From assembly GCF_008275125.1 (NCBI RefSeq), contig NZ_CP043473.1, positions 496,001-560,000 on the forward strand: a stretch of 64,000 nt of DNA, in the 5' to 3' direction. A program made the translations under genes and the position numbers. Origin of the DNA: Chromobacterium paludis (GTDB taxonomy: Bacteria > Pseudomonadota > Gammaproteobacteria > Burkholderiales > Chromobacteriaceae). A model generated the notes under the pieces. That model did not search any database. It was not told the origin of the DNA and worked only from the letters and a program-made list of their open reading frames with translations. Shown here one piece after another: positions 1-64,000 of the stretch (positions are counted from its first letter, which is position 1; each line of letters starts with the position of its first letter).

Positions 1-1
1 C

Positions 2-244
2 GTGTATTTTCCGCAGTTCATCCGGCCGGAGCAGGATGCGGCGCGGCAGATGCTGCTGCTGGGGCCGCTGTTCCTGCTGACCGTGCTGGCGGTGTTCCTG
101 CTGTGCGTGGCGGCGGTGTTCCTGCTGTGCGTGGCGGCGGCGCGCCTGCTGGGCGAAGCCGTGGCCGGCGAGGGCCGCTGCTGGCCCGCCCGTTTGTGCG
201 GCTGCAGTCTGATCGCCTGCGGCCTGTATTCCGCCTTGGGCTGA
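2..244 (+). CDS. LysE/RhtB-family exporter, C-terminal part only
   Basis: The reading frame is open at the left edge, so only the last 80 or so residues are visible. They begin with an FPQF element followed by a long hydrophobic run and end with a GxSLIACGL-type helix. This matches the C-terminal half of LysE/RhtB amino-acid exporters, inner-membrane proteins of about 200 residues. The GTG at the very start is unlikely to be the true start because the FPQF element normally sits mid-protein. A 24-bp tandem duplication lengthens one membrane segment by eight residues. The family call rests on pattern memory of a fragment; another small polytopic permease is possible. Confidence 0.55.
   Translation: MYFPQFIRPEQDAARQMLLLGPLFLLTVLAVFLLCVAAVFLLCVAAARLLGEAVAGEGRCWPARLCGCSLIACGLYSALG
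92..139 (+). repeat. 24-bp perfect tandem duplication inside a membrane segment
   Basis: Two identical 24-bp copies lie head to tail and keep the frame. They encode the same eight hydrophobic residues (FLLCVAAV-like) twice. This is directly visible and looks like a recent slippage event. Confidence 0.9.
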
Positions 245-247
245 GGC

Positions 248-913
248 TTAGCCTAGCGCGCGTTCCAGCCAGCGCCACAGCTCGGGCGCGGTAAAGTCCG
301 CGATGACGGCGGCGGCGCCCGCGTCTAGCAGCGTTTGCGGCGGCAGCGCGCCGGCGATGCCGTAGCTGTGGATGCCGGCGGCGTGGGCGGCGCGCATGCC
401 GGACGGGGAGTCCTCGAAGGCGCAGGCGCGCTCGGCGCGGCCGCCCAGCCGGGCCAAGCCTGTCTGGTAGGGCAGGGGGTGCGGCTTGCCGTGCGCCAGC
501 TCGTCGCCTATCACCAACGCGTCTATCCGGTCCGTCAGGCCCAGCCCGGCCAGCATCAGCTCGGCGTTGGCGCGCGGCGCGTTGGTGACCACGGCGATGC
601 CCACGCCATGGCGCTCGGCCCAGTCGAACAGCTCCGGCGCGCCCGGCGTCGGCGTCAGCCGGGTGACGGAGTCGCGAAACAGCCGCTCCTTGCATTCGGC
701 CAGCTCCAGGTGCCGCTCCGGCAGGTCCGGGAACAGCCGGCCCATGATGGCCTCGTTGGTGGCGCCGACGATGTGGTGCAAGAACGTGTCGTGATCCAGC
801 GCGCGGCCATGCTCGGCCATCAGGGCGCGGAAGGCGTCGAAGTGCAGATCGTCGGTATGGGTCAGGGTGCCGTCCAGATCGAACAGCAGACAGAAATCGG
901 CTTTGGCGTTCAC
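248..913 (-). CDS. HAD-superfamily hydrolase (beta-phosphoglucomutase/phosphatase-like)
   Basis: This 221-residue cytoplasmic protein has all four HAD motifs. Motif I is FDLDGT with the Asp nucleophile near residue 12, motif II is the VVTNAP segment, motif III is the GKPHP lysine, and motif IV is EDSPSG. The helical cap between motifs I and II places it in subfamily IA, with phosphoglycolate phosphatases and beta-phosphoglucomutase. The substrate cannot be read from sequence. It converges with the upstream transporter gene and lies on the same strand as sdaA, behind sdaA's terminator, so it is probably transcribed separately. Confidence 0.85.
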   Translation of the reverse strand: MNAKADFCLLFDLDGTLTHTDDLHFDAFRALMAEHGRALDHDTFLHHIVGATNEAIMGRLFPDLPERHLELAECKERLFRDSVTRLTPTPGAPELFDWAERHGVGIAVVTNAPRANAELMLAGLGLTDRIDALVIGDELAHGKPHPLPYQTGLARLGGRAERACAFEDSPSGMRAAHAAGIHSYGIAGALPPQTLLDAGAAAVIADFTAPELWRWLERALG

Positions 914-1005
914 GGATAGGCCTTTGTTATCAGTCGCATGGACAGTTTTCTAAACTGTACTGGTGCGTATGGTTTTGCTGAGCGCCCATCATGGCATCTG
1001 CCCAG

Positions 1006-1033
1006 CAAAAACGCCACCGCTAGGGTGGCGTTT
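1006..1033 (-). terminator. Rho-independent terminator after sdaA
   Basis: A 9-bp perfect stem (AACGCCACC / GGTGGCGTT) has a 5-nt loop and, read on the minus strand, a following T run. It lies 18 bp past the sdaA stop codon. A short T run on the other side could make it weakly bidirectional. Confidence 0.85.
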
Positions 1034-1050
1034 GATGGCTCAGGCTAAGG

Positions 1051-2457
1051 TCAGGCGCAGGCCGCGTCGTCCACCCAGCGTATGGCTTGGCTGGGCGCGA
1101 CCTTGCTTTCCGCCTTGATCTGCAGGGCGAGGCCGCCGCAGGAGGTTTCGCGGTACTTGGCGTCCATGTCCTTGCCGGTTTCGTACATGGCGGCGATGAC
1201 CTTGTCCAGCGATACCTTGGGGCTGCTGACGCGGTGCATGGCCATGCGGGCGGCGTTGATGGCCTTGACCGCGGCGATGGCGTTGCGCTCGATGCACGGA
1301 ATCTGCACCTGGCCGCCCACCGGGTCGCAGGTCAGGCCCAGGTTGTGCTCCATGGCGATTTCCGCCGCCATGCACACCTGGGACGGGCTGCCGCCCATCA
1401 ACTCGGTCAGGCCGGCCGCGGCCATGGAACAGGCCACGCCCACTTCGCCCTGGCAGCCCACTTCCGCGCCGGAGATGGAGGCGTTGAGCTTGAACAGGCA
1501 GCCGATGGCGCCGGAGGACAGGAAGAAGCGCAGGCAGCTGTCGTCGTCCAGCGGCTGGATGAAGTGGTTGTAATAGGCCAGCACGGCCGGGACGATGCCG
1601 CAGGCGCCGTTGGTGGGCGCGGTCACTACGCGGCCGCCGGCCGCGTTTTCCTCAGACATGGCCATGGCGTACATATTGACCCAGTCCATCACGCTCATCG
1701 GGTCCTTGGCCACGGTCAGCGAGCTGGTCAGCATCCGGTGCAGGGCCGGGGCGCGGCGCGGGATGCGCATCGGGCCGGGCAGGTTGCCCTCGGTGCGCAT
1801 GCCGCGCTCTATGCTGCCCTTCATGACTTCCCATACGCGGCGGAAGTGGGCCTGGGTGTCCTTGACGTCGTGGAAGGCCTTCTCGTTTTCCAGCACCAGG
1901 GCGGCGATGGACAGGCCGGTTTCCTCGCACATGTCGATCAGTTGCTGGGCGGTGACGAAGTGATACGGCACCGGGGTGTCGCTGCAGCTGGATTGGTCGA
2001 AGTGCTCCTCGTCGACGATGAAGCCGCCGCCTATCGAGTAATAGGTCTTGGTCAGGACTTTTTCGTCGCCGACGAAGGCGTGGATCTGCATGCCGTTTTC
2101 GTGGCGCGGCAGATTGGCGGTATGGAAGTCCATGCCGAAGGCCACGCGCTGGTGGGTGCGGCCCAGCGTCAGCTGGCCGGTTTTTTCCACGTCGGCGATC
2201 AGGCCGGCGGAATTGTCCGGGTCCACGGTGTCGGGCAGATTGCCGGCCAGGCCCAGGATGATGGCCTGGTCGGTGCAGTGGCCCTTGCCGGTGAGGGCCA
2301 GCGAGCCGTAGCAGTCCACGTGGACGCGGGAGACTTGGTTGAAGCGGCCGGTTTCCTTGAGCGCGCCCAGGAACTGGTGGCCGGCCTTCATCGGGCCGAC
2401 GGTGTGGGAGCTGGAGGGGCCGACGCCGATTTTGTAGATGTCGCTCATGCTGAACAT
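1051..2457 (-). CDS. sdaA: L-serine ammonia-lyase (iron-sulfur, single chain)
   Basis: This enzyme deaminates L-serine to pyruvate and ammonia in the cytoplasm. The 468-residue length fits the single-chain beta-plus-alpha SdaA/SdaB type. Visible family features are the N-terminal [11 protein letters not shown] phosphate-loop motif, the NGACGIVPA segment, CDPVGG and a C-terminal SCGGLAL; their cysteines serve the 4Fe-4S cluster. The ATG at 2457 has an AAGAGG ribosome site; an ATG three codons later (MSDIYKIG) is nearly as good. It follows sdaC by 177 bp on the same strand, making a serine uptake-and-deamination pair next to the formate-lyase genes that consume pyruvate anaerobically. Confidence 0.95.
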
Positions 2458-2634
2458 GATGCTACCTCTTTGAATGCTGGAATCTGGAAGAAGAACAGGC
2501 CGCTAGCGCGATTGGGAGGGGGCCGGGAGGACCCGGACTGGCCGGGCCGCTCTGTTTCAGCGCTGGAATCCGCGGTCTGTGGGCCGAATCCCAATCCCCC
2601 AGCCGGCAAGGGCGGGGGGCCTGTTGGCTTACGA

Positions 2635-3933
2635 TCAGGCGATCAGATCGTAGAAGATGGCGGAGATGGCGATCAGGCCGATCAGCACCACGAAGATGTT
2701 GCTGGCGGCGCCGGAGTACTTCTTCATGGCCGGCACTTTCTGGATGGCGTACATCGGCATCAGGAACAGCAGCATGGCGATCACCGGGCCGCCCAGGGTT
2801 TCAATCATGCCCAGGATGGACGGGTTGATGGTGGCGATGATCCAGCAGGTCACGATCATGAAGATGGCGGTGTAGCGGTCCAGCTTGGACGATTCGATGG
2901 TCTTGCCGCTCTGGCGCAGTTGCTTGATCACCAGGCCGTTGAAGCCTTCCTTGGCGCCCAGGTAGTGGCCCAGGAAGGACTTGCTGATGGCGACCATGGC
3001 GATGATAGGGGCAACCCATTCCATCACCGGGTTTTGGAAGTGGTTGGCCAGGTAGGACAGGATGGAGATGTTCTGGGCCTTGGCGGCGGCCAGGTCGGCC
3101 GGGCTTAGGCTGAACACGCAGCTGAACACGAAGAACATCACGGTCAGCACCATCATGGTGTGGGCGCGGATCAGCACGCGGCTGGAAGCCGGCTCGGCGT
3201 CGTCGCCGTGCAGCTTGCGTTGGTCCACAGAGAAGGACGAGATGATGGGCGAGTGGTTGAAGGAGAACACCATCACCGGGATGGCCAGCCACAGCGTCTT
3301 GTAGAAAGCGCCGCTGGATACGGCGTCGCCCAGGCTGCCGGCGTGGCGGATGGCGGTGTCGCTCCATTGCGGGATCAGGTACAGGGCCAGCAGCATCAGC
3401 ACCACCACGAACGGGTAGACCAGGATGCTCATCGCCTTGACGATCATCTGGCCGCCCAAGCGCACGATGGACATCAGGCCCAGGATCAGCGCCAGCGAGA
3501 ACACGGCGCGGGTGGCGGTGCCGGTGCCCACGTCGATGTGCAGCTGGTTATTGAGGAAGGACAGCACCGTATTGGTGATGGCCACGCTGTACATCAACAG
3601 AATCGGGTAGATGGCGAAGAAGTACAGCAGGGTGATGATCTTGCCGGCGCCGAGGCCGAAGTGCTCTTCCACCACTTCCGTGATGTCCGCGCCTTCCTTG
3701 CTGCCGGACAGCACGAAGCGGGTCAGGCCGCGGTGGGCGAAGAAGGTCAGCGGCAGGGCCAGGATGGCCATCAACATCAGCGGCCACAGGCCGCCGATGC
3801 CGGCGTTGATGGGGAGGAACAGGACGCCGGCGCCGATGGCGGTGCCATACAGGCCGAGCATCCAGGTGGTGTCGTGCTTGGTCCATCCGGACGAGCCGGA
3901 GCGGGGAGCGGTGGAAGCGATGGTTTGTGACAT
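2635..3933 (-). CDS. sdaC: Serine:H+ symporter of the HAAAP family
   Basis: This 432-residue polytopic inner-membrane protein has about eleven hydrophobic segments and the HAAAP-family opening WMLGLYGTAIGAG followed by LPINAG. It has a typical SdaC length and imports serine with protons. It is upstream of sdaA in the same direction, so it supplies the deaminase. The ATG at 3933 follows an AAAGGCAC-like ribosome site. An FNR-type box lies 186 bp upstream of the start, suggesting anaerobic control. Tandem SdaC-SdaA arrangements support serine rather than threonine or tryptophan specificity. Confidence 0.92.
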   Translation of the reverse strand: MSQTIASTAPRSGSSGWTKHDTTWMLGLYGTAIGAGVLFLPINAGIGGLWPLMLMAILALPLTFFAHRGLTRFVLSGSKEGADITEVVEEHFGLGAGKIITLLYFFAIYPILLMYSVAITNTVLSFLNNQLHIDVGTGTATRAVFSLALILGLMSIVRLGGQMIVKAMSILVYPFVVVLMLLALYLIPQWSDTAIRHAGSLGDAVSSGAFYKTLWLAIPVMVFSFNHSPIISSFSVDQRKLHGDDAEPASSRVLIRAHTMMVLTVMFFVFSCVFSLSPADLAAAKAQNISILSYLANHFQNPVMEWVAPIIAMVAISKSFLGHYLGAKEGFNGLVIKQLRQSGKTIESSKLDRYTAIFMIVTCWIIATINPSILGMIETLGGPVIAMLLFLMPMYAIQKVPAMKKYSGAASNIFVVLIGLIAISAIFYDLIA

Positions 3934-4118
3934 GATCGAGGTGCCTTTTCGAACGATATTTTGGAAATTCTGTTTTCAGCCTTCCGTCCCTGCATGGGCG
4001 GGAGGCGGGGGTGAGCGTGTCGCCGGCAAAGCGGGCTGGCCCGCCGTGCCTTGTCTTGCCGAGTTGTCGCCATCCTACGGGCTTTGTAGTCAGGCAGGTA
4101 CACATTTAAGAACATCAG

Positions 4119-4132
4119 TTGATTCTAATCAA
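4119..4132. promoter_or_regulatory. FNR/ANR-type box upstream of sdaC
   Basis: TTGATTCTAATCAA matches the enterobacterial FNR consensus TTGAT-N4-ATCAA exactly. It lies 186 bp upstream of the sdaC start. No ideal class II -10 element is placed for it toward sdaC, so whether it activates or represses cannot be told. Confidence 0.7.
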
Positions 4133-4647
4133 TATAAATTTGTCGTAAAACGAACAAATGAACACGAGAAAGGCAGTGGCGCAGGCAGTTTGATTGGCTA
4201 TTTTTGCCTTTATTTTGAAATAAAACACCAATAAATATTGTTTTATAGGAATTAAATATTTAAAAATAGCAAGAATAAGCAATATTTTTTAAATCAACCT
4301 AATATGAACCTGCCATGCTTGGGCGGATGATGCGACGCGCTATTTGAGTGTTTGCTCTGTTGTTGTGAGCATTCGATTTCGGCCCGGCTCAGGCTGTGTT
4401 GTTTCGTCATAACGTGGATGGGCGAGTTGGATTTTTGAAGTGTTGATAATGTGAATGCATTGTAAAGCATTGAATTTTAAAGGTATGAGTAAGCGTTTGG
4501 GCCATGCAGTGCCGAGTGGTATCGCACAGGTTCTATTCTGGCGATGGTTTGATATGGAAAATTTTTTGGTTGAAATGTGTCAAATAAAGAGAGGATTTTC
4601 GGCATCAAATTTTCGAAAGTGAAAAATAATGATTAAAAATGAACATA

Positions 4648-4659
4648 TTCGATTTCGAA
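4648..4659. promoter_or_regulatory. TTCG-N4-CGAA palindrome, copy 1
   Basis: TTCGATTTCGAA lies in the sdaC-focA intergenic region. Related copies occur before pflB at 5814-5825 and 5974-5985. A shared regulator is inferred only from this recurrence. Confidence 0.4.
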
Positions 4660-4865
4660 ACCCATGAACGCCTCATAGACTTGAAGCAAGCGGCGGGGCG
4701 CGGCTGCGCCGATCATGCCAAGCGCGGCTGGGTGGCGGAAAAAATGGCGATGTGTGAAAAAATAGGAGAACTTTGAGTGTTTTGTGCTGGGTTGTCCTTG
4801 CTGGGCGGCGTATCATGGCGCCGATGGCAGCAGACTGACGCCGGAGGTGGTGGGAATGCAGCGGG

Positions 4866-4908
4866 TTGATCGTTATCAAACACGAATTTACTAAAACGAA
4901 CATAAAAT
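4866..4908 (+). promoter_or_regulatory. FNR-activated promoter of focA
   Basis: TTGATCGTTATCAA at 4866-4879 is a perfect FNR consensus site. A -10-like TAAAAT at 4903-4908 puts the likely transcription start near 4914. The box is then centred about 41.5 bp upstream, the class II FNR position where it replaces the -35 element. The start codon of focA follows about 75 bp later. Confidence 0.75.
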
Positions 4909-4989
4909 TTTCGTGAAGTCGCATTTCGTGCGAACGGCGCAGCCGTCGCCGGCGACGCCGCCTTACCCATACTGTAGAGATGCAAGAAA

Positions 4990-5772
4990 ATGAGCCACTC
5001 CTCCACACTCGCCTACGTGGCCGACGAAGCGGCCAGCAAGCAGAAGGTGCTGCTGTCCGAACCCGGCCGTTACCTGCTCAGCGCGGCCATGGCCGGCGCG
5101 CTGATCGCCGTCGTGCTGGCCGTCAGCCTGAAGCTGGGCCAGGTGTTTTTCGCGGCCGGCGATTCCGGCTACTACATCGCCACTTCCGGCTTTTTCGGCG
5201 TGGCCCTGGTCAGCATCATCATTTGCAAAGTGGAGCTGTTCACCAGCAATGTGATGTATTTCACCGTCGGCCGGCTCAGCGGCCGCTGTCACACTCGCAG
5301 CCTGTTCCTGAGCTGGGCGATGGTTTACCTGGGCAATCTGATCGGGGTGTTGCTGTTTGTCGCGGTGCTGGCGGGCGCGGGGGGCATGGGCGCTTTGCCG
5401 GCCGATCACCTGTTGTTCAGCGTGGTGGAGCACAAGGTGAGCGCGTCCTCGATGGAAATTTTCTGGAAGGGCGTATTGTGCAATTGGATCATCTGTCTGG
5501 CGGTGTGGGTGCCGATGCGTCTGGCCAACGAGGCGGCGCGGCTGTTGATCATCATGCTGCTGGTGTTCGTATTCTTCTTCTCCGGCTTTGAGCACAGCAT
5601 CGCCAACATGGCCTTTTTCGCGCTGGCCAAGCTGCAGGGCATGGCTGGCCTGGAGTGGGCCGACATCCTGCATAATATGCTGCCGGCGACGCTGGGCAAT
5701 ATCGTGGGCGGGGCAGTGGGTGTCGGTCTGGTGGTGTTCCGGCTGGAACGTCACACATTGCAGTTGGTCTGA
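4990..5772 (+). CDS. focA: Formate/nitrite transporter, formate channel
   Basis: This 260-residue member of the FNT family is a pentameric inner-membrane channel exchanging formate with the periplasm. The sequence has about six hydrophobic segments, the AGALIA opening of the first repeat, the VELFTSNVM stretch typical of FocA, and the later FFSGFEHSIANM signature containing the conserved pore histidine. It is followed by pflB, which produces formate from pyruvate, the standard focA-pfl order. A perfect FNR box and a class II promoter precede it. The ATG at 4990 is chosen by alignment to the family length. Confidence 0.93.
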   Translation: MSHSSTLAYVADEAASKQKVLLSEPGRYLLSAAMAGALIAVVLAVSLKLGQVFFAAGDSGYYIATSGFFGVALVSIIICKVELFTSNVMYFTVGRLSGRCHTRSLFLSWAMVYLGNLIGVLLFVAVLAGAGGMGALPADHLLFSVVEHKVSASSMEIFWKGVLCNWIICLAVWVPMRLANEAARLLIIMLLVFVFFFSGFEHSIANMAFFALAKLQGMAGLEWADILHNMLPATLGNIVGGAVGVGLVVFRLERHTLQLV

Positions 5773-5813
5773 GTTGCAGCGGCGTTTGCATGCGAGTAAA
5801 CGGCATGTGAATG

Positions 5814-5825
5814 TTCGTTTTCGAA
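5814..5825. promoter_or_regulatory. TTCG-N4-CGAA palindrome, copy 2
   Basis: TTCGTTTTCGAA lies in the focA-pflB gap. On the minus strand it contains the same AAAACGAACA 10-mer found upstream of sdaC and focA. Confidence 0.4.
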
Positions 5826-5829
5826 TGTG

Positions 5830-5863
5830 GTCGGCGCAGTGCCAGCGGCACCGCGCCGACTTT
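5830..5863 (+). terminator. Stem-loop after focA, terminator-like
   Basis: An 8-bp GC-rich stem (GTCGGCGC / GCGCCGAC) with a further TGCC/GGCA inner stem is followed by only three T residues. It sits 58 bp past the focA stop. It may attenuate read-through so that pflB depends mainly on its own promoter. Confidence 0.5.
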
Positions 5864-5951
5864 GCTATAAAACATTGATATTTTAAGGGTATGGCACCGT
5901 TTTCACGCGCGGCGAAGCCGAACCGAAATCGCGCGCGAAGCGCGGCACTAC

Positions 5952-5993
5952 TTGACCCAAGTCAAACGAAATTTTCGATTCCGAATGTAGTAT
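5952..5993 (+). promoter_or_regulatory. FNR-activated promoter of pflB
   Basis: TTGACCCAAGTCAA (5952-5965) is a symmetric FNR/ANR-type box. A -10-like TAGTAT lies at 5988-5993, giving a start near 6000 and placing the box at about -41.5, the class II activation position. The TTCG-N4-CGAA palindrome at 5974-5985 lies between the box and the -10, where a bound protein would block polymerase. Confidence 0.7.
5974..5985. promoter_or_regulatory. TTCG-N4-CGAA palindrome, copy 3 (inside the pflB promoter)
   Basis: TTCGATTCCGAA overlaps the spacer between the FNR-type box and the -10 element of pflB. The position suggests an operator, but the binding protein is unknown. Confidence 0.4.
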
Positions 5994-6045
5994 GTGTTCA
6001 ATATCTAACACGTTACCGGACCCAGCCTAAGTAAGGAGGCCCCAG

Positions 6046-8376
6046 ATGGACGCCATCACTCAAAACGCCGCTCAAGCCAACCCCTGGCGCGATTTCGTCG
6101 CCGGCGACTGGCAGAGCAAAGTCGATGTCCGCAACTTCATCCAGCTGAACTACCAGCCGTACGAAGGCGACGACAGCTTCCTGGCTGGCGCCACCGAACG
6201 TACCAAGAAGCTGTGGGACACCCTGGGCGAACTGCTGAAGCAGGAACGCGCCAAGGGCGTGCTGGATGTGTCCGCCGACCGCGGCTCCTCCATCACCGCG
6301 CATGACGCCGGCTACATCGACCAGGCCAATGAAGTGATCGTCGGCTTGCAGACCGATGCCCCGCTGAAGCGCGCCATCATGCCGAACGGCGGCCTGCGCA
6401 TGGTCGAAAACGGCCTGGAAGCCTTTGGCTTCAAGCTGGATCCGATGATCAAGGAAGTGTGGGAAAAGTATCGCAAGAGCCACAACCAGGGCGTGTTCGA
6501 TGTCTACACCCCGGAAATCATGGCCTGCCGCAAGTCCGGCGTGATCACCGGCCTGCCTGACGCCTACGGTCGCGGCCGCATCATCGGCGACTACCGCCGC
6601 GTGGCCCTGTACGGCACCGACTTCCTGCGCGCCGAGCGCCAGCAAGTGTTCCACGAACTGGACAACGCCACCTTCACCGACGACGTGATGCGCCTGCGCG
6701 AAGAGCTGTCCGAACAATTCCGCGCCCTGGACGAACTGAAGCAGATGGCCGCCAAGTACGGCTTTGACATCAGCCGCCCGGCCGCCACCGCCCGCGAAGC
6801 CGTGCAGTGGGTGTACTTTGCCTACCTGGCCGCCGTGAAGGAACAAAACGGCGCCGCCATGTCCTTCGGCCGCGTCTCCACCTTCCTGGACGTGTACATC
6901 GAGCGCGACATCGCCGCCGGCGTGCTGAGCGAAGAAGAAGCCCAGGAAATGATCGACGACCTGGTGATCAAGCTGCGCATCGTCCGCTTCCTGCGCACCC
7001 CGGAATACGATCAACTGTTCTCCGGCGACCCGACCTGGGTGACCGAATCCATCGGCGGCATGGGCCAAGACGGCCGCACCCTGGTGACCAAGAACAGCTT
7101 CCGCTTCCTGAACACCCTGTACAACCTGGGCCCGGCGCCGGAACCGAACCTGACCGTGCTGTGGTCCACCCGCTTCCCGCAAGGCTTCAAGAACTTCTGC
7201 GCCAAGGTCTCCATCGACACCAGCGCCATCCAGTACGAAAACGACGATCTGATGCTGCCTTACTGGGGCGACGACTACGGCATCGCCTGCTGCGTGTCGG
7301 CGATGAAGATCGGCAAGCAGATGCAGTTCTTCGGCGCCCGCGCCAACCTGGCCAAGGCCATGCTGTACGCGATCAACGGCGGCCGCGACGAGAAATCCGG
7401 CGCGCTGGTGGCCAAGGGCTTCGAACCGATCACCGGCGACGTGCTGACCTACGAAGAACTGATGCCCAAGTTCGAGAAGATGATGGACTGGCTGGCCGCC
7501 ACCTACGTCAAGGCGCTGAACTGTATCCACTACATGCACGACAAGTACGCCTACGAGCGCATCGAGATGGCGCTGCACGATCGCGACATCGTCCGCACCA
7601 TGGCTTGCGGCATCGCCGGCCTGTCCGTGGCCGCCGACTCGCTGTCCGCCGTCAAGTACGCCAAGGTCCATATCATCCGCAATGAAGACGGCCTGGCGGT
7701 CGACTACAAGATCGAAGGCGACTACCCGGCATTCGGCAACAACGACGACCGCGTGGACGACATCGCCGTGTGGCTGACCCAGTCCTTCATGGACCGCATC
7801 AAGGCCCAGCCCTACTTCTACCGCGATTCCAAGCCGACCCAGTCGGTGCTGACCATCACCTCCAACGTGGTGTACGGCAAGAAGACCGGCAACACCCCGG
7901 ACGGCCGCCGCGCCGGCGAACCGTTCTCCCCGGGCGCGAACCCGATGAACGGCCGCGACGTGAAGGGCTTTGTCGCCGCGGGCGCTTCGGTGGCCAAGCT
8001 GCCGTACGACTCGGCGCTGGACGGCATCAGCTGGACCGCTTCCGCCACGCCTGACGCGCTGGGCCACACCGCCGAAGAGCGCATCCTGAACCTGGCCAAC
8101 TGCCTGGACGGCTTCTGCTCCGCGCACCCCACCGAGTTCAGCAGCGCCAACTGCACGCCGTTCGATTGCGAAGGCGGCGAGCGCCACATCGCCGGCGGCG
8201 GCTTCCACGTCAACGTCAATGTGTTCAAGCGCGAAACCCTGCTGGACGCGATGGAGCACCCGGAGCTGTACCCGCAGCTGACCATCCGCGTGTCGGGCTA
8301 TGCCGTGAACTTCATCAAGCTGACCCGCGAGCAGCAGCTGGACGTGATCAACCGCACCTTCCACGGCAAGATGTAA
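6046..8376 (+). CDS. pflB: Pyruvate formate-lyase (formate C-acetyltransferase)
   Basis: This glycyl-radical enzyme splits pyruvate and CoA into acetyl-CoA and formate under anaerobiosis. The 776-residue protein has the catalytic pair Cys415-Cys416 in the IACCVSAM motif. The radical-bearing Gly751 sits in RVSGYAV close to the C-terminus, as in the E. coli enzyme, whose length is similar. A strong TAAGGAGG ribosome site precedes the ATG. It lies between focA and pflA with its own FNR-type promoter, and codon use suggests high expression. Formate leaves through FocA; pyruvate can come from the adjacent serine pathway. Confidence 0.97.
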
Positions 8377-8441
8377 GCTGAAATAGGGTAGGGCGGGCAG
8401 CCCGCAAGGCTTGCCCGCGCGGAAACACCATCGCATCAATG

Positions 8442-8475
8442 GCGGGGCGGTCCGGAAGGAAAGCCCCGCTTTTTT
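8442..8475 (+). terminator. Intrinsic terminator between pflB and pflA
   Basis: GCGGGGC (8442-8448) pairs with GCCCCGC (8463-8469) and is followed directly by six T residues. It lies about 65 bp past the pflB stop and 25 bp before the pflA start, so pflA would be expressed by partial read-through. Confidence 0.8.
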
Positions 8476-8500
8476 CACCAGATCCACCGGAGATACGGCA

Positions 8501-9280
8501 ATGACCCCACCCATCGCCGCAGACTACACCGCTCAAGCTGTCAGCACCGACACCCTAGGCTATTTGCATTCCACCGAGAGCGGCGCCGGCGTCGATGGCC
8601 CCGGCATGCGTTTCGTGTTTTTCACCTCGGGCTGCCAGTTCCGCTGCCTGTACTGCCACAACCCGGACACCTGGAAGCTGCACAACGGCCGCCAGGTGAC
8701 GGTGGAGCAGGCGCTGGCCGAAGTGGCGCCGTACGCGCGCTTCCTCAAGTTCGCCGGCGGCGTCACCATTTCCGGCGGCGAGCCTTTGATGCAGCATGAG
8801 TTCGTCGGCGAATTGTTCCACGAGATCAAGCAGCGCTTCGGCCTGCATACCGCGCTGGACACCCAGGGTTTCCTGCATGAGCGCGTGACGGACGAGTGGT
8901 TTGACGACGTGGACCTGGTAATGCTGGACATCAAGCATTCCGACCCGGAAAAGTACCAGGCGCTGACCGGCCAGCCGCTGCAGCCGACGCTGGACTTCGC
9001 CCAGCGCCTGAAGCGCCTGGGCAAGAAGATGTGGATACGCTATGTGCTGGTGCCGGGCCTGACCGACGGCGACGCCGACATCGAGAAGCTGGCAGACTTC
9101 GTGGCCGATCTCGGCGCTGTGGTGGAAAGGGTGGAGGTATTGCCCTTCCACCAGCTGGGCAAGGACAAATGGGCGCAGCTGGGCATGGAGTATCAGCTGA
9201 ACGACACGCCCATTCCGACAGCCGAACAGGCCGCGCATGCGCGCGCCTTGTTCGCCAGCCGCGGGCTGAAAGTCACCTGA
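8501..9280 (+). CDS. pflA: Pyruvate formate-lyase activating enzyme (radical SAM)
   Basis: This radical-SAM enzyme installs the glycyl radical on PflB using S-adenosylmethionine and a 4Fe-4S cluster. The cluster motif CQFRCLYC (CxxxCxxC) lies about 46 residues in, followed by the GGVTISGGEP glycine-rich SAM segment. The ATG at 8501 gives 259 residues, about the usual PflA length. An upstream in-frame ATG at 8411 would run through the terminator hairpin and is rejected. The gene follows pflB behind an intrinsic terminator, consistent with a low, catalytic amount of activase. Confidence 0.95.
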   Translation: MTPPIAADYTAQAVSTDTLGYLHSTESGAGVDGPGMRFVFFTSGCQFRCLYCHNPDTWKLHNGRQVTVEQALAEVAPYARFLKFAGGVTISGGEPLMQHEFVGELFHEIKQRFGLHTALDTQGFLHERVTDEWFDDVDLVMLDIKHSDPEKYQALTGQPLQPTLDFAQRLKRLGKKMWIRYVLVPGLTDGDADIEKLADFVADLGAVVERVEVLPFHQLGKDKWAQLGMEYQLNDTPIPTAEQAAHARALFASRGLKVT

Positions 9281-9303
9281 GTTTCATCGAGCCATTCTCC
9301 CTG

Positions 9304-9337
9304 GCCGCCGCCGCGTATCGCGCTGGCGGCTTTTTTT
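9304..9337 (+). terminator. Rho-independent terminator after pflA
   Basis: The outer stem GCCGCC / GGCGGC, with a weaker inner pairing around GCG-TAT-CGC, is followed by seven T residues, 23 bp after the pflA stop codon. Confidence 0.8.
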
Positions 9338-9403
9338 ATCGATGCGCGGCACCATTGCGCCGGCGGCGCGGTCTGTCAGGAATCGAGAAGCAAAGGAGCA
9401 CGC

Positions 9404-10147
9404 ATGAGCAAGGTTCTGGAAATCTGCGCCGGTTCGCTGGCGTCCTGTCTGGCGGCGCAGCAGGGCGGCGCGCAGCGGGTGGAGCTGTGCGACAACCTGC
9501 TGGAGGGCGGCACCACGCCGTCCTATGGCCTGTTGGCGCTGGCGCGCGATAGTCTGGGCATAGAAGTCAACGCGCTGATCCGGCCGCGCGGCGGCGATTT
9601 TCTGTATTCGGCGCTGGAGTTCGAGACCATGGCGCGCGATATCGAGCTGTGCCGCAAGCTGGGCGTGGACGGCGTGGTGATAGGCATGCTGACCGAGGAC
9701 GGCGAGATAGACGGACCGGGCACGCGCGAACTGGCGGGCCTGGCCGGGCCGATGCGCGTGACCTTCCACCGCGCCTTCGACATGGCGCGCGATCCGGAAC
9801 TAGCCCTGGAAGCCGTGATCGCCTGCGGTTGCCATCGCTTGCTCAGTTCGGGCCAGGCGGCCACGGCGCTGCAAGGCGCGGACTTGCTGTCCCGTTTGCG
9901 CGAACAGGCCGGCGAGCGCCTGATCGTGATGCCGGGGGCCGGCGTGCGCGCCGGCAACATCGCCGAACTGGCGCGGCGCAGCGGCTGCCAGGAATTCCAC
10001 GCTTCCGCTCGCGCCGCCGTGGCCAGCGCCATGCGCTACCGCCGGTCCGGCCTCAGCATGGGCGCGCCGGGCATGGATGAATATATGCGGATGGAGACTT
10101 CGGCGGACGAGGTGAGAGCCTTGCGCGCCGCGCTGAATGGCGGCTAA
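9404..10147 (+). CDS. cutC: CutC-family copper homeostasis protein
   Basis: This 247-residue cytoplasmic TIM-barrel protein opens with a LEICAGSL segment, followed by the family RVELCDNL and GGTTPS motifs, IRPRGGDF and the VTFHRAFD strand. CutC was originally linked to copper tolerance in E. coli; its biochemical role remains unclear. An AAAGGAG ribosome site lies just before the ATG. It follows the pflA terminator on the same strand, so it is likely a separate unit. It converges with the periplasmic binding protein gene downstream. Confidence 0.9.
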   Translation: MSKVLEICAGSLASCLAAQQGGAQRVELCDNLLEGGTTPSYGLLALARDSLGIEVNALIRPRGGDFLYSALEFETMARDIELCRKLGVDGVVIGMLTEDGEIDGPGTRELAGLAGPMRVTFHRAFDMARDPELALEAVIACGCHRLLSSGQAATALQGADLLSRLREQAGERLIVMPGAGVRAGNIAELARRSGCQEFHASARAAVASAMRYRRSGLSMGAPGMDEYMRMETSADEVRALRAALNGG

Positions 10148-10205
10148 GCGCCGCCGATACCGTCACGCATTCCGCTCAGCAGCGGCGCGGTTTGGGCGAG
10201 CGGCG

Positions 10206-10997
10206 TCAGGGCGTCAGCACCGGATCAAGGTCTTGCTTGCGCAGCCGGGCCGAGGTTTCCTCGTTGATGCCGCTGTCGAGCAATTTCAGCAGTTCCTGGG
10301 CGTAGGGGAGCTTGCGGCTGACGAACATATGGTAGTGCGATACCGGCATGCCCGGCACTTCGCGGTAGTCGAAGTCCGGATGGTCCAGATAATTGGTCAT
10401 GCCTATCTTGGCCATGCCTATCGCCACTTCCTTTTCCTCCGGCACCACGTCGCAATGGCCGGCTTTCAGCTGGGCCATGGCTGCCGCCAGGGTATAGGCC
10501 GTCGTGTCTACTTCGCTTGGCTCCACCCCAAACCGTTTATAGGCATAGCCTCGCTGACCGCAGATGCGCAGTTTTTTGAGGTCGCCCATGGCGTTGACCC
10601 GCGGCTGGGGGCGAGCGCGGGCGAAGAAGTAGATGCCGGTCGTGTAGTAGTAAGGCTTGCTGATCCAGTAAGCCTGCTCGCGTTCCGGCGTGTTGACGCC
10701 GTCCAGCGTCATGTCGAACAGGCCGCTCTTCGCATCGGCCAGACAGCGAACCCAGCTCTTGCGGGTAATCGAGTAGTTTTGCCGCGCGGCGCCGAAGATG
10801 GCTTGCAGATAGTCAACCGTGTAGCCGATATTGCGGGCGGTGGCCTGGCCATTCTGGCGCTGGTAATAGAAGAAGGGCGGCCATTCCTCGACATCCACGC
10901 AAATCTTGATGGTGGCCGGCAATTGGGCCTGGGCTTGCGGCATGGCGCAGGCCAGCAGGAGGCCCAGGCTGCTTGCGGCGAGTTTGAGCACGGCCAT
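10206..10997 (-). CDS. Periplasmic amino-acid-type solute-binding protein
   Basis: This is a bacterial extracellular solute-binding family 3 protein (PF00497 type). The chosen ATG at 10997 starts directly with a cleavable signal peptide ending near AQAQ-LPA; an in-frame ATG 17 codons upstream only adds a hydrophilic leader. After the signal come ICVDVEEWPPF, a ligand-pocket DMTLDGV segment and a hinge. No permease or ATPase genes adjoin it, so it is an orphan binding protein, possibly serving a distant ABC system or acting as a sensor ligand-binder. Ligand unknown. It is divergent from ggt with 175 bp between. Confidence 0.75.
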   Translation of the reverse strand: MAVLKLAASSLGLLLACAMPQAQAQLPATIKICVDVEEWPPFFYYQRQNGQATARNIGYTVDYLQAIFGAARQNYSITRKSWVRCLADAKSGLFDMTLDGVNTPEREQAYWISKPYYYTTGIYFFARARPQPRVNAMGDLKKLRICGQRGYAYKRFGVEPSEVDTTAYTLAAAMAQLKAGHCDVVPEEKEVAIGMAKIGMTNYLDHPDFDYREVPGMPVSHYHMFVSRKLPYAQELLKLLDSGINEETSARLRKQDLDPVLTP

Positions 10998-11172
10998 GCG
11001 GGCGCTTTCTGGCGGGATGCCCGCCTGGAGAGAGGACGGATACGCCATTCTTTATAAACCGCGTGTCGGCATCTGAGCAAAAGCCGTGTTTCCCATGCGA
11101 GGTAAAAAGCATGGCGAAATGACAAGATTAATGGCATAAAAGAGCCATGTTGATCCATGCCGGGGGAGTCTC

Positions 11173-12837
11173 ATGCTTGATTGGTCCAAACCTGTCGCCT
11201 GGGGCGGCATCTGCCTGAGCCTGTTCTGTCTGCCGGCCGTGGCCGGCCAAGGCGCGGTGGCGGCGCCGGATGGTTACGGCGCCCGGGGGGCGGCCGATGT
11301 GTTGAAAGCCGGCGGCAACGCGGTGGACGCGGCGGTGGCCACGGCCTTCGTTCTGGCCGTCACCTATCCGGAGGCCGGCAATATCGGCGGCGGCGGCTTC
11401 ATGACGCTCTACCAGGATGGCAAGCCGTATTTCCTCGATTACCGCGAGACCGCGCCGCAGGCCGCCAGCCGCGACATGTATCTGGACGCGGACGGCAAGG
11501 TGATGCCGCATCTCAGCCTGGTGGGGCCCCGCGCCGTGGGCGTGCCGGGTACGGTGATGGGCATGTGGGAGGCGCATCGCCGCTTCGGCAAGCTTAAGTG
11601 GAGCCAGCTGCTGGCGCCGGCCATCCGCTATGCGGAGGCGGGCTTCACCGTGGCGGATCGGCAGTACCAGTACCGCGGCGAGGCGGTGAAAACCTTTGCG
11701 GGCAAAACCAATTTCGCCCAGTACTTCGGCGGCATGCAGGCCGGCAAGACTTTCCGCCAGCCGGAGCTGGCGGCCACGCTGAAGCGCATCGCGCGCCACG
11801 GCGCGGCGGACTTTTACCAGGGCAAGACCGCGCGCTTGCTGGCGGCGCAGATGCGGCGCGACGGCGGCCTGATCACCGCGGATGATTTGAAAACCTACCG
11901 CGCCCGCTGGCGCGAGCCCATCCGCATAGACTGGCGCGGCAACGTCATCTACACCGCGCCGCCGCCCAGTTCCGGCGGCGTGGCGCTGGCCCAGCTGCTG
12001 GCCATCAAGGAGAACCGCGCGGCGGACTTCTCCGGCGTAGCGCTGAACTCCGCGCGCTACATCCACCTGCTGGCGGAGATAGAAAAGCGCGTCTTCGCCG
12101 ACCGCGCCGACTATTTGGGCGATCCGGACTTTGTCAAAACGCCGGTGGCAGAGCTGATCAGCCCGGCCTATCTGAAGCGCCGCGCCGAGGAGATCCATCC
12201 AACCTCGATCTCCGCCACGCCCAATATCCGGCCGGGGCTGGAAAACCATCAGACCACCCACTTCTCCATCGTGGATCGTTGGGGCAACGCGGTGGCCAAC
12301 ACCTATACCCTGAACTTCGACTTCGGCAGCGGCGTGGTGGTCAAGGGCGCGGGCTTCCTGCTCAACGACGAGATGGACGACTTCAGCGCCAAGCCCGGCG
12401 TGGCTAACGCCTTTGGCGTGGTGGGCAAGGACGCCAATGCCATCGCGCCGGGCAAGCGCATGCTGTCGTCGATGACGCCCACCATCGTCACCCGCGACGG
12501 CAAGGCGACGCTGGTGATCGGCACGCCGGGCGGCTCGCGCATCTTCACCTCCATCTTCCAGGTGCTGAACGATGTCTACGCTTTCGACATGCCGCTGCAG
12601 CTGGCGGTGGCGGCGCAGCGCGTGCATCACCAGCTTTTGCCCAAGGACACCATTTATTACGACGAATACGCGCCGTTGTCCGGACCCGTGGCGGACCAGC
12701 TCCGGGCCATGGGCTACACGCTGAAGGACCAGGGCTGGCGCATGGGCGACATCCAGGCGGTGCAAGTGGACGGCGGCAAGGCGGAAACCGCGTCCGACCC
12801 GCGCGGCCGCGGCGTGGGCATCGTGGTGGATGAGTGA
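11173..12837 (+). CDS. ggt: Gamma-glutamyltransferase (periplasmic)
   Basis: This enzyme hydrolyses glutathione and transfers gamma-glutamyl groups in the periplasm. The 554-residue precursor has a signal peptide over about the first 24 residues and a heavy-chain GNAVDAAVA motif. The autoprocessing site is NHQ-Thr361-Thr-His, where Thr361 becomes the N-terminal nucleophile of the small subunit. The PGGSRIFT oxyanion region follows. The length is typical. It is divergent from the binding-protein gene and followed on the same strand by a small GNAT gene 58 bp later. Confidence 0.93.
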   Translation: MLDWSKPVAWGGICLSLFCLPAVAGQGAVAAPDGYGARGAADVLKAGGNAVDAAVATAFVLAVTYPEAGNIGGGGFMTLYQDGKPYFLDYRETAPQAASRDMYLDADGKVMPHLSLVGPRAVGVPGTVMGMWEAHRRFGKLKWSQLLAPAIRYAEAGFTVADRQYQYRGEAVKTFAGKTNFAQYFGGMQAGKTFRQPELAATLKRIARHGAADFYQGKTARLLAAQMRRDGGLITADDLKTYRARWREPIRIDWRGNVIYTAPPPSSGGVALAQLLAIKENRAADFSGVALNSARYIHLLAEIEKRVFADRADYLGDPDFVKTPVAELISPAYLKRRAEEIHPTSISATPNIRPGLENHQTTHFSIVDRWGNAVANTYTLNFDFGSGVVVKGAGFLLNDEMDDFSAKPGVANAFGVVGKDANAIAPGKRMLSSMTPTIVTRDGKATLVIGTPGGSRIFTSIFQVLNDVYAFDMPLQLAVAAQRVHHQLLPKDTIYYDEYAPLSGPVADQLRAMGYTLKDQGWRMGDIQAVQVDGGKAETASDPRGRGVGIVVDE

Positions 12838-12895
12838 GGCCGGGACGGGTGCGCGGGCGCGATGATTTTCCGCAACAGCAAGAAAGAACAAGCAG

Positions 12896-13318
12896 ATGCA
12901 GTACACCACCGTGTTGAGCGATGTGGCGGACGAGGCGGTCCGCGCGGCGATAGGCGCGCCGCTGGCCGCGTATAACGAGAGCCAGATAGGCGGGAGAGAC
13001 TATCGCCCGCTGGTCATCAGCGTGCAAAACGCGGCTGGTGAAGTAGAGGGAGGCCTGTGGGGCTATACCTGCTTCGGCTGGCTATATACCCAGCTCTTGG
13101 CCGCGCCGGCGGCGGCCAGAGGGCAAGGGCTGGGGCAAAGGCTGATGGAGGAGGCGGAGGCTGAAGCCAGAGCGCGCGGCTGCGCCAACGCCTGGGTGGA
13201 CACCCACAGCTTCCAGGCGCCGGGCTTTTACGAAACGCTGGGTTACCAGCGCTTCGCCGAGCTGGAAGACTATCCGCCCGGCCACAGCCGCATCTTCTAT
13301 CGCAAGCGTTTGGCTTAG
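12896..13318 (+). CDS. GNAT-family N-acetyltransferase
   Basis: This small 140-residue protein carries the acetyl-CoA-binding motif A, AARGQGLGQRLM (pattern R/QxxGxG/A). It is followed by the C-terminal FQAPGFYETLGY segment typical of GNAT motif B. The substrate is not evident. It follows ggt closely on the same strand and may be cotranscribed; its stop is 22 bp from the convergent SulP gene. Confidence 0.8.
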   Translation: MQYTTVLSDVADEAVRAAIGAPLAAYNESQIGGRDYRPLVISVQNAAGEVEGGLWGYTCFGWLYTQLLAAPAAARGQGLGQRLMEEAEAEARARGCANAWVDTHSFQAPGFYETLGYQRFAELEDYPPGHSRIFYRKRLA

Positions 13319-13340
13319 CCGTCCGAGCCGTGGCGGGCGT

Positions 13341-14837
13341 TTAGTCCAGCCTGTCGTCCGCGATGCGGTAGTGCGGGTCTTCGAAGGCGTCGACTTCCAC
13401 CATGCCTTTAGCCTTGTCCAGCAAGGCCAGGCAGTCCGGGCTGAGATGGCGCAGGCGCAGCGACTTGCCGGCCTGCTGATAGCGCGCGGCCAGGGCGTCT
13501 ATGGCCTCGATCGCGGAGTGGTCCGCCACGCGGGCGCGCTTGAACTCGATCACCACCTGGTCGGGATCGGTCTTGGGCGAGAACAGCTCGGCGAAGCGGG
13601 CCGTGGAGGCGAAGAACAGGCTGCCTTCCAGCTCGTACACTTTCCAGCCGCGCTCGTCGACGCGCGTCTGGACGGCGATCCGCTTGGCGTGCTGCCAGGC
13701 GAAGACCAGGGCGGCGAAAATCACGCCGCACAGCACCGCGATGGCCAAATCGGTCAGCACGGTGATGACGGTGACGCCCACCACGATGATGGCGTCCTGG
13801 CGCGGGATGCGGCGCAAGGCCTGCAGGCTGCCCCATTCAAAGGTTTTGGCCGAGACCACGAACATCACGCCGATCAGCGCGGCGAGCGGAATCTTCTCTA
13901 TCCAGCCGGACAGCAACACGATGAAGCCCAGCAGGAAGAGCGCGGCGACCACGCCGGACAAGCGGTGGCGGGCGCCGTTGCCGATATTGATCATGCTCTG
14001 GCCTATCATGGCGCAGCCGCCCATGGTGGCGAAGAAGCCGGCGACGATGTTGGCGGCGCCTTGCGCCAGCGACTCGCGGTTGGGCCGGCCGCGGCTGTCG
14101 GTGATCTCGTCCACCAGATTCAGCGTCAGCAGCGACTCCATCAGGCCGATGGCGGCCAGGATCAGCGAGTATGGGACGATGACGCGCAGCGTTTCCAGCG
14201 TCAGCGGCACTTGCGGCCAATGCGGCAGCGGCAGGCCGCCGGCGATGGAGCCCATATCGCCTACGGTCTTGGTCTCCAGGCCCAGGCCGGCCACGACCGC
14301 GCTGACGATCAGGATGGCGGCCAGCGCGGACGGCACGGCGCGGGTCAGCCGCGGCAGCAGCTCGATGATGGCGATGGTCAGCGCGATCAGCCCGGCCATC
14401 GCCAGCAGTGGATGCGGCGCCATCCATGCGCCATGGGTCTTGAAGTGGCCGAACTGGGCCAGGAAGATCACGATGGCCAGGCCGTTGACGAAGCCCAGCA
14501 TCACCGAGTGCGGCACCATGCGGATGAATTTGCCCAGCCTCAGGGCGCCGAACAACATCTGGAACACGCCCATCAATACTACGCTGGCAAACAGGTATTC
14601 CACGCCGTGCTGCAGCACCAGGTTGACCATGACCACGGCCAGCGCGCCGGTGGCGCCGGAAATCATGCCGGGCCGGCCGCCGAACAGCGCGGTGATCAGG
14701 CAAATGAAGAAAGCGGCGTACAGGCCGGTCAAGGGGCTGACATGGGCGATCAGCGCGAAGGCGATGGCCTCCGGCACCAGGGCCAGGGCGACGGTGACGC
14801 CGCTGAGAACGTCGGTTTTGACAGCGAGGGGGCTCAT
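13341..14837 (-). CDS. SulP-family anion transporter with STAS domain
   Basis: This 498-residue inner-membrane permease has the SulP core: LVPEAIAFALIA in helix 1, a GRPGMISGATGA-like segment, and about 11-14 hydrophobic helices. A C-terminal STAS domain starts after about residue 400. Family members move sulfate, bicarbonate or dicarboxylates; the substrate cannot be told here. The ATG at 14837 is used. A TTG at 14849 has a better spaced GGAGA ribosome site and is an alternative, while the more upstream ATG at 14882 adds a polar leader. It is isolated from the downstream LytTR operon by a terminator. Confidence 0.85.
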   Translation of the reverse strand: MSPLAVKTDVLSGVTVALALVPEAIAFALIAHVSPLTGLYAAFFICLITALFGGRPGMISGATGALAVVMVNLVLQHGVEYLFASVVLMGVFQMLFGALRLGKFIRMVPHSVMLGFVNGLAIVIFLAQFGHFKTHGAWMAPHPLLAMAGLIALTIAIIELLPRLTRAVPSALAAILIVSAVVAGLGLETKTVGDMGSIAGGLPLPHWPQVPLTLETLRVIVPYSLILAAIGLMESLLTLNLVDEITDSRGRPNRESLAQGAANIVAGFFATMGGCAMIGQSMINIGNGARHRLSGVVAALFLLGFIVLLSGWIEKIPLAALIGVMFVVSAKTFEWGSLQALRRIPRQDAIIVVGVTVITVLTDLAIAVLCGVIFAALVFAWQHAKRIAVQTRVDERGWKVYELEGSLFFASTARFAELFSPKTDPDQVVIEFKRARVADHSAIEAIDALAARYQQAGKSLRLRHLSPDCLALLDKAKGMVEVDAFEDPHYRIADDRLD

Positions 14838-15013
14838 GGTTCGGGACAAGCGGAGTCTCCATGGGGTGAATGCGCCAGCCATCTCATGATGGCGGAGCGC
14901 GAAGGCTGAAACGGCGGGATCGGCGCGCGCGGACGATCGGCGCGGCGCAAGCGGGCTTGAGAGGACTTACATCGGTCTGGCCGGTTGGGGGGAGGGCCGG
15001 CATTGTGCAATAA

Positions 15014-15041
15014 AACGCCGCCCCTGTCGAAGCGGCGGTTT
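15014..15041 (-). terminator. Likely terminator after the LytTR operon
   Basis: CGCCGC (15016-15021) pairs with GCGGCG (15032-15037). On the minus strand it is followed by GTTTTA. It lies 21 bp past the response-regulator stop codon. Confidence 0.6.
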
Positions 15042-15061
15042 AGGGGCGGGAAGCGGGCGGC

Positions 15062-15811
15062 TTACATGCGCTGGAACAAGTGGGCGTAGCCGCGGCTCAC
15101 TTCCAGCGGCTGGGCGTAGCCGCGCAGCTGCAGCAGGAGGCCGCGCTCGTCGCGGCGTACTTGCTCGATGGCGGCCACCCGCACCAGGGTAGCGCGGTGC
15201 ACCTGCCAGAATTCGTCCGGGTCCAGCTGCGGCAGCAATTCCTTGATGGGCGTGCGGATCAAGGCCTCGCCGCCGGCGGTCTGCACCCGCGTGTATTTCT
15301 CATCCGACTGGAAAAACAGCACTTCCTCGGTGGCGATCATGCGCATGGCGCTGCCCACGGTGGCGCGTATCCAGCGCAGATAGGCCGGCTTTTCCAGCTG
15401 GCGGCTCAGTTGCTGCAGCGCGGATTGCCAATCCGGTTGCGGCGCCTCGGCGCGGCGTTGCAGCCAGCGCTGGCGCGTGCGCGCCAGGCGCTCATCGTCC
15501 ACCGGCTTGAGCAGGTAATCGACGGCGCCTTCTTCAAACGCGCGGATGGCGTATTGGTCGTAGGCGGTGACGAAGACTACCGGGCATAGTCCGTCCAGCT
15601 CCACCGCGGCGGCGATGCCGGTCAGCACCGGCATGGTGATGTCCAGGAAGGCGATGTCCGGCCGGTGCCGGCGCGCCAGCTCCACCGCCTGGCCGCCGTC
15701 ATGGGCCTCCGCCGCGATCTCCAGCTCAGGCCAGACCCGCAGCAGGGCGGCGCGCAGTTGTTCGCGCATCAGGCGCTCGTCGTCGGCGATCAGGGCAGTC
15801 AGCTTGGACAT
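15062..15811 (-). CDS. LytTR-family DNA-binding response regulator
   Basis: This 249-residue two-domain regulator has an N-terminal receiver domain with acidic pair Asp10-Asp11, phospho-acceptor Asp57 in FLDITMP and the KPVDD lysine. A C-terminal LytTR DNA-binding domain follows (VLFFQSDEKYTRV, then the FWQVHRATLV region). It resembles AlgR/YehT-type regulators. It sits 9 bp downstream of its sensor kinase gene, at the end of a four-gene overlapping operon, and is followed by a terminator. Target genes are not obvious from the neighbourhood. Confidence 0.92.
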   Translation of the reverse strand: MSKLTALIADDERLMREQLRAALLRVWPELEIAAEAHDGGQAVELARRHRPDIAFLDITMPVLTGIAAAVELDGLCPVVFVTAYDQYAIRAFEEGAVDYLLKPVDDERLARTRQRWLQRRAEAPQPDWQSALQQLSRQLEKPAYLRWIRATVGSAMRMIATEEVLFFQSDEKYTRVQTAGGEALIRTPIKELLPQLDPDEFWQVHRATLVRVAAIEQVRRDERGLLLQLRGYAQPLEVSRGYAHLFQRM

Positions 15812-15820
15812 GGTTCTCTT

Positions 15821-16723
15821 TCAGGTCAGGGCGAAGGGCAGGGCGATGACGGCGAGCGTGCCGCCGGTTTCGGGCGCCTCCAGTGTCAGTTCCGCTTGCT
15901 GTCCGTACAGCATGGCCAGCCTTTCGCGGATATTGGCCAGGCCCATGCCCTGGCCGGGCAATTCCGGGAAGCCCACGCCGTCGTCGAACACGGCCAGCCG
16001 CAGCTTGCCGTCCAGCACCTTGGCGTCCACCTCGATGGCGCCGCCCTCGGCCTTGGGCTCCAGGCCGTGCTTGATGGCGTTTTCCACCAGGGTCTGCAGC
16101 ATCATCACCGGGAAGCGGGCCGCCAAGAGCGACTCCGGCACCTTGAGCCGCACCTGCAGCCGGTCTTCCATCCTCAGCTGCATGATTTCCAGATAGGCGC
16201 GCGACAGCTCCAGCTGCTGGCCCAGGCTGGTCTCGCCGGGCGAGTCGCGCCATTCCGGCAGAGAGGAGCGCAGGTAGCGGATCAGCGCCTTCTGCATGGC
16301 GATGGCCTGTTGCGGCGCGCTTTCCATCAGTTGGCACACCGAGGACAGGGTGTTGAACAGGAAGTGCGGCTCGATCTGCGCCTGCAGCGCGCTCATGCGC
16401 GTTTCCGCCAGCTGGCGCTTGAGCGCTTCCAGCTCCGCTTGCTGTTCCGCCTGTTGGCTGCGGGCGATGGCGCGGTCGGCCAGTTGTTCCGCCTGGCGTT
16501 TGCCGCTGGCTAGTATCTTGACCAGGATGGAGACCAGGATCAGCGTCAGCGACAGCAGCGGAACATTGAGGATGCCGCCCAGGATTTGAATCAGCAGGGC
16601 TGCCAGGAACAAGCGGCCCCAGCCTATGCGCGCCACGTGGTCGACGAACAGCCACCAGTAGCGCTCCAGGTTTTGCAACTGTCTATCGCTGTTGGACATC
16701 GCGTTGGCGCCGTGCTCACTCAT
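15821..16723 (-). CDS. LytS-type sensor histidine kinase (His_kinase family)
   Basis: This 300-residue membrane kinase starts with a two-helix hydrophobic module (about residues 35-72), followed by a coiled linker. The His_kinase segment IEPHFLFNTLS holds phospho-acceptor His120. The ATPase domain has the N-box VENAIKHG and G-box DDGVGFPE. It has no periplasmic sensor domain, so it probably senses within the membrane or through partners. Its start overlaps the stop of the 80-residue gene upstream by 8 bp, and that protein is clearly paralogous to this kinase's membrane module. Confidence 0.92.
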   Translation of the reverse strand: MSEHGANAMSNSDRQLQNLERYWWLFVDHVARIGWGRLFLAALLIQILGGILNVPLLSLTLILVSILVKILASGKRQAEQLADRAIARSQQAEQQAELEALKRQLAETRMSALQAQIEPHFLFNTLSSVCQLMESAPQQAIAMQKALIRYLRSSLPEWRDSPGETSLGQQLELSRAYLEIMQLRMEDRLQVRLKVPESLLAARFPVMMLQTLVENAIKHGLEPKAEGGAIEVDAKVLDGKLRLAVFDDGVGFPELPGQGMGLANIRERLAMLYGQQAELTLEAPETGGTLAVIALPFALT

Positions 16724-16958
16724 GCGCGGCCTCCTCTGCGTTGCCTGCTTGCAGCTTGACCACGATGGAGGTCAGGATCAGCGCCAGGGTCAGCACGGGC
16801 AGTTGCAGCAGCGCGCCTAGTATTTGCAGCGGCAGCGCGCTGAGCAGCAGGCGCTTCCAGCTCAACTGCTTCACATAGGCAGCATAGCGCGCCCAATATC
16901 CGCGCAGGGCTTGCAGCAGCGGGTCGCCATGGGTTTGCGGCGCGGCGAGCTTATCCAT
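16716..16958 (-). CDS. Small two-helix membrane protein paralogous to the kinase membrane module
   Basis: This 80-residue protein has two hydrophobic helices around residues 36-69. Aligned without gaps, residues 20-69 share 24 of 50 positions with residues 21-70 of the adjacent kinase, including YW, W-x-R, QILG, the P in the turn, and the ILxSIxVK end. It thus looks like a free-standing copy of the sensor module. It overlaps both neighbours by 8 bp, implying translational coupling. Function is not known; a subunit that pairs with the kinase in the membrane is an inference. Confidence 0.75.
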   Translation of the reverse strand: MDKLAAPQTHGDPLLQALRGYWARYAAYVKQLSWKRLLLSALPLQILGALLQLPVLTLALILTSIVVKLQAGNAEEAAHE

Positions 16959-17214
16959 GATGGGCCTCCTTGTGTTGCGGCAGGCGGTGCAGCCGGGCCA
17001 GCGGTTTGGCGATGCAGTAGTCCAGCGCCTGCCAGGCCAGCGCGACCGGGACGATCAGCATATTGCAGGCCAGGATGGCCAACAGCAGCAGCAAGGCGCC
17101 GCGGCCCCAGTCCAGCTGCGACAGCCAGTGCAGACTGTTGGATAAATACAAAGGCATATGATGGCAGAGCTGGATGATCGAGTCCAACAGCGCGGCGATA
17201 TCTTGGTAGTTCAT
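16951..17214 (-). CDS. Small membrane protein, first gene of the LytS/LytTR operon
   Basis: This 87-residue protein has an amphipathic N-terminus and two hydrophobic segments. A WGR element followed by a long Leu-rich helix and a P-V-A turn echoes the same region of the kinase (WGR..LL..IL..P), so it may be a third, more diverged copy of the module. The ATG at 17214 has an AGGAGAG ribosome site; a farther upstream ATG at 17277 does not. It overlaps the next gene by 8 bp. I recognise no named family. Confidence 0.6.
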   Translation of the reverse strand: MNYQDIAALLDSIIQLCHHMPLYLSNSLHWLSQLDWGRGALLLLLAILACNMLIVPVALAWQALDYCIAKPLARLHRLPQHKEAHHG

Positions 17215-17387
17215 GATGCTCTCCTGTGAGTTCGTGTTGTGACTGTAGGTGAGCGGAAACCGGGGCGATATCGGCATGCGACGGACTGCGCAAACGGGAG
17301 GATGAGCTGCGTTTGGCGCGGATGAAATGCGAGGCTAGATTGACGGCAGGCTGTACGCGGACGATGACGGGACCCTGGTGACAGGGG

Positions 17388-17906
17388 CTAAAGATGGAAT
17401 AATCCGGGCGGATCGCTGCGCTCCAGCTCAAAGCGCAGCAGCGCGGCTTTCAGCGGCAGGCCGCCGGCGTAGCCGGTGAGGCTGCCGTCCGCGCCCAGCA
17501 CGCGGTGGCAGGGCACGATCAGCGCGATGGGGTTGGCGGCGTTGGCGCGGCCTATGGCGCGGGCGCCGTCCGGATTGCCCAGCGCGCGCGCCAGCTCGCC
17601 GTAGCTCATGGTGCAGCCGTAAGGGATGCGCCGCAGCGCTGCCCACACTTGTTGCTGGAACGGCGTGCCGACGGGCGCCAGCGGCAGATCGAAGTCGCGG
17701 CGTTCGCCGGCCTCGTATTGCGCCAGTTGGCGCGCTGTCTCGGCCAGCGCCGCGTCGTCGCGCGGGCAGCCGTGCGCGGCCATCTGCTCCGGCGTCGGGT
17801 TGAAAATCAGCCGGGTCAGCGCGCCGTCGCGGTTCAGCCAGGCGGCTGCCGGGCCGAAGCGGGTGTCGATCAGGCCGTGGACGGCCGTGCGGGAAGAGGG
17901 AGGCAT
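17388..17906 (-). CDS. ogt: Methylated-DNA-protein-cysteine methyltransferase
   Basis: This suicide DNA-repair protein removes O6-alkyl groups from guanine. The 172-residue form has the active-site motif IVPCHRV with Cys133. It also has the helix-turn-helix region IPYGCTMSYGELARALG and the GRANAANP segment. It lacks an Ada-type N-terminal regulatory domain, so it is the Ogt type. The ATG at 17906 is chosen; upstream in-frame ATGs reach into the LysR gene. It lies just downstream of that LysR gene on the same strand (26-bp gap). Confidence 0.93.
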   Translation of the reverse strand: MPPSSRTAVHGLIDTRFGPAAAWLNRDGALTRLIFNPTPEQMAAHGCPRDDAALAETARQLAQYEAGERRDFDLPLAPVGTPFQQQVWAALRRIPYGCTMSYGELARALGNPDGARAIGRANAANPIALIVPCHRVLGADGSLTGYAGGLPLKAALLRFELERSDPPGLFHL

Positions 17907-17932
17907 GGTTGGGCGTGTCGTTTGTTTGATGG

Positions 17933-18841
17933 CTAGGCGCCGCCGGAGACGGCCTCGTCGCAAACTTGTTTCAAGGCGTTTCTGAGCCACTGGTGGGCCG
18001 GGTCCGCGTCCATGCGCGGATGCCACAGCATGGAGACGGTGATCTTCGGCACGGCCAGCGGCAGTTCGAAGCGGACCAGGCCTTCCAAAAGGTAGCCGGT
18101 GTGGCGCGCGGGGACGGTGGCGATCAGCTCGTCGGCGCGGGCCAGGGCCAGCGCGGCGGAAAAGCCGCCGACGGTGACGGCGATGTCGCGCTGCAGCCCC
18201 AAGGCTTGCAGCGCCAGGTCTATGCGGCTGTCTCCTTGATCGCGCCGCGCCACCAGGATGTGGCGGCCGGCGGCGAAGCGCTCGGCGCTGACTGCGCCCC
18301 GCGCCAAGGGGTGCGAGGGCCGCACCACGCCGACGAAGCGGTCGCGGAACAGCGCGCGCGCAATCAATTCCGGCCCGGCGGTGTGGCCGATGACGCCGGT
18401 TTCCAGGTCTACGTCACCCTTGCGCAGCGCTTCGCTGTCCTTGTCCAGCTTCAAGACGAAACGCAGGCGCAGGCCGGGCGCCTCGGCGGCCAGTTTGGCC
18501 AGCAGGGGCGGGCCGAAATTTTCGGCGAAACCGTCGGTGGCGCGCAGCGTGAACGTGCGCCGCAGCGTGGCCAGGTCCAGCGCGGGCTGGGGGCTTAGCG
18601 TGGCCAGCGCCTCGCGCAGCAAGGGGCCGGTACGCTCGCGCAATTCCAGCGCGCGCGGCGTGGGCGCCAGGCCGCGGCCGGCGCGGACCAGCAGCGGGTC
18701 GCCTGTGGCCTGGCGCAGCCGCGACAAGGCGCGGCTCATCGCGGACGGGCTGAGCCGCAGCCGGCGGGCGGCGCGCGCTACGCTGCCTTCGGCCAGCAGC
18801 GCGTCCAGCACGATCAGCAGGTTCAGGTCGGGCAGGTTCAT
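17933..18841 (-). CDS. LysR-family transcriptional regulator, divergent from MFS exporter
   Basis: This 302-residue regulator has an N-terminal LysR helix-turn-helix (residues about 1-60, including GSVARAARRLRLSPSAMSRALSRLR) and a periplasmic-binding-like effector domain. It is divergent from an MFS transporter gene. The 124-bp gap contains a perfect TGCACT-N5-AGTGCA palindrome at 18877-18893, which likely serves as its operator. The effector is unknown; control of the neighbouring exporter is an inference from arrangement. Confidence 0.88.
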   Translation of the reverse strand: MNLPDLNLLIVLDALLAEGSVARAARRLRLSPSAMSRALSRLRQATGDPLLVRAGRGLAPTPRALELRERTGPLLREALATLSPQPALDLATLRRTFTLRATDGFAENFGPPLLAKLAAEAPGLRLRFVLKLDKDSEALRKGDVDLETGVIGHTAGPELIARALFRDRFVGVVRPSHPLARGAVSAERFAAGRHILVARRDQGDSRIDLALQALGLQRDIAVTVGGFSAALALARADELIATVPARHTGYLLEGLVRFELPLAVPKITVSMLWHPRMDADPAHQWLRNALKQVCDEAVSGGA

Positions 18842-18876
18842 GGCCTCACCCTATCACAGTTACATATGGCGTCGCA

Positions 18877-18893
18877 TGCACTGATTAAGTGCA
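18877..18893. promoter_or_regulatory. Palindromic LysR-type operator
   Basis: TGCACT-GATTA-AGTGCA is a perfect 6-5-6 inverted repeat between the divergent LysR and MFS genes. It begins 36 bp from the LysR start. Confidence 0.6.
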
Positions 18894-18965
18894 AACCATG
18901 CGTCTTCCGCTGGTGTGATGCCGGGCCTAGGCTTGAGACGGAATCTGAACCTAGGGGAGCGCATC

Positions 18966-20402
18966 ATGGAAGATATTTCGAACCACGGCGGCGCATCGCC
19001 GCTTGGGCGCATGGCCAGCTTGTCGCTGGCAGTGTTGTTGGCCGCGCTGGGCACCAGCATCGCCAATGTGGCGCTGCCCACTTTGTCGCTGCGCTTCGGC
19101 GTGTCCTTCCAGCAAGTGCAATGGGTGGTGTTGGCGTATTTATTGGCCAGCACCGCCTTGATCGTCGGCGCGGGACGCTTGGGCGATCTGCTGGGGCGGC
19201 GACGCTTGCTGCTGGGCGGCTTGCTGCTGTTTGCCGCGGCTTCCTTGGCCGCCGGCCTGGCCTCGTTTCCGGCCTTGATCGCGGCCCGCGCCGCGCAAGG
19301 CCTGGGCGCGGCCGTGATGATGGCGTTGAGCATGGCTTTTGTCGCCGACATCCTGCCCAGGGAACGCATCGGGCGGGCCATGGGCTGGCTGGGCGCCATG
19401 TCGGCGGTGGGCACGGCGCTGGGGCCTTCGCTGGGCGGCGCGCTGGTTGCGGCCCTGGGCTGGCGCAGCATCTTCTTCTTATTGGCCGCGTTGGCGGTTT
19501 TGGCCTACGCGCTGGCGCGGCGCAGCCTGCCGGAGATGGGCCATGTGGCTTCGCGCGGGACGGGCGGCTTCGACCGTCCCGGCACCGTCTTGCTGGCGCT
19601 GGCCGCGACCGCCTACGCCATGGCGATGACCACTGGACGCGGCCATTTCGGCGCGCTCAACGCCGCCTGGCTGGCGGCGGCGCTGGCCGGGGGCATGCTC
19701 TTCATCTGGCGGCAGCGGCGGGCCGAAGCGCCGCTGCTGCGGCTGGACATGCTGCGCGATCCGACGCTGAGCGGCGGCATGGCGATGAGCGGCCTGGTGG
19801 CGACGGTGATGATGGCGACGTTGGTGGTCGGCCCGTTTTATCTGGCGCGCGGCCTGGGGCTGGGCACGGCGGCAGTGGGCTTGGCGATGTCGGCGGGTCC
19901 GCTGCTGTCCGCGCTGTCTGGGTTGCCGGCCGGCGCGGCGGTGGACCGTTTCGGCGCGCGCGGGATGGCTTTGACAGGTTTGCTGGCAATGTTGGGCGGC
20001 GCTGTGGCCTTGAGTCTGACGCCGGCGGCCAGGGGCGTGCCCGGTTATATCGCCGCGCTGTTGTTGCTGACTGTCGGCTACGCCCAGTTCCAGGCGGCCA
20101 ATAATACCCAGGTGATGGCCGGCAGCGGAGCGGACAAGCGCGGCCTGGTTTCCGGCCTGCTCAATCTCGCGCGCAATCTGGGCCTGCTGAGCGGGGCCGG
20201 GGCGATGGGCGCGGTATTCGCCGCCGCGGCCGGAACGGACAAGCTGGCGACGGCCGCGCCGGACGCCGTCGCCCATGGCATGCACGCGGCCTTCGCCGTC
20301 GCGGCAGGCTTGATCGCCTTGGCCTTGGCTATTGCGCTGAGCGCTTGGCGGGCCCCGACGAACGCCGCCGCGGGACGCCGCGCGCAAGGAGGCGCGCGCT
20401 AG
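18966..20402 (+). CDS. MFS transporter, EmrB/QacA (DHA2)-like
   Basis: This 478-residue inner-membrane exporter has about 14 hydrophobic helices. The motif A-like loop GRLGDLLGRRR follows helix 2, and a motif C-like stretch, GTALGPSLGGAL, lies in helix 5. DHA2 members pump drugs or small metabolites with proton antiport. The ATG at 18966 has a GGGGAGCG ribosome site; an earlier in-frame ATG at 18915 is weaker. The divergent LysR gene and palindrome suggest effector-induced expression. Substrate unknown. Confidence 0.87.
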   Translation: MEDISNHGGASPLGRMASLSLAVLLAALGTSIANVALPTLSLRFGVSFQQVQWVVLAYLLASTALIVGAGRLGDLLGRRRLLLGGLLLFAAASLAAGLASFPALIAARAAQGLGAAVMMALSMAFVADILPRERIGRAMGWLGAMSAVGTALGPSLGGALVAALGWRSIFFLLAALAVLAYALARRSLPEMGHVASRGTGGFDRPGTVLLALAATAYAMAMTTGRGHFGALNAAWLAAALAGGMLFIWRQRRAEAPLLRLDMLRDPTLSGGMAMSGLVATVMMATLVVGPFYLARGLGLGTAAVGLAMSAGPLLSALSGLPAGAAVDRFGARGMALTGLLAMLGGAVALSLTPAARGVPGYIAALLLLTVGYAQFQAANNTQVMAGSGADKRGLVSGLLNLARNLGLLSGAGAMGAVFAAAAGTDKLATAAPDAVAHGMHAAFAVAAGLIALALAIALSAWRAPTNAAAGRRAQGGAR

Positions 20403-20516
20403 ACGCTTGTCTTGCCGGCGCGGCCGCTTCCGCCTAGCATTTCCTGGCAGGACGCCCATGCCGCTCGGCATGGGCTGGCCGATTGACGGCCGCGCCAGCC
20501 GCGGCAAGGGGACACA

Positions 20517-20876
20517 ATGCATGTAATCGCGGATGGCATCGTCGCGCTGGTGGCGCTGTTGCACGTTTATTTCCTGGTGCTGGAAATGTTTCTGTGGGAC
20601 AAGCCGCTGGGCATGAAGACTTTCCGGCTGACGCCGGAACGGGCGCGCGACACCAAGGTTCTGGCCGCCAACCAGGGTCTGTACAACGGTTTCCTGGCCG
20701 CCGGCCTGCTGTGGGGCTTGTCGCTGGGCGCGGCCGGCTTCCAGATCAAACTGTTCTTCCTGGCCTGCGTGCTGGCGGCCGGCGTGTTCGGCGCCGCCAC
20801 CGTCAACCGGCGCATCTTGTTCGTGCAGGGGCTGCCGGCGGCGGCGGGGCTGGTTTTGCTGCTGCTGGGGCGATAA
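20517..20876 (+). CDS. DUF1304-family small membrane protein
   Basis: This 119-residue protein has four predicted membrane helices. It carries the DUF1304 hallmarks: an N-terminal LHVYFLVLEMFLW segment and the NQGLYNGFLA motif after the first helix. The family is widespread with no established function. An AGGGGACA ribosome site precedes the ATG. A perfect 9-bp GC-rich hairpin (20454-20475) lies in the gap after the MFS gene. It converges with the serine-hydrolase gene, 7 bp away. Confidence 0.88.
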   Translation: MHVIADGIVALVALLHVYFLVLEMFLWDKPLGMKTFRLTPERARDTKVLAANQGLYNGFLAAGLLWGLSLGAAGFQIKLFFLACVLAAGVFGAATVNRRILFVQGLPAAAGLVLLLLGR

Positions 20877-20883
20877 GCCAGGC

Positions 20884-22077
20884 TCAGGCCAGTTGGCGAT
20901 AGATGGCTGCGGCCAATTGGCGCGGATAGTCGCCGAACAGGCCTTCCAGCGCGGTATTGCTGAGCATGACCACGGAGAGCCGGGCGGCGGGATCGACGAA
21001 GAAACTGTTGCCGTAGACGCCGCCCCAGCCGAAGGTGCCCACCGCTTGCGGCGCGCTGGCGGCCTCGGGATCGCGCAGCACGCTGAAGCCCAGGCCGAAT
21101 CCCATGCCCGGTCCGACATCGGTTTCCGCCAGATGGGCGACGGCGTCGCGCGTCATCAGGCCGGCGGACTCGGCTGACAAGATGGGCGCGCCGCCCTGGC
21201 GCACCGCTTCCAGAAAACGCAGGTAATCGCGGGCGTTGCCCAACATGCCGCAACCGCCGGACAGGTAGGCGTCGGGATGGAAAGCCCGCGCCGGCTGGTA
21301 ATGGATGGCGCCGGCGCCGGCGCCGGGCAGGGACAGCCATTCGCTGTCGCGCATCGGTCGCGCCGGCTCTCCCGTTTGTTCGTTGTCGGCATAGGGTTTG
21401 GCCAGCCGGGCCGGCTCGTCGATCCGGAAGCGGGTGTCGAGCATGCCCAGCGGGCCGGTGACGTGGCGCGAGACGATGCATTCCAAGTTTTCTCCGCACA
21501 AGGCTTCCAGCGCGCCGCCCAATACGTCTGCGGCCAAGGAGTAGGCCCAGGACGCGCCGGGTTCGAATAGCAGCGCCTGCGACGACAGTCGGCACAGATT
21601 CTCCTCCAGGCTGAGCACGGACAGATCCAAGCCGTCAGACACGCCGGCGGCGCGATAAGGCTGGTTGTCCGGCAGGCCGAAGCCATAGCGCAGGCCGGCC
21701 GTGTGGCTCAGCAGGTGGCGGATGCGGATATCGGCCTCGGCGCCGTCCGGCTGGCGCGGCCGGAAATAGGGCAGCAGCTCGCGCACCGGCAAGTCTAGCG
21801 CCAGCGCGCCTTGCTCGATCAAGGCCAGCGCGGCGGCCGATACCAAGGGCTTGGTCATGCTGGCCAGGCGGAACAGCGTGTCCGGGCTTACGGCGACGCC
21901 CCGCTCGCGATCCGCCATGCCGGCGTGGCGCTCATAAATCAGCTTGCCATCCAGGGCGATGGCCACGTTGGCGCCGACGATGCGGCCGCTGGCGACGGCC
22001 TGGTCGATGACGGCGTCGAGTTCTGGACGCAGTTTGGTTGAGACAGTTTCTGGCAGGGCTGGGGCGTGGAAGCGCAT
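20884..22077 (-). CDS. Beta-lactamase-family serine hydrolase (class C-like esterase)
   Basis: This 397-residue protein of the beta-lactamase/D-Ala-D-Ala carboxypeptidase fold has the SxxK motif Ser73-Met-Thr-Lys76, a YSL version of the Tyr motif (PGASWAYSLAAD) and a C-terminal GTFGWGG-VYG segment in place of KTG. It lacks a signal peptide from the chosen ATG at 22077, so a cytoplasmic EstB-type esterase is more likely than a periplasmic beta-lactamase. It is downstream of a LysR gene on the same strand. Substrate unknown. Confidence 0.85.
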   Translation of the reverse strand: MRFHAPALPETVSTKLRPELDAVIDQAVASGRIVGANVAIALDGKLIYERHAGMADRERGVAVSPDTLFRLASMTKPLVSAAALALIEQGALALDLPVRELLPYFRPRQPDGAEADIRIRHLLSHTAGLRYGFGLPDNQPYRAAGVSDGLDLSVLSLEENLCRLSSQALLFEPGASWAYSLAADVLGGALEALCGENLECIVSRHVTGPLGMLDTRFRIDEPARLAKPYADNEQTGEPARPMRDSEWLSLPGAGAGAIHYQPARAFHPDAYLSGGCGMLGNARDYLRFLEAVRQGGAPILSAESAGLMTRDAVAHLAETDVGPGMGFGLGFSVLRDPEAASAPQAVGTFGWGGVYGNSFFVDPAARLSVVMLSNTALEGLFGDYPRQLAAAIYRQLA

Positions 22078-22153
22078 ATCGAGTGCGGGCGAAGATTTAT
22101 GATTATGGAATGATGTGCCCTGACGCGCTGTCAAGGTCAAGCCGTCATACCGT

Positions 22154-23065
22154 TTATGCCGGATGTTTCTCCAGTTCTTGCAAAAACCTCTCCAGCACCA
22201 GATTGGCGCGCCGCCCCCTGCGCACTGCCAGCGCCAGCGGCGCGTCGTAATGGCAGATGTCCGGCAGCAGCGGCCGCATCATGCCCTGGGCCACCCAGCC
22301 GGCGGCGAAATGGTCCGGCAGGTAGCCGATGTAGCGGCCGCTGAGGATCAAAAACGCGATGCCTTCGCGGTCGGACGCGGTGGCGGCCGGGCTGAGCCGC
22401 TGTTGCAGCGTTTGGCCCTGCGGCGGCAGCCGGTAGGCCGGCGCGACGGCGTCGGCGGCGGCGAGAGCCGCCTCGGTCAAGGCGTGGTCCGGCCGGCTGA
22501 ACAGCGGATGCTCGCGGCTGCAGTACAGCTGCGAGCGCTCCTCGTACAGCGGCAGGTAGTCCAGGCCTGACAGCGGCTGAATCAGCGGCACCACGCCGGC
22601 GTGCAGCTGGCCGTCCAGCAGCCCGGTTTCGATGTCGTTGGGCGTCATCATGCCGATGGAGATTTTCACTTCCGGACCCTGTTCGCTCAGCGCTTTCAGC
22701 GCGCCCGTGACGCGCATCTTGGGCATCGTCACCAGATTGTTGACGATGCCGATGTTCAGCTCGCCGCGCAGCTGGCGGTGCAGCAGGTTGACCTCGCTGC
22801 GAAAGTCCTCCAGCGCCGCCAGCAGGGTCTGGCTGGCGCGCAGCACCTCGCGGCCCTCGTCTGTCAGCGCGAAGCCGGCGCGTCCGCGCTGGCACAGCCG
22901 GATGCCGAGACGTTTTTCCAGGTCTCCCATTTGCAGGCTGATGGCGGAGCGGCTGATGCCCAACACGCCTTCGGCGGCGGAAAAGCCGCCGCACTCGGCC
23001 ACGGTGCGGAACAGCCGCAGCAGACGGATTTCAAAGTCGCTGACTTGCCCGAGCGTGCGTTTCAT
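22154..23065 (-). CDS. LysR-family regulator, probably of beta-alanine catabolism
   Basis: This 303-residue LysR protein has an N-terminal helix-turn-helix with GGFSAAEGVLGISRSAIS. It is divergent from bauA, with about 100 bp of AT-rich DNA between. In Pseudomonas the LysR gene bauR is next to bauA and activates it with beta-alanine; the same job is inferred here. The effector domain follows the usual two-lobe plan. Confidence 0.82.
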   Translation of the reverse strand: MKRTLGQVSDFEIRLLRLFRTVAECGGFSAAEGVLGISRSAISLQMGDLEKRLGIRLCQRGRAGFALTDEGREVLRASQTLLAALEDFRSEVNLLHRQLRGELNIGIVNNLVTMPKMRVTGALKALSEQGPEVKISIGMMTPNDIETGLLDGQLHAGVVPLIQPLSGLDYLPLYEERSQLYCSREHPLFSRPDHALTEAALAAADAVAPAYRLPPQGQTLQQRLSPAATASDREGIAFLILSGRYIGYLPDHFAAGWVAQGMMRPLLPDICHYDAPLALAVRRGRRANLVLERFLQELEKHPA

Positions 23066-23163
23066 AAGTTGAGTTTATATTTATCTGAACGTAAGAAAGA
23101 TAGCATTTAACTCACGCAATGTCCGCGGCATGCTGTGGGATATCGATGCCAAAGGTGCCCGAC

Positions 23164-24501
23164 ATGACCCCGCTCACCACCCGTTCCGAATTCCCCTCTC
23201 TCGACCTGCGCGCGCACTGGATGCCGTTCAGCGCCAACCGCAACTTCCAGCGTGATCCGCGGCTGATCGTGGCCGGCGAGGGCAACTATCTGACCGACGC
23301 CGACGGCCGCCGCATCTTCGACAGCCTGTCCGGCCTGTGGTGCTGCGGCGCCGGGCACAGCCGCAAGGAGATCGCCGAGGCAGTGTATCGCCAGCTGTCC
23401 ACGCTGGACTATTCGCCCGGCTTCCAGTTTGGCCACCCGCTGTCGTTCAAGCTGGCCGAGCGCATGGCGGCGATGGCGCCGGGCGATCTGAACCACGTGT
23501 TCTTCACCAACTCCGGCTCCGAATGCGCCGACACCACGGTGAAGATGGCGCGCGCCTACTGGCGGCTGAAGGGCCAGGCCTCCAAGACCAAGCTGATCGG
23601 CCGCGCCCGCGGCTACCACGGCGTCAATATCGCCGGCACCAGCCTGGGCGGCATCAACGGCAACCGCAAGCTGTTCGGCCCCTTGATGGACGCGGACCAC
23701 CTGCCGCATACCTTGCTGCCGGCCAACGCCTTCAGCCTCGGCCTGCCGGCGCAGGGCGCGGAGCTGGCCGATGACTTGCTGCGGCTGATCGAGCTGCACG
23801 ACGCGTCCAATATCGCCGCGGTGATCGTGGAGCCGATGGCCGGTTCCGCCGGCGTCATCGTGCCGCCGCTGGGCTATCTGCAACGCCTGCGGGAGATTTG
23901 CACCCAGCACGGCATCCTGCTGATTTTCGACGAGGTGATCACCGGTTTTGGCCGCACCGGCAAGCTGTTCGGCGCGGACTATTTCGGCGTGACGCCGGAC
24001 ATCATGAATGTGGCCAAGCAGCTGACCAACGGCGCGGTGCCTATGGGCGCGGTCATCGCCAGCAGCGAAATCTACGAGGCCTTCATGGCGCAGGGCACGC
24101 CGGAATACGCGGTGGAGTTTGCTCATGGCTACACCTATTCCGCGCATCCGGTGGCCTGCGCGGCGGCGCTGGCGGCGCTGGACGTGCTGGAGAACGAAAA
24201 CCTGGTGGCGAGGGTGGCTGAGCTGGCGCCGCACTTCGAGCGTGGCATCCACGGCCTGAAAGGCCTGCCGCACGTGGCGGATATCCGCAACTGCGGCCTG
24301 GCCGGCGCGGTGCAGCTGGCGCCGCGTGGCGGCGACGCCATCGTGCGGCCGTACGAGGCGGCGATGGCGCTGTGGCGCAAGGGTTTCTACGTCCGTTACG
24401 GCGGCGACGCGCTGCAGTTCGGCCCGCCGTTCACCACCACGCCGCAAGAGCTGGACAGCCTGTTCGACGCCGTCGGCGAGACGCTGGCCAAGCTGGCCTG
24501 A
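23164..24501 (+). CDS. bauA: Beta-alanine (omega-amino acid):pyruvate transaminase
   Basis: This class-III PLP aminotransferase converts beta-alanine and pyruvate to malonate semialdehyde and alanine. The 445-residue protein has the GRARGYHGVN and FDEVITGFGRTG segments. The PLP lysine is Lys285 in NVAKQLTNG, and the C-terminal end is of the family type. Sequence motifs match the Pseudomonas omega-amino-acid transaminase group. The ATG at 23164 is chosen because it matches the family start; in-frame ATGs at 23119 and 23146 exist. The next gene, mmsA, takes the semialdehyde product. Confidence 0.85.
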   Translation: MTPLTTRSEFPSLDLRAHWMPFSANRNFQRDPRLIVAGEGNYLTDADGRRIFDSLSGLWCCGAGHSRKEIAEAVYRQLSTLDYSPGFQFGHPLSFKLAERMAAMAPGDLNHVFFTNSGSECADTTVKMARAYWRLKGQASKTKLIGRARGYHGVNIAGTSLGGINGNRKLFGPLMDADHLPHTLLPANAFSLGLPAQGAELADDLLRLIELHDASNIAAVIVEPMAGSAGVIVPPLGYLQRLREICTQHGILLIFDEVITGFGRTGKLFGADYFGVTPDIMNVAKQLTNGAVPMGAVIASSEIYEAFMAQGTPEYAVEFAHGYTYSAHPVACAAALAALDVLENENLVARVAELAPHFERGIHGLKGLPHVADIRNCGLAGAVQLAPRGGDAIVRPYEAAMALWRKGFYVRYGGDALQFGPPFTTTPQELDSLFDAVGETLAKLA

Positions 24502-24534
24502 ACCGATGTCCCATTCAATAAAAGAGAAGCTGAC

Positions 24535-26028
24535 ATGACGACTGTGCAACACCTGATCCACGGCGAGGCCTGCGACGGCGGCAGCCGCCGCGCGCCGGTC
24601 TTCAACCCGTCCACCGGCGAAGCCGTCGCCGACGTGCCATTGGCCGACGCCGCCGCCGTGGCGCAGGCGGTGGCGGCCGCGCAGGCGGCGTTCCCGGCCT
24701 GGCGCGACACCCCGCCGGCCAAGCGCGCGCAAGTGCTGTTTCGCTTCAAGCAGCTGCTGGAGCGGCATGAGGCCGACATCGTGCCGTTGATCAGCCGCGA
24801 GCACGGCAAGACCCTGGAAGACGCCGCCGGCGAGCTGAAGCGCGGCATCGAGAATGTGGAATACGCCTGCGCCGCCCCGGAGCTGCTGAAGGGCGAATAC
24901 AGCCGCAACGCCGGCCCCGGCATCGACGCCTGGAGCGATTTCCAGCCGCTGGGCGTGGTGGCCGGCATCACCCCGTTCAACTTCCCGGCCATGGTGCCGC
25001 TGTGGATGTATCCGCTGGCCATCGCCTGCGGCAATACCTTTGTGCTGAAGCCATCTGAGCGCGACCCCAGCTCCACGCTGCTGATCGCCCGTTTGCTGCA
25101 TGAAGCCGGCCTGCCCCCTGGCGTGCTCAACGTGGTGCACGGCGACAAGGAGGCGGTGGACGCGCTGCTGGCCGCGCCGGAGGTCAAGGCCGTCAGCTTC
25201 GTCGGCTCCACGCCCATCGCCGAATACATCTACGCCGAGGGCAGCCGCCGCGGGAAGCGGGTGCAGGCCTTGGGCGGCGCCAAGAACCACGCGGTGGTGT
25301 TGCCGGACGCAGATCTCGACAACGCCGCCAGCGCCTTGATGGGCGCGGCCTATGGCTCCTGCGGCGAGCGCTGCATGGCCATCTCCGTGGCCGTCTGCGT
25401 CGGCGATCAGGCGGCCGACGCGCTGATCGCCAAGCTGACGCCGCAGATCCAGGCCTTGAAAGTGGGGCCGGGCACCTCGCCGGGCCTGGACATGGGCCCG
25501 CTGGTGACGCGCGCCCATCTGGACAAGGTCAGCGGCTACATCGCCGACGGCGTGGCGGCCGGAGCGGAGCTGGTGGTGGACGGGCGGGGCATCGCGGTGC
25601 CGGGACATGAGGGCGGCTTCTTCCTTGGCGGCTGCCTGTTTGACCGCGTGACGCCGGACATGCGCATCTATCGGGAAGAAATCTTCGGCCCGGTGCTGTG
25701 CGTGGTGCGCGTGAACAGCTTGGAAGAGGCCATCGCGCTGATCAACGCCCACGAATACGGCAATGGCACCTGCATCTTCACCCGCGACGGCGAGGCGGCG
25801 CGCTTGTTCGCCGATACGGTGGAAGTGGGCATGGTGGGCATCAACGTGCCGTTGCCGGTGCCGGTGGCTTACCACAGCTTCGGCGGCTGGAAGCGGTCGC
25901 TGTTCGGCGACTTGCACGCTTATGGCCCGGACGGCGTGCGCTTTTACACCCGGCGCAAGGCAATCACCCAGCGTTGGCCGCAGCGCGCCAGCCACGAGGC
26001 CTCGCAGTTCGCGTTTCCCAGCTTGTAG
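24535..26028 (+). CDS. mmsA: CoA-acylating (methyl)malonate-semialdehyde dehydrogenase
   Basis: This ALDH-superfamily enzyme of 497 residues oxidises malonate or methylmalonate semialdehyde with NAD and CoA to acetyl- or propionyl-CoA. The catalytic Cys280 lies in GERCMAIS, and the NAD-site SFVGST motif and [11 protein letters not shown] segment are visible. CoA-dependent MmsA lacks the usual general-base Glu of hydrolytic ALDHs; I see a GGAKNH segment where that residue would be. It starts 33 bp after bauA, so the pair forms a beta-alanine degradation operon. Confidence 0.9.
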
Positions 26029-26057
26029 CCTGGCGTAGGCTTTCCCCCTCTCCCCAA

Positions 26058-26082
26058 CCCCTCTCCCACGGGGGGAGAGGGG
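26058..26082. repeat. CCCCTCTCCC inverted repeat after mmsA
   Basis: A 10-bp perfect arm pair sits around 5 bp of loop. A related but imperfect copy lies at 26185-26228. Such gagagggg hairpins are dispersed intergenic repeats in many proteobacteria and may also terminate mmsA. Confidence 0.55.
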
Positions 26083-26184
26083 CTCACAGGCGGTTGGCGT
26101 AATCCGGGTCATGGCCTAGCGTGTGCTGGGATATGGCTGGGGCGATGAGTCGGTTCCGGACCGGAGGGCAACCCTGCCGGCATT

Positions 26185-26228
26185 CCGCCCTCTCTCCTTG
26201 CGGGAGCGGGGCCGGGGGAGAGGGGCGG
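26185..26228. repeat. Second, imperfect copy of the gagagggg hairpin
   Basis: CCGCCCTCTCTCC is matched imperfectly by GGGGAGAGGGGCGG. Together with the copy at 26058-26082 it fills most of the 254-bp gap before the SRPBCC gene. Confidence 0.45.
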
Positions 26229-26282
26229 TTTACCGCGCATGCGCTATGCTGACATTCCCAATGTCATGAGCCAGGAGCCGCC

Positions 26283-26726
26283 ATGCCGAACACGATACGT
26301 CTGCACCGCGTGCTGAGCGCGCCGCCGGCGCGCGTCTACCGCGCCTTCCTCGATCCGCTGGCCCTGGCCAAGTGGCTGCCGCCGGAGGGATTCGTCTGCC
26401 AGGTGTTGGAGCACGATGCCCGCGTCGGCGGCGCTTACAAGATGGAGTTCACCGCCTTCTCCAGCGGGCGGAAGCATGCCTTCGGCGGCCGTTATCTGGA
26501 GCTGGCCGAGGGCGAGCGCATCCGTTACAGCGACCGCTTCGACGACGCCGGCTTGCCGGGCGAGATGGTTACCACCATCGTCTTGCAGGCGTTGGACTGC
26601 GGCGCCGACCTGTCTATCGTCCAGGAGGGCATTCCCGACGCGATTCCGCCGGAAAACTGCTACCTGGGCTGGCAGCAGTCGTTGAATCAATTGGCCCAGC
26701 TGGTGGAGACCGATACCGGCGCTTGA
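26283..26726 (+). CDS. SRPBCC/AHSA1-like polyketide-cyclase-fold protein
   Basis: This 147-residue protein opens with the family start HRVLSAPPARVYRAFLDPLALAKWLPP, then GGAYKMEF, the Bet v 1-like hydrophobic-cavity fold used by AHSA1/START-type proteins. The ligand and role are unknown. A GGAGCCGCC stretch precedes the ATG. It stands alone between the repeat-rich gap after mmsA and a structured intergenic region. Confidence 0.8.
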   Translation: MPNTIRLHRVLSAPPARVYRAFLDPLALAKWLPPEGFVCQVLEHDARVGGAYKMEFTAFSSGRKHAFGGRYLELAEGERIRYSDRFDDAGLPGEMVTTIVLQALDCGADLSIVQEGIPDAIPPENCYLGWQQSLNQLAQLVETDTGA

Positions 26727-26758
26727 GCGGTTGTTTGCAAGCGTCAGCCAAAAAGGAG

Positions 26759-26892
26759 GCATCGTCTAAGCGTGGCCAACAAAAATCAGTTTTGCGTCTG
26801 TGGCAAGTCGGCGCAACGCCGCGTCAGGATTTTTGTTAGCGACGCTAAGGTGTGATGCAAAGCAAAAGGCCGGGAAACGCCGGCCTTTTTTT
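26759..26892 (+). ncRNA. Candidate structured RNA ending in an intrinsic terminator
   Basis: Nested complementary segments enclose this stretch: GCATC/GATGC (26759-26763 with 26854-26858), AGCGT/ACGCT (26769-26773 with 26842-26846), and a perfect 10-bp AACAAAAATC/GATTTTTGTT (26778-26787 with 26828-26837). An inner GGCG-CAA-CGCC hairpin is also present. A strong terminator with a T run follows at once. No open frame explains it. Strand is uncertain; the T run fits the plus strand. It could instead be a decayed mobile element. Confidence 0.3.
26864..26892 (-). terminator. Bidirectional terminator between chitinase and SRPBCC genes
   Basis: The 10-bp perfect stem AAAAGGCCGG / CCGGCCTTTT has a 6-nt loop and T runs on both sides. 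It lies 12 bp beyond the chitinase stop codon and can also end plus-strand transcripts. Confidence 0.85.
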
Positions 26893-26904
26893 ACAAGCAT
26901 CGTT

Positions 26905-28254
26905 TTAGTTGGCTGGCACCCACGGATCGCCGGCGGTGGGCACGCTGCCCTGTGTCCACCACTTGGCGCAGTATTTCTTGCCCTGATACAGCGCGCAGGC
27001 GCCGCCGTTATAGATGGCTCCGGCAGACCAGTTCTGCAGATTGCCGCCTTGCTGCTGCCAGACGGCGGCCTGGCCCGGCGTGTCGCCCTGGGTCCACCAT
27101 TGCGCCTTCCAGGTGGCGCCGGCGTAGCTGACCAGGTTGCCGGACTGGTAGATCTGGGTGGCCGACCATGCCTGGCCGTTGACCGGGCCGCCGTTGCCGG
27201 AACTGCCGCCGCCGTAGCTCGGGTCTTGCGTCACGCCGCTGCCCCAGTGGTTTTGGGCGGCGGTTTTGAACACATTGCTGAAGGCGTAGGCGGTTTGGCT
27301 GATGCCAGAGCACGCGGGGCCGACGTTGGCGGCGTTGCCGGGGCAGGCCTGATCGCGGCTGACGGACCACATGGCCAGCGTGCCGATGCCGTTGCCGGAG
27401 GCAAAAGCCGCCAGACTGGCGGCATTGGCCAGGGTGAAGGTTTCCGGCCGGGTGTCGTTGAGGCCGACCATGGGCGTGACGCCTATCTTGGCCCACAGCT
27501 GGGGGGCGGAGAGCGTCTGGCCGCGGGCCTGGTATGCCGCGTCCAGCTGGCCGTACAGAGCCTGGGCCGCCTGTTTGGCCGCCGCGCCCATATCGCTGTT
27601 GCGCTGGCCATAGTCCATCGCCATCACATTGACGGTGTCGAGCGCGGTTCCGCTCTTCAGCGCCGCGTTCAGCACATTGAGCCCGTCCTGGGTCAGGCCA
27701 TAGGGCATCACCGGCAGGGTCAGCGACACATGCAGCGTCTTGCCCTTGGCTTGGTAGCTTTTCTGCAGCGCGGCCACGGCGGCGAAATTGCGCTGGTTGG
27801 CCGCGGCGTCGGTCTGGGCGGTGCCTTCAATGTCGAAATCGATGCGGTTGAGCTGGTAAGCGTCCAGCGCCTTTTGATAAGCGGCTTGCAGCGCGGCGGG
27901 CGTGGCGCAGGCTTGCTGCAGCGGCAAGCCGTTGGCGCCGCCAAAGGACAGCATCACCTCGCCGCCCTTGGCGCGGAAGTTGGCGATGCCGGAGGCGATG
28001 GCCGCCATTTGCGTGTCGGCGGCGTTGCCGGGAATCGGCATCACGCCGCCCCAGGACGGGTTGCAGCCATTCTGGGCGGTGACGAAGGCGAGCGTGAATT
28101 GCTGGATGCCCTGGGTGACGCCGATTTTGTCGATTTGCGGCGTCGGCCACAGCGTGACATCCACATAGGGAGCGAACACGCCGGCTTGGACCATGGGGCT
28201 GGCGAGGCCGGCCAGGGCGGCGGCCAGCGCGGGGAGGGCGATGGAGGGTTTCAT
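26905..28254 (-). CDS. Secreted GH18 chitinase with two chitin-binding modules
   Basis: This 449-residue exported enzyme has a signal peptide over residues 1-24. A glycoside hydrolase 18 barrel follows with strand motif MLSFGGANG and catalytic DxDxE residues Asp139, Asp141 and Glu143 in IDFDIEG. A short GSSGNGG linker leads to two CBM5/12-type modules, each with the family's WxxxxxYxxGxxVxYxGxxWxAxWWTQG pattern (about 350-395 and 405-449). It degrades chitin outside the cell. The compact barrel resembles small single-domain bacterial chitinases. Regulation is not visible; a terminator follows. Confidence 0.93.
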   Translation of the reverse strand: MKPSIALPALAAALAGLASPMVQAGVFAPYVDVTLWPTPQIDKIGVTQGIQQFTLAFVTAQNGCNPSWGGVMPIPGNAADTQMAAIASGIANFRAKGGEVMLSFGGANGLPLQQACATPAALQAAYQKALDAYQLNRIDFDIEGTAQTDAAANQRNFAAVAALQKSYQAKGKTLHVSLTLPVMPYGLTQDGLNVLNAALKSGTALDTVNVMAMDYGQRNSDMGAAAKQAAQALYGQLDAAYQARGQTLSAPQLWAKIGVTPMVGLNDTRPETFTLANAASLAAFASGNGIGTLAMWSVSRDQACPGNAANVGPACSGISQTAYAFSNVFKTAAQNHWGSGVTQDPSYGGGSSGNGGPVNGQAWSATQIYQSGNLVSYAGATWKAQWWTQGDTPGQAAVWQQQGGNLQNWSAGAIYNGGACALYQGKKYCAKWWTQGSVPTAGDPWVPAN

Positions 28255-28383
28255 TGGGTCGATACCTTAAGCAATGCGCCGCCGCGGCAGCGTTATGTTT
28301 ATTTGATTTATAAAAAACGCTGATATTTTTCAGCTTTGCTTAATGTACTCGTTTGTGGTGAAACCTCAACGGCTTTAATGACA

Positions 28384-28409
28384 AAACGCGCCTCATGCGA
28401 GGCGCGTTT
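28384..28409 (-). terminator. Terminator after the MBL-fold gene at 28430
   Basis: The 11-bp perfect stem AAACGCGCCTC / GAGGCGCGTTT has a 4-nt ATGC loop and an AAAA/TTTT flank on the minus-strand 3' side. Confidence 0.85.
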
Positions 28410-28429
28410 GGGGCGAGGAATGCGGCGGG

Positions 28430-29548
28430 CTAGTCCAAAGGCCAGGGCATGGATTTGGGCAAGGCCTCTTCCGTTTGCGGCGCGGGCGCCGGCGCGGCTT
28501 CGGTATCCACCGTCCGCCACCAGGCATGGGCGCGTTCGGCATGGGCCGGCTCCATGGCCTCGCCCAGCCGCGGCATCAACAGGCGGGTGTCGTGGCGCTC
28601 GGCGTGGGCCAGCAGCGCTTCCGCCGGCGCGTCCCAGGCGTGCATGGCCAGGTTGAAGGTGCCCCAGTGCACCGGCAGGAAGGCGCCGCCGCCCAGCAGC
28701 TCCAGCGCCTTCAGCGCATTGTCCGGCCCCAGGTGGATGTCGCCCCAGGCCGGATGGTGGGCGCCCACTTCCAGCATCACCAGATCGAACGCGCCCATGC
28801 GCTCGCGGATTTCCGCAAACTGGCCGGTCAGGCCGGTATCTCCGCTGAAAAACACGGAATGCTTGGGCGTGCGGATGGACAACGAGGACCACAGCGTGGC
28901 GTTGCGGTCTTTCAGGCCGCGGCCGGAGAAATGCTGCGACGGCGTGGCGGTGACGGTGAGTTCGGAGCCGGGATGCTGGTAGCTTTCCCACCAGTCCAGC
29001 TCGACGATGCGCTCCGGCGCCACGCCGAAGGCTTCCAAATGCGCGCCCACGCCCAGCGAGGTGACGAAGGGCACGGTTGTCTTGGCCAGCTCGCGTATCG
29101 TGGGATAGTCCAGGTGGTCGTAGTGGTCATGCGAGACCAGCACCAGGTCCAGCGGCGGCAGCTCTTTCAGCTTCACCGGCGCCGGCTGGAAACGCTTGGG
29201 GCCGGCCAGCCGCGTCGGCGAGGCGCGCGGCCCCCATACCGGGTCGGTCAGCAGCCTGAGGCCGTTGATTTCTATCAAGACGCTGGAGTGGCCCAGCCAG
29301 GTGGCGCGCAGGCCGGATTCTGCCGGTTTGCGCCAGGCATGGCGCGGGTCCAGCGCCGGCAAATGGCCGCTGGGCACGCGCCGCTCGCCGCCGCACAAAA
29401 AATCCTTCAGCGACGGCATTTTCACATTGGGGTCGCGCAGGCCGGGCGCGATGGGATAAACATTGCGGAAACCGTCGCCCGCCCACATCGGGGAGGCGCG
29501 CATCCTGTCCAGCCGCGCGCCGGCCGCTTTCTTGCCAAGTGCCTTCAT
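28430..29548 (-). CDS. MBL-fold metallohydrolase (UlaG/NAPE-PLD-like)
   Basis: This 372-residue protein has the zinc motif SHDHYDHLDY (HxHxDH) near residue 140, an upstream WLGHSSVLIEI strand, the FSGDTG Asp ligand and a PVHWGTF His ligand. The layout matches the UlaG and NAPE-PLD-like branch of the metallo-beta-lactamase fold. It acts on an unknown phosphodiester or lactone. The ATG at 29548 has an AAGGAAA ribosome site; a much longer in-frame extension upstream is a shadow of the divergent gene. No signal peptide is seen. Confidence 0.88.
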   Translation of the reverse strand: MKALGKKAAGARLDRMRASPMWAGDGFRNVYPIAPGLRDPNVKMPSLKDFLCGGERRVPSGHLPALDPRHAWRKPAESGLRATWLGHSSVLIEINGLRLLTDPVWGPRASPTRLAGPKRFQPAPVKLKELPPLDLVLVSHDHYDHLDYPTIRELAKTTVPFVTSLGVGAHLEAFGVAPERIVELDWWESYQHPGSELTVTATPSQHFSGRGLKDRNATLWSSLSIRTPKHSVFFSGDTGLTGQFAEIRERMGAFDLVMLEVGAHHPAWGDIHLGPDNALKALELLGGGAFLPVHWGTFNLAMHAWDAPAEALLAHAERHDTRLLMPRLGEAMEPAHAERAHAWWRTVDTEAAPAPAPQTEEALPKSMPWPLD

Positions 29549-29716
29549 CGCTTTCCTTTTCATGGATATCGCCGCCGGGCGGCTGATGTCGAACACTGTA
29601 AATAAGCGCGCTGGCCGCGTCGAGCTTGGACCGGCAACTTGCGGCATGGTTGCGTGGAGATGGACGGTGGAATGAGACGGAGCGACTAGAATGAAAAGCC
29701 GGCTTGAGGAGGCCGG

Positions 29717-30298
29717 GTGGACAGGCTGGGGGACCGAATGAGCGCATTGGAAGAAACGCTGTTGCGGCTGTGCCGGCAGGAGGATCTGCCTGATATCGCC
29801 GTGTTGGACATGCTGCAAGTTCAAAGGCAACGTCATCCCCGCGCCAGCCTGATGTATTGGGCGGTAGCGGATTTCAGCCTGCCGTCCACCGAACCCAGGC
29901 TGTTCGTGTTCGACACGCTGGAGGGCTCGGTCCAGCGTTTTCTGGTAGCGCATGGCCGCGGATCCGTCGTGGACGATGAACTGCGTTGGAGCCGGCGTTT
30001 TTCCGATGAGGCGGGCTCGCTCGCATCCTGCCTGGGCGTATGCCGCGCTTCGGATACCTTTTTCGGCCCGCATGGCCTGTCCTTGCGGCTGGACGGCATG
30101 GGCAAGGACAACGCCGGCATGCGGGCGCGCAACCTGTCCATGCATGGCGCGGATTACGCGTCGCAAGATTATCTTCGTCAGAACGGCGTCTTGGGGTGTT
30201 CAGACGGCAGCCTGGCGATAGACCCGCAATACAGCGTGGGCTTGATCAATATGCTGCAAGGCGGCTCTTACATCCATTGCATTGCCACGCATGGTTGA
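29717..30298 (+). CDS. YkuD_2-type L,D-transpeptidase-like protein with altered active site
   Basis: The 193-residue protein follows the YkuD_2 (murein L,D-transpeptidase-like) pattern closely. It has RLFVFDTLEG, VAHGRGS, the HG-L-SLRLDG segment, and the His motif MHGADY at His143. The family's catalytic end normally reads GRSWGCP; here it is GCSDGSL, so the nucleophilic Cys is Ser165 and the preceding Arg is Cys161. There is no signal peptide. It may be a catalytically dead or Ser-dependent homologue, or a decaying gene. The GTG at 29717 has GAGGAGG upstream; ATG at 29738 is an alternative. Confidence 0.65.
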   Translation: MDRLGDRMSALEETLLRLCRQEDLPDIAVLDMLQVQRQRHPRASLMYWAVADFSLPSTEPRLFVFDTLEGSVQRFLVAHGRGSVVDDELRWSRRFSDEAGSLASCLGVCRASDTFFGPHGLSLRLDGMGKDNAGMRARNLSMHGADYASQDYLRQNGVLGCSDGSLAIDPQYSVGLINMLQGGSYIHCIATHG

Positions 30299-30376
30299 CT
30301 CGCGGCGAGTCGGACTCAACGGCGCATTGAGGTCGGGCGCAGATTTCGAATGCCAAGCGTTGCCCGGTAAGCTGGC

Positions 30377-30607
30377 ATGCGAAGATTCCACGGCAGAGTT
30401 ACATTGCCAGAATTCCAACAAGAAGTTTCCAGACAAATTAAGTCCGAGAGCAAGCCACTGGTCCAGCTCACGCATGGCCCGGGTATTTCCAAGTAGACGC
30501 TCGCCAACTGGCGCAGAGCCCACAAGGCCGGCAAGTTGACCGGCGGCACGGGTAAGCCGATCACGCACGAACAGATGGGGCTCACTCGCCTGCGTGCCGA
30601 GAAATAG
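30377..30607 (+). pseudogene. Decayed IS3-family transposase OrfA
   Basis: The frame begins ATG with an MRRF...LPEFQQEV-like start and, after a GISK, reaches an in-frame TAG at 30494-30496 where the family has Gln. It continues as TLANWRRAHKAGKL and KPITHEQM..LRAEK before a second stop. These are the helix-turn-helix and linker segments of IS3/IS911-type OrfA. The leucine zipper, OrfB and any clear terminal repeats are missing, so this is a dead remnant. Confidence 0.75.
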
Positions 30608-30719
30608 GGGGGCGGACCTCGTATAATTTCATCTGGTGGAGTTGATGGAAATTGTGGTCTGTCCCTTATTTTCAGGGCAGGTTGTGTTTACTGGGAAGAA
30701 GCCATGATAGGAGTTTGGT

Positions 30720-31061
30720 ATGAACGTTTATGAAGCACTTAATGCAATGTCAGACCTTTCTGGAAAGTTGGTGACAATTGAAGCCATCTTTGTAATGAAA
30801 GGAGATGTTGGATACGTGGTTTCTAGTAAAGATGATATTGAAACAAGGGGTAAGGCAATCTATCTGGATGTGCCGGAGTTAAAGAAAATACTTTTAGCTA
30901 AAGTTCCTGCATTTGGTGGTGGTCTGTATAGCTATTGTAATGAAGCTGTGATTGAAGGGGTATTGATTGCCAAGGCTAATGATGCGTTCTCTAGTGCGTT
31001 GGTTGAGGTGAGACAGCTGGATGTGTATGTGTGTGGTGAGAGAATGGTAGCCATTCCATAA
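30720..31061 (+). CDS. Hypothetical low-GC protein (113 residues)
   Basis: I recognise no named family. The protein has an AT-rich codon pattern unlike its neighbours, a good ATAGGAG ribosome site, no signal peptide and no membrane helix. Alternating hydrophobic strands (LVTIEAIFVM, GYVVSS, KAIYLD, AVIEGVLIA, LVEVRQLDVYV) suggest a small beta-barrel such as an OB fold; that is inference. It sits directly after an IS3 remnant in a roughly 1-kb low-GC patch, so it was probably acquired horizontally. Small accessory genes of this kind include immunity proteins. Confidence 0.6.
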   Translation: MNVYEALNAMSDLSGKLVTIEAIFVMKGDVGYVVSSKDDIETRGKAIYLDVPELKKILLAKVPAFGGGLYSYCNEAVIEGVLIAKANDAFSSALVEVRQLDVYVCGERMVAIP

Positions 31062-31494
31062 GGAATTTTAACTTGGGCATGGCTTATAAAGTATGGCCTA
31101 TTCTGATTTTCTTAGTCCAATGTTTGTCATAAGAAGTTGTGGTGTTTTACATGATTTATTTTGGGCTGAAAAATTGTAATAATGGAATGAATTTTTAAAA
31201 TAGATGCTATGGTGTTTGGGAGTGTGGGGAAAATTTATCAAGAATCATATGGTCTGTGGGTTTTAGAGTTTTTTACCGCGTACCCCGGATAACTGATTGA
31301 TGTTTTATTTGTGACGAGTTGGCTGCATCGTGGCGGAACTCCCGGCTTTGCCGGGATTCCTCCCTGCGGGTCATGTCTATGATGGCGGTGTGGCGGCGCT
31401 TGCTGAGTGGTTTGGATGCTGCTGTATCGCGTACCTGGGATATCTACACGATAGCCAGTCCTGCAGGCAAGCCGCCGCGGTTTTCGATAATGTT
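31062..31494. other. 433-bp intergenic region, low GC then hairpin-bearing
   Basis: The first 250 bp are AT-rich with no gene. Around 31343-31357 there is a CCCGGC-TTT-GCCGGG hairpin within a GC-richer part that continues to the stop codon of the next minus-strand gene. I see no credible coding frame or terminator T run. Confidence 0.5.
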
Positions 31495-32508
31495 TTAGTT
31501 CAGTCCGTCCAGGCTGTAATTGGCGGGGACCCAGGTGTATGCCTTGCCGGCGCGGCGGACATGGCCGAAGCCGGGGAAGGAGACGTGGGCGGGGGCGACC
31601 CAATAGCCTTGCCGGGCGGCATCGGCCAGCGCCTTGCGCCGCAGCTGGATGGCGGCCGGCGAGTCCACGTCGAAGCGGATGGCCACTTCGGGGTGGGCAA
31701 ACTGCGCGGCCTGGGCGTGGATCACGTCTCCCCAAAACTGCATGCGCTGGCCTTCGCTTTGCGCCTCATAAAAGGCGTGGCCTGGCGTATGGCCCGGCGC
31801 GGCGATGGCGCGGATGCCGGGGAAGAGCTCGGCGCCGTAAGCGAAGGTTTTGACTCGGCCGGCCGCCAGGTAAGGGGCAAGCGAGGCCTGAGCCTGGTCG
31901 AAGCCCTTGCGCTGGTCGAAGCCCGATTGGCCATCGGCTTTCATCCCGGCCTTATTGGCCGGATGCAGCCAGAAATCCGCCTCTTTCTCGCTGAGATAGA
32001 CGTCTGCGTTGGGGAAGACCGCCTTGCCGGCCTCGGTGAGGCCGCCGGAATGATCTAGATGCACATGGGTCAGCAATACCGCGTCTATGTCTTCCGGCTT
32101 GTAACCGGCGGCGCGGATATTGGCCGGCAACTGTCCCGCTACCTTAGGCCCGAATAGATGACCGGCGCCGGTGTCCACCAGCAGCAGCTTGGAGCCGGTA
32201 TTGATCAGGAAAGCATTGATCGAGGTTTCCGCCTGCGAGGGTTTCTGGAAGTCTTCGGTCAGCAAGCGCTGCACCTGTTCCGGATGCTCGCTGGTCAGCA
32301 GCTTGTCCAGCGGGACCTTCACCGTGCCGTCGGACAGGGCGGTGATTTCGAACTGGCCCAGCATCATCCGGTAATAACCGGGCGCCTGGACGCGCAACTG
32401 CGGCGCGGCGGCGTAGGCGGGACTGGCCGGCAACAGCGCGGCGGCGGGGAGGGCCATGCCCAGGCTGGCGACGAGGGCGGAGAGGGCGCGAAGGCGTTGG
32501 AAAGTCAT
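31495..32508 (-). CDS. Periplasmic MBL-fold hydrolase of the methyl parathion hydrolase type
   Basis: The 337-residue precursor has a signal peptide ending near PAYA-AAPQ. The mature part follows methyl parathion hydrolase (MPD/OpdB-like) almost segment by segment. It has QAPGYYRMMLGQFEITALSDGT, NTGSKLLLVDTG, the zinc motif THVHLDHSGG, the FPNADVYLSEKEADFW stretch, the APGHTPGH motif and the PAHVSFPGFGH end. The natural substrate is unknown; lactones are plausible for this group. The ATG at 32508 has an AGGAG ribosome site. A LysR gene is divergent, suggesting inducible control. Confidence 0.85.
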   Translation of the reverse strand: MTFQRLRALSALVASLGMALPAAALLPASPAYAAAPQLRVQAPGYYRMMLGQFEITALSDGTVKVPLDKLLTSEHPEQVQRLLTEDFQKPSQAETSINAFLINTGSKLLLVDTGAGHLFGPKVAGQLPANIRAAGYKPEDIDAVLLTHVHLDHSGGLTEAGKAVFPNADVYLSEKEADFWLHPANKAGMKADGQSGFDQRKGFDQAQASLAPYLAAGRVKTFAYGAELFPGIRAIAAPGHTPGHAFYEAQSEGQRMQFWGDVIHAQAAQFAHPEVAIRFDVDSPAAIQLRRKALADAARQGYWVAPAHVSFPGFGHVRRAGKAYTWVPANYSLDGLN

Positions 32509-32602
32509 GCTGGCTCCTGATGATGTGCCGCAGCAGTTTGCTTGCGGGAATGCAGCCATGTTCCAATACGCAGTCACATCATTCAAATCGATTAAAAAGA
32601 TA

Positions 32603-33529
32603 ATGACTATCAGCGAAAGAGATTTTCGTGCGGTGGATCTGAATCTGCTGGTGACCTTTTTGGTGCTGATGCGCGAGCGCAGCGTATCGCGCGCGGCGGA
32701 GCGGCTGTTCATTGGCCAGCCGGCGGTGAGCGGCGCGCTGGGGAGGCTGCGCGCCTTGTTCGACGATGAACTGCTGGTGCGCACAGCGGCAGGCATGGAG
32801 CCGACATCGCGTGCCTTGACGCTGGAGGCGGAGCTGCTGCCGGCGTTGCAGAACGTGCAGGCTGCGCTGTTCCAGCCAGAGCGTTTCGACGCCGCCAACG
32901 CCGAGCGCACATTCACCTTGGCCATGCCGGATTGGGTGGAGGTGTGGCTGATGCCGCGGGTGTTCGCCGAACTGCGCCGCCTAGCGCCGCGCATCCGCGT
33001 CGCGGTCAAGGCGACCGATCCCTTCCAAGGCGCGGCCATGCTGGAGAGGCACGAGATGGAGCTGGGCGTGGCGACGCTGCCGGAGCGGCCGGGCTGGATG
33101 CGCAGCATGCCGCTGGCCAGGATGGGCTTCAGCTGCATCTCGCACGAGGCGGGGCTGAAGCTGGCCGGCCCGCTCACCCTGCAGGATTACATCGCCCATC
33201 CCCATGTGCTGGTGACGTATCGCGGCGCTTTCCAGAGCGGCATAGACCGGTTGCTGGAGGAGCGTGGTTTACGGCGGCAGGTGCAGTACACCACACAGCA
33301 ATTCAGCGCGCTGCCCAGCTTGCTGCGCGAGGTGGCGGCGCTGGCCAGCGTGCCTTCCGCCCTGGCCCGGCATTGGTCCTATTGCCAGAATCTGCGCGCC
33401 CATCCCTTGCCGCTGCCGTCGCCTGAAATCGAGCTATCGATGTTCTGGCATGCGGTCAAGGACAGGGATCCGGCGCTGGAGTGGCTGCGCGGCGTGGTGG
33501 AGAGCGCCGCGCATAGCGCGCCGGCTTAA
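32603..33529 (+). CDS. LysR-family regulator, divergent from the MPH-like hydrolase
   Basis: This 308-residue regulator opens with the motif DLNLLVTFLVLMRERSVSRAAERLFIGQPAVSGAL, a NodD/LinR-type LysR helix-turn-helix, followed by the effector-binding domain. The ATG at 32603 is chosen; the frame is open farther upstream but overlaps the divergent hydrolase. The 94-bp gap between the two starts should hold the shared operator. Regulation of the hydrolase is inferred from this layout. Confidence 0.87.
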   Translation: MTISERDFRAVDLNLLVTFLVLMRERSVSRAAERLFIGQPAVSGALGRLRALFDDELLVRTAAGMEPTSRALTLEAELLPALQNVQAALFQPERFDAANAERTFTLAMPDWVEVWLMPRVFAELRRLAPRIRVAVKATDPFQGAAMLERHEMELGVATLPERPGWMRSMPLARMGFSCISHEAGLKLAGPLTLQDYIAHPHVLVTYRGAFQSGIDRLLEERGLRRQVQYTTQQFSALPSLLREVAALASVPSALARHWSYCQNLRAHPLPLPSPEIELSMFWHAVKDRDPALEWLRGVVESAAHSAPA

Positions 33530-33549
33530 TGGTGATAGGGAGCCATGTG

Positions 33550-33635
33550 GCGAGGGTTGGCCGTTGGCCAACCCTCGCTACGATTGGGCATTTGCTTTAG
33601 CGCGTAGGGCGGATGCCCCGTCGGGGCGATCCGCC
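33550..33635. repeat. Two strong intergenic hairpins between convergent genes
   Basis: A 13-bp perfect stem GCGAGGGTTGGCC with a GTT loop (33550-33578) is followed by a GGCGGAT-x-CCCC-xxx-GGGG-xx-ATCCGCC hairpin (33608-33635). A third small hairpin (ACCGCC-ACAA-GGCGGT) abuts the nrdJ stop. The second resembles dispersed REP-like repeats of betaproteobacteria. They may end transcripts from both sides. Confidence 0.6.
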
Positions 33636-33673
33636 ATAAGTTTCAGCATGGGCCGGACCGCCACAAGGCGGTT

Positions 33674-36529
33674 TTAGCCGCATGCCCCCACATGGCCGCA
33701 GGCGGTGCAGAATTCGCAGCCGTCCTTCTTGATCAGCGCGTGGTTGCCGCATTCCGGGCAGGGCTTGCCGGCCAGCGGTTTGAGCAGGGTAGGGGCTTCC
33801 AGGGCGAACAAGTCGCTTTGCTCCGGCGCCATCACGCCCATTTCCTCCACTGGCACGCCTTCCTCGGTCAGCACGCCCAGCATGGCGTAGCGGTGGATGA
33901 TCAGCCGCGCCAAGTAGGCTACGGTGGACGGCCAGCTTTGCGACTTGTCCATGCCGGGGATGCGGGCGAAGAAGTCGCCTTGCGGCTCGGCGTAGTTTAA
34001 GAGTTTGCGCAGCTTCAGGCCTATCCAGGCCGGGTCGATGACGCGCATGTCGAGCGACAGCATCTTGCACAGGCCGTCCAGCTCGCGCGGGTAGGCGCCG
34101 GCCAGCCAGGCTGAGTACGGCCGGCGTTGGCCGTTGGGCAGCACCAGTTCCTTGACGAACAGCACGAAGTCGTCGCCGGTTTGCGGGTTCACCACGTCGA
34201 CGGACCAGCTCATGGTGCCGTCGCTGCCGGACTTAGGCTCCTTGCGCGCGAACAGCGCGTCCATCACCGGGGTGGCTTCGCCTGCTTCCAGTTGCAATGC
34301 GCCCAGTTGTTCCACGCGGTGGCGCACCACCTGGCCCAGCGCGGCGGCGGCGGACGTGGCGTGGATGGTCTTGTCGCCCAGCGTGAAGCGGTAACGCTTA
34401 TCGCCGTTGGCGCGCGACAGCGCGTCCAGCTTGGCGGCCAGCCAGGCGCGGTCGCGGCAGCGCATGTCCATGGACAGCGTCTTGGCGATGGCGGACAGGC
34501 CGCGTTGCTCGTCCGTGGCGTTGACCCAGCATTCAAACGGCTGGGCGCGGCCGTTTTCCATATGGCCCACCACCACGGCGAAGTCCCCGGCGTCGCCTTC
34601 CACCATGAAGGTCCAGGACGGGTTGCCTTCCTTCAGCTTGGGTCTGTTGGGCCACTTCAGGCTGGACAGGGCTGGCGTGGGCGCGGTATTCAGCGTGACG
34701 CGGCGGTCCGGGTCGCTGGCGGCGCCGGACAGGTCTTGCGGCGCGGCGGCGGCGCTGGGCGTCGGCTCCACGGACAAGACCGAGCCCAGCACATTGTTGG
34801 GACGGTAGGTGGTGATGCCCTTCAGGCCGTTGCGCCAGGCTTCCAGGTACAGGCTTTCGAAATCCGCGAACGGGTAATCGGCCGGCACGTTGACGGTCTT
34901 GGAGATGGCGGTGTCGACATAGGGCGCGACGGCGGCCACCATGCGCATATGGTCCAGCGCGCTCATTTCCAGCGCGGAGACGAAGTAATCCGGCAAGCGG
35001 GCGGTGTCGCCGCCCTGCATGCGCCACACGCGGTAGGCGTGGTCTTCCACCAGGTATTCTTGCTGGCTGTTGTCCGCCATCCGCTTCTTGCGGGTGTAGA
35101 ACCAGGAGAACGGCGGCTCGATGCCGTTGGACGCGTTGTCGGCGAAGGCCAGCGAGATGGTGCCGGTAGGGGCGATGGACAACAGGTGGGAGTTGCGGAT
35201 GCCGTGCTTGCGGATGCGCGCCTGGATCTTCTCCGGCAGGCGGCTGGCGCAGTGCGGCGCGGCCAGGTACTGATCGGCGTCGAACAGCGGGAAGGCGCCT
35301 TTTTCGACGGCCAGGTCCACCGACGCGTCATAGGCGGCGTCGCGCATGCTTTCGGCGATGCGGGCGGCGAAGCGGCGGCCTTCCTCGCTGTCGTAGCGTA
35401 TCTTCAGCATGATCAGCGCGTCGCCCAGGCCGGTGAAGCCCAGGCCGACGCGGCGCTTGTTCTGCGCCTCGCGCGCCTGTTCCTGCAGCGGCCACACGGT
35501 CAGGTCCAGCACGTTGTCCAGCATGCGGATGGCCATGCGCACCACTTTTTCAAACGATTTGAAATCGAAGCTGGCCTTGTCGCCAAATGGCGCGCGCACG
35601 TGGCGGGTGAGGTTGATCGAGCCCAGGTCGCAGCAGCCGTAGTCCGGCAGCGGCTGCTCGCCGCACGGGTTGGTGGATTCGATGACCTCGCAATAGGACA
35701 GGTTGTTGTCCTGGTTGATGCGGGTCATGAACAGCACGCCCGGCTCGGCGTGGTCGTAAGTCGACGCCATGATCTGCTTCCACAGCTCGCGGGCGCGCAC
35801 GGTGCGGTACACCCACAGGCCGTCCTCGCGCTGGAAGCTGTCCGGGAAGGCGCTGGAGTTGGGGGGCACTGCGTGGGTCAGCTGCCAGTCGCCGTCGGCT
35901 TCCACCGCGCGCATGAAGTCGTCGGACACGCCCACGGAGATATTGAAGTTGCGCAGGTCGCCCTGGTCCTTGGCGTGGATGAAGTCCTCCACGTCCGGGT
36001 GGCTGATGTCCAGCACGCCCATCTGCGCGCCGCGGCGCGCGCCGGCCGATTCCACCGTCTCGCAGCTGCGGTCGAACACGCGCATGTAGGAAACGGGGCC
36101 GGAAGCGCGGCTATTGGTGCCTTTGACATGCGCGCCCTTGGGGCGGATGCGCGAAAAGTTGTAGCCCACGCCGCCGCCGCGGCGCATGGTTTCCGCCGCT
36201 TGCAGCAGCGCTTGGTAGATGCCTACCTTGCCGTGTTCAGTTTCGGAAACGGAGTCGCCCACCGGCTGCACGAAGCAGTTGATCAGGGTGGCGGACAGTT
36301 CGGTGCCGGCGGCGGAATTGATGCGGCCGCCAGGGATGAAGCCATGATCCAGCGCCTCGAAAAACAGCGGCTCGAAGCGGGCCGGGTCGGTTTCCAGCGC
36401 CGCCAGCGCGCGGGCGACGCGGCGGCGCACTTCGCTGACGCTTTGTTCGCCGTTCTTGGCGTATTTTTCCAGCAATACCTCGCGCGAGATGTCCTGTTCC
36501 GCCATGGCGGCGATGTTTTCCTGCTGCAT
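33674..36529 (-). CDS. nrdJ: Adenosylcobalamin-dependent (class II) ribonucleotide reductase
   Basis: This 951-residue single-chain enzyme makes deoxyribonucleotides with a cobalamin radical and works with or without oxygen. Visible elements are [13 protein letters not shown], the [12 protein letters not shown] segment, and the active-site [20 protein letters not shown]. Two tandem repeat domains of TSCPD type (both with a LSxDMR pattern) lie in the C-terminal third. A C-terminal zinc ribbon, CPECG...CTACGH, ends the protein. Two NrdR-like boxes lie upstream; no B12 riboswitch is evident. The ATG at 36529 is the first good start. Confidence 0.95.
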
Positions 36530-36601
36530 GGAACGCTCATCCTTCTGTATCGGTGATCAACGACGACGGCATGGTTGCGTGGCATGAGAAAACGGCGTAG
36601 C

Positions 36602-36650
36602 ACACTATATGTTGTTACGCCGTCCGGGTTTGAAACGCAAGCTGTTGTGT
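36602..36650 (-). promoter_or_regulatory. Pair of NrdR-like boxes upstream of nrdJ
   Basis: ACACTATATGTTGTTA (36602-36617) fits the NrdR consensus acaCwAtATaTwGtgt well. ACGCAAGCTGTTGTGT (36635-36650) fits more loosely. They are 33 bp apart start to start, close to the three-turn spacing of tandem NrdR sites, and about 75-120 bp upstream of the nrdJ start. Confidence 0.6.
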
Positions 36651-36693
36651 CGGGTGCGGGCTGAGATTGTAGCGCAGCCAGCCTATTCCGGGC

Positions 36694-39600
36694 TCATTTC
36701 GCAGTGATCTTCACCGCCAGCTCCACCCCGTCGCGGTTGGCCGAAGTCTTCTGCGGCGCGGCCAGCGTGAGGCGATCGGCCAGTTCTGGCTGGCGTTTCA
36801 GCATCACCTTGCGGGCGTTGTCTCCACGCAACTGTGCCAGTTTGAGCAGGTCGGTCTGGCTGACTTTTTCGTCGGCCAGCATTTCGTCGCGCAACAGCGT
36901 GGCCAGCGCCTCGCCGGACGGGCCGCCCGGCTTCAACAGGTGGCCGATCAGCTTCAGCCGGCCTATCTTGCGCGCGTAGACGGTCTTGATCGCTGCCTGG
37001 GTCTGCTGGTCTTTCAAATCCAGCGCCGGCAGCGGCTCGTCGTTTTGCGGCGCATGGCCGGCGGCGGCCAGCACGGCCGCGTCTATGCGCGCGCGCGCCA
37101 GCTGCGCGCTGTCCGCGTCCGGCGCGTAGCCGCCGGAGATGGCGATCTGCATGCCGGGCCGTTTGGCCATCAGTTCCGCCACCTTGTCCAGCTTCTCGCG
37201 CTCGGGTGGGCTGACGTGGGCCTCGCCGGCGACGAAGCGGATGTCGTCGAAGCCTTCGCCGCCCAGCAGGGCGCTCAGCGCGCGGAAGGGCGCGGTGACC
37301 ACCTTGGTGACGACGTTGACGATGGCCTTCCACACGATCTGGCCGTAGCTGAATTGCGGATCATCCAGGCTGCCGGCCACCGGCAGGTCCAGGTCGATGC
37401 GGCCGTTGCTGTCTTCCAGCAAGGCCACGGCCAGGCGCAACGGCAGGTGGGGGCCTTTGTCGCCCTTCAGCTCATCGCCCAGCTGGATGGAGTCGATCAC
37501 GATGCGGTTTTCGCCCTTGAGCTGGCGCTTGTCCAGCAGGTAGCGCAGCTCCAGCGACAACCGTCCGTCCTTGACCTGCCAGCCGGCGAAGTTCATCGAG
37601 TACGGATTGAGGCTGTTCAACGCCAGATTATGGAAGTTGAGCGAGATGTCGGTGCTGTCGGTGGGCGACAGGGGCGCCAGCGCGCCGCGCACCTTGACCT
37701 CGCCGTACTGGTCCACCGCGCCGTCCAGCGTGATGCGGCCGCGGCTGCCGGCGTGAGTGGACAGGTTCTGAATGCTGCCGCGCAGGTGATGCATGCGGGT
37801 GGCGAAGTCCGGATTCATGCCGTGATCGGCGAACTCCACCGCGCCGTTGCGCACATGGATGCTGCGCACGTCCACCTGCGGCAAGGGCGAGGATTTGCCG
37901 GAGGCGGGCTTGCCGGACTGGGCGGAGAAAATGCGCTGCCAGTTCAGCCGGCGCTGCGGGTCCAGGATCAGCCGGGCGCGCGGCTGATCCAGCCGCACGT
38001 CGTTGATGCTCACCTTCAGCGGCATGCCCTGGGCCTGCAGCTGGCTCAGGCTCAGCGCGTGCCAGCCCAGCAGGGGCAGGGCTTCGCCCGGCTCTTGCAG
38101 CGCCATTTTGGCCAGTTTGAGCTGGCCGTCCAGCCGCCATTTGCCGGCGGAGGCCGCATCCAGCTTCAGGTCCGCGCTGGCCGCGCCGCCCGTGAGCTTC
38201 AGCGGCGTGCCGGACAAGGCGTACGGCGCCAACGGCGCCAGCGGCAGCGCGCGCAGCTGGATGTCGCCGCGCGCGGACGGCGCGGCGGGGTCGATGTCGA
38301 GCTTGGCGTTGAATCCGCCGCTGCCAGCGCGGGCGGAAAGCGCCAGCGCCAGTCCGGCGTCGCCGCTGGCTTGCAGGCGCGCGTCGATATTGTCCAGCCG
38401 ATAGTCCAGGGGGTGGGGCAGGGCCAGATCGCGCCAATGCACGGCGCCGTCCCGCAACTGCATCGTAGGGTAGGACAGCCGCCAGCCGGGGCCGGACTCG
38501 CGCGCGGCGGCGGGCAGCTTGCGTTGCGCCAGCAGTTTTTGCAGCTGCAACTGGCCGTTGCGTTCGCGCTGCAGCGAGAGCTTCAGGCCGGAGGCGGAAA
38601 TATCGCCGGGCTGGATGCGGCGTTGCCTCAGGTCTATCCGCGTGGGCGCCAGCTCCGCGCCGGCCAGGCTCAGCCAGGGCGCGCCGCCCCCGCTGGCCAG
38701 ACTGAATCCGGCCAGTTTGAGTCCGGCGCCCTCCAGCCGCAGGCCGCGCTCCGGGTCTTGCGTCAGCTTGGCCTGCAGCAAGGGCAGCTGGGTTTCCAGC
38801 AGCAGCGGGCGCTGGAAGGTTTGATCGCGCCAAGCGGCGCGCCAGTCCTGAAAGCGCAGATTGTCTATCTTGACGATCCAGGGCGACGGTTTGCCGGCGG
38901 CGGGCGCGCCGGCTGGGGCGGGCGGCGTGGGCGGCAGGGCGCGCAGCCAGTTCAGCCGGCCTTGCGCGTCGCGGCCGGCGCTGAGGCGGCCGCCGTTCAG
39001 CTCTACGCTGGAGATGGTCAGCAAGGCGTGCGACAGGTCCAGCGCGCCGCCTTCTAGTTTCATTTCCGGCAACTCCAGCTCGGCGCCGTCCGGCCCCTTC
39101 AGCTTCAGCTGGCTCAGCCCGGCGCGCAGCGAGGAGATGGTCAGCTCCGGCTTTTTGCCGCTGAGGTCCAGTTGGTAGCGGGCGTCCGCGCTCAGCGCGC
39201 CTTGCGGCTTGTCCACGGCGAGGAAGGGTTTCACATAATCCCAGGCGGTGGCCAGCGGCAGGTTTTGCACATGGGCCTCGCCGCTGGACTGCAAGGGCTG
39301 CAGCTGCATGCTGCCGCGCCAGTCGAAGCGGCCGCCGCCTTCCAGCTCGGCGTGCAGCGCGTAGCGGCCATTTTCTGCCAGCGTGGACAGATTGCTCAGG
39401 CTCAGGTTGATCGGCATCAGCCGGAAATGCTCGGCTTGGCCCACTTCATGGTCGCTGAGGCGGATTTGGCCGTTGCGCAGATAGATGGCGTCTATCTTGA
39501 GCCGCGGTAGTTTTTCCGGCGTGGAGCCGGCGTCCAGGCGGGCCGGACCGGAAATGTCCGACGCGAACTTTTCCCAGTTCCAGCGGCCGGCGGCATCGCG

Positions 39601-39981
39601 CTCCAGCCACAGCTGCGGGCTGTCCAGCGAGAACTCGCTGGCCTGCCAGCGGCCAAACAACAGGGCATACAGATCCGCGTTCAGATACAGCCGCCGAGCC
39701 TGGAACAGCGGGCGGCCGTCGCCTTCGCGCAGCGCCACGCCGCTCAGCGTCAGCTCCATGCTCCAGGGCACGATGCTTGCCTTGTCTATGCTCAGCTGCC
39801 GACCATGCTTGCGCGCCCAGTCGACGGCGCCTTGTTGCAGCAGCTTGGGCGCGGCCAGGCCAAGAAAGGCCCAGAACGCCAGCAGCAAAGCGAGCGCGAG
39901 GGCCAGCCAGCGTAGCCAGCGGCGCGGTTTTCGAGGAGCGGGGGAGGGAGCGGCCGGTTCGGCCTGGGCGTGGGTATTCAT
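36694..39981 (-). CDS. AsmA-like DUF748 protein (large envelope protein)
   Basis: This 1095-residue protein has a cytoplasmic N-terminus, one membrane helix (about residues 22-45, WLRWLALALALLLAFWAFLGLAA) and a very long periplasmic beta-rich region of AsmA/DUF748 type. The C-terminal part (QLARARIDA and a SGGYAPD segment) recalls the OmpA-like end of some DUF748 proteins. AsmA-like proteins are linked to lipid transport between membranes and envelope homeostasis; the precise role here is unknown. The ATG at 39981 removes an implausible upstream extension. Confidence 0.82.
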   Translation of the reverse strand: MNTHAQAEPAAPSPAPRKPRRWLRWLALALALLLAFWAFLGLAAPKLLQQGAVDWARKHGRQLSIDKASIVPWSMELTLSGVALREGDGRPLFQARRLYLNADLYALLFGRWQASEFSLDSPQLWLERDAAGRWNWEKFASDISGPARLDAGSTPEKLPRLKIDAIYLRNGQIRLSDHEVGQAEHFRLMPINLSLSNLSTLAENGRYALHAELEGGGRFDWRGSMQLQPLQSSGEAHVQNLPLATAWDYVKPFLAVDKPQGALSADARYQLDLSGKKPELTISSLRAGLSQLKLKGPDGAELELPEMKLEGGALDLSHALLTISSVELNGGRLSAGRDAQGRLNWLRALPPTPPAPAGAPAAGKPSPWIVKIDNLRFQDWRAAWRDQTFQRPLLLETQLPLLQAKLTQDPERGLRLEGAGLKLAGFSLASGGGAPWLSLAGAELAPTRIDLRQRRIQPGDISASGLKLSLQRERNGQLQLQKLLAQRKLPAAARESGPGWRLSYPTMQLRDGAVHWRDLALPHPLDYRLDNIDARLQASGDAGLALALSARAGSGGFNAKLDIDPAAPSARGDIQLRALPLAPLAPYALSGTPLKLTGGAASADLKLDAASAGKWRLDGQLKLAKMALQEPGEALPLLGWHALSLSQLQAQGMPLKVSINDVRLDQPRARLILDPQRRLNWQRIFSAQSGKPASGKSSPLPQVDVRSIHVRNGAVEFADHGMNPDFATRMHHLRGSIQNLSTHAGSRGRITLDGAVDQYGEVKVRGALAPLSPTDSTDISLNFHNLALNSLNPYSMNFAGWQVKDGRLSLELRYLLDKRQLKGENRIVIDSIQLGDELKGDKGPHLPLRLAVALLEDSNGRIDLDLPVAGSLDDPQFSYGQIVWKAIVNVVTKVVTAPFRALSALLGGEGFDDIRFVAGEAHVSPPEREKLDKVAELMAKRPGMQIAISGGYAPDADSAQLARARIDAAVLAAAGHAPQNDEPLPALDLKDQQTQAAIKTVYARKIGRLKLIGHLLKPGGPSGEALATLLRDEMLADEKVSQTDLLKLAQLRGDNARKVMLKRQPELADRLTLAAPQKTSANRDGVELAVKITAK

Positions 39982-40340
39982 ATCGTTTAATTCTAATGCA
40001 GTTTCAGGCCGCCGTCCTGTTGCGTTGTTTGTCCTAATGTTGACCGGGTGTGACCATCGAAACCGCATCGACCGTTGCCTGGCGGCGCGAGAGCTGGCTA
40101 GGATGGAATGGTGTTCAAAATCTTGAACGCCGAATGAATCCAATCTTGATCACGAAAGGACGAAAATTTTGCAGCATCGCCACCGGCCGCGCCGGTCATT
40201 CACCATATTTTCAACGGCGGCCAGCTTGCCGCTGCTGGCGGACCGCTGCCTGTTCCTGCTCCAGGCCAGTCGGCGCAACACGCTGGCCAACCCCGCCCGG
40301 CTGCTAGGCAGCTCCGGCGCCCACACGTAACAGAGGCTTT

Positions 40341-41681
40341 ATGGACAGTGCCCATACCATCAATCAATGGCTAGACCAGAACCATATCACCGAGGTGGAG
40401 TGTCTGATCCCGGACATGACCGGCCTCGCCCGCGGCAAGATCGTGCCGCGCCACAAGTATAACCCCGCCGAAGGCCTGCGCCTGCCGGAGGCCGTGCTGT
40501 CCATGACAGTGACCGGCGACTATCCGGAGCGCGACTTCACCTCGGTGGCGGACCCGGACATGAAGCTGATCCCGGACGCCAGCACCCTGCGGCCGGTGCC
40601 GTGGAACAAGGAGCCGACGGCGCAGATCATCCATGATTGCTACAGCTTTGACGGCCAGGCGGTGGACCTGGCGCCGCGCAATGTGCTCAAGCGCATCTTG
40701 AAACTGTACGAGGAAAAAGGCTGGAAAGCCGTGATCGCGCCAGAGATGGAGTTCTACCTGGTGGAAATCCAGCCGGACGAGGACTTGCCGCTGCGGCCGC
40801 CAGTGGGCCGCACCCGCCGCACCGAAGCCGGCATGCAGAGCTTTTCCATCGACGCGGTCAACGAATACGACGACATCTTCGACGTGATGTACGACTGGTG
40901 CGAGGCCCAAGGCCTGGCGCTGGACACGCTGATCCATGAAATGGGCACGGCGCAGATGGAGATCAACCTGGACCACGGCGACCCGCTGCAGCTGGCCGAC
41001 CAGGTTTTCCTGTTCAAGCGCACGGTGCGCGAGGTGGCCATCCGCAACAATATGTACGCCACCTTCATGGCCAAGCCCATGCAGGGGCAGCCCGGCAGCG
41101 CCATGCACATGCACCAGAGCGTGGTGGACATCGCCAGCGGGAGCAACATCTTCAGCCAGGACAATGGCGAACCGTCGCCGGCCTTCCTGCATTTCATCGG
41201 CGGCCTGCAAAAGTACCTGCCGGCAGCCATGCCCTTCTTCGCGCCGTACGTGAACTCCTACCGCCGGCTCAGCCGCTACACCTCGGCGCCCATCAACCTG
41301 AGCTGGGGCTACGACAACCGCACCTGCGGCCTGCGCGTGCCGCACTCCGGGCCGGAAGCGCGGCGGGTGGAAAACCGCCTGGCCGGCGTGGACGTCAATC
41401 CCTATCTGGCGATGGCCGCCAGCCTGGCCTGCGGCTATCTGGGCATGCGCGAGCAGCTGGAGCCGTCTGAGCCGCTGACCGGCAGCGCCTACGAACAGCC
41501 GCACCAGCTGCCGCGCCACCTGGACGACGCCATCGACATGCTGCTGCGTTGCCAGCCGCTGGCGGAGCTGTTCGGCGAGCACTTCGTCGAGACTTACGCG
41601 GCGATCAAGGAGGCGGAGTACCGAGAGTACTTCGACGTGATCAGCCCCTGGGAGCGGCGCTTCCTGCTATTGCACGTCTAG
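40341..41681 (+). CDS. Gamma-glutamylpolyamine synthetase (glutamine-synthetase family)
   Basis: This 446-residue GS-fold ligase has the N-terminal LIPDMTGLARGKIVP, the metal-binding APEMEFYL, HMHQS and the late RRVENRLAGVDVNPYLA segment. These fit the PuuA/PauA/SpuI branch, which joins glutamate to putrescine or other polyamines with ATP to start their catabolism. The branch is assigned by motif resemblance, not by test. It stands alone with a terminator after it; the agmatine deiminase gene 2 kb downstream also belongs to polyamine metabolism. Confidence 0.82.
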   Translation: MDSAHTINQWLDQNHITEVECLIPDMTGLARGKIVPRHKYNPAEGLRLPEAVLSMTVTGDYPERDFTSVADPDMKLIPDASTLRPVPWNKEPTAQIIHDCYSFDGQAVDLAPRNVLKRILKLYEEKGWKAVIAPEMEFYLVEIQPDEDLPLRPPVGRTRRTEAGMQSFSIDAVNEYDDIFDVMYDWCEAQGLALDTLIHEMGTAQMEINLDHGDPLQLADQVFLFKRTVREVAIRNNMYATFMAKPMQGQPGSAMHMHQSVVDIASGSNIFSQDNGEPSPAFLHFIGGLQKYLPAAMPFFAPYVNSYRRLSRYTSAPINLSWGYDNRTCGLRVPHSGPEARRVENRLAGVDVNPYLAMAASLACGYLGMREQLEPSEPLTGSAYEQPHQLPRHLDDAIDMLLRCQPLAELFGEHFVETYAAIKEAEYREYFDVISPWERRFLLLHV

Positions 41682-41709
41682 CCGTACCGACCTGGCGCCC
41701 ACGCCTTCC

Positions 41710-41735
41710 CGCCCTGTGGGTTGGAGGGCGTTTTT
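41710..41735 (+). terminator. Terminator after the glutamine-synthetase-family gene
   Basis: CGCCCT (41710-41715) pairs with AGGGCG (41725-41730), followed by five T residues, 29 bp past the stop codon. Confidence 0.75.
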
Positions 41736-42036
41736 GTGCTAGACGTTGGAATGGGGGCGGGAGGTGCAAGCGCGTGGCACCTCCGCGGTTCGTGCCATTG
41801 GCAAGCACTTGTTCTGCCGCGCGGGGGACGCTTGCCATGAAATAGAATGAAGCGGCGAATCCTGTCCACATCTCCATGCTCGGCGCGCAAACGGTAGTGT
41901 TTTACCCAGTATGGACATGAATCTGTTCCTGCAAACACAGCTTTCCAGCAGCCTCTGGTGAGTGGCGTGTTTCGTTTAGTTTAGGTCTCTGCAAGAAGCA
42001 AGACGATTGGTGTCGTGATGATTTTAATGAGAAATC
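41736..42036. other. Non-coding stretch upstream of the RelA/SpoT-domain gene
   Basis: I see no gene here. An 8-bp TGGCAAGC/GCTTGCCA inverted repeat lies around 41800-41840. GC content falls toward the right, marking the edge of the low-GC insert. Confidence 0.5.
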
Positions 42037-42110
42037 TTGACGGCATATTTTTTGCAAACCAAAATATGGGAGTTTTCACCCGTCATGTCGGGTGGCTAAT
42101 TATAAGTTAG
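42037..42110 (+). promoter_or_regulatory. Promoter with embedded inverted-repeat operator and leader hairpins
   Basis: A -35-like TTGACG (42037-42042) is followed 17 bp later by CAAAAT. Inside it is a perfect inverted repeat CATATTTT-N9-AAAATATG (42044-42068) overlapping both spacer and -10. The leader then has a CACCCG-N6-CGGGTG hairpin (42077-42094) and a CTAA-N7-TTAG repeat (42096-42110), just before the AGGAGG ribosome site. Confidence 0.5.
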
Positions 42111-42129
42111 CTACTAGGAGGATATTGCA

Positions 42130-43407
42130 TTGGTACTCACGAAAAGCAAAATTGACAAGGCGGGGGATGCGCTTGCGAAGGACAGCTTTCACGATGTGGA
42201 GGACATGATCGACCTCGAGGAGGCCTTCGATGAGTATAGAAAATCACATTTGGAACCGCTTTCAGAGACCACTCTGGAACTTCAAGCCTGGCTCAATGAA
42301 TACGGACACGACTATTACATTGCGCAGCGCCTAAAGCGCAAACCTCAAATAGTCCGTAAGCTTAACCGCCTCAGCGTACGCCTTACTCAGCTCCAAGATA
42401 TTGGAGGTTGCAGAATAATTGTAGAAAAGAACGAACTTGTGGACCAACTTGTTCAGTTCTTAAAAGATAAAATTTCAAAAACCGTTGACTTGAAACTTAA
42501 AAGAGTAACGGATTATAGAGAGAAAGGCCGCGATATAACAGGGTATCGTTCTGTCCATTTTCTTCTTGAACGCAACGACAGAAAGCTAGAGTTGCAAATT
42601 CGCAGTCGGATTCAGCATTATTGGGCTGAGAGTATTGAACGCACATCCGTCATCTATGGGCATCATCTTAAAGAAGGAGAGGGTGATTCAATCGTAATTT
42701 CGTACTTTCAAAAACTATCTGATGCTTTCTTTGAGATTGAATCGGGTAGAACACCATCAGCTCGTTTAAGACTCGAAATTGACGTAGCAAAGAAGGATGC
42801 GGAAAGAATAATTCGAAATGTAGATTCATCTAATGCAATAGATAGCCATGTTAATGATGATATCATCCTTACTCTATCGGAGAAAGAAAGACGAAGTGCC
42901 AGTCCAATAAATAATTGGATTATTGTATTTGACTGGAATACTGGACAGTTTGTGAGTTGGGACATTGTTGGCAAGACACCAGATGAAGCAATCGAAGCAT
43001 ATGTCCGCTATGAGAACCAATTTCCTGTTGAAAGAAATTTTGAGGTTGTACTCATCGGTTCTTCGCGCGTTGCAACAGTTAGGCGAACTCACAGCCACTA
43101 CTTCGGTATCGAAGACTACGACAAGATATTAGAAAGCCTAGATGAATCAATTCAGGGCTTTGAAAAAATTGGCGCAATAGACGTTTCTGGTCGCCAAATT
43201 CTGCTCAAACTCTATACCAAACACTTTTGGGGGCAAAAGACAGTAGCTCAAGATACATTGCGAAATCACTTTTGCAAAGACGTTAAAAATCTTGATGCAG
43301 CTTTGGATAAATTGGTTCAACAGGGACTTGTTCTCCGAGAGTCTGCTGCTGGCCCTGTATCCCTCAACATCAAAGCTCGCCCTGAGATTGACAAGCTGGT
43401 CTCTTGA
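42130..43407 (+). CDS. RelA/SpoT-domain protein with probable C-terminal winged helix
   Basis: This 425-residue protein has an alarmone-synthetase-type RelA_SpoT domain at about residues 60-200: the RLKRKPQIVRKL basic motif, Asp90 in DIGGCR, GYRSVHF near 138-144, and ELQIRS at 154-159. No HD hydrolase, TGS or ACT domain is present. A middle domain (about 255-325) is unrecognised. Residues 345-420 look like a winged helix (GRQILLKLYTKH, then LDAALDKLVQQGLVLRE). The TTG start at 42130 has AGGAGG 8 bp upstream. Low GC against its neighbours suggests transfer. It may make (p)ppGpp or act as a toxSAS-like toxin. Confidence 0.8.
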   Translation: MVLTKSKIDKAGDALAKDSFHDVEDMIDLEEAFDEYRKSHLEPLSETTLELQAWLNEYGHDYYIAQRLKRKPQIVRKLNRLSVRLTQLQDIGGCRIIVEKNELVDQLVQFLKDKISKTVDLKLKRVTDYREKGRDITGYRSVHFLLERNDRKLELQIRSRIQHYWAESIERTSVIYGHHLKEGEGDSIVISYFQKLSDAFFEIESGRTPSARLRLEIDVAKKDAERIIRNVDSSNAIDSHVNDDIILTLSEKERRSASPINNWIIVFDWNTGQFVSWDIVGKTPDEAIEAYVRYENQFPVERNFEVVLIGSSRVATVRRTHSHYFGIEDYDKILESLDESIQGFEKIGAIDVSGRQILLKLYTKHFWGQKTVAQDTLRNHFCKDVKNLDAALDKLVQQGLVLRESAAGPVSLNIKARPEIDKLVS

Positions 43408-43447
43408 ACTTGCTGCATAACAATACATTCAAGCTAATTCAGAGCCG

Positions 43448-43555
43448 TAGGTTGGGATAGGCTTGCGAAGCCCAACGTTTACCGCGAAGGGTGAAATCAT
43501 ATTTCATGGCTCTATTCTTTAGGTAAACGTTGGGCTTCATTTTATTCAGCCCTAC
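43448..43555. repeat. Composite inverted-repeat element (MITE- or REP-like)
   Basis: A perfect 16-bp inverted repeat, AAGCCCAACGTTTACC, lies at 43468-43483 and 43522-43537. It is enclosed by GTAGG ... CCTAC ends and a second GTTGGG/CCCAAC pairing on the left. The 108-bp whole can fold as a cruciform and has no coding capacity. It follows the RelA/SpoT-domain gene at the edge of the low-GC insert. Confidence 0.65.
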
Positions 43556-43579
43556 AGTCCCATTCCTGCGGATGCCTAG

Positions 43580-43690
43580 CCGAGCAAGAATGCTTGCTGA
43601 TGCTGGTCGAGCGCAAAGTGATGCTGCATACCGGCGATGTAGTCATTGAGAAAACGCGCTCTCTGGATGAACAGCTTCGTCCCATATGAG
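43580..43690 (+). other. Possible gene-end remnant
   Basis: An open stretch of about 36 codons (AEQECLLMLVERKVMLHTG.. ending LRPI) without a start codon or ribosome site ends in TGA. It reads like the tail of a truncated gene, but I cannot name a family. Confidence 0.25.
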
Positions 43691-43730
43691 CGCGCAGCAA
43701 CCTATCCATAACAATGCGGATTGGCCTGCT

Positions 43731-44864
43731 TCACGCCGGCTGCTGCTGCGTCGCGCAGTGGATGCCGCCGCCGCCGGCCGCTATCGCGTCTATGTTCAGC
43801 TGCACGATCTCGCGGTTTGGGAATTGCTCGCGCAGGATGTCGCGGCAGTTGGCGTCGGCGTCGGCGTCGCCGAATTGCGGCGCGATCACCGCGCCGTTGC
43901 AGACGTAGAAATTGACGTAGCCGGCGGCGAATTCCCGGTTCTCGAACGCGGGGCGGATCTTGTCCGGTCCGCGCAGGGTGATGACCTGCAGCCGGCGTCC
44001 CTTGGCGTCGCTGGCCTGGCGCAGGATTTGCAGATGCTTTTGCGTCACGGCGTAGTCGAAGGATGAGGTATCGCTGTCCAAGCCGGCGATCACCACGCCG
44101 GGGCGGACGAAGCGCGCGTAGAAGTCCGTGTGGCCGTCGGTGATGTCGCGGCCGGCGATGCCGGGCAGCCAGATCACCTTGTCCACGCCCAGCAGACGTT
44201 TCAATTCGGCCTCGCAGGCCGCCTTGCTGACGCCGGGGTTGCGGTTGCGGTTCAGCACGCAGCTTTCCGTGATGATGGCGGTGCCGTCGCCATCCACTTC
44301 CAGGCCGCCGCCTTCCAAGGTGAGCGAGCTGGCCAGCCGCTTGACGCCGGCTTGGCCGCAGACCGCCGCCGCCACCTTGGCGTCCTTCGCATGGGATTGC
44401 TTGCCGCCCCAGCCGTTGAAGTTGAAGCCGGCGCCGGCCCATTGGCCTTGCGCGTCGCGCACGAACACCGGCCCGGTGTCGCGTATCCACAAGTCGTCTA
44501 GCGGCTGGGCGATCAATTGCACGCTGTCGCCGCATAGGCGGCGCGCCAGTTCCAGGTTTTCTTGCGGCGCCAGCATGCGCACCGGCTCGAACTGGGAGAT
44601 GGCGCGGGCGATGCCGGCCAGATGGCTGCGGGCCGGCCCCAGCAACTTGTCGCCCCAGATTTCCGCGCGCGGGCCGAAAGCCATCCAGGTGGCGGCGTGC
44701 GGCTCGGCTTCGTCCGGCATGCGCCAGCCGGAGGTCTGCAGCCGGTCTTTCGGCGCGGCGGCGTTTTGGGCTTCAGCCTGGCTGGAGCCGCCGGCCAGGC
44801 AGCCGCCCAGCAGGGCGCTGCCGGACAGCAGGGTGGCGTTTCGCAGGAAATGGCGTCGGTTCAT
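43731..44864 (-). CDS. Tat-exported, lipobox-bearing agmatine deiminase-family protein
   Basis: This 377-residue member of the agmatine deiminase/peptidylarginine deiminase family would convert agmatine to N-carbamoylputrescine and ammonia. Guanidine-modifying fold motifs visible are LDDLWIRDTGP, FNGWGGK, LEGGGLEVDG, the GHTDFYARF segment and the C-terminal catalytic GGGGIHC. Unusually, the N-terminus reads MNRRHFLRNATLLSGSALLGGC, a twin-arginine signal followed by a lipobox. It therefore appears to be an exported lipoprotein. The ATG at 44864 or the one at 44867 follows GAGGAG. A divergent LysR gene likely controls it. Confidence 0.85.
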   Translation of the reverse strand: MNRRHFLRNATLLSGSALLGGCLAGGSSQAEAQNAAAPKDRLQTSGWRMPDEAEPHAATWMAFGPRAEIWGDKLLGPARSHLAGIARAISQFEPVRMLAPQENLELARRLCGDSVQLIAQPLDDLWIRDTGPVFVRDAQGQWAGAGFNFNGWGGKQSHAKDAKVAAAVCGQAGVKRLASSLTLEGGGLEVDGDGTAIITESCVLNRNRNPGVSKAACEAELKRLLGVDKVIWLPGIAGRDITDGHTDFYARFVRPGVVIAGLDSDTSSFDYAVTQKHLQILRQASDAKGRRLQVITLRGPDKIRPAFENREFAAGYVNFYVCNGAVIAPQFGDADADANCRDILREQFPNREIVQLNIDAIAAGGGGIHCATQQQPA

Positions 44865-44943
44865 CATCGGCTCCTCATGCTTGCTTGGTTTAGGCATAGT
44901 CGGCGGCATTGTGCGGTGTGGCCGCTGTTTTGAAAATTGATAA

Positions 44944-44958
44944 TAATTGGCTCAATTA
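44944..44958. promoter_or_regulatory. Palindrome between agmatine deiminase and LysR genes
   Basis: TAATTG-GCT-CAATTA is a perfect 6-3-6 palindrome nested almost symmetrically inside TTGAT (44937-44941) and ATCAA (44959-44963). It is a plausible LysR operator in the divergent promoter region. Confidence 0.5.
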
Positions 44959-44981
44959 ATCAACTTTCATCATGGTTAGAC

Positions 44982-45863
44982 ATGCGCATTCCTTCCCTGA
45001 AACTATTGCTGGGCTTTGAGGCCGCCGCCCGCCACGGCAATTTCTCCCGCGCGGCGGACGAGCTGTGCCTGTCGCAATCGGCTATCAGCCATCAGGTGCA
45101 GCAGTTGGAGCAGCAATTGGGCCAGCCGCTGTTCCGCCGCGTGGGCCGCGGAGTGGAGCTGACGGTGGCGGGCGAGGTGCTGCAGCAGAGCGTGCGGCGG
45201 GCGCTGGACAATTTACAGGGCGGGCTGGGGCGCATCGCCGGCTATATGGACCCGGGGCTGGTGGTGCTGGTGTGTCCGGCCGCGTTGGCCCAGGGCTGGC
45301 TGCAGCCTAGGTTGGCCGAGCTGAGGCGCGCATTGCCGCAGCTGAGCCTGCTGCTGTCCACCGACGAGAGCGCGCGTTTTGTCGATGAAATAGACGTGGA
45401 CATCGTGATCGCGGACCGGCCCTTGCAGCAGCCGGATGTGATGGAGCGGCGTTGGCTGCGCGACGGTTGGCTGATGGCCGCCGCGCCGGATTTGGCGCAT
45501 CGGCTGGCCGCGCTGCCGCTGGAGCGGCAGCCGAGCGAGGCGGGACTGTTGTGTCTGGAGGATGGCTTTACCGATCCGCGCGCCGGCGAACTGTTCCGCG
45601 CGCATCTGGCCGGTTTTCGCCGCGTGGGCATGTATGACGATGCCAGGCTGTTGTTGGACGCCGCGCTGCGCGGCGAAGGCCTGGCCTGCCTGCCCAAGCT
45701 GCTGGCGGCGGAGGCCTTGTCCGATGGCCGCCTGCAGGCGGTGGCGGGTTATCCGGCCGTGGACGGCGCGCAGTATTGGCTGGCGCGCATCCAGGGCCAG
45801 CCGCGCGCCGCCATTGTCGCTGAGGTATACGCCTGGCTGGCGCGGCAGGCGGAAGAGGCCTGA
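44982..45863 (+). CDS. LysR-family regulator (GcvA-like), divergent from agmatine deiminase
   Basis: This 293-residue protein opens with MRIPSLKLLLGFEAAARHGNFSRAADELCLSQSAISHQVQQLE, the GcvA-type LysR helix-turn-helix, followed by an effector domain. The ATG at 44982 is selected over an upstream in-frame ATG at 44937 because it matches the family start. Its gene is divergent from the exported agmatine deiminase and likely regulates it through the palindrome in the 117-bp gap. The inducer is unknown; agmatine is a natural guess. Confidence 0.87.
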   Translation: MRIPSLKLLLGFEAAARHGNFSRAADELCLSQSAISHQVQQLEQQLGQPLFRRVGRGVELTVAGEVLQQSVRRALDNLQGGLGRIAGYMDPGLVVLVCPAALAQGWLQPRLAELRRALPQLSLLLSTDESARFVDEIDVDIVIADRPLQQPDVMERRWLRDGWLMAAAPDLAHRLAALPLERQPSEAGLLCLEDGFTDPRAGELFRAHLAGFRRVGMYDDARLLLDAALRGEGLACLPKLLAAEALSDGRLQAVAGYPAVDGAQYWLARIQGQPRAAIVAEVYAWLARQAEEA

Positions 45864-45869
45864 GCCGGC

Positions 45870-47243
45870 TCAGGCGCTCAGCAGCGCCGCCAGCGCGGCC
45901 GCGCCGTCGCGGTGATGCAAGGGATCGTAATAGCTGAAATTGAGCCGCAGCGCGTTGGGGCCGGGCGCGTCGTCGCGGAAGAATAGCCCGGCCGGCGCAT
46001 AGTGCATCCCCATCTGCATGGCCTGCGGCAGACGGCTGCGGCAGTCGACGCCGTCCGGCAATTCCAGCCACAGGAAATAGCCGCCTTGCGGCAGGATTTG
46101 GCGGGCGGCGGGCAGATGGGCGGCCAGCTGTTGGCTCATGGCCAGCCAGTTGGCCTGGAGGCGGCCGCGCAGCAGGCTCAGCATATCCTCGTGCTGGCCG
46201 CCGGCCAGCAGGCGGGCCAGGGCCAGCTGGCTGGGCAGGGGGGTGGACAGCGAGCTGTAAAGCTTGAGGCCGACGATGCTGTCGCGGTAGCGGCCGGCGG
46301 CGATCCAGCCCACGCGGTAGCCCGGCGCCAGCGATTTGCTGAACGAGGCGCAGTACAGCACGCTGCCGCTGCGGTCATAGGCCTTCAGCGGCAGGGGCGC
46401 GCTTTCGCCGAAGTACAGCTCGCGGTAGGTGTCGTCCTCGATGATGGGGATGCGGTGGTGCTCGGCCAGTTGCAGCAGCGCCTGCTTGTCGGTCTCGCTG
46501 AGGCAGAGGCCGGTGCCGTGCTGGAAATTGGCCATGGCCAGGATGGCGGCCGGCCGGTGCTGGACGATGAGCCGCTCCAGCCGCTCCAGGTCCAGCGGCT
46601 GGCCGGGCGGCGTAGCCAGGGTATGGACGGCAATGCCTAGCTGGTCCAATTGGTCGAACAGGGCGGGGAAGGCCGGCGTCAGCGCCAGCATGGCGGCGTT
46701 GCCGGCCAGCTTGGCCACGGCGCGTATCGCCAGGTTCAGCGCCTCCATCGCGCCGCAGGTGATTACCAGTTCCTCGCCGTCCAGCTCCACGCCCTGGGCC
46801 AGATAGCGCAAGGCCAGTTCGCGGCGCAGGCCTTCGTAGCCGATGCTGGAGTTGCCGGCCAGCGCGTAGCGGTAGTCGCGCAAGGCACGGGTGAGGGCGC
46901 GGTTCAGCGGCGTGGTGTTGATCAGCGCCGGATTGATGTAGGGGCAGCCCCAGGGCATGGCCAGGGCGGCCGTCAGGTGCTCGATGCGGATGGCGGCGCC
47001 GTCTGCGGCCGGCGGCAAGGCGGGCAGGGCGGCGGCGCGCGCCAGCACGCGGAAACCTGAGCGCGGCAGGGACTCGATCAGCCCCAGCCGCTCCAGCTCG
47101 GCATAGGCGCGCTGGGCGGTGGTGATGCTGATCTTGTGGTCCTGGCATACCTTGCGCAGCGAAGGCATGCGGTCGCCGGCGCGCAGCTGGCCCTGTTCGA
47201 TGGCGTGGCGGAAGCGTTGGCTGAGTTGGCCGGTTTTGTTCAT
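45870..47243 (-). CDS. MocR-type GntR regulator with aminotransferase domain
   Basis: This 457-residue protein has an N-terminal GntR winged helix (RAGDRMPSLRKVCQDHKISITTAQRAYAELERLGLIES). It is fused to a fold-type-I aminotransferase domain with the PLP-lysine segment ASFSKSLAPGYRVGW and the ANFQHGTG motif. MocR proteins use PLP as an effector cofactor to control vitamin B6 or amino-acid genes. It lies 17 bp downstream of ccoG on the same strand. Its target is unknown; the LysE exporter gene 1.5 kb away is one candidate, since MocR genes often adjoin such exporters. Confidence 0.88.
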   Translation of the reverse strand: MNKTGQLSQRFRHAIEQGQLRAGDRMPSLRKVCQDHKISITTAQRAYAELERLGLIESLPRSGFRVLARAAALPALPPAADGAAIRIEHLTAALAMPWGCPYINPALINTTPLNRALTRALRDYRYALAGNSSIGYEGLRRELALRYLAQGVELDGEELVITCGAMEALNLAIRAVAKLAGNAAMLALTPAFPALFDQLDQLGIAVHTLATPPGQPLDLERLERLIVQHRPAAILAMANFQHGTGLCLSETDKQALLQLAEHHRIPIIEDDTYRELYFGESAPLPLKAYDRSGSVLYCASFSKSLAPGYRVGWIAAGRYRDSIVGLKLYSSLSTPLPSQLALARLLAGGQHEDMLSLLRGRLQANWLAMSQQLAAHLPAARQILPQGGYFLWLELPDGVDCRSRLPQAMQMGMHYAPAGLFFRDDAPGPNALRLNFSYYDPLHHRDGAAALAALLSA

Positions 47244-47260
47244 GCGCGGTCCTTGCCGGC

Positions 47261-48607
47261 TCATTCGCCGATGAAGCTGGATTTTTCGCGGACGATGGCG
47301 TCGTCGGATAGGGAGCGTACCACGAAGCGTATCGGATGCGCGCCGCGCGGGGCGTGTTCGGGCGCGGCCAGCACGCGCACCGGCACGGTTTCCGTCTGCG
47401 CCGGGCGCACCGTCACCACCTGGCCGGCGTGTTCCAGCCGGATGCCGGGCAGGCCCTCCACCGCCAAAGCGTAGCGCTGCGGCTGCTCCGTGGTGTTGAT
47501 CAGCCGGAGGTTGTAGCGGTTTTGCAGCAGGCCGTCCTCGCCTTGCTCCACCAGGCTGGCGCGGTCGCGCAATACATCCACCTTGAATGGTTTTTTCAAG
47601 GCCATGCCGGTGGCCGACAAGGCGACGATGCCGGCCAGCAGACAGGAATACACCGCCACGCGCGGCCGGTGCAGCGAGCGCGCGGCTGCCGGCTTGCCCT
47701 GCAGCGCGTGGGCGCTGGTATAGCGGATCAGCCCGCGCGGCGACTGCAGCTTGTCCATCACCTGGTCGCAGGCGTCTATGCAGGCGGCGCAGCCTATGCA
47801 TTCGTATTGCAGGCCGGCGCGGATGTCGATGCCAGTGGGACAGACTTGCACGCAGATGCCGCAGTCCACGCAGCCCTTGGCCGGATTCGCGCTCTTGGCC
47901 TGGGCCTTGCCGCGCGGCTCGCCGCGTTTTTCGTCATAGGAAATGATCAGGGTGTGATCGTCGAACATCGCGCCCTGGAAGCGCGCGTAAGGGCACATGT
48001 GCAGGCAGACTTTTTCGCGCAGCGCGCCAGCCAGCAGCCAGGTGAAGCCGGCGTAGAACAACGTCCAGAACGCGTCCCAAGGTCCCATGTTAAGCACTGC
48101 CAATTCGCGCATGGGGGTGAAGTAGCCGACAAAGGTCAGGCCGGTCCACAAGGAGAACGCGCCCATCAGCAGCTGGGCGGCGCCTTTTTTGGCCAGCTTG
48201 TCCACGCTCCACGGCGCGGCGTCCAGCTTGCGGCGCGCCAGGTGATCACCCTGGGTCAGCCGCTCTATCCAGATCATGATCTGGGTGTACACAGTTTGCG
48301 GACAGCTGTAGCCGCACCATAGGCGGCCGGCCAGCGCGGTCCACAGGAACAGGCCCAGCGCCGACACCACCAGCAGCGCCGCCAGATAGATGAAATCCTG
48401 CGGCCACAGGCTGAGGCCGAAGATCAGGAAGTGATGTTCGGCCAGATTGAAATGCACGGCCTGGCGGCCATTCCATTGCAGCCAGGGCAGGCCAAGGAAG
48501 ACCAGCTGCGTCAACAGCACCATGCCGACGCGCGCGTTGTTGAAGCGGCCGCGGGTCAGGCGCGGGTGAATCTTGATCGGAACGGGCGGGATGAGGGACT
48601 TGGACAT
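47261..48607 (-). CDS. ccoG: CcoG, cbb3 oxidase copper-assembly ferredoxin-like protein
   Basis: This 448-residue membrane protein (FixG/RdxA family) reduces copper for assembly of the cbb3-type cytochrome c oxidase. It has about five N-terminal membrane segments, the conserved WCGYSCPQTV and CLHMCPYARFQGAMFD motifs, and two 4Fe-4S motifs (CVDCGICVQVCPTG and CIGCAACIDACDQV). A C-terminal periplasmic immunoglobulin-like FixG domain follows. The ATG at 48607 is selected. ccoNOP genes are not in the window, so it is detached from its usual cluster here. A palindrome lies 32 bp upstream of the start. Confidence 0.93.
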   Translation of the reverse strand: MSKSLIPPVPIKIHPRLTRGRFNNARVGMVLLTQLVFLGLPWLQWNGRQAVHFNLAEHHFLIFGLSLWPQDFIYLAALLVVSALGLFLWTALAGRLWCGYSCPQTVYTQIMIWIERLTQGDHLARRKLDAAPWSVDKLAKKGAAQLLMGAFSLWTGLTFVGYFTPMRELAVLNMGPWDAFWTLFYAGFTWLLAGALREKVCLHMCPYARFQGAMFDDHTLIISYDEKRGEPRGKAQAKSANPAKGCVDCGICVQVCPTGIDIRAGLQYECIGCAACIDACDQVMDKLQSPRGLIRYTSAHALQGKPAAARSLHRPRVAVYSCLLAGIVALSATGMALKKPFKVDVLRDRASLVEQGEDGLLQNRYNLRLINTTEQPQRYALAVEGLPGIRLEHAGQVVTVRPAQTETVPVRVLAAPEHAPRGAHPIRFVVRSLSDDAIVREKSSFIGE

Positions 48608-48638
48608 GGCTGCCACCAGGCTAGGAAGAATGGCCATG

Positions 48639-48662
48639 TTGTACTGCTGGGGATCAGTACAA
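48639..48662. promoter_or_regulatory. Long perfect palindrome upstream of ccoG
   Basis: TTGTACTG-N8-CAGTACAA has 8-bp perfect arms. It lies between ccoG and the divergent LysE gene, a likely operator for a dimeric regulator of unknown identity. Confidence 0.5.
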
Positions 48663-48799
48663 ACAATGAACAGAATCCATCGGGAAAATGTATACAGATG
48701 CCGGCTGTCTGGGCGGCCGCCGCGTTATATGTGGTTTGCGCTCTTGCCTAGAGGCGCCAAGCAGGCGATGCTTTTGGCATTTCATGGTTTGGACTGTAT

Positions 48800-49447
48800 A
48801 TGGAAAACTATCTGACGCATGGCGGCTTGATTGCCGCGGTGTCCTTGTATGCGATAGGCGCGGCCACTCCCGGGCCAAGCAACCTAGCCATCATGGACGC
48901 GGCGATGTGCCATGGACGGCTGCGCGCGCTGGCGATGGCGGCGGGCGTGGCGCTGGGTTCGCAATGTTGGGGCTGGCTGGCCGCCTGCGGGCTGGCTGGC
49001 GTGATGCGGGAGGCGTTGTGGCTGATGACGGCGATGAAGCTGGCTGGTGGGTTCTATCTGCTCTATCTGGCACTATCGTCCGCCAGGCAGGCGGCTGCCA
49101 TCGAGTGGGCGCCTGCCGCCGCGGTGCCGCCCGCTCAGGATGGCATCTGGCGTTGGCTGGCGCAAGGCGCCGCCATGCACATCGCCAATCCCAAGGCCAT
49201 TTTGGTGTGGCTGTCCATTGTCACGCTGGCATTGCCTAAGGATGGCGGCGCGCAGCAGGCTTTTCATGTGGTCTGGGCCTGCGGCGCGGTGGCGGTGCTG
49301 GTGTTCTGCGGCTATGCGCTGGTGTTTTCCACCGAGGCCGCGCGCCAAGGCTATCTCAAGCTGCGCCGCCCTTTCCAAGCCATGCTGGCGGCGGCGTTTG
49401 GCTGGGCCGGGGTCCGGATGCTGATGACTTCGTCGCAGTCGACGTAA
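48800..49447 (+). CDS. LysE-family amino-acid exporter
   Basis: This 215-residue inner-membrane protein has five to six hydrophobic helices. The family signature AIGAATPGPSNLAIMDAAMCHGR lies at the end of helix 1, and an ANPKAILVWL segment mid-protein is typical of LysE/RhtB exporters. Substrate unknown. It is divergent from ccoG and convergent with the MarC gene. Family members expel amino acids or homoserine-lactone-like metabolites when pools rise. Confidence 0.88.
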   Translation: MENYLTHGGLIAAVSLYAIGAATPGPSNLAIMDAAMCHGRLRALAMAAGVALGSQCWGWLAACGLAGVMREALWLMTAMKLAGGFYLLYLALSSARQAAAIEWAPAAAVPPAQDGIWRWLAQGAAMHIANPKAILVWLSIVTLALPKDGGAQQAFHVVWACGAVAVLVFCGYALVFSTEAARQGYLKLRRPFQAMLAAAFGWAGVRMLMTSSQST

Positions 49448-49484
49448 TCATACGGCCTGCGCAAGGCAGGCCGGGAGTAAGGGC

Positions 49485-50114
49485 TTAGCGGGTCAGCTGC
49501 GGGAACAGCCGGTACAGGCCGTCCACGATGATTTCCACCGATACCGCGGCCAGCAGCATGCCCATCACGCGGTTGACGATATTGATGCCGGTCTGGCCCA
49601 GCAGGCGGGTCAACGGCGTGGCCAGGGTCAGCGCGCCGTAGCAGGTCAGCGCCACCAGGAGGCTGCTGACCAAGAGATAGACCACTTGCACCCAGGAAGC
49701 GGCGGTGGTGGCGTAGATGATGACGGTGGAGATGGTGCCGGGGCCGGTCATCAGCGGGATGGCCATCGGCACCACGGCGATATTGGTCTTGTGGCCGGCT
49801 TCCTCGCGCTCCTGCTTGGTGGTTTTGGTGGGGCCGGGCTTGGCGTTCATCAGCGCGATGGCGATCAGCATCAGCAAGATGCCGCCGCCCACCTGGAACG
49901 AGCCTATGCTGATGCCGAGAAAGCGCAGCAGCGTCTGGCCGACGACGGCGAACAAACACATCACCACGGCTACCGCGATGGCGGTGGTCTTGGCGACTTT
50001 CTGCCTTTCTTCCTGGCTGGCGTTGGGCGTCAGGCTGATGAAGATGGGGATGGCGCCTAGCGGATTCACCAGAACCAGCAGGGCGACAAAGATTTTTGCG
50101 ATTTCGATTTCCAT
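49485..50114 (-). CDS. MarC-family integral membrane protein (YhgN-like)
   Basis: This 209-residue protein has six predicted membrane helices. It has the MarC/UPF0056 features FVALLVLVNPLGAIPIFISLTP at the start and PMAIPLMTGPGTIST in the middle. Despite the name, the family has no proven role in multiple antibiotic resistance; its substrate is unknown. It is a single gene convergent with the LysE exporter. A 120-bp gap separates it from the P-type ATPase operon on the same strand. Confidence 0.9.
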   Translation of the reverse strand: MEIEIAKIFVALLVLVNPLGAIPIFISLTPNASQEERQKVAKTTAIAVAVVMCLFAVVGQTLLRFLGISIGSFQVGGGILLMLIAIALMNAKPGPTKTTKQEREEAGHKTNIAVVPMAIPLMTGPGTISTVIIYATTAASWVQVVYLLVSSLLVALTCYGALTLATPLTRLLGQTGINIVNRVMGMLLAAVSVEIIVDGLYRLFPQLTR

Positions 50115-50234
50115 GGTCGGGCTATGCTAGCGTGTCTTGACGGAGTTGGCGTTCACGGCCGGGACATGAAGCTGCGCGCATGCGCCGCGGTCCGCGCGCA
50201 GGCTTTCAGCATAGTCCGGCGGCGGGGGCGTCGC

Positions 50235-52121
50235 TCAGTCCTCGCGGTAGCGCAGGATGCGTCCCGAGTTGGCCATCACCAGCACGGTGCCGACATTATG
50301 CAGCAGAGCCGCGCTCAGCGCGCCGGCCGGCCCCAGCCAGCCCGCGGCGGCCAGCGCGGTCAGTCCGGCGGACCAGCCCAGGCCGAACAGCACATTGGCT
50401 TGGAGGATGGCGCGGCAGCGCCGGCTCAGGCGGATCGCGGTGGCCAGCCGCAGCAGGTTGTTGCCGGTCAACACCACGTCGGCTGCCGCCACGGCGACGT
50501 CGGCGCCGCGCGCGCCCAGGGCCACGCCCACCGCGCCGGCCTTCAGCGCCAGCGTGTCGTTGATGCCGTCGCCCACCACCAAGGGGCGGCGGCCGGCGGC
50601 GATTTCTGCCCGCACGCGGGCCAGTTTGTCCTCGGGCAGCGCCTGCGCCTCGGCCTGGTCCATGCCCAGTTGCCGCGCCAGGGGCAGGGCGGCGTCGGCG
50701 CGGTCGCCGCTGAGCAGCAACTGATGCTCCAGGCCCAGCGCGCGCAATTGGCCCAGGGCTTGGGCCGCCTCCGGCCGCGGGCTATCCGCCAGGTGGAACC
50801 AGGCCAGCAAGCGGCCGTCCCGCGCCAGTCCGGCCAGGCTGCCGGCGGCCTGCGGCGGCTCCGCCGGGCAGCCGCGGCGGCTCAGCCATTCCGGCCGACC
50901 CAGCACCAGCTGTCCCCAGGCGCTGTCGGCTTGCAGGCCCATGCCCGGCGTCTCGCGGATGCCGCTTAGCGGCAGCGGCGGAGCGTCGCCGCCCAGCGCG
51001 GCCAGCGCGCGGCTGACCGGGTGGCTGCTGGCGGCGGCCAAACTGGCGGCCAGCCGTTCCGGCGCCGGCTCGCCGGCATCCGCCGCGATGTCCGTCCGCT
51101 GCACGGCCAGCCGGCCATCGGTCAGCGTGCCGGTCTTGTCTATCACCAGGGTGTCGACGTCGGCCAGCTCTTCCAGAAACGCCGGGCCGCGGATCAGGAT
51201 GCCGTGGCGCGCCGCCGCCGCCACGCCGGCCACCGCCGTAGACGGCGCGGCGATCACCAGCGCGCAGGGGCAGGCGGCCACCAGCGCGGCCAACGCGGCC
51301 TGACTGCCGCCGCCGGCGAACCAGGCGATCGCCGCCACGGCCAGCGCCACCGTCAGATAGGCCGAGGCGTGGCGTTCGATGAAGCGGGTGATGGCCGGTT
51401 TGGACGATTCGGCCGCCTGCATCAGCGCGATGACCCGTCCCAGCGCCGACTGGGAGCCGACGCGGCTGACCTCGATGCGCAGCGCGCCGTCCAGGCTGAG
51501 CGCGCCGGCGTAGACCAGGCTGCCGGGCGCGACGTCCTGCGGCAAGGCCTCGCCGGTGACGGGGGAGGCGTCCAGGCTGGCATGGCCTTCCAGCACCAGG
51601 CCGTCGGCCGGGATGCGGTCGCCGGCGCGGATGTCCAGCCGGTCGCCCGGCGCCAGGCTGTCGTTGTCCGCGTCTTCGACGACGCCGTCCGGCAGCAGGC
51701 GGCGGCAGCGGCCCCGGCCCAGTTCCGCCAGCGCGCGTATCGCCTCGCGCGAGCCCAGCAGGCTGCGTTCTTCCAATACATGGCCCAGTTCCATCAGAAT
51801 GGGCAGCAGGGCGGCGCTGGCGAGGTCGCCGGCCGCCCAGGCGCCGACGATGGCCAGGGCCACCAGCAGGTCGGCCAGGCCGTGCAGATCGGGCTGGCGC
51901 AGGCCATGCCAGGCGGCGCGCAGCGTGGGCGCGGCCAGCAGCAGGGAGGCCGCGCCGGCCAACAAGCGGGCCAGCGCGTCGCCATTGGCGACGAACAAAT
52001 GCCAGCAGCCGGCCAGCAGCAGCAGGCCGCCGGCCAGCATGGTCAGCAGCAGGCGGCGGCCAGTCCGGCGCTGCTCGGCCGCGTCCAGCAAGGGGGAGGC
52101 GTGATGGGCGCAGCCGCTCAT
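50235..52121 (-). CDS. P1B-type (heavy-metal) P-type ATPase lacking an N-terminal HMA domain
   Basis: This 628-residue ion pump has the P1B features: metal-site CPC at residues 284-286 (ACPCALV), the actuator motif TGEAL near 189-193, phosphorylated Asp329 in DKTGTLTD, the SSHP motif and GDGINDTLAL. The N-terminus is short, with only a Cys-His-rich CAHH and no HMA domain. It therefore probably moves Zn, Cd, Cu or another metal, but the specificity cannot be read. It overlaps the SPFH gene before it by 4 bp and is the last gene of an SPFH operon, an unusual partner set. Confidence 0.9.
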   Translation of the reverse strand: MSGCAHHASPLLDAAEQRRTGRRLLLTMLAGGLLLLAGCWHLFVANGDALARLLAGAASLLLAAPTLRAAWHGLRQPDLHGLADLLVALAIVGAWAAGDLASAALLPILMELGHVLEERSLLGSREAIRALAELGRGRCRRLLPDGVVEDADNDSLAPGDRLDIRAGDRIPADGLVLEGHASLDASPVTGEALPQDVAPGSLVYAGALSLDGALRIEVSRVGSQSALGRVIALMQAAESSKPAITRFIERHASAYLTVALAVAAIAWFAGGGSQAALAALVAACPCALVIAAPSTAVAGVAAAARHGILIRGPAFLEELADVDTLVIDKTGTLTDGRLAVQRTDIAADAGEPAPERLAASLAAASSHPVSRALAALGGDAPPLPLSGIRETPGMGLQADSAWGQLVLGRPEWLSRRGCPAEPPQAAGSLAGLARDGRLLAWFHLADSPRPEAAQALGQLRALGLEHQLLLSGDRADAALPLARQLGMDQAEAQALPEDKLARVRAEIAAGRRPLVVGDGINDTLALKAGAVGVALGARGADVAVAAADVVLTGNNLLRLATAIRLSRRCRAILQANVLFGLGWSAGLTALAAAGWLGPAGALSAALLHNVGTVLVMANSGRILRYRED

Positions 52122-53155
52122 GGCTTCTCCCCGGGCAGGATGAGCCGGCCGCTGCCGGCCGGGTCCACCGTGGTGACCTTGCCGGCCTTTGCCAGCACGG
52201 CCTGCATACGCTCCAGGTAGAGCTGGCGCAGCCGTTCCGCGCCCGCCGGCGCGCGCATGCCGGGAGCCAGCGCGGCGATTTCGCTGGTTTCGGCGCGGGC
52301 GAGCGACAGCCGCTCGCCGGCCTGGGCGCGGGCATTGGCCAACTGGCTGTCAACGGCCGCGCGGGCTTGCTGTTTCCCCAGCGCGGCGGCGGTGCTGGCC
52401 TGGGCCAGCTGGCGCTGCACGGTCTGGTCGGCGGTGAGCACGTCGTCGAAGGCGGCTTGCGCGGACCGCGGCAGCGCGGACTGCAAGTCTATGCGCGCCA
52501 CCTGCAGGCCCAAGCCGGCGCCGCGGCTTTGCAGGGCATCCAGCGCCTGGTTGCTGGCCTGGGCCAGTTCGGCGCGCAGCCGTTCACGCTCTGCCGCGTT
52601 GGCGGAGGATAGCCTGGCCTCGCGCGTGGCCAGGATGGATTCCAGGCCGCGTCCGGCGCACAGCTTCAGGGCGCTGGCGGCGACCACCCGGTCCAGCAGC
52701 GGCAACGCCTGCCCGCCCTGCAGGACGTAGGCGGACGGATCGACGATGCGGTAATAGACGGTGGCGCTGAGCTGGACCACGGCCAGGTCGCCGGTCAGCA
52801 GATAGCCGGAGCCGGCCAGGCGGTCGCCCATCTGGGCCAGCGGCATGTCCTCGTCGTCCAGTTGGGCGGCGTCGCCGTCGCGCGCGAGCAGGGCGACCCG
52901 GCGCTGCAGCACCGTTTCCGGCGAGGGCAGCATCGTCACTTCCTCCAGCGGGCTGGGCCAGGCCAGCAGCAGTCCGGCATGCCGCACGCGGTCTATGGCG
53001 CCGAAGCGCCAAACCACGGCCTGGCTGTCGGCCGGGATGGAGCGGACGTGGGCCAGCAGCCAGGCCAGGCCGCTCAAGGCGGCCGCGGCCATCAGCAGGA
53101 GGTAGGCCAGGCGCAGCGATTGGGCCAGCGGCGCGTCGGCGGGGGAGGGTTTCAT
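52118..53155 (-). CDS. SPFH-domain protein, HflC-like (second copy)
   Basis: This 345-residue protein has one N-terminal membrane helix (about residues 15-37), a following SPFH/band-7 domain (SIPADSQAVVWRFG...) and a long Ala/Glu/Arg-rich coiled-coil region (about 190-300). It resembles HflC-type periplasm-facing SPFH proteins that form large membrane cages. It overlaps the upstream HflC-like gene by 4 bp and the downstream ATPase by 4 bp, so translation is coupled. No protease gene is adjacent. Role inferred as part of a membrane scaffold. Confidence 0.83.
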   Translation of the reverse strand: MKPSPADAPLAQSLRLAYLLLMAAAALSGLAWLLAHVRSIPADSQAVVWRFGAIDRVRHAGLLLAWPSPLEEVTMLPSPETVLQRRVALLARDGDAAQLDDEDMPLAQMGDRLAGSGYLLTGDLAVVQLSATVYYRIVDPSAYVLQGGQALPLLDRVVAASALKLCAGRGLESILATREARLSSANAAERERLRAELAQASNQALDALQSRGAGLGLQVARIDLQSALPRSAQAAFDDVLTADQTVQRQLAQASTAAALGKQQARAAVDSQLANARAQAGERLSLARAETSEIAALAPGMRAPAGAERLRQLYLERMQAVLAKAGKVTTVDPAGSGRLILPGEKP

Positions 53156-54129
53156 CGTTTGCCCGCCTTGGCCGGCTTGGCCTCCAGTCCTGGAGGGCCT
53201 TCCACCAAGGCGCGGAAGGGCGCGGCGTCGGTGCGCAGGATCAGCCGGGTATTGGCGTTGACGATGTGGTCCAGGGTGTCCAGCGAGCGCAGCGTGCGAT
53301 AGAGGGCAGGGTCGCTCTGATAGGCCGCGCCGTAGACGCGGGCGGCCTCCGCTTGCGCCTGGGCCTCGATGCGCGCGGCCTCCACGCTGGCGTTAGCGCG
53401 CAGCACGCGCGCGTCGCGCGCGGCGTCGGCGCGGATGGCCGCGGCCTGTTCGTTGCCGGCCGCGGTGCGTTCGGCGGCCAAGGTGTCGCGCTCGGCGCGC
53501 ATGCGCGCCACGGTGGCGTCCAGCGTGACGGCCGGCAGGGTCAGCCGCTCCAGGCCCACATCGACCACGCGCACGCCGTAGCTGTCCAGCAGTTGCTGGG
53601 ACAATTGGCGCCGCAGCTGTTGTTCGAACTGGGCCAGGCGCAGTTGCGAGGGGTCGGTATTGACCAGGCTGCCCAGCGCGAAGCCGCTGCTGCTGGTTTC
53701 CAGGGCGGAGCCGACGAAGGTGCGTATCTGCCGCGCCGCTTCGTCCGGCTGGTTGCGCGCCGCGCGCAGAAAGCGGGCGATGTGCGCGGGGTCGGCCGGC
53801 ACCTGCCAGGCGACATAGGCCTGCATGATTACGCGCAGGCCGTCGCGGGTGCCCACGTCCTGCAGGCCGCTGGAGGTGGCGCGCAGCCGCAGGTCCACCG
53901 GCACCGCGCTCTCGAAGGGCTGGGGCAGGCGCCAGGCCAGGCCGGGCCGCAGCAGAACGCGCGCGGGATCGCCGAAGCGGGTGATCACCACCGCCTCGCC
54001 GGAGCGCACCTGCAGCATGCAGCAGGACAGCAGGGCGAGGATCAGGGCCAGGGCGCCGGCCAGGCGCGGCCAACGGCGCGGCGGCCGGGCGTCGCGCGCT
54101 TCATGATGTTCGTGGGCGTGAGGTGTCAA
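53152..54129 (-). CDS. SPFH-domain protein, HflC-like (first copy)
   Basis: This 325-residue protein has a His-rich N-terminal tail (HAHEHHEARD), one membrane helix, then a band-7 domain starting MLQVRSGEAVVITRFGDP. It has the typical SSGFALGSLVNTDPSQ stretch and a coiled-coil C-terminus. In E. coli HflK and HflC form a hetero-oligomeric cage around FtsH; here an HflK-like gene lies 10 bp upstream and another HflC-like gene overlaps the end by 4 bp. The His-rich tail could bind metal, which would suit the ATPase partner; that is speculation. Confidence 0.85.
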   Translation of the reverse strand: MTPHAHEHHEARDARPPRRWPRLAGALALILALLSCCMLQVRSGEAVVITRFGDPARVLLRPGLAWRLPQPFESAVPVDLRLRATSSGLQDVGTRDGLRVIMQAYVAWQVPADPAHIARFLRAARNQPDEAARQIRTFVGSALETSSSGFALGSLVNTDPSQLRLAQFEQQLRRQLSQQLLDSYGVRVVDVGLERLTLPAVTLDATVARMRAERDTLAAERTAAGNEQAAAIRADAARDARVLRANASVEAARIEAQAQAEAARVYGAAYQSDPALYRTLRSLDTLDHIVNANTRLILRTDAAPFRALVEGPPGLEAKPAKAGKR

Positions 54130-54139
54130 GACGCTCTCC

Positions 54140-55792
54140 TCAATGGCGGCCGTCAGGCGCGGCCAGGGGCGGGCCGGCGGGATTGGCGTTGGAACGCAGG
54201 TCCAGCATGGGCATGCCGGACGGGTCTATGCGATGGTCGATGATGATGGGGCTGGCGCCGGCCAGGCCCTGGCGCAGCCGGTGCAGATAGCGCTCCAGCA
54301 GGAAGGCCTGTCCGCCCGCCTGCGCGGCCTGGCGGTCTGCGGAAAAGGCGATGGACGCGGCTTGGCCGGCGGCCAGTTTCTCGGCCGCGGCGGCGCTGGC
54401 TTCGTCGCGCGCCAGGCGTGCTTGCTGCCGGGCCGCGCTGAGGGCGCGCACGGCCTGGCCGCGCTCGCGCGCCACATTGGCTTGCGCCTGGATCTGCGCC
54501 GCCTGCACATTGTGGTAGGCGTTGGCGGCCGCAGCCGGCGGATGGATGGACTGAATCACCACCGCCAGCAGCTCCAGCCCGCTGTCGGCCGCGTCCAAAC
54601 GGGACTGGATTTGCAGGCGCAATTGTCGGGACACGCCGGCCAGCTCGGCGCCCAGCAGCGCGTCCAGCTGTTGCGAAGCGAAGGCGTGCAGAATGGCCTG
54701 GCCGGCGATGTCGCGCAGCAGGCCGGGCGCGTCGGCCTGGCGGTAGCTGTCCAGCGCGGCGCGGTCGCTTAGGCCTAGCCGGTAGACCAGCCTGACGTCC
54801 AGCGCCATCAACTGCGTGGTTTGGCGCTCGCCCTGGCCGCTGGCGATCAATTGCATGGTTTCCGCGCCGTGGCTGCCGTCCCATAGCCGGTCCTGGTCGG
54901 CTGTGGCCGGGGTCGACAGGCCTACGCCCATCTGGTGGACGGCGCCGTTTTCTATCAGCCTGACCGCGCCCAGAGGCCAGGGCAGGCCCAGGTGCAAGCC
55001 GGGTTGCCAGACGGCGGCCGCCTGGCCGAAGCGCTCGTAAATGCCGCGTTGGTCCACGGCTATCACATTGAGGCTGCTCAGCAGCCACGCGAGGCCGGCC
55101 AGCGCGGCGAGCAGCTGGGGCGCGGTCCCGGCCATATAGCGCAAGGCCCAGCTTTGCCGCAGCTGGACGTCGGGCAGGGACGGCGCCGCGCGCCATCCGC
55201 CGCGCAGAACCGCGGCGGCCAGGCAGCCGAAGACGGGGCGTTGCGGCAGTTCGCGTTGGTGGGGCTGGAAGGCGCGGAGCAGACTGCGCAGCAGTTGTTC
55301 GGCGCACAGCAGCGCGATCCAGGCGCCGGCCAGCGGCAGCGCGGCGGCTGTCCAGCCGTAGCCGGCCAGCGCGGCCAGCGCGATCAAGGAGGGCAATAGC
55401 AGCGCGGGCAGGATGCCGCGCAGCAAGTCGGCGAGGGGGCGCGCCTCCGGCCATTCGTCCCGGGCGGTTTGGCTCAGCTTGCGTTCCAGCAGCAGGCAGC
55501 AGAAGACGGCAAGCAGGCCGCAGGTGGCAGCCAGGGCTTGCCAGGGATGGTTGGCAGCGGGAGGCGTCGACAAGGCCTGGCTCAGGCTGAGCCAGGCTGG
55601 AAAGCCGGCCAGCGCGCTGCCGGCCGCTAGCCGGACCAGGCTCCAGCCCAGATGCCGGCCGACCCAGCGCCGAGCCCGCAGCCATGGCAGGTTTCCGCGC
55701 GAGCGCTTGGCCGATGGCGGCTTGAGCAAGGCTTGGGCCAGCGCTTGGCCCAGCCGGCGCTGCGCTTCGCTAAACAAGGGTTGGGCCGCCAT
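54140..55792 (-). CDS. HflK-like SPFH protein with polytopic N-terminus
   Basis: The 550-residue frame from ATG 55792 has several hydrophobic helices in the first 240 residues. An SPFH domain follows (SLNVIAVDQRGIYERFG, then WQPGLHLGLPWPLG), with an Ala-rich coiled coil and an HflK-like ending IIIDHRIDPSGMPMLDL. E. coli HflK has only one N-terminal helix, so this is a long variant. No ribosome site precedes 55792. The same frame continues upstream, interrupted only by a TGA at 55880-55882, so the real protein may begin at 56029 (629 residues) or the gene may be freshly broken. Confidence 0.78.
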   Translation of the reverse strand: MAAQPLFSEAQRRLGQALAQALLKPPSAKRSRGNLPWLRARRWVGRHLGWSLVRLAAGSALAGFPAWLSLSQALSTPPAANHPWQALAATCGLLAVFCCLLLERKLSQTARDEWPEARPLADLLRGILPALLLPSLIALAALAGYGWTAAALPLAGAWIALLCAEQLLRSLLRAFQPHQRELPQRPVFGCLAAAVLRGGWRAAPSLPDVQLRQSWALRYMAGTAPQLLAALAGLAWLLSSLNVIAVDQRGIYERFGQAAAVWQPGLHLGLPWPLGAVRLIENGAVHQMGVGLSTPATADQDRLWDGSHGAETMQLIASGQGERQTTQLMALDVRLVYRLGLSDRAALDSYRQADAPGLLRDIAGQAILHAFASQQLDALLGAELAGVSRQLRLQIQSRLDAADSGLELLAVVIQSIHPPAAAANAYHNVQAAQIQAQANVARERGQAVRALSAARQQARLARDEASAAAAEKLAAGQAASIAFSADRQAAQAGGQAFLLERYLHRLRQGLAGASPIIIDHRIDPSGMPMLDLRSNANPAGPPLAAPDGRH

Positions 55793-55879
55793 GGCTTGGC
55801 GGCGGCGGCGCCAACGCGCCAGCGCCGCCGAGGCGTGCAGGGCGGCGGCCAGCAGCGTGAGCGCGGCGGCATGGCTCAG

Positions 55880-56029
55880 TCAGATGGTCGAGGCGAGCGT
55901 GGGTTCGGGCAGCCAGCCGGCGAGCAGGCAGAAGAGGGCTGCCAGCGCGGCCAGGCAGGCGTGGGCGCGGAACTGGCGTTCCCGCGGATCGGGGACCGTC
56001 GGCGGCGCGGCGGGCGCGGGCGGATTCAT
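55880..56029 (-). CDS. N-terminal fragment in frame with the HflK-like gene
   Basis: This 49-residue frame starts MNPPAPAAPPTVPDPRERQF, has one membrane helix and ends at TGA (55880-55882). The next codons in the same frame continue as a second hydrophobic helix straight into the HflK-like protein. It is therefore best read as that protein's first helix cut off by a point nonsense codon (Trp TGG to TGA would be one step) or by a sequencing error. A separate small membrane protein is the alternative. Confidence 0.5.
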   Translation of the reverse strand: MNPPAPAAPPTVPDPRERQFRAHACLAALAALFCLLAGWLPEPTLASTI

Positions 56030-56233
56030 GCTCGCGGCCTGCTTGGACGGGCGGCGAAAACGGGATGACGAAGCGGCGCGAAATGGCGGGTCATGATGAT
56101 TTGTCTTGCCGTCATAAGCATGGCGGGCAGCCTGTTGTTCAAGGTGCAGGGGGCGTCCCCTGACATCATCATACTGAACTTGGCTTGGCAAGGCATCCCG
56201 CGACGCCGGCGGCGCGGCCGGCGCAAGGGCGCG

Positions 56234-57721
<1,488 letters not shown>

Positions 57722-58846
57722 TTACAAGTCCAGTTGTATGCTGTCGAAGCTGGCCGCGTTGTCCGGGCCAGACGGGTCTTTGCCGCTTTCTTTCGATTGA
57801 TTGACCAGCCAGTACAGGTTGGTCGGCGAATCGGCGTTTCTGAGCGCCTCTTCCAGCGAGATGCGTCCATCGCGATAGAGCTGGAACAGCGCCTGCTCGA
57901 AGGTTTGCGCGCCATCGCTCATGCTGCCCTCGATGGCGTCCTTGATTTTGTCTATCTCGCCGCTGCGAATCAACTCTGCGATGTGTGGGGTATTGATCAG
58001 CAGTTCCACTGCCGGCACGCGCCCGCCGTCCACGGTGGGCACCAGCCGTTGCGACACCACGGCGCGCAGCGAGGCCGACAGGTCCAGCAGCAGCGAGTTG
58101 CGGCTTTCCGGGGGGAAGAAGTTGATCACGCGGTTCAGCATGTGATAGCTGTTGTTGGCATGCAGGGTGGAGATGCACAGATGGCCGGACTGGGCATAGT
58201 TGACGGCGTGGATCAGCGTTTCCGCGTCGCGGATTTCGCCTATCATCAGCACGTCCGGTGCCTCTCGCATGGCGTTTTTCAGCGCGCGGGAGTAGGACAG
58301 GGTGTCGAAGCCCACTTCGCGCTGGTTGACGATGGATTGGTCGTGGCGATGCAGGAACTCGATCGGGTCCTCGACGGTGAGGATGTGGCCGCGCATTTTC
58401 TGGTTGCGCATCTGCAGCATGGCGGCCACGGTGGAACTCTTGCCTGAGCCGGTGGAACCCACCACCAGGATCAGCCCGCGCTTCTGCATGATCTGCCCGC
58501 CCAGCGTGGCCGGCAGCTGCAGGTTTTCCAGCGAGGGGATGTTGGGCACGATGTAGCGCACCACCATGCTGACCGAGCCGCGCTGCCAGAAGATATTGAT
58601 GCGGAAGCTGCCCAGGCCGGGAATGGGATGGCCCAGATTCATCTCGCGTTCTTGTTCGAATTCGGCGATCTCCGCCTCGTTCATCAGGCTGTACGCCAGC
58701 TGCTTGACCATCTCCGCCGTCAACGGCTTGTCATTGATGGGGTGCAGCTCGCCGGACAGCTTCAGCATGGGCGGGGCCGAACTGGTCATGAACAGGTCGC
58801 TGGCCTTTTTTTCGGCCATCACCTTGAAAAACGGCAACATCAACAT
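57722..58846 (-). CDS. pilU: PilU, PilT-dependent type IV pilus retraction ATPase
   Basis: This 374-residue secretion-type hexameric ATPase powers pilus retraction together with PilT. It has Walker A VGSTGSGKSST, Walker B VLMIGEIRDAE, the Asp box LTVEDPIEF and the His box ISTLHANN. Its C-terminus extends past PilT length with an acidic tail, as in PilU. The ATG at 58846 is chosen. PilT itself is not in the window. It lies at the head of a cluster with the Spx-like gene and dapE. Confidence 0.9.
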   Translation of the reverse strand: MLMLPFFKVMAEKKASDLFMTSSAPPMLKLSGELHPINDKPLTAEMVKQLAYSLMNEAEIAEFEQEREMNLGHPIPGLGSFRINIFWQRGSVSMVVRYIVPNIPSLENLQLPATLGGQIMQKRGLILVVGSTGSGKSSTVAAMLQMRNQKMRGHILTVEDPIEFLHRHDQSIVNQREVGFDTLSYSRALKNAMREAPDVLMIGEIRDAETLIHAVNYAQSGHLCISTLHANNSYHMLNRVINFFPPESRNSLLLDLSASLRAVVSQRLVPTVDGGRVPAVELLINTPHIAELIRSGEIDKIKDAIEGSMSDGAQTFEQALFQLYRDGRISLEEALRNADSPTNLYWLVNQSKESGKDPSGPDNAASFDSIQLDL

Positions 58847-58930
58847 GCATCGGGTCCTGTACGGCGTTTTCGGGTAGGCCACTATAGTCTAGCCGCCGTC
58901 CCTGGTCTTGTGTTTGTTCGTGACAAAACA

Positions 58931-58953
58931 AAAACCGCCCGTGAAGGGCGGTT
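58931..58953 (-). terminator. Terminator after fadD
   Basis: AACCGCCC (58933-58940) pairs with GGGCGGTT (58946-58953) around a 5-nt loop. On the minus strand it is followed by a T-rich run. It is 23 bp past the fadD stop. Confidence 0.85.
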
Positions 58954-58975
58954 GGCGTGGGCAGGCAGCGCCGCG

Positions 58976-60655
58976 TCAGGCCTGCTTGGCGGTTTCCTGA
59001 TCGCGCAGGGCGCGGCGCAGGATTTTGCCCACGTTGGTCTTGGGCAGTTCGCTGCGGAATTCCACCAGTTTGGGCACCTTGTAGCCGGTCAGATTTTCGC
59101 GGCAATGGCGGATGATGTCCTTATCGGTCAGCGCCGGATCCTTCTTGACCACGAACACCTTCACCACTTCGCCTGACTTGTCGTCCGGCACGCCGATGCA
59201 GGCCACTTCCAGCACGCCCGGATGACTGGCGACGACGTCTTCGATCTCGTTCGGATACACATTGAAGCCGGACACCAGAATCATGTCCTTCTTGCGGTCC
59301 ACCAGCTTGACGAAGCCTTCCGGCGTGATCATGGCCATGTCGCCGGTGGCGAGGAAGCCGTCGGCGCCCAACACCTTGGCGGTTTCGTCCGGGCGCTTCC
59401 AGTAGCCGCGCATCACCTGCGGGCCGCGGATGCACAGCTCGCCTTGTTCGCCCTGGGCGACCGGCTTGCCTTCGGCGTCGCGGATCTCGATTTCGGTGGA
59501 GGGAATCGGCAGGCCGATGGTGCCGTTGTATTCCTTCAGATCCATGGGATTGATGCAGGCGGCCGGACTGGTTTCGGTCAGGCCGTAGGCTTCGGCCAGC
59601 GTCACGCCGGTAACGGCCTTCCATTTATCGGCCACGGCCTTCTGCACCGCCATGCCGCCGCCCAGCGTCAGCCGCCAGGTGGAGAAGTCCAGTTTGGAGA
59701 ACTCGGGGTTGTTCAGCAGCGCGTTGAACAGGGTGTTGACGCCGGTGATGCAGGTGATCGGGTACTTGCGCATTTCCTTGATGAAGCCGGGAATGTCGCG
59801 CGGATTCGGGATCAGCACGTTCAGCGCGCCCAGCTCGGTGAACACCATCAGGTTCGCGGTCAGCGAGAAGATGTGATAGAGCGGCAGGGCGGTGACGATG
59901 ACCTCCTGGCCTTCGCGCACCAGCGTATTCACCCAGCTGCCGGCCTGCAGCATGTTGGCGACGATATTGCGATGCAGCAGTTCGGCGCCCTTGGCCACGC
60001 CGGTGGTGCCGCCGGTGTACTGCAGGAAGGCGATGTCGTCGTGGCCCAGCGCCACCTTGTCATACGGTTTGGCCGCGCCGGCGGCCAGCGCGTCGTTGAA
60101 GCGGATGTGGCCGGGAATATGCCACGGCGGCACCATCTTCTTGACCTTGCGCACCACGAAATTGGCCAGCTGGCGCTTGGGGAAGCCGAACATGTCACCG
60201 ATGGAGGCGATCACCACGTTCTTGACCTGGGTGCGGGGTAGCACCTGCTCCAGCACGCCGGCGAAGTTTTCCAGGATGACGATGGTCTCGGCGCCGGCGT
60301 CCTTCAGCTGGTGTTCCAGCTCGCGCGGGGTATACAGCGGATTGACGTTGACCACCACGCCGCCGGCGCGCAGCGTGCCGAATACCGAAATGGGATACTG
60401 CAGCAGGTTGGGCATCATGATGGCGACGCGGTCGCCTTTCTTGAGGCCCAGCTTGTGTTGCAGGAAGGAGGCGAAGCGGCCGCACAATGCGTCCAGCTCC
60501 GCATAGCTCAGCACCTTGTCCATGCAGGCCATGGCCGGACGGTCGCCGAACTTCTTGACGCTGCGGTCGAACACCTCGATGACCGATTGGAACTGGTTGA
60601 TGTCGATCTCGTGGGCGACGCCCGCCTGGTAGTTTTTAAGCCACACCTTATCCAT
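58976..60655 (-). CDS. fadD: Long-chain fatty acid-CoA ligase
   Basis: This 559-residue ANL-superfamily enzyme activates fatty acids with ATP and CoA at the inner membrane. The AMP-binding motif QYTGGTTGVAKGAELLHRN, the EAYGLTETSP motif, TGDMAMI and the C-terminal catalytic-lysine segment PKTNVGKILRR are all visible. The length and the MDKVWLKNY start match bacterial FadD. It is a single gene with a terminator behind it and is divergent from rimP-nusA-infB. Confidence 0.95.
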   Translation of the reverse strand: MDKVWLKNYQAGVAHEIDINQFQSVIEVFDRSVKKFGDRPAMACMDKVLSYAELDALCGRFASFLQHKLGLKKGDRVAIMMPNLLQYPISVFGTLRAGGVVVNVNPLYTPRELEHQLKDAGAETIVILENFAGVLEQVLPRTQVKNVVIASIGDMFGFPKRQLANFVVRKVKKMVPPWHIPGHIRFNDALAAGAAKPYDKVALGHDDIAFLQYTGGTTGVAKGAELLHRNIVANMLQAGSWVNTLVREGQEVIVTALPLYHIFSLTANLMVFTELGALNVLIPNPRDIPGFIKEMRKYPITCITGVNTLFNALLNNPEFSKLDFSTWRLTLGGGMAVQKAVADKWKAVTGVTLAEAYGLTETSPAACINPMDLKEYNGTIGLPIPSTEIEIRDAEGKPVAQGEQGELCIRGPQVMRGYWKRPDETAKVLGADGFLATGDMAMITPEGFVKLVDRKKDMILVSGFNVYPNEIEDVVASHPGVLEVACIGVPDDKSGEVVKVFVVKKDPALTDKDIIRHCRENLTGYKVPKLVEFRSELPKTNVGKILRRALRDQETAKQA

Positions 60656-60968
60656 AAATCCGCGTTTCTCCGTCGTGCGTATATAGCGAGCTTCGTCCCG
60701 GCGCGCGCCGGAGGCGATTTCATGTGTCGAGTCGCTGTTTTTTTCTATCGTTGTCTTGGCGGCCTGCGAACGGCCGCTGCGGTCAAACTATGGTTTGATC
60801 GCGGTAATGTACCGTAACTGAAAAACTCTCGCAAAAATTGTCTGGCATGGCCGGGGGAGGGCACTGGTTGCGCAAGTCTCGGGCAGGTTTCCTTTTTTTG
60901 GGAAATAGGTTACAATCGCAGCGGTTAGGGATGGGCGTTTCGCCCATTTTTTATTTGTGGAAAAAGCA
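60656..60968. other. Divergent fadD/rimP intergenic region
   Basis: No gene or tRNA is visible. In E. coli metY lies upstream of rimP; no tRNA-like sequence is seen here. The right end holds the rimP promoter and leader hairpin. Confidence 0.6.
60911..60952 (+). promoter_or_regulatory. rimP-nusA-infB promoter -10 and leader terminator
   Basis: A -10-like TACAAT (60911-60916) is followed by ATGGGCG-TTT-CGCCCAT (60931-60947) running straight into six T residues. This intrinsic terminator lies only about 20 bp after the likely start site, before rimP, and fits attenuation of the operon, perhaps by NusA itself. The -35 element is weak. Confidence 0.55.
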
Positions 60969-61394
60969 ATGGATGTTCGTTTGCTGCTGGAAAACACCCT
61001 GCAGGGTCTTGGCTACGAGTTGGTCGACTTTGAAATGACCCCGGGTGGCGGTTTTCGCGTGTTTCTCGACAAGCCCGGTGGCATTACCGTGGAAGACTGC
61101 GTGCTGGTGAGCAATCACCTGACCCGGCTGTTCATGGTGGAAAACGTGGACTACGAGCGGTTGGAGGTGTCTTCGCCGGGCCTGGATCGTCCTTTGAAGA
61201 AGGAAGCCGATTTCGTCCGTTTCGCCGGTCAGCTCGCCAAGATCAAGACGCGCATGCCGATCGAGCAGCAGAAGAAATTTACCGGTCGTCTTGCCGGGGT
61301 CGAGGACGGCTCCGTGAAGCTGGATGTGGATGGCCGCATCGTGGTGATTCCGTTCGCCAACATCGACAAGGCTCGCCTCGAGCCTGAGTTCTGA
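60969..61394 (+). CDS. rimP: Ribosome maturation factor RimP
   Basis: This 141-residue protein assists 30S subunit assembly. It has the RimP pattern: [52 protein letters not shown], and a C-terminal SH3-like domain ending [15 protein letters not shown]. The ATG at 60969 is chosen over a GTG four codons upstream. It heads the conserved rimP-nusA-infB operon, 51 bp before nusA. Confidence 0.95.
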
Positions 61395-61445
61395 TGCCTG
61401 AACGACGATAGCCCGCGCTAAAGGACAAAATTCGGAGAGGAATGC

Positions 61446-62924
61446 ATGAGTCGCGAGATTTTGTTGCTGGTGGATGCCCTGGCGAGCGAGAAGAATGTCA
61501 GCAAGGATGTGGTGTTCTCCGCCCTTGAGATGGCGCTTGCCTCGGCAACCAAAAAGAAGTTTACCGATGATGAGATGGATGTGCGCGTCGAGATCGACCG
61601 CCATACCGGTCAGTACCAGACCTTCCGCCGCTGGACGGTGGTGGAGGACGAGCTTGTAGAGAGCGATAGCAAGGAAATTGGCCTGATCGACGCGCGCGAC
61701 CGCGATCCCCGCATCGAGGTGGGCGCAGTCATCGAAGAGCCGATGGAAGCCGTCGAGTTCGGCCGCATCGGCGCGCAGACCGCCAAGCAGGTGATCCTGC
61801 AACGCATCCGCGACGCCGAGCGCGAACAGCTGCTGAACGAGTTTTTGCAGCGCCGCGAGCATCTGGTGATCGGCACCATCAAGCGCATCGAGCGCGGCAA
61901 CGCGATCGTGGAGTGCGGCAAGCTGGAAGCCGTGCTGCCGCGCGACCAGATGATCCCGAAGGAAAACCTGCGCGTGGGCGACCGCGTGAAGTCCTACCTG
62001 TTGCGCATTGATCGCCAGGGCCGCGGCCCGCAGCTGATTCTGTCGCGCACCGCGCCGGAGTTTCTGACCAAGCTGTTCGAGCTGGAAGTGCCGGAAATCG
62101 AAGAAGGCATGCTGGAAATCCGCGCCGCCGTGCGCGACCCGGGCATGCGCGCCAAGATCGCGGTCAAGGCCAACGACGCCCGCATCGACCCGCAAGGCAC
62201 CTGCATCGGCATGCGCGGCTCCCGCGTCCAGGCCGTGACCCAGGAACTGGCGGGCGAGCGCGTCGACATCGTGCTGTGGGCGCCGGAACCGGCCCAGTTC
62301 GTCATCAACGCCCTGTCGCCGGCCGAAGTGAGCCGCATCATGGTGGACGAAGACAATCACAGCATGGACGTGATCGTCGAGGAAGAACAGCTGGCGCTGG
62401 CCATCGGTCGCAGCGGGCAGAACGTCAAGCTTGCTGCCGAGCTGACCGGCTGGTACCTCAACATCATGACCGTGACCGAGGCCGAAGAGAAGCACCAGGC
62501 CGAGGACGCCGCGCTGCGCCAGCTGTTTGTCAGCGCGCTGGGCGTGGAAGAAGACATCGCAGCCAAGCTGGTGAATGAAGGCTTTGCCGCGCTGGAAGAA
62601 GTGGCCTATGTGCCGCTGGAAGAAATGCTGGAAATCGAAGGCTTCAACGAGGAGCTGGTGGGCGAGCTGCGCAGCCGCGCCCGTGATGCGCTCCTGACTC
62701 AGGCCATCGCGTCCGAAGAGCAGGTCGAAAACGTATCGGAAGACCTGAAGGACATGGAAGGCCTGGACGCCGAGCTGGTTCGCAAGCTGGCCGCAGGCGG
62801 CGTGACCACCCGCGACGACCTGGCCGACCTGGCCGTGGACGACCTGGTGGACATGACCGGCATGGAAGCGGAAGCTGCACGCGCCATCATCATGAAGGCG
62901 CGCGAACACTGGTTCAACCAGTAA
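61446..62924 (+). CDS. nusA: Transcription elongation factor NusA
   Basis: This 492-residue factor binds RNA polymerase and RNA to control pausing, termination and antitermination. The domain order is an N-terminal polymerase-binding domain (about 1-125), an S1 domain (about 135-200), two KH domains (about 200-345, with [17 protein letters not shown] and [12 protein letters not shown]), and two C-terminal acidic helix-hairpin-helix repeats as in gamma and beta proteobacteria. An AGAGGA ribosome site precedes the ATG. Confidence 0.97.
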
Positions 62925-62963
62925 GGCTTTCTCGGGAAGTATTTACGGAATTTGGGAAGACGA

Positions 62964-64000
62964 ATGGTTTTGACGAATGTAAAACAATTTGCCAGCGAGA
63001 TGAATCTCACGCCGGAACGCCTGCTGGAACAGCTGCGCGCCGCGGGTGTGAGCAAGCGCTCGCCGGAAGACACCCTGTCGGCGCAAGACAAGTCCCAGCT
63101 CCTGGACTACCTGAAGCGCTCGCATGGCGCGCGCGAGGACAGCGGCATCACGCTGACTCGCAAGTCCACCTCCGAGGTGAGGAAGGCTGACGGCAGCACC
63201 GTGACCGTGGAAACGCGCAAGAAGCGCGTGGTGGCGCGTCCGGAAGAGGCGCAGGCGCCGAAGGCGGCTGAGCCGGCCCCGGCAGCGCCCAAACCGGTGG
63301 AAGCCAAGCCCGAGCCCAAGCCGGAGCCTAAGGTTGAGGTCAAGGCGGAGCCGAAGCCCGAGCCTAAGCCGGAGCCTAAGGTCGAGGCCAAGCCCCAACC
63401 CAAGGTTGAGGCCAAGCCCGAGCCTAAGCCGGCCGCCGCGCCGGCGCCGCGCACCGTCGCCTCCATCCTGTCGCCGGAAGAAATCGCCGCGCGCGAGGCC
63501 GAGGAAAAGCGCCAGGCCGCCTTCCGCGCCCGTCAGGAAGCGCTGATGCGCGAAAAGATCGAGCGCGAAGAGCGCCGCCAGGCCGCCAAGCTGGCCGCCT
63601 CGCAGCCGGCTCCCGCGCCGGCCCCGGTTGCCGAACCGCAGCGCGAAGAGCGTCGCGAGGAACGCCGTGACGACCGTCGCGATGACCGTGGCCCGCGTCC
63701 GGCAGGCGCCGGCGATCGTGGTCCGCGTCCGGCGGGCGATCGCGGCCCGCGTCCGGCTGGCGACAACCGCGGTCCGCGTCCGGCAGGCGCCGGCGACCGT
63801 GGTCCGCGTCCGGCTGGCGATCGTGGCCCGCGTCCGGGCGGAGACAACCGTGGCCCGCGCCCGGCAGGCGCCGGCGACCGCGGTCCGCGTCCGGCTCCTG
63901 CAGCCGTGCCCGGCGCGCCGGTGATTCCGGCTACCGTGGCCGGTCGTCCGGATGCCAAGAAAGGCGGCGGCAATAAGAAGGGCGGCGACCGCTGGGACGA
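62964..64000 (+). CDS. infB: Translation initiation factor IF-2, N-terminal part (runs off the window)
   Basis: The frame starts with ATG at 62964, 39 bp after nusA, and is still open at the window end, giving about 345 residues. The start [24 protein letters not shown] is the IF2_N domain, followed by the IF2-associated [10 protein letters not shown] segment. Then come long charged, Pro/Lys/Glu- and Arg/Gly/Pro-rich low-complexity regions typical of betaproteobacterial IF-2. The GTPase domain lies beyond the window. Confidence 0.95.
63301..63431 (+). repeat. KPEPK-type coding repeats in infB
   Basis: Degenerate repeats of about 18-24 bp encode alternating Lys-Pro-Glu-Pro units in the flexible linker of IF-2. 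Confidence 0.8.
63687..63897 (+). repeat. RGPRPAG coding repeats in infB
   Basis: Seven or so near-identical units of 24-33 bp encode RGPRPAG followed by GD, D or DN spacers. The DNA copies are very similar, so unit number may vary between strains. Confidence 0.85.

Follow-up and report, generated by a model that had tools for sequence, protein, structure and literature searches.

Three SPFH-protein genes share a conserved operon with an HmtA-like metal pump in Chromobacterium paludis and other bacteria

Why do three genes for SPFH-superfamily proteins lie in one operon with the gene for a heavy-metal P1B-type ATPase? We addressed this question for a locus of Chromobacterium paludis, contained in a stretch of 64,000 nucleotides that is called the window below. 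The locus consists of four co-directional genes on the minus strand (50235-55792), transcribed in the order K, C1, C2, and pump. The original prediction for this DNA, made from its letters, had described a four-gene operon with contacts of 10, 4, and 4 bp; the minus-strand coordinates confirm a gap of 10 bp between K and C1, and overlaps of 4 bp each for C1/C2 and C2/pump. The reading that we prefer, at a probability of roughly 0.6, is that the operon encodes an HmtA-type module for Zn/Cu uptake, in which the pump would sit in a three-part SPFH assembly. Statements on published work refer to the excerpts of the cited papers that were covered.

The four genes and their products

The Pfam domain Band_7 scores above its cut-off in K, C1, and C2, which places all three proteins in the SPFH superfamily. 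C1 (53152-54129, 325 aa, TTG start; Band_7 103.2 bits) scores as HflC (TIGR01932, 98.7 bits). C2 (52118-53155, 345 aa, one TM helix) scores as HflK (TIGR01933, 95.7 bits) and not as HflC, and K, a polytopic protein whose open part spans 54140-55792 (550 aa; Band_7 51.9 bits), also scores as HflK. All three stay below the NCBIfam equivalog cut-offs (50.2, 98.7, and 95.7 bits for K, C1, and C2, versus 159.4, 134.4, and 159.4). The original prediction of two HflC-like proteins stands for C1 but fails for C2. The pump (50235-52121, 628 aa) has the E1-E2 ATPase and hydrolase domains of a P1B core and exceeds the cut-offs of TIGR01525 and TIGR01512; Pfam lists no HMA domain in it, which bears out the prediction of a P1B ATPase lacking this domain. 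No sigma-70-like promoter was found across 49400-56400. Elsewhere in the window, a RelA/SpoT-domain protein (42130-43407, 425 aa, 56.2 bits) is encoded where the GC content is low (0.466 at 42001-44000).

The first gene is interrupted. K had been predicted to start at 56029 (MNPPAPAAPP); this start is not open because 49 codons are followed by an in-frame TGA at codon 50 (55880-55882), which breaks the 5' part of the gene (55793-56029). The next K start after the TGA is the ATG at 55792, and from there the assignment as an HflK-like Band_7 protein holds. Most K relatives listed are 625-663 aa long. All 13 full-length rows of the K alignment (A1) are open at the TGA column, as is the N-terminal piece of K on a C. 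alticapitis-like contig (G002). A K relative from the database (P0002, 493 aa) is 86% identical, and its first residues match another reading frame of the window; a database pump (P0121) is 97% identical to the window pump. We infer that P0002 and P0121 come from a sister strain whose K gene carries a further, second lesion.

Conservation and co-occurrence of the unit

We scanned contigs with alignment A1, which yielded 503 relatives of K, and kept the best 80 of the 503 as loci. In tblastn searches, the same order and orientation, K-C1-C2-pump, was found in all 80 kept loci; the survey for this gene order that had been suggested with the original prediction thus found it conserved throughout the best 80 of 503. 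Greedy ORF calling recovered the four ORFs in only 31 of the 80 loci because long antisense frames displaced genes, and the count of 80 is the one from tblastn. The pump is full-length in 77 loci, K is cut by the contig start in L017, and C1 lies in two pieces in L022. Small gaps and 4-bp overlaps recur among the kept loci (e.g., L030, L037, and L045). With its order kept in 80 of 80 loci, the four-gene arrangement is not a product of chance. The protein distances of the four genes correlate with r values of 0.93-0.98 (77 loci), as shared descent alone could give.

Since the 80-locus survey was seeded on K, the reverse co-occurrence was also tested. We used the genus of Pseudomonas panipatensis (G781, the genome of locus L041), which was picked because the unit is present. 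Thirteen of 25 genomes contain the pump (E ≤1e-90), and the identical 13 contain K (E ≤1e-40), each on the same contig; the other 12 lack both. Fisher's test gives a p value of 1.9e-7, which serves as a guide only because the 25 genomes are related. Among 72,556 plasmid records, K is present in 10, and the pump (51-58% identity) is present in the identical 10; the next match in the pump search falls to 40% identity over 40% of the query. A pump search of the plasmids with the limit set at 1e-80 gave no match although the ten records are listed with smaller E-values, and the count used here is that of the ten-record listing. In a sample of the order, five of 399 matched: the own genome, three with all four genes, and G482, in which a 38% pump match is of the ZntA type and no SPFH match occurs within the 13 kb taken. 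In a sample of the class, one of 369 matched, which is too sparse for a co-occurrence test. No relative was found in viral contigs.

Within Chromobacterium, an orthologue of K is present in three of 19 genomes. The gene marC is found in 18 of the 19; dapE lies directly beside it in 15 of these, which lack the unit there, and the pump lies beside it in three, where the unit is placed between dapE and marC. All six Aquitalea loci have dapE beside the unit, and five have marC; the sixth contig ends in the pump. Presence and absence at one site, together with the shared distribution, indicate that the unit was gained or lost as a whole. This site is empty in 15 of the 18 marC-bearing Chromobacterium genomes but occupied by the unit in Aquitalea, and the unit may thus have been lost or transferred several times. 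The operon coupling between SPFH proteins and pump that had been predicted is upheld by the gene order in all 80 loci, the identical presence and absence in 25 of 25 genomes, the same 10 plasmids, and the one-site pattern in Chromobacterium. A functional bond between the SPFH genes and the pump is strongly supported by this co-occurrence.

The search for an additional obligate partner gave none: the Chromobacteriaceae loci are flanked by marC, and an MbnB/TglH-like family (one member scanned) occurs in 20 of 80 loci. In Pseudomonas loci (e.g., L029:15925-17552), the pump is often followed by two genes, one of the MbnB/TglH/ChrH type and one of the DUF2063 family; members of each family are present in 20 of 80 loci. 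Such gene pairs are known from metal-binding peptide pathways.

The interruption of K raises the possibility that the locus is decaying in this genome and that the unit no longer functions, which would be compatible with our preferred reading for the family. Decay would account for the in-frame TGA, for the short K of the putative sister strain beginning with residues from another frame, and for the finding that 15 of the 18 marC-bearing Chromobacterium genomes lack the unit at its site. However, dN/dS relative to C. alticapitis is between 0.15 and 0.20 in all four genes (K 0.199 over 445 codons, C1 0.149, C2 0.179, and pump 0.170), the reading frames of C1, C2, and the pump are open in the window, a shortened K may still be made from the ATG at 55792, and the TGA may be a sequencing error. 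We regard decay as a serious possibility, at somewhat less than even odds. Because its first gene is interrupted, the unit of this genome may function with a truncated HflK-like protein, or may not function.

Identity of the pump and response to zinc

The original prediction held that such an arrangement had no described function. This was wrong, because the window pump is by best match the putative orthologue of Pseudomonas HmtA, and the P. aeruginosa cluster is already part of the zinc literature (PMC4542158, PMC8531726, PMC9431628). Over 98%, the window pump shares 58% identity with P0160, a P. aeruginosa protein that has 1424 member sequences; P0160 is probably HmtA (PA2435), judging from its neighbourhood and family and not from its letters. 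The four full-length P1B paralogues of the own genome are 35-39% identical to the window pump, and the other P1B pumps in five unit-bearing genomes are 34-39% identical; of these P1B pumps, the putative P. aeruginosa HmtA orthologue is therefore the closest to the window pump (58% versus 34-39%). It also has the linked HflK/HflC-like genes of an HmtA-type pump. PA2435 adjoins PA2437-PA2439, which are annotated HflC, HflC, and HflK (PMC4542158 Table 2). According to PMC8456098 and PMC10393844, citing Lewinson 2009, HmtA is a P1B ATPase of the inner membrane through which Zn and Cu are taken up; the review PMC10393844 asks for import to be confirmed. The import claim rests mainly on overexpression (PMC10393844).

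The comparison of pump residues, which included an alignment to 4umv, found the CPC metal motif (C284, P285, C286; 51264-51272), Trp583, and the pair His608-Asn609 (50295-50300) in all 77 full-length pumps. The ZntA-type paralogue in the own genome (L002) and G482 have Asp plus another residue at the His-Asn position, and Lys one column from Trp583. Lys and Asp in the last two TM helices are the typical ZntA signature. This signature was not found in the pumps of the unit, where Trp583 and His608 occur instead (77/77). The pump resembles ZntA/CadA-type P1B exporters in its P1B core and CPC motif, and differs from them in having His-Asn and Trp in place of the Asp/Lys region and in that no HMA domain was found.

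If the pump exported Zn/Cd-type metals as ZntA does, the operon would be a resistance unit. The score above the cut-off of the cadmium family TIGR01512, the derivation of the import claim mainly from overexpression (PMC10393844), and the failure to find a Zur box upstream of this copy fit such a role. However, all 77 sequences have other residues in place of the Lys and Asp found in ZntA-type pumps, and expression of the P. aeruginosa cluster rises when zinc is depleted (PMC4542158, PMC9431628, PMC11761036); we consider export improbable. The more general combination of SPFH proteins with a generic heavy-metal exporter was set aside, as the residue signature and the best match point to HmtA.

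Several studies link the P. aeruginosa cluster to zinc. A znuA mutant expresses its genes at 5.6- to 14.4-fold higher levels (PMC4542158 Table 2), the PA2439 promoter is shifted by Zur with zinc (PMC8531726), PA2437-PA2439 are raised by NAC-induced zinc starvation (PMC9431628 Table 2), and zinc-depleted cells contain more of these three proteins, with only partial significance (PMC11761036). In the excerpts covered, no repression of hmtA mRNA by added zinc was seen (PMC8531726), and a review names hmtA as an exception to Zur binding (PMC10393844); both points count against reading the operon as an uptake module.

A Zur-like box (at least 10 of 14 positions) was found upstream of K in 42 of the 80 loci, mostly in Pseudomonas, and in 1.7% of random windows from the same loci; the count includes many close relatives and many approximated K starts. 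None of the Aquitalea, Rhizobium, and Paraburkholderia loci reaches 10 of 14 positions (L017, whose contig starts inside K, was left out). Upstream of K in the window no Zur box was found, the best site matching 7 of 13 positions, and none of the 17 sites in the genome that match the box with at most three mismatches is at the operon. Weak Zur boxes in this genome mean little because a reversed control pattern gave 34 sites. The failure to find a box before this copy and the interrupted K count against our preferred reading.

The best Zur-like palindrome of the genome, with one mismatch, is located at L137 (G000:C1:2970781-2970800), with no obvious zinc gene among the ORFs listed there. At L138 (G000:C1:2097543), a FUR-family gene lies beside a CobW-type GTPase gene and a Zur-like box, TGTTATAAAGTAACA. 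At loci L048, L062, L066, L069, L083, L086, and L094, full matches to a Zur-type box (13 of 13 positions) lie some 5-6 kb downstream of the pump, and an Amidase_3-family gene is located in the vicinity.

A possible SPFH assembly around the pump

The model of K contains TM helices, an SPFH domain, and a long helix, and matches HflK in a structure comparison. Positive-inside counts predict that the SPFH domain is outside; for the shortened K, the fold model has five TM helices versus four segments by hydropathy, so the side on which its SPFH domain lies is not certain. If the SPFH domain is outside, as these counts suggest, the N-terminal leader of C1 is cytosolic. This leader, MTPHAHEHHEARD (54091-54129), is His-rich. 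In all 80 loci, the segment that leads up to the TM helix of C1 contains at least four His, and in 61 of 80 it contains at least 12, although this segment may include residues ahead of the true start. No such leader is present in the canonical HflK and HflC encoded by this genome, whose first 45 residues are free of His. The His-rich stretch claimed for one HflC copy is thus real and conserved, but it is an N-terminus and not a tail. The CAHH/His-rich start of the pump, also part of that claim, is not general, as 27 of 80 pumps have no His in their first 30 residues.

We infer a physical assembly, an enclosure of the pump, and a role for the leaders. The pump would move Zn/Cu across the inner membrane into the cytosol; K, C1, and C2 would assemble with one another, on the periplasmic side, into an SPFH cage or platform that surrounds it; and the His-rich cytosolic leaders of HflC-like subunits would form a metal-binding collar at its cytosolic exit. 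The proposed assembly resembles the complexes of stomatin, an SPFH protein whose oligomer is reported to enclose the membrane transport proteins AQP1 and UT-B (PMC12407830; 9zd2). Those complexes join human stomatin to passive channels, whereas the operon described here is a dedicated one with an ATP-driven metal pump.

The N-terminus of K has a predicted six-helix fold that may resemble that of CDF zinc transporters (YiiP, ZnT). None of 30 K members matches PF01545 (Cation_efflux) at E ≤1, and 13 aligned rows show no conserved Asp/His metal site in the K helices. Comparison of CDF and K profiles, which are shallow, gave probabilities of 1.3% and 0.3%, versus 0.4% for MarC and 0.7% for the pump as controls. 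As these probabilities are like those of the controls, a CDF origin of the six-helix domain was kept as a fold lead only. A bolder version would make K a chimera: a membrane domain of CDF fold (YiiP/ZnT-like), its metal site lost, would be joined to an SPFH cage subunit. Together with C1 and C2, K would form a dedicated three-component cage around a P-type ATPase that imports Zn/Cu, and many His-rich tails would provide a metal collar on the cytosolic side; the whole would be an encapsulated bacterial metal-uptake machine. This version is doubtful.

The trio shares with HflK/HflC-FtsH of E. coli the SPFH domain plus long helix fold, and the SPFH domain predicted outside; it differs in having three subunits, a polytopic N-terminus, a His leader, a pump in the operon, and scores below the NCBIfam cut-offs. 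The trio might act not as a transport cage but as an FtsH adaptor: by recruiting or shielding FtsH, it would let the availability of metal decide whether the pump, or other membrane proteins, are broken down or left intact. In favour of this, the SPFH folds match that of E. coli HflK, an FtsH binder (structures 7wi3 and 9cz2), and FtsH is a zinc protease (PMC13086221); however, this genome has a separate canonical HflK/HflC pair, and the trio is tied to one pump with shared presence and absence. An adaptor role seems unlikely to us. The genome also has a second cluster of three SPFH-domain genes (L013-L015, G000:C1:2328675-2331210), apart from the canonical pair (2599988-2601567).

In P. aeruginosa the trio PA2439/PA2438/PA2437 corresponds to PA14_33070/33080/33110 and to PaFlo5-7 (PMC9431628 Table 2 and PMC13086221). 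Deletion of PaFlo5-7 leaves wild-type growth in LB, lowers biofilm by about 20%, and attenuates the strain in wax-moth larvae (PMC13086221). These weak phenotypes count against a cage; metal phenotypes were seemingly not in view in that study, as its main text contains "ATPase" zero times and "zinc" once. The phenotypes, and likewise the Zur-like box ahead of K in 42 of 80 loci, would also suit mere co-regulation: the SPFH genes and the pump gene would respond to one signal, and the SPFH proteins would have a role in membrane organisation that involves no contact with the pump. However, the strict co-occurrence in genomes and plasmids exceeds what co-regulation requires, and the 4-bp overlaps are recurrent (e.g., L030, L037, and L045); we think co-regulation alone very unlikely.

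The hmtA cluster of P. aeruginosa (PA2434-PA2439) resembles the window in having HflK, HflC, and HflC annotations beside a P1B pump (PMC4542158 Table 2). In P. aeruginosa, PA2436 sits between the SPFH genes and the pump, whereas the window has no such gene; the window also differs by its interrupted K, upstream of which the search for a Zur box gave none. A literature search found no paper that treats the SPFH trio and the pump as one machine among the matches listed; in these, as excerpted, the cluster appears as neighbour genes in zinc studies, or the SPFH genes appear without the pump.

HmtA is puzzling as a P1B ATPase that is reported to be an importer. If the trio cages the pump, bacteria would have an equivalent of the stomatin-transporter complexes that is encoded by an operon of its own, and this would offer a concrete handle on why an HmtA-type pump imports. 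Studies of the pump alone or of the trio alone may have seen half a machine.
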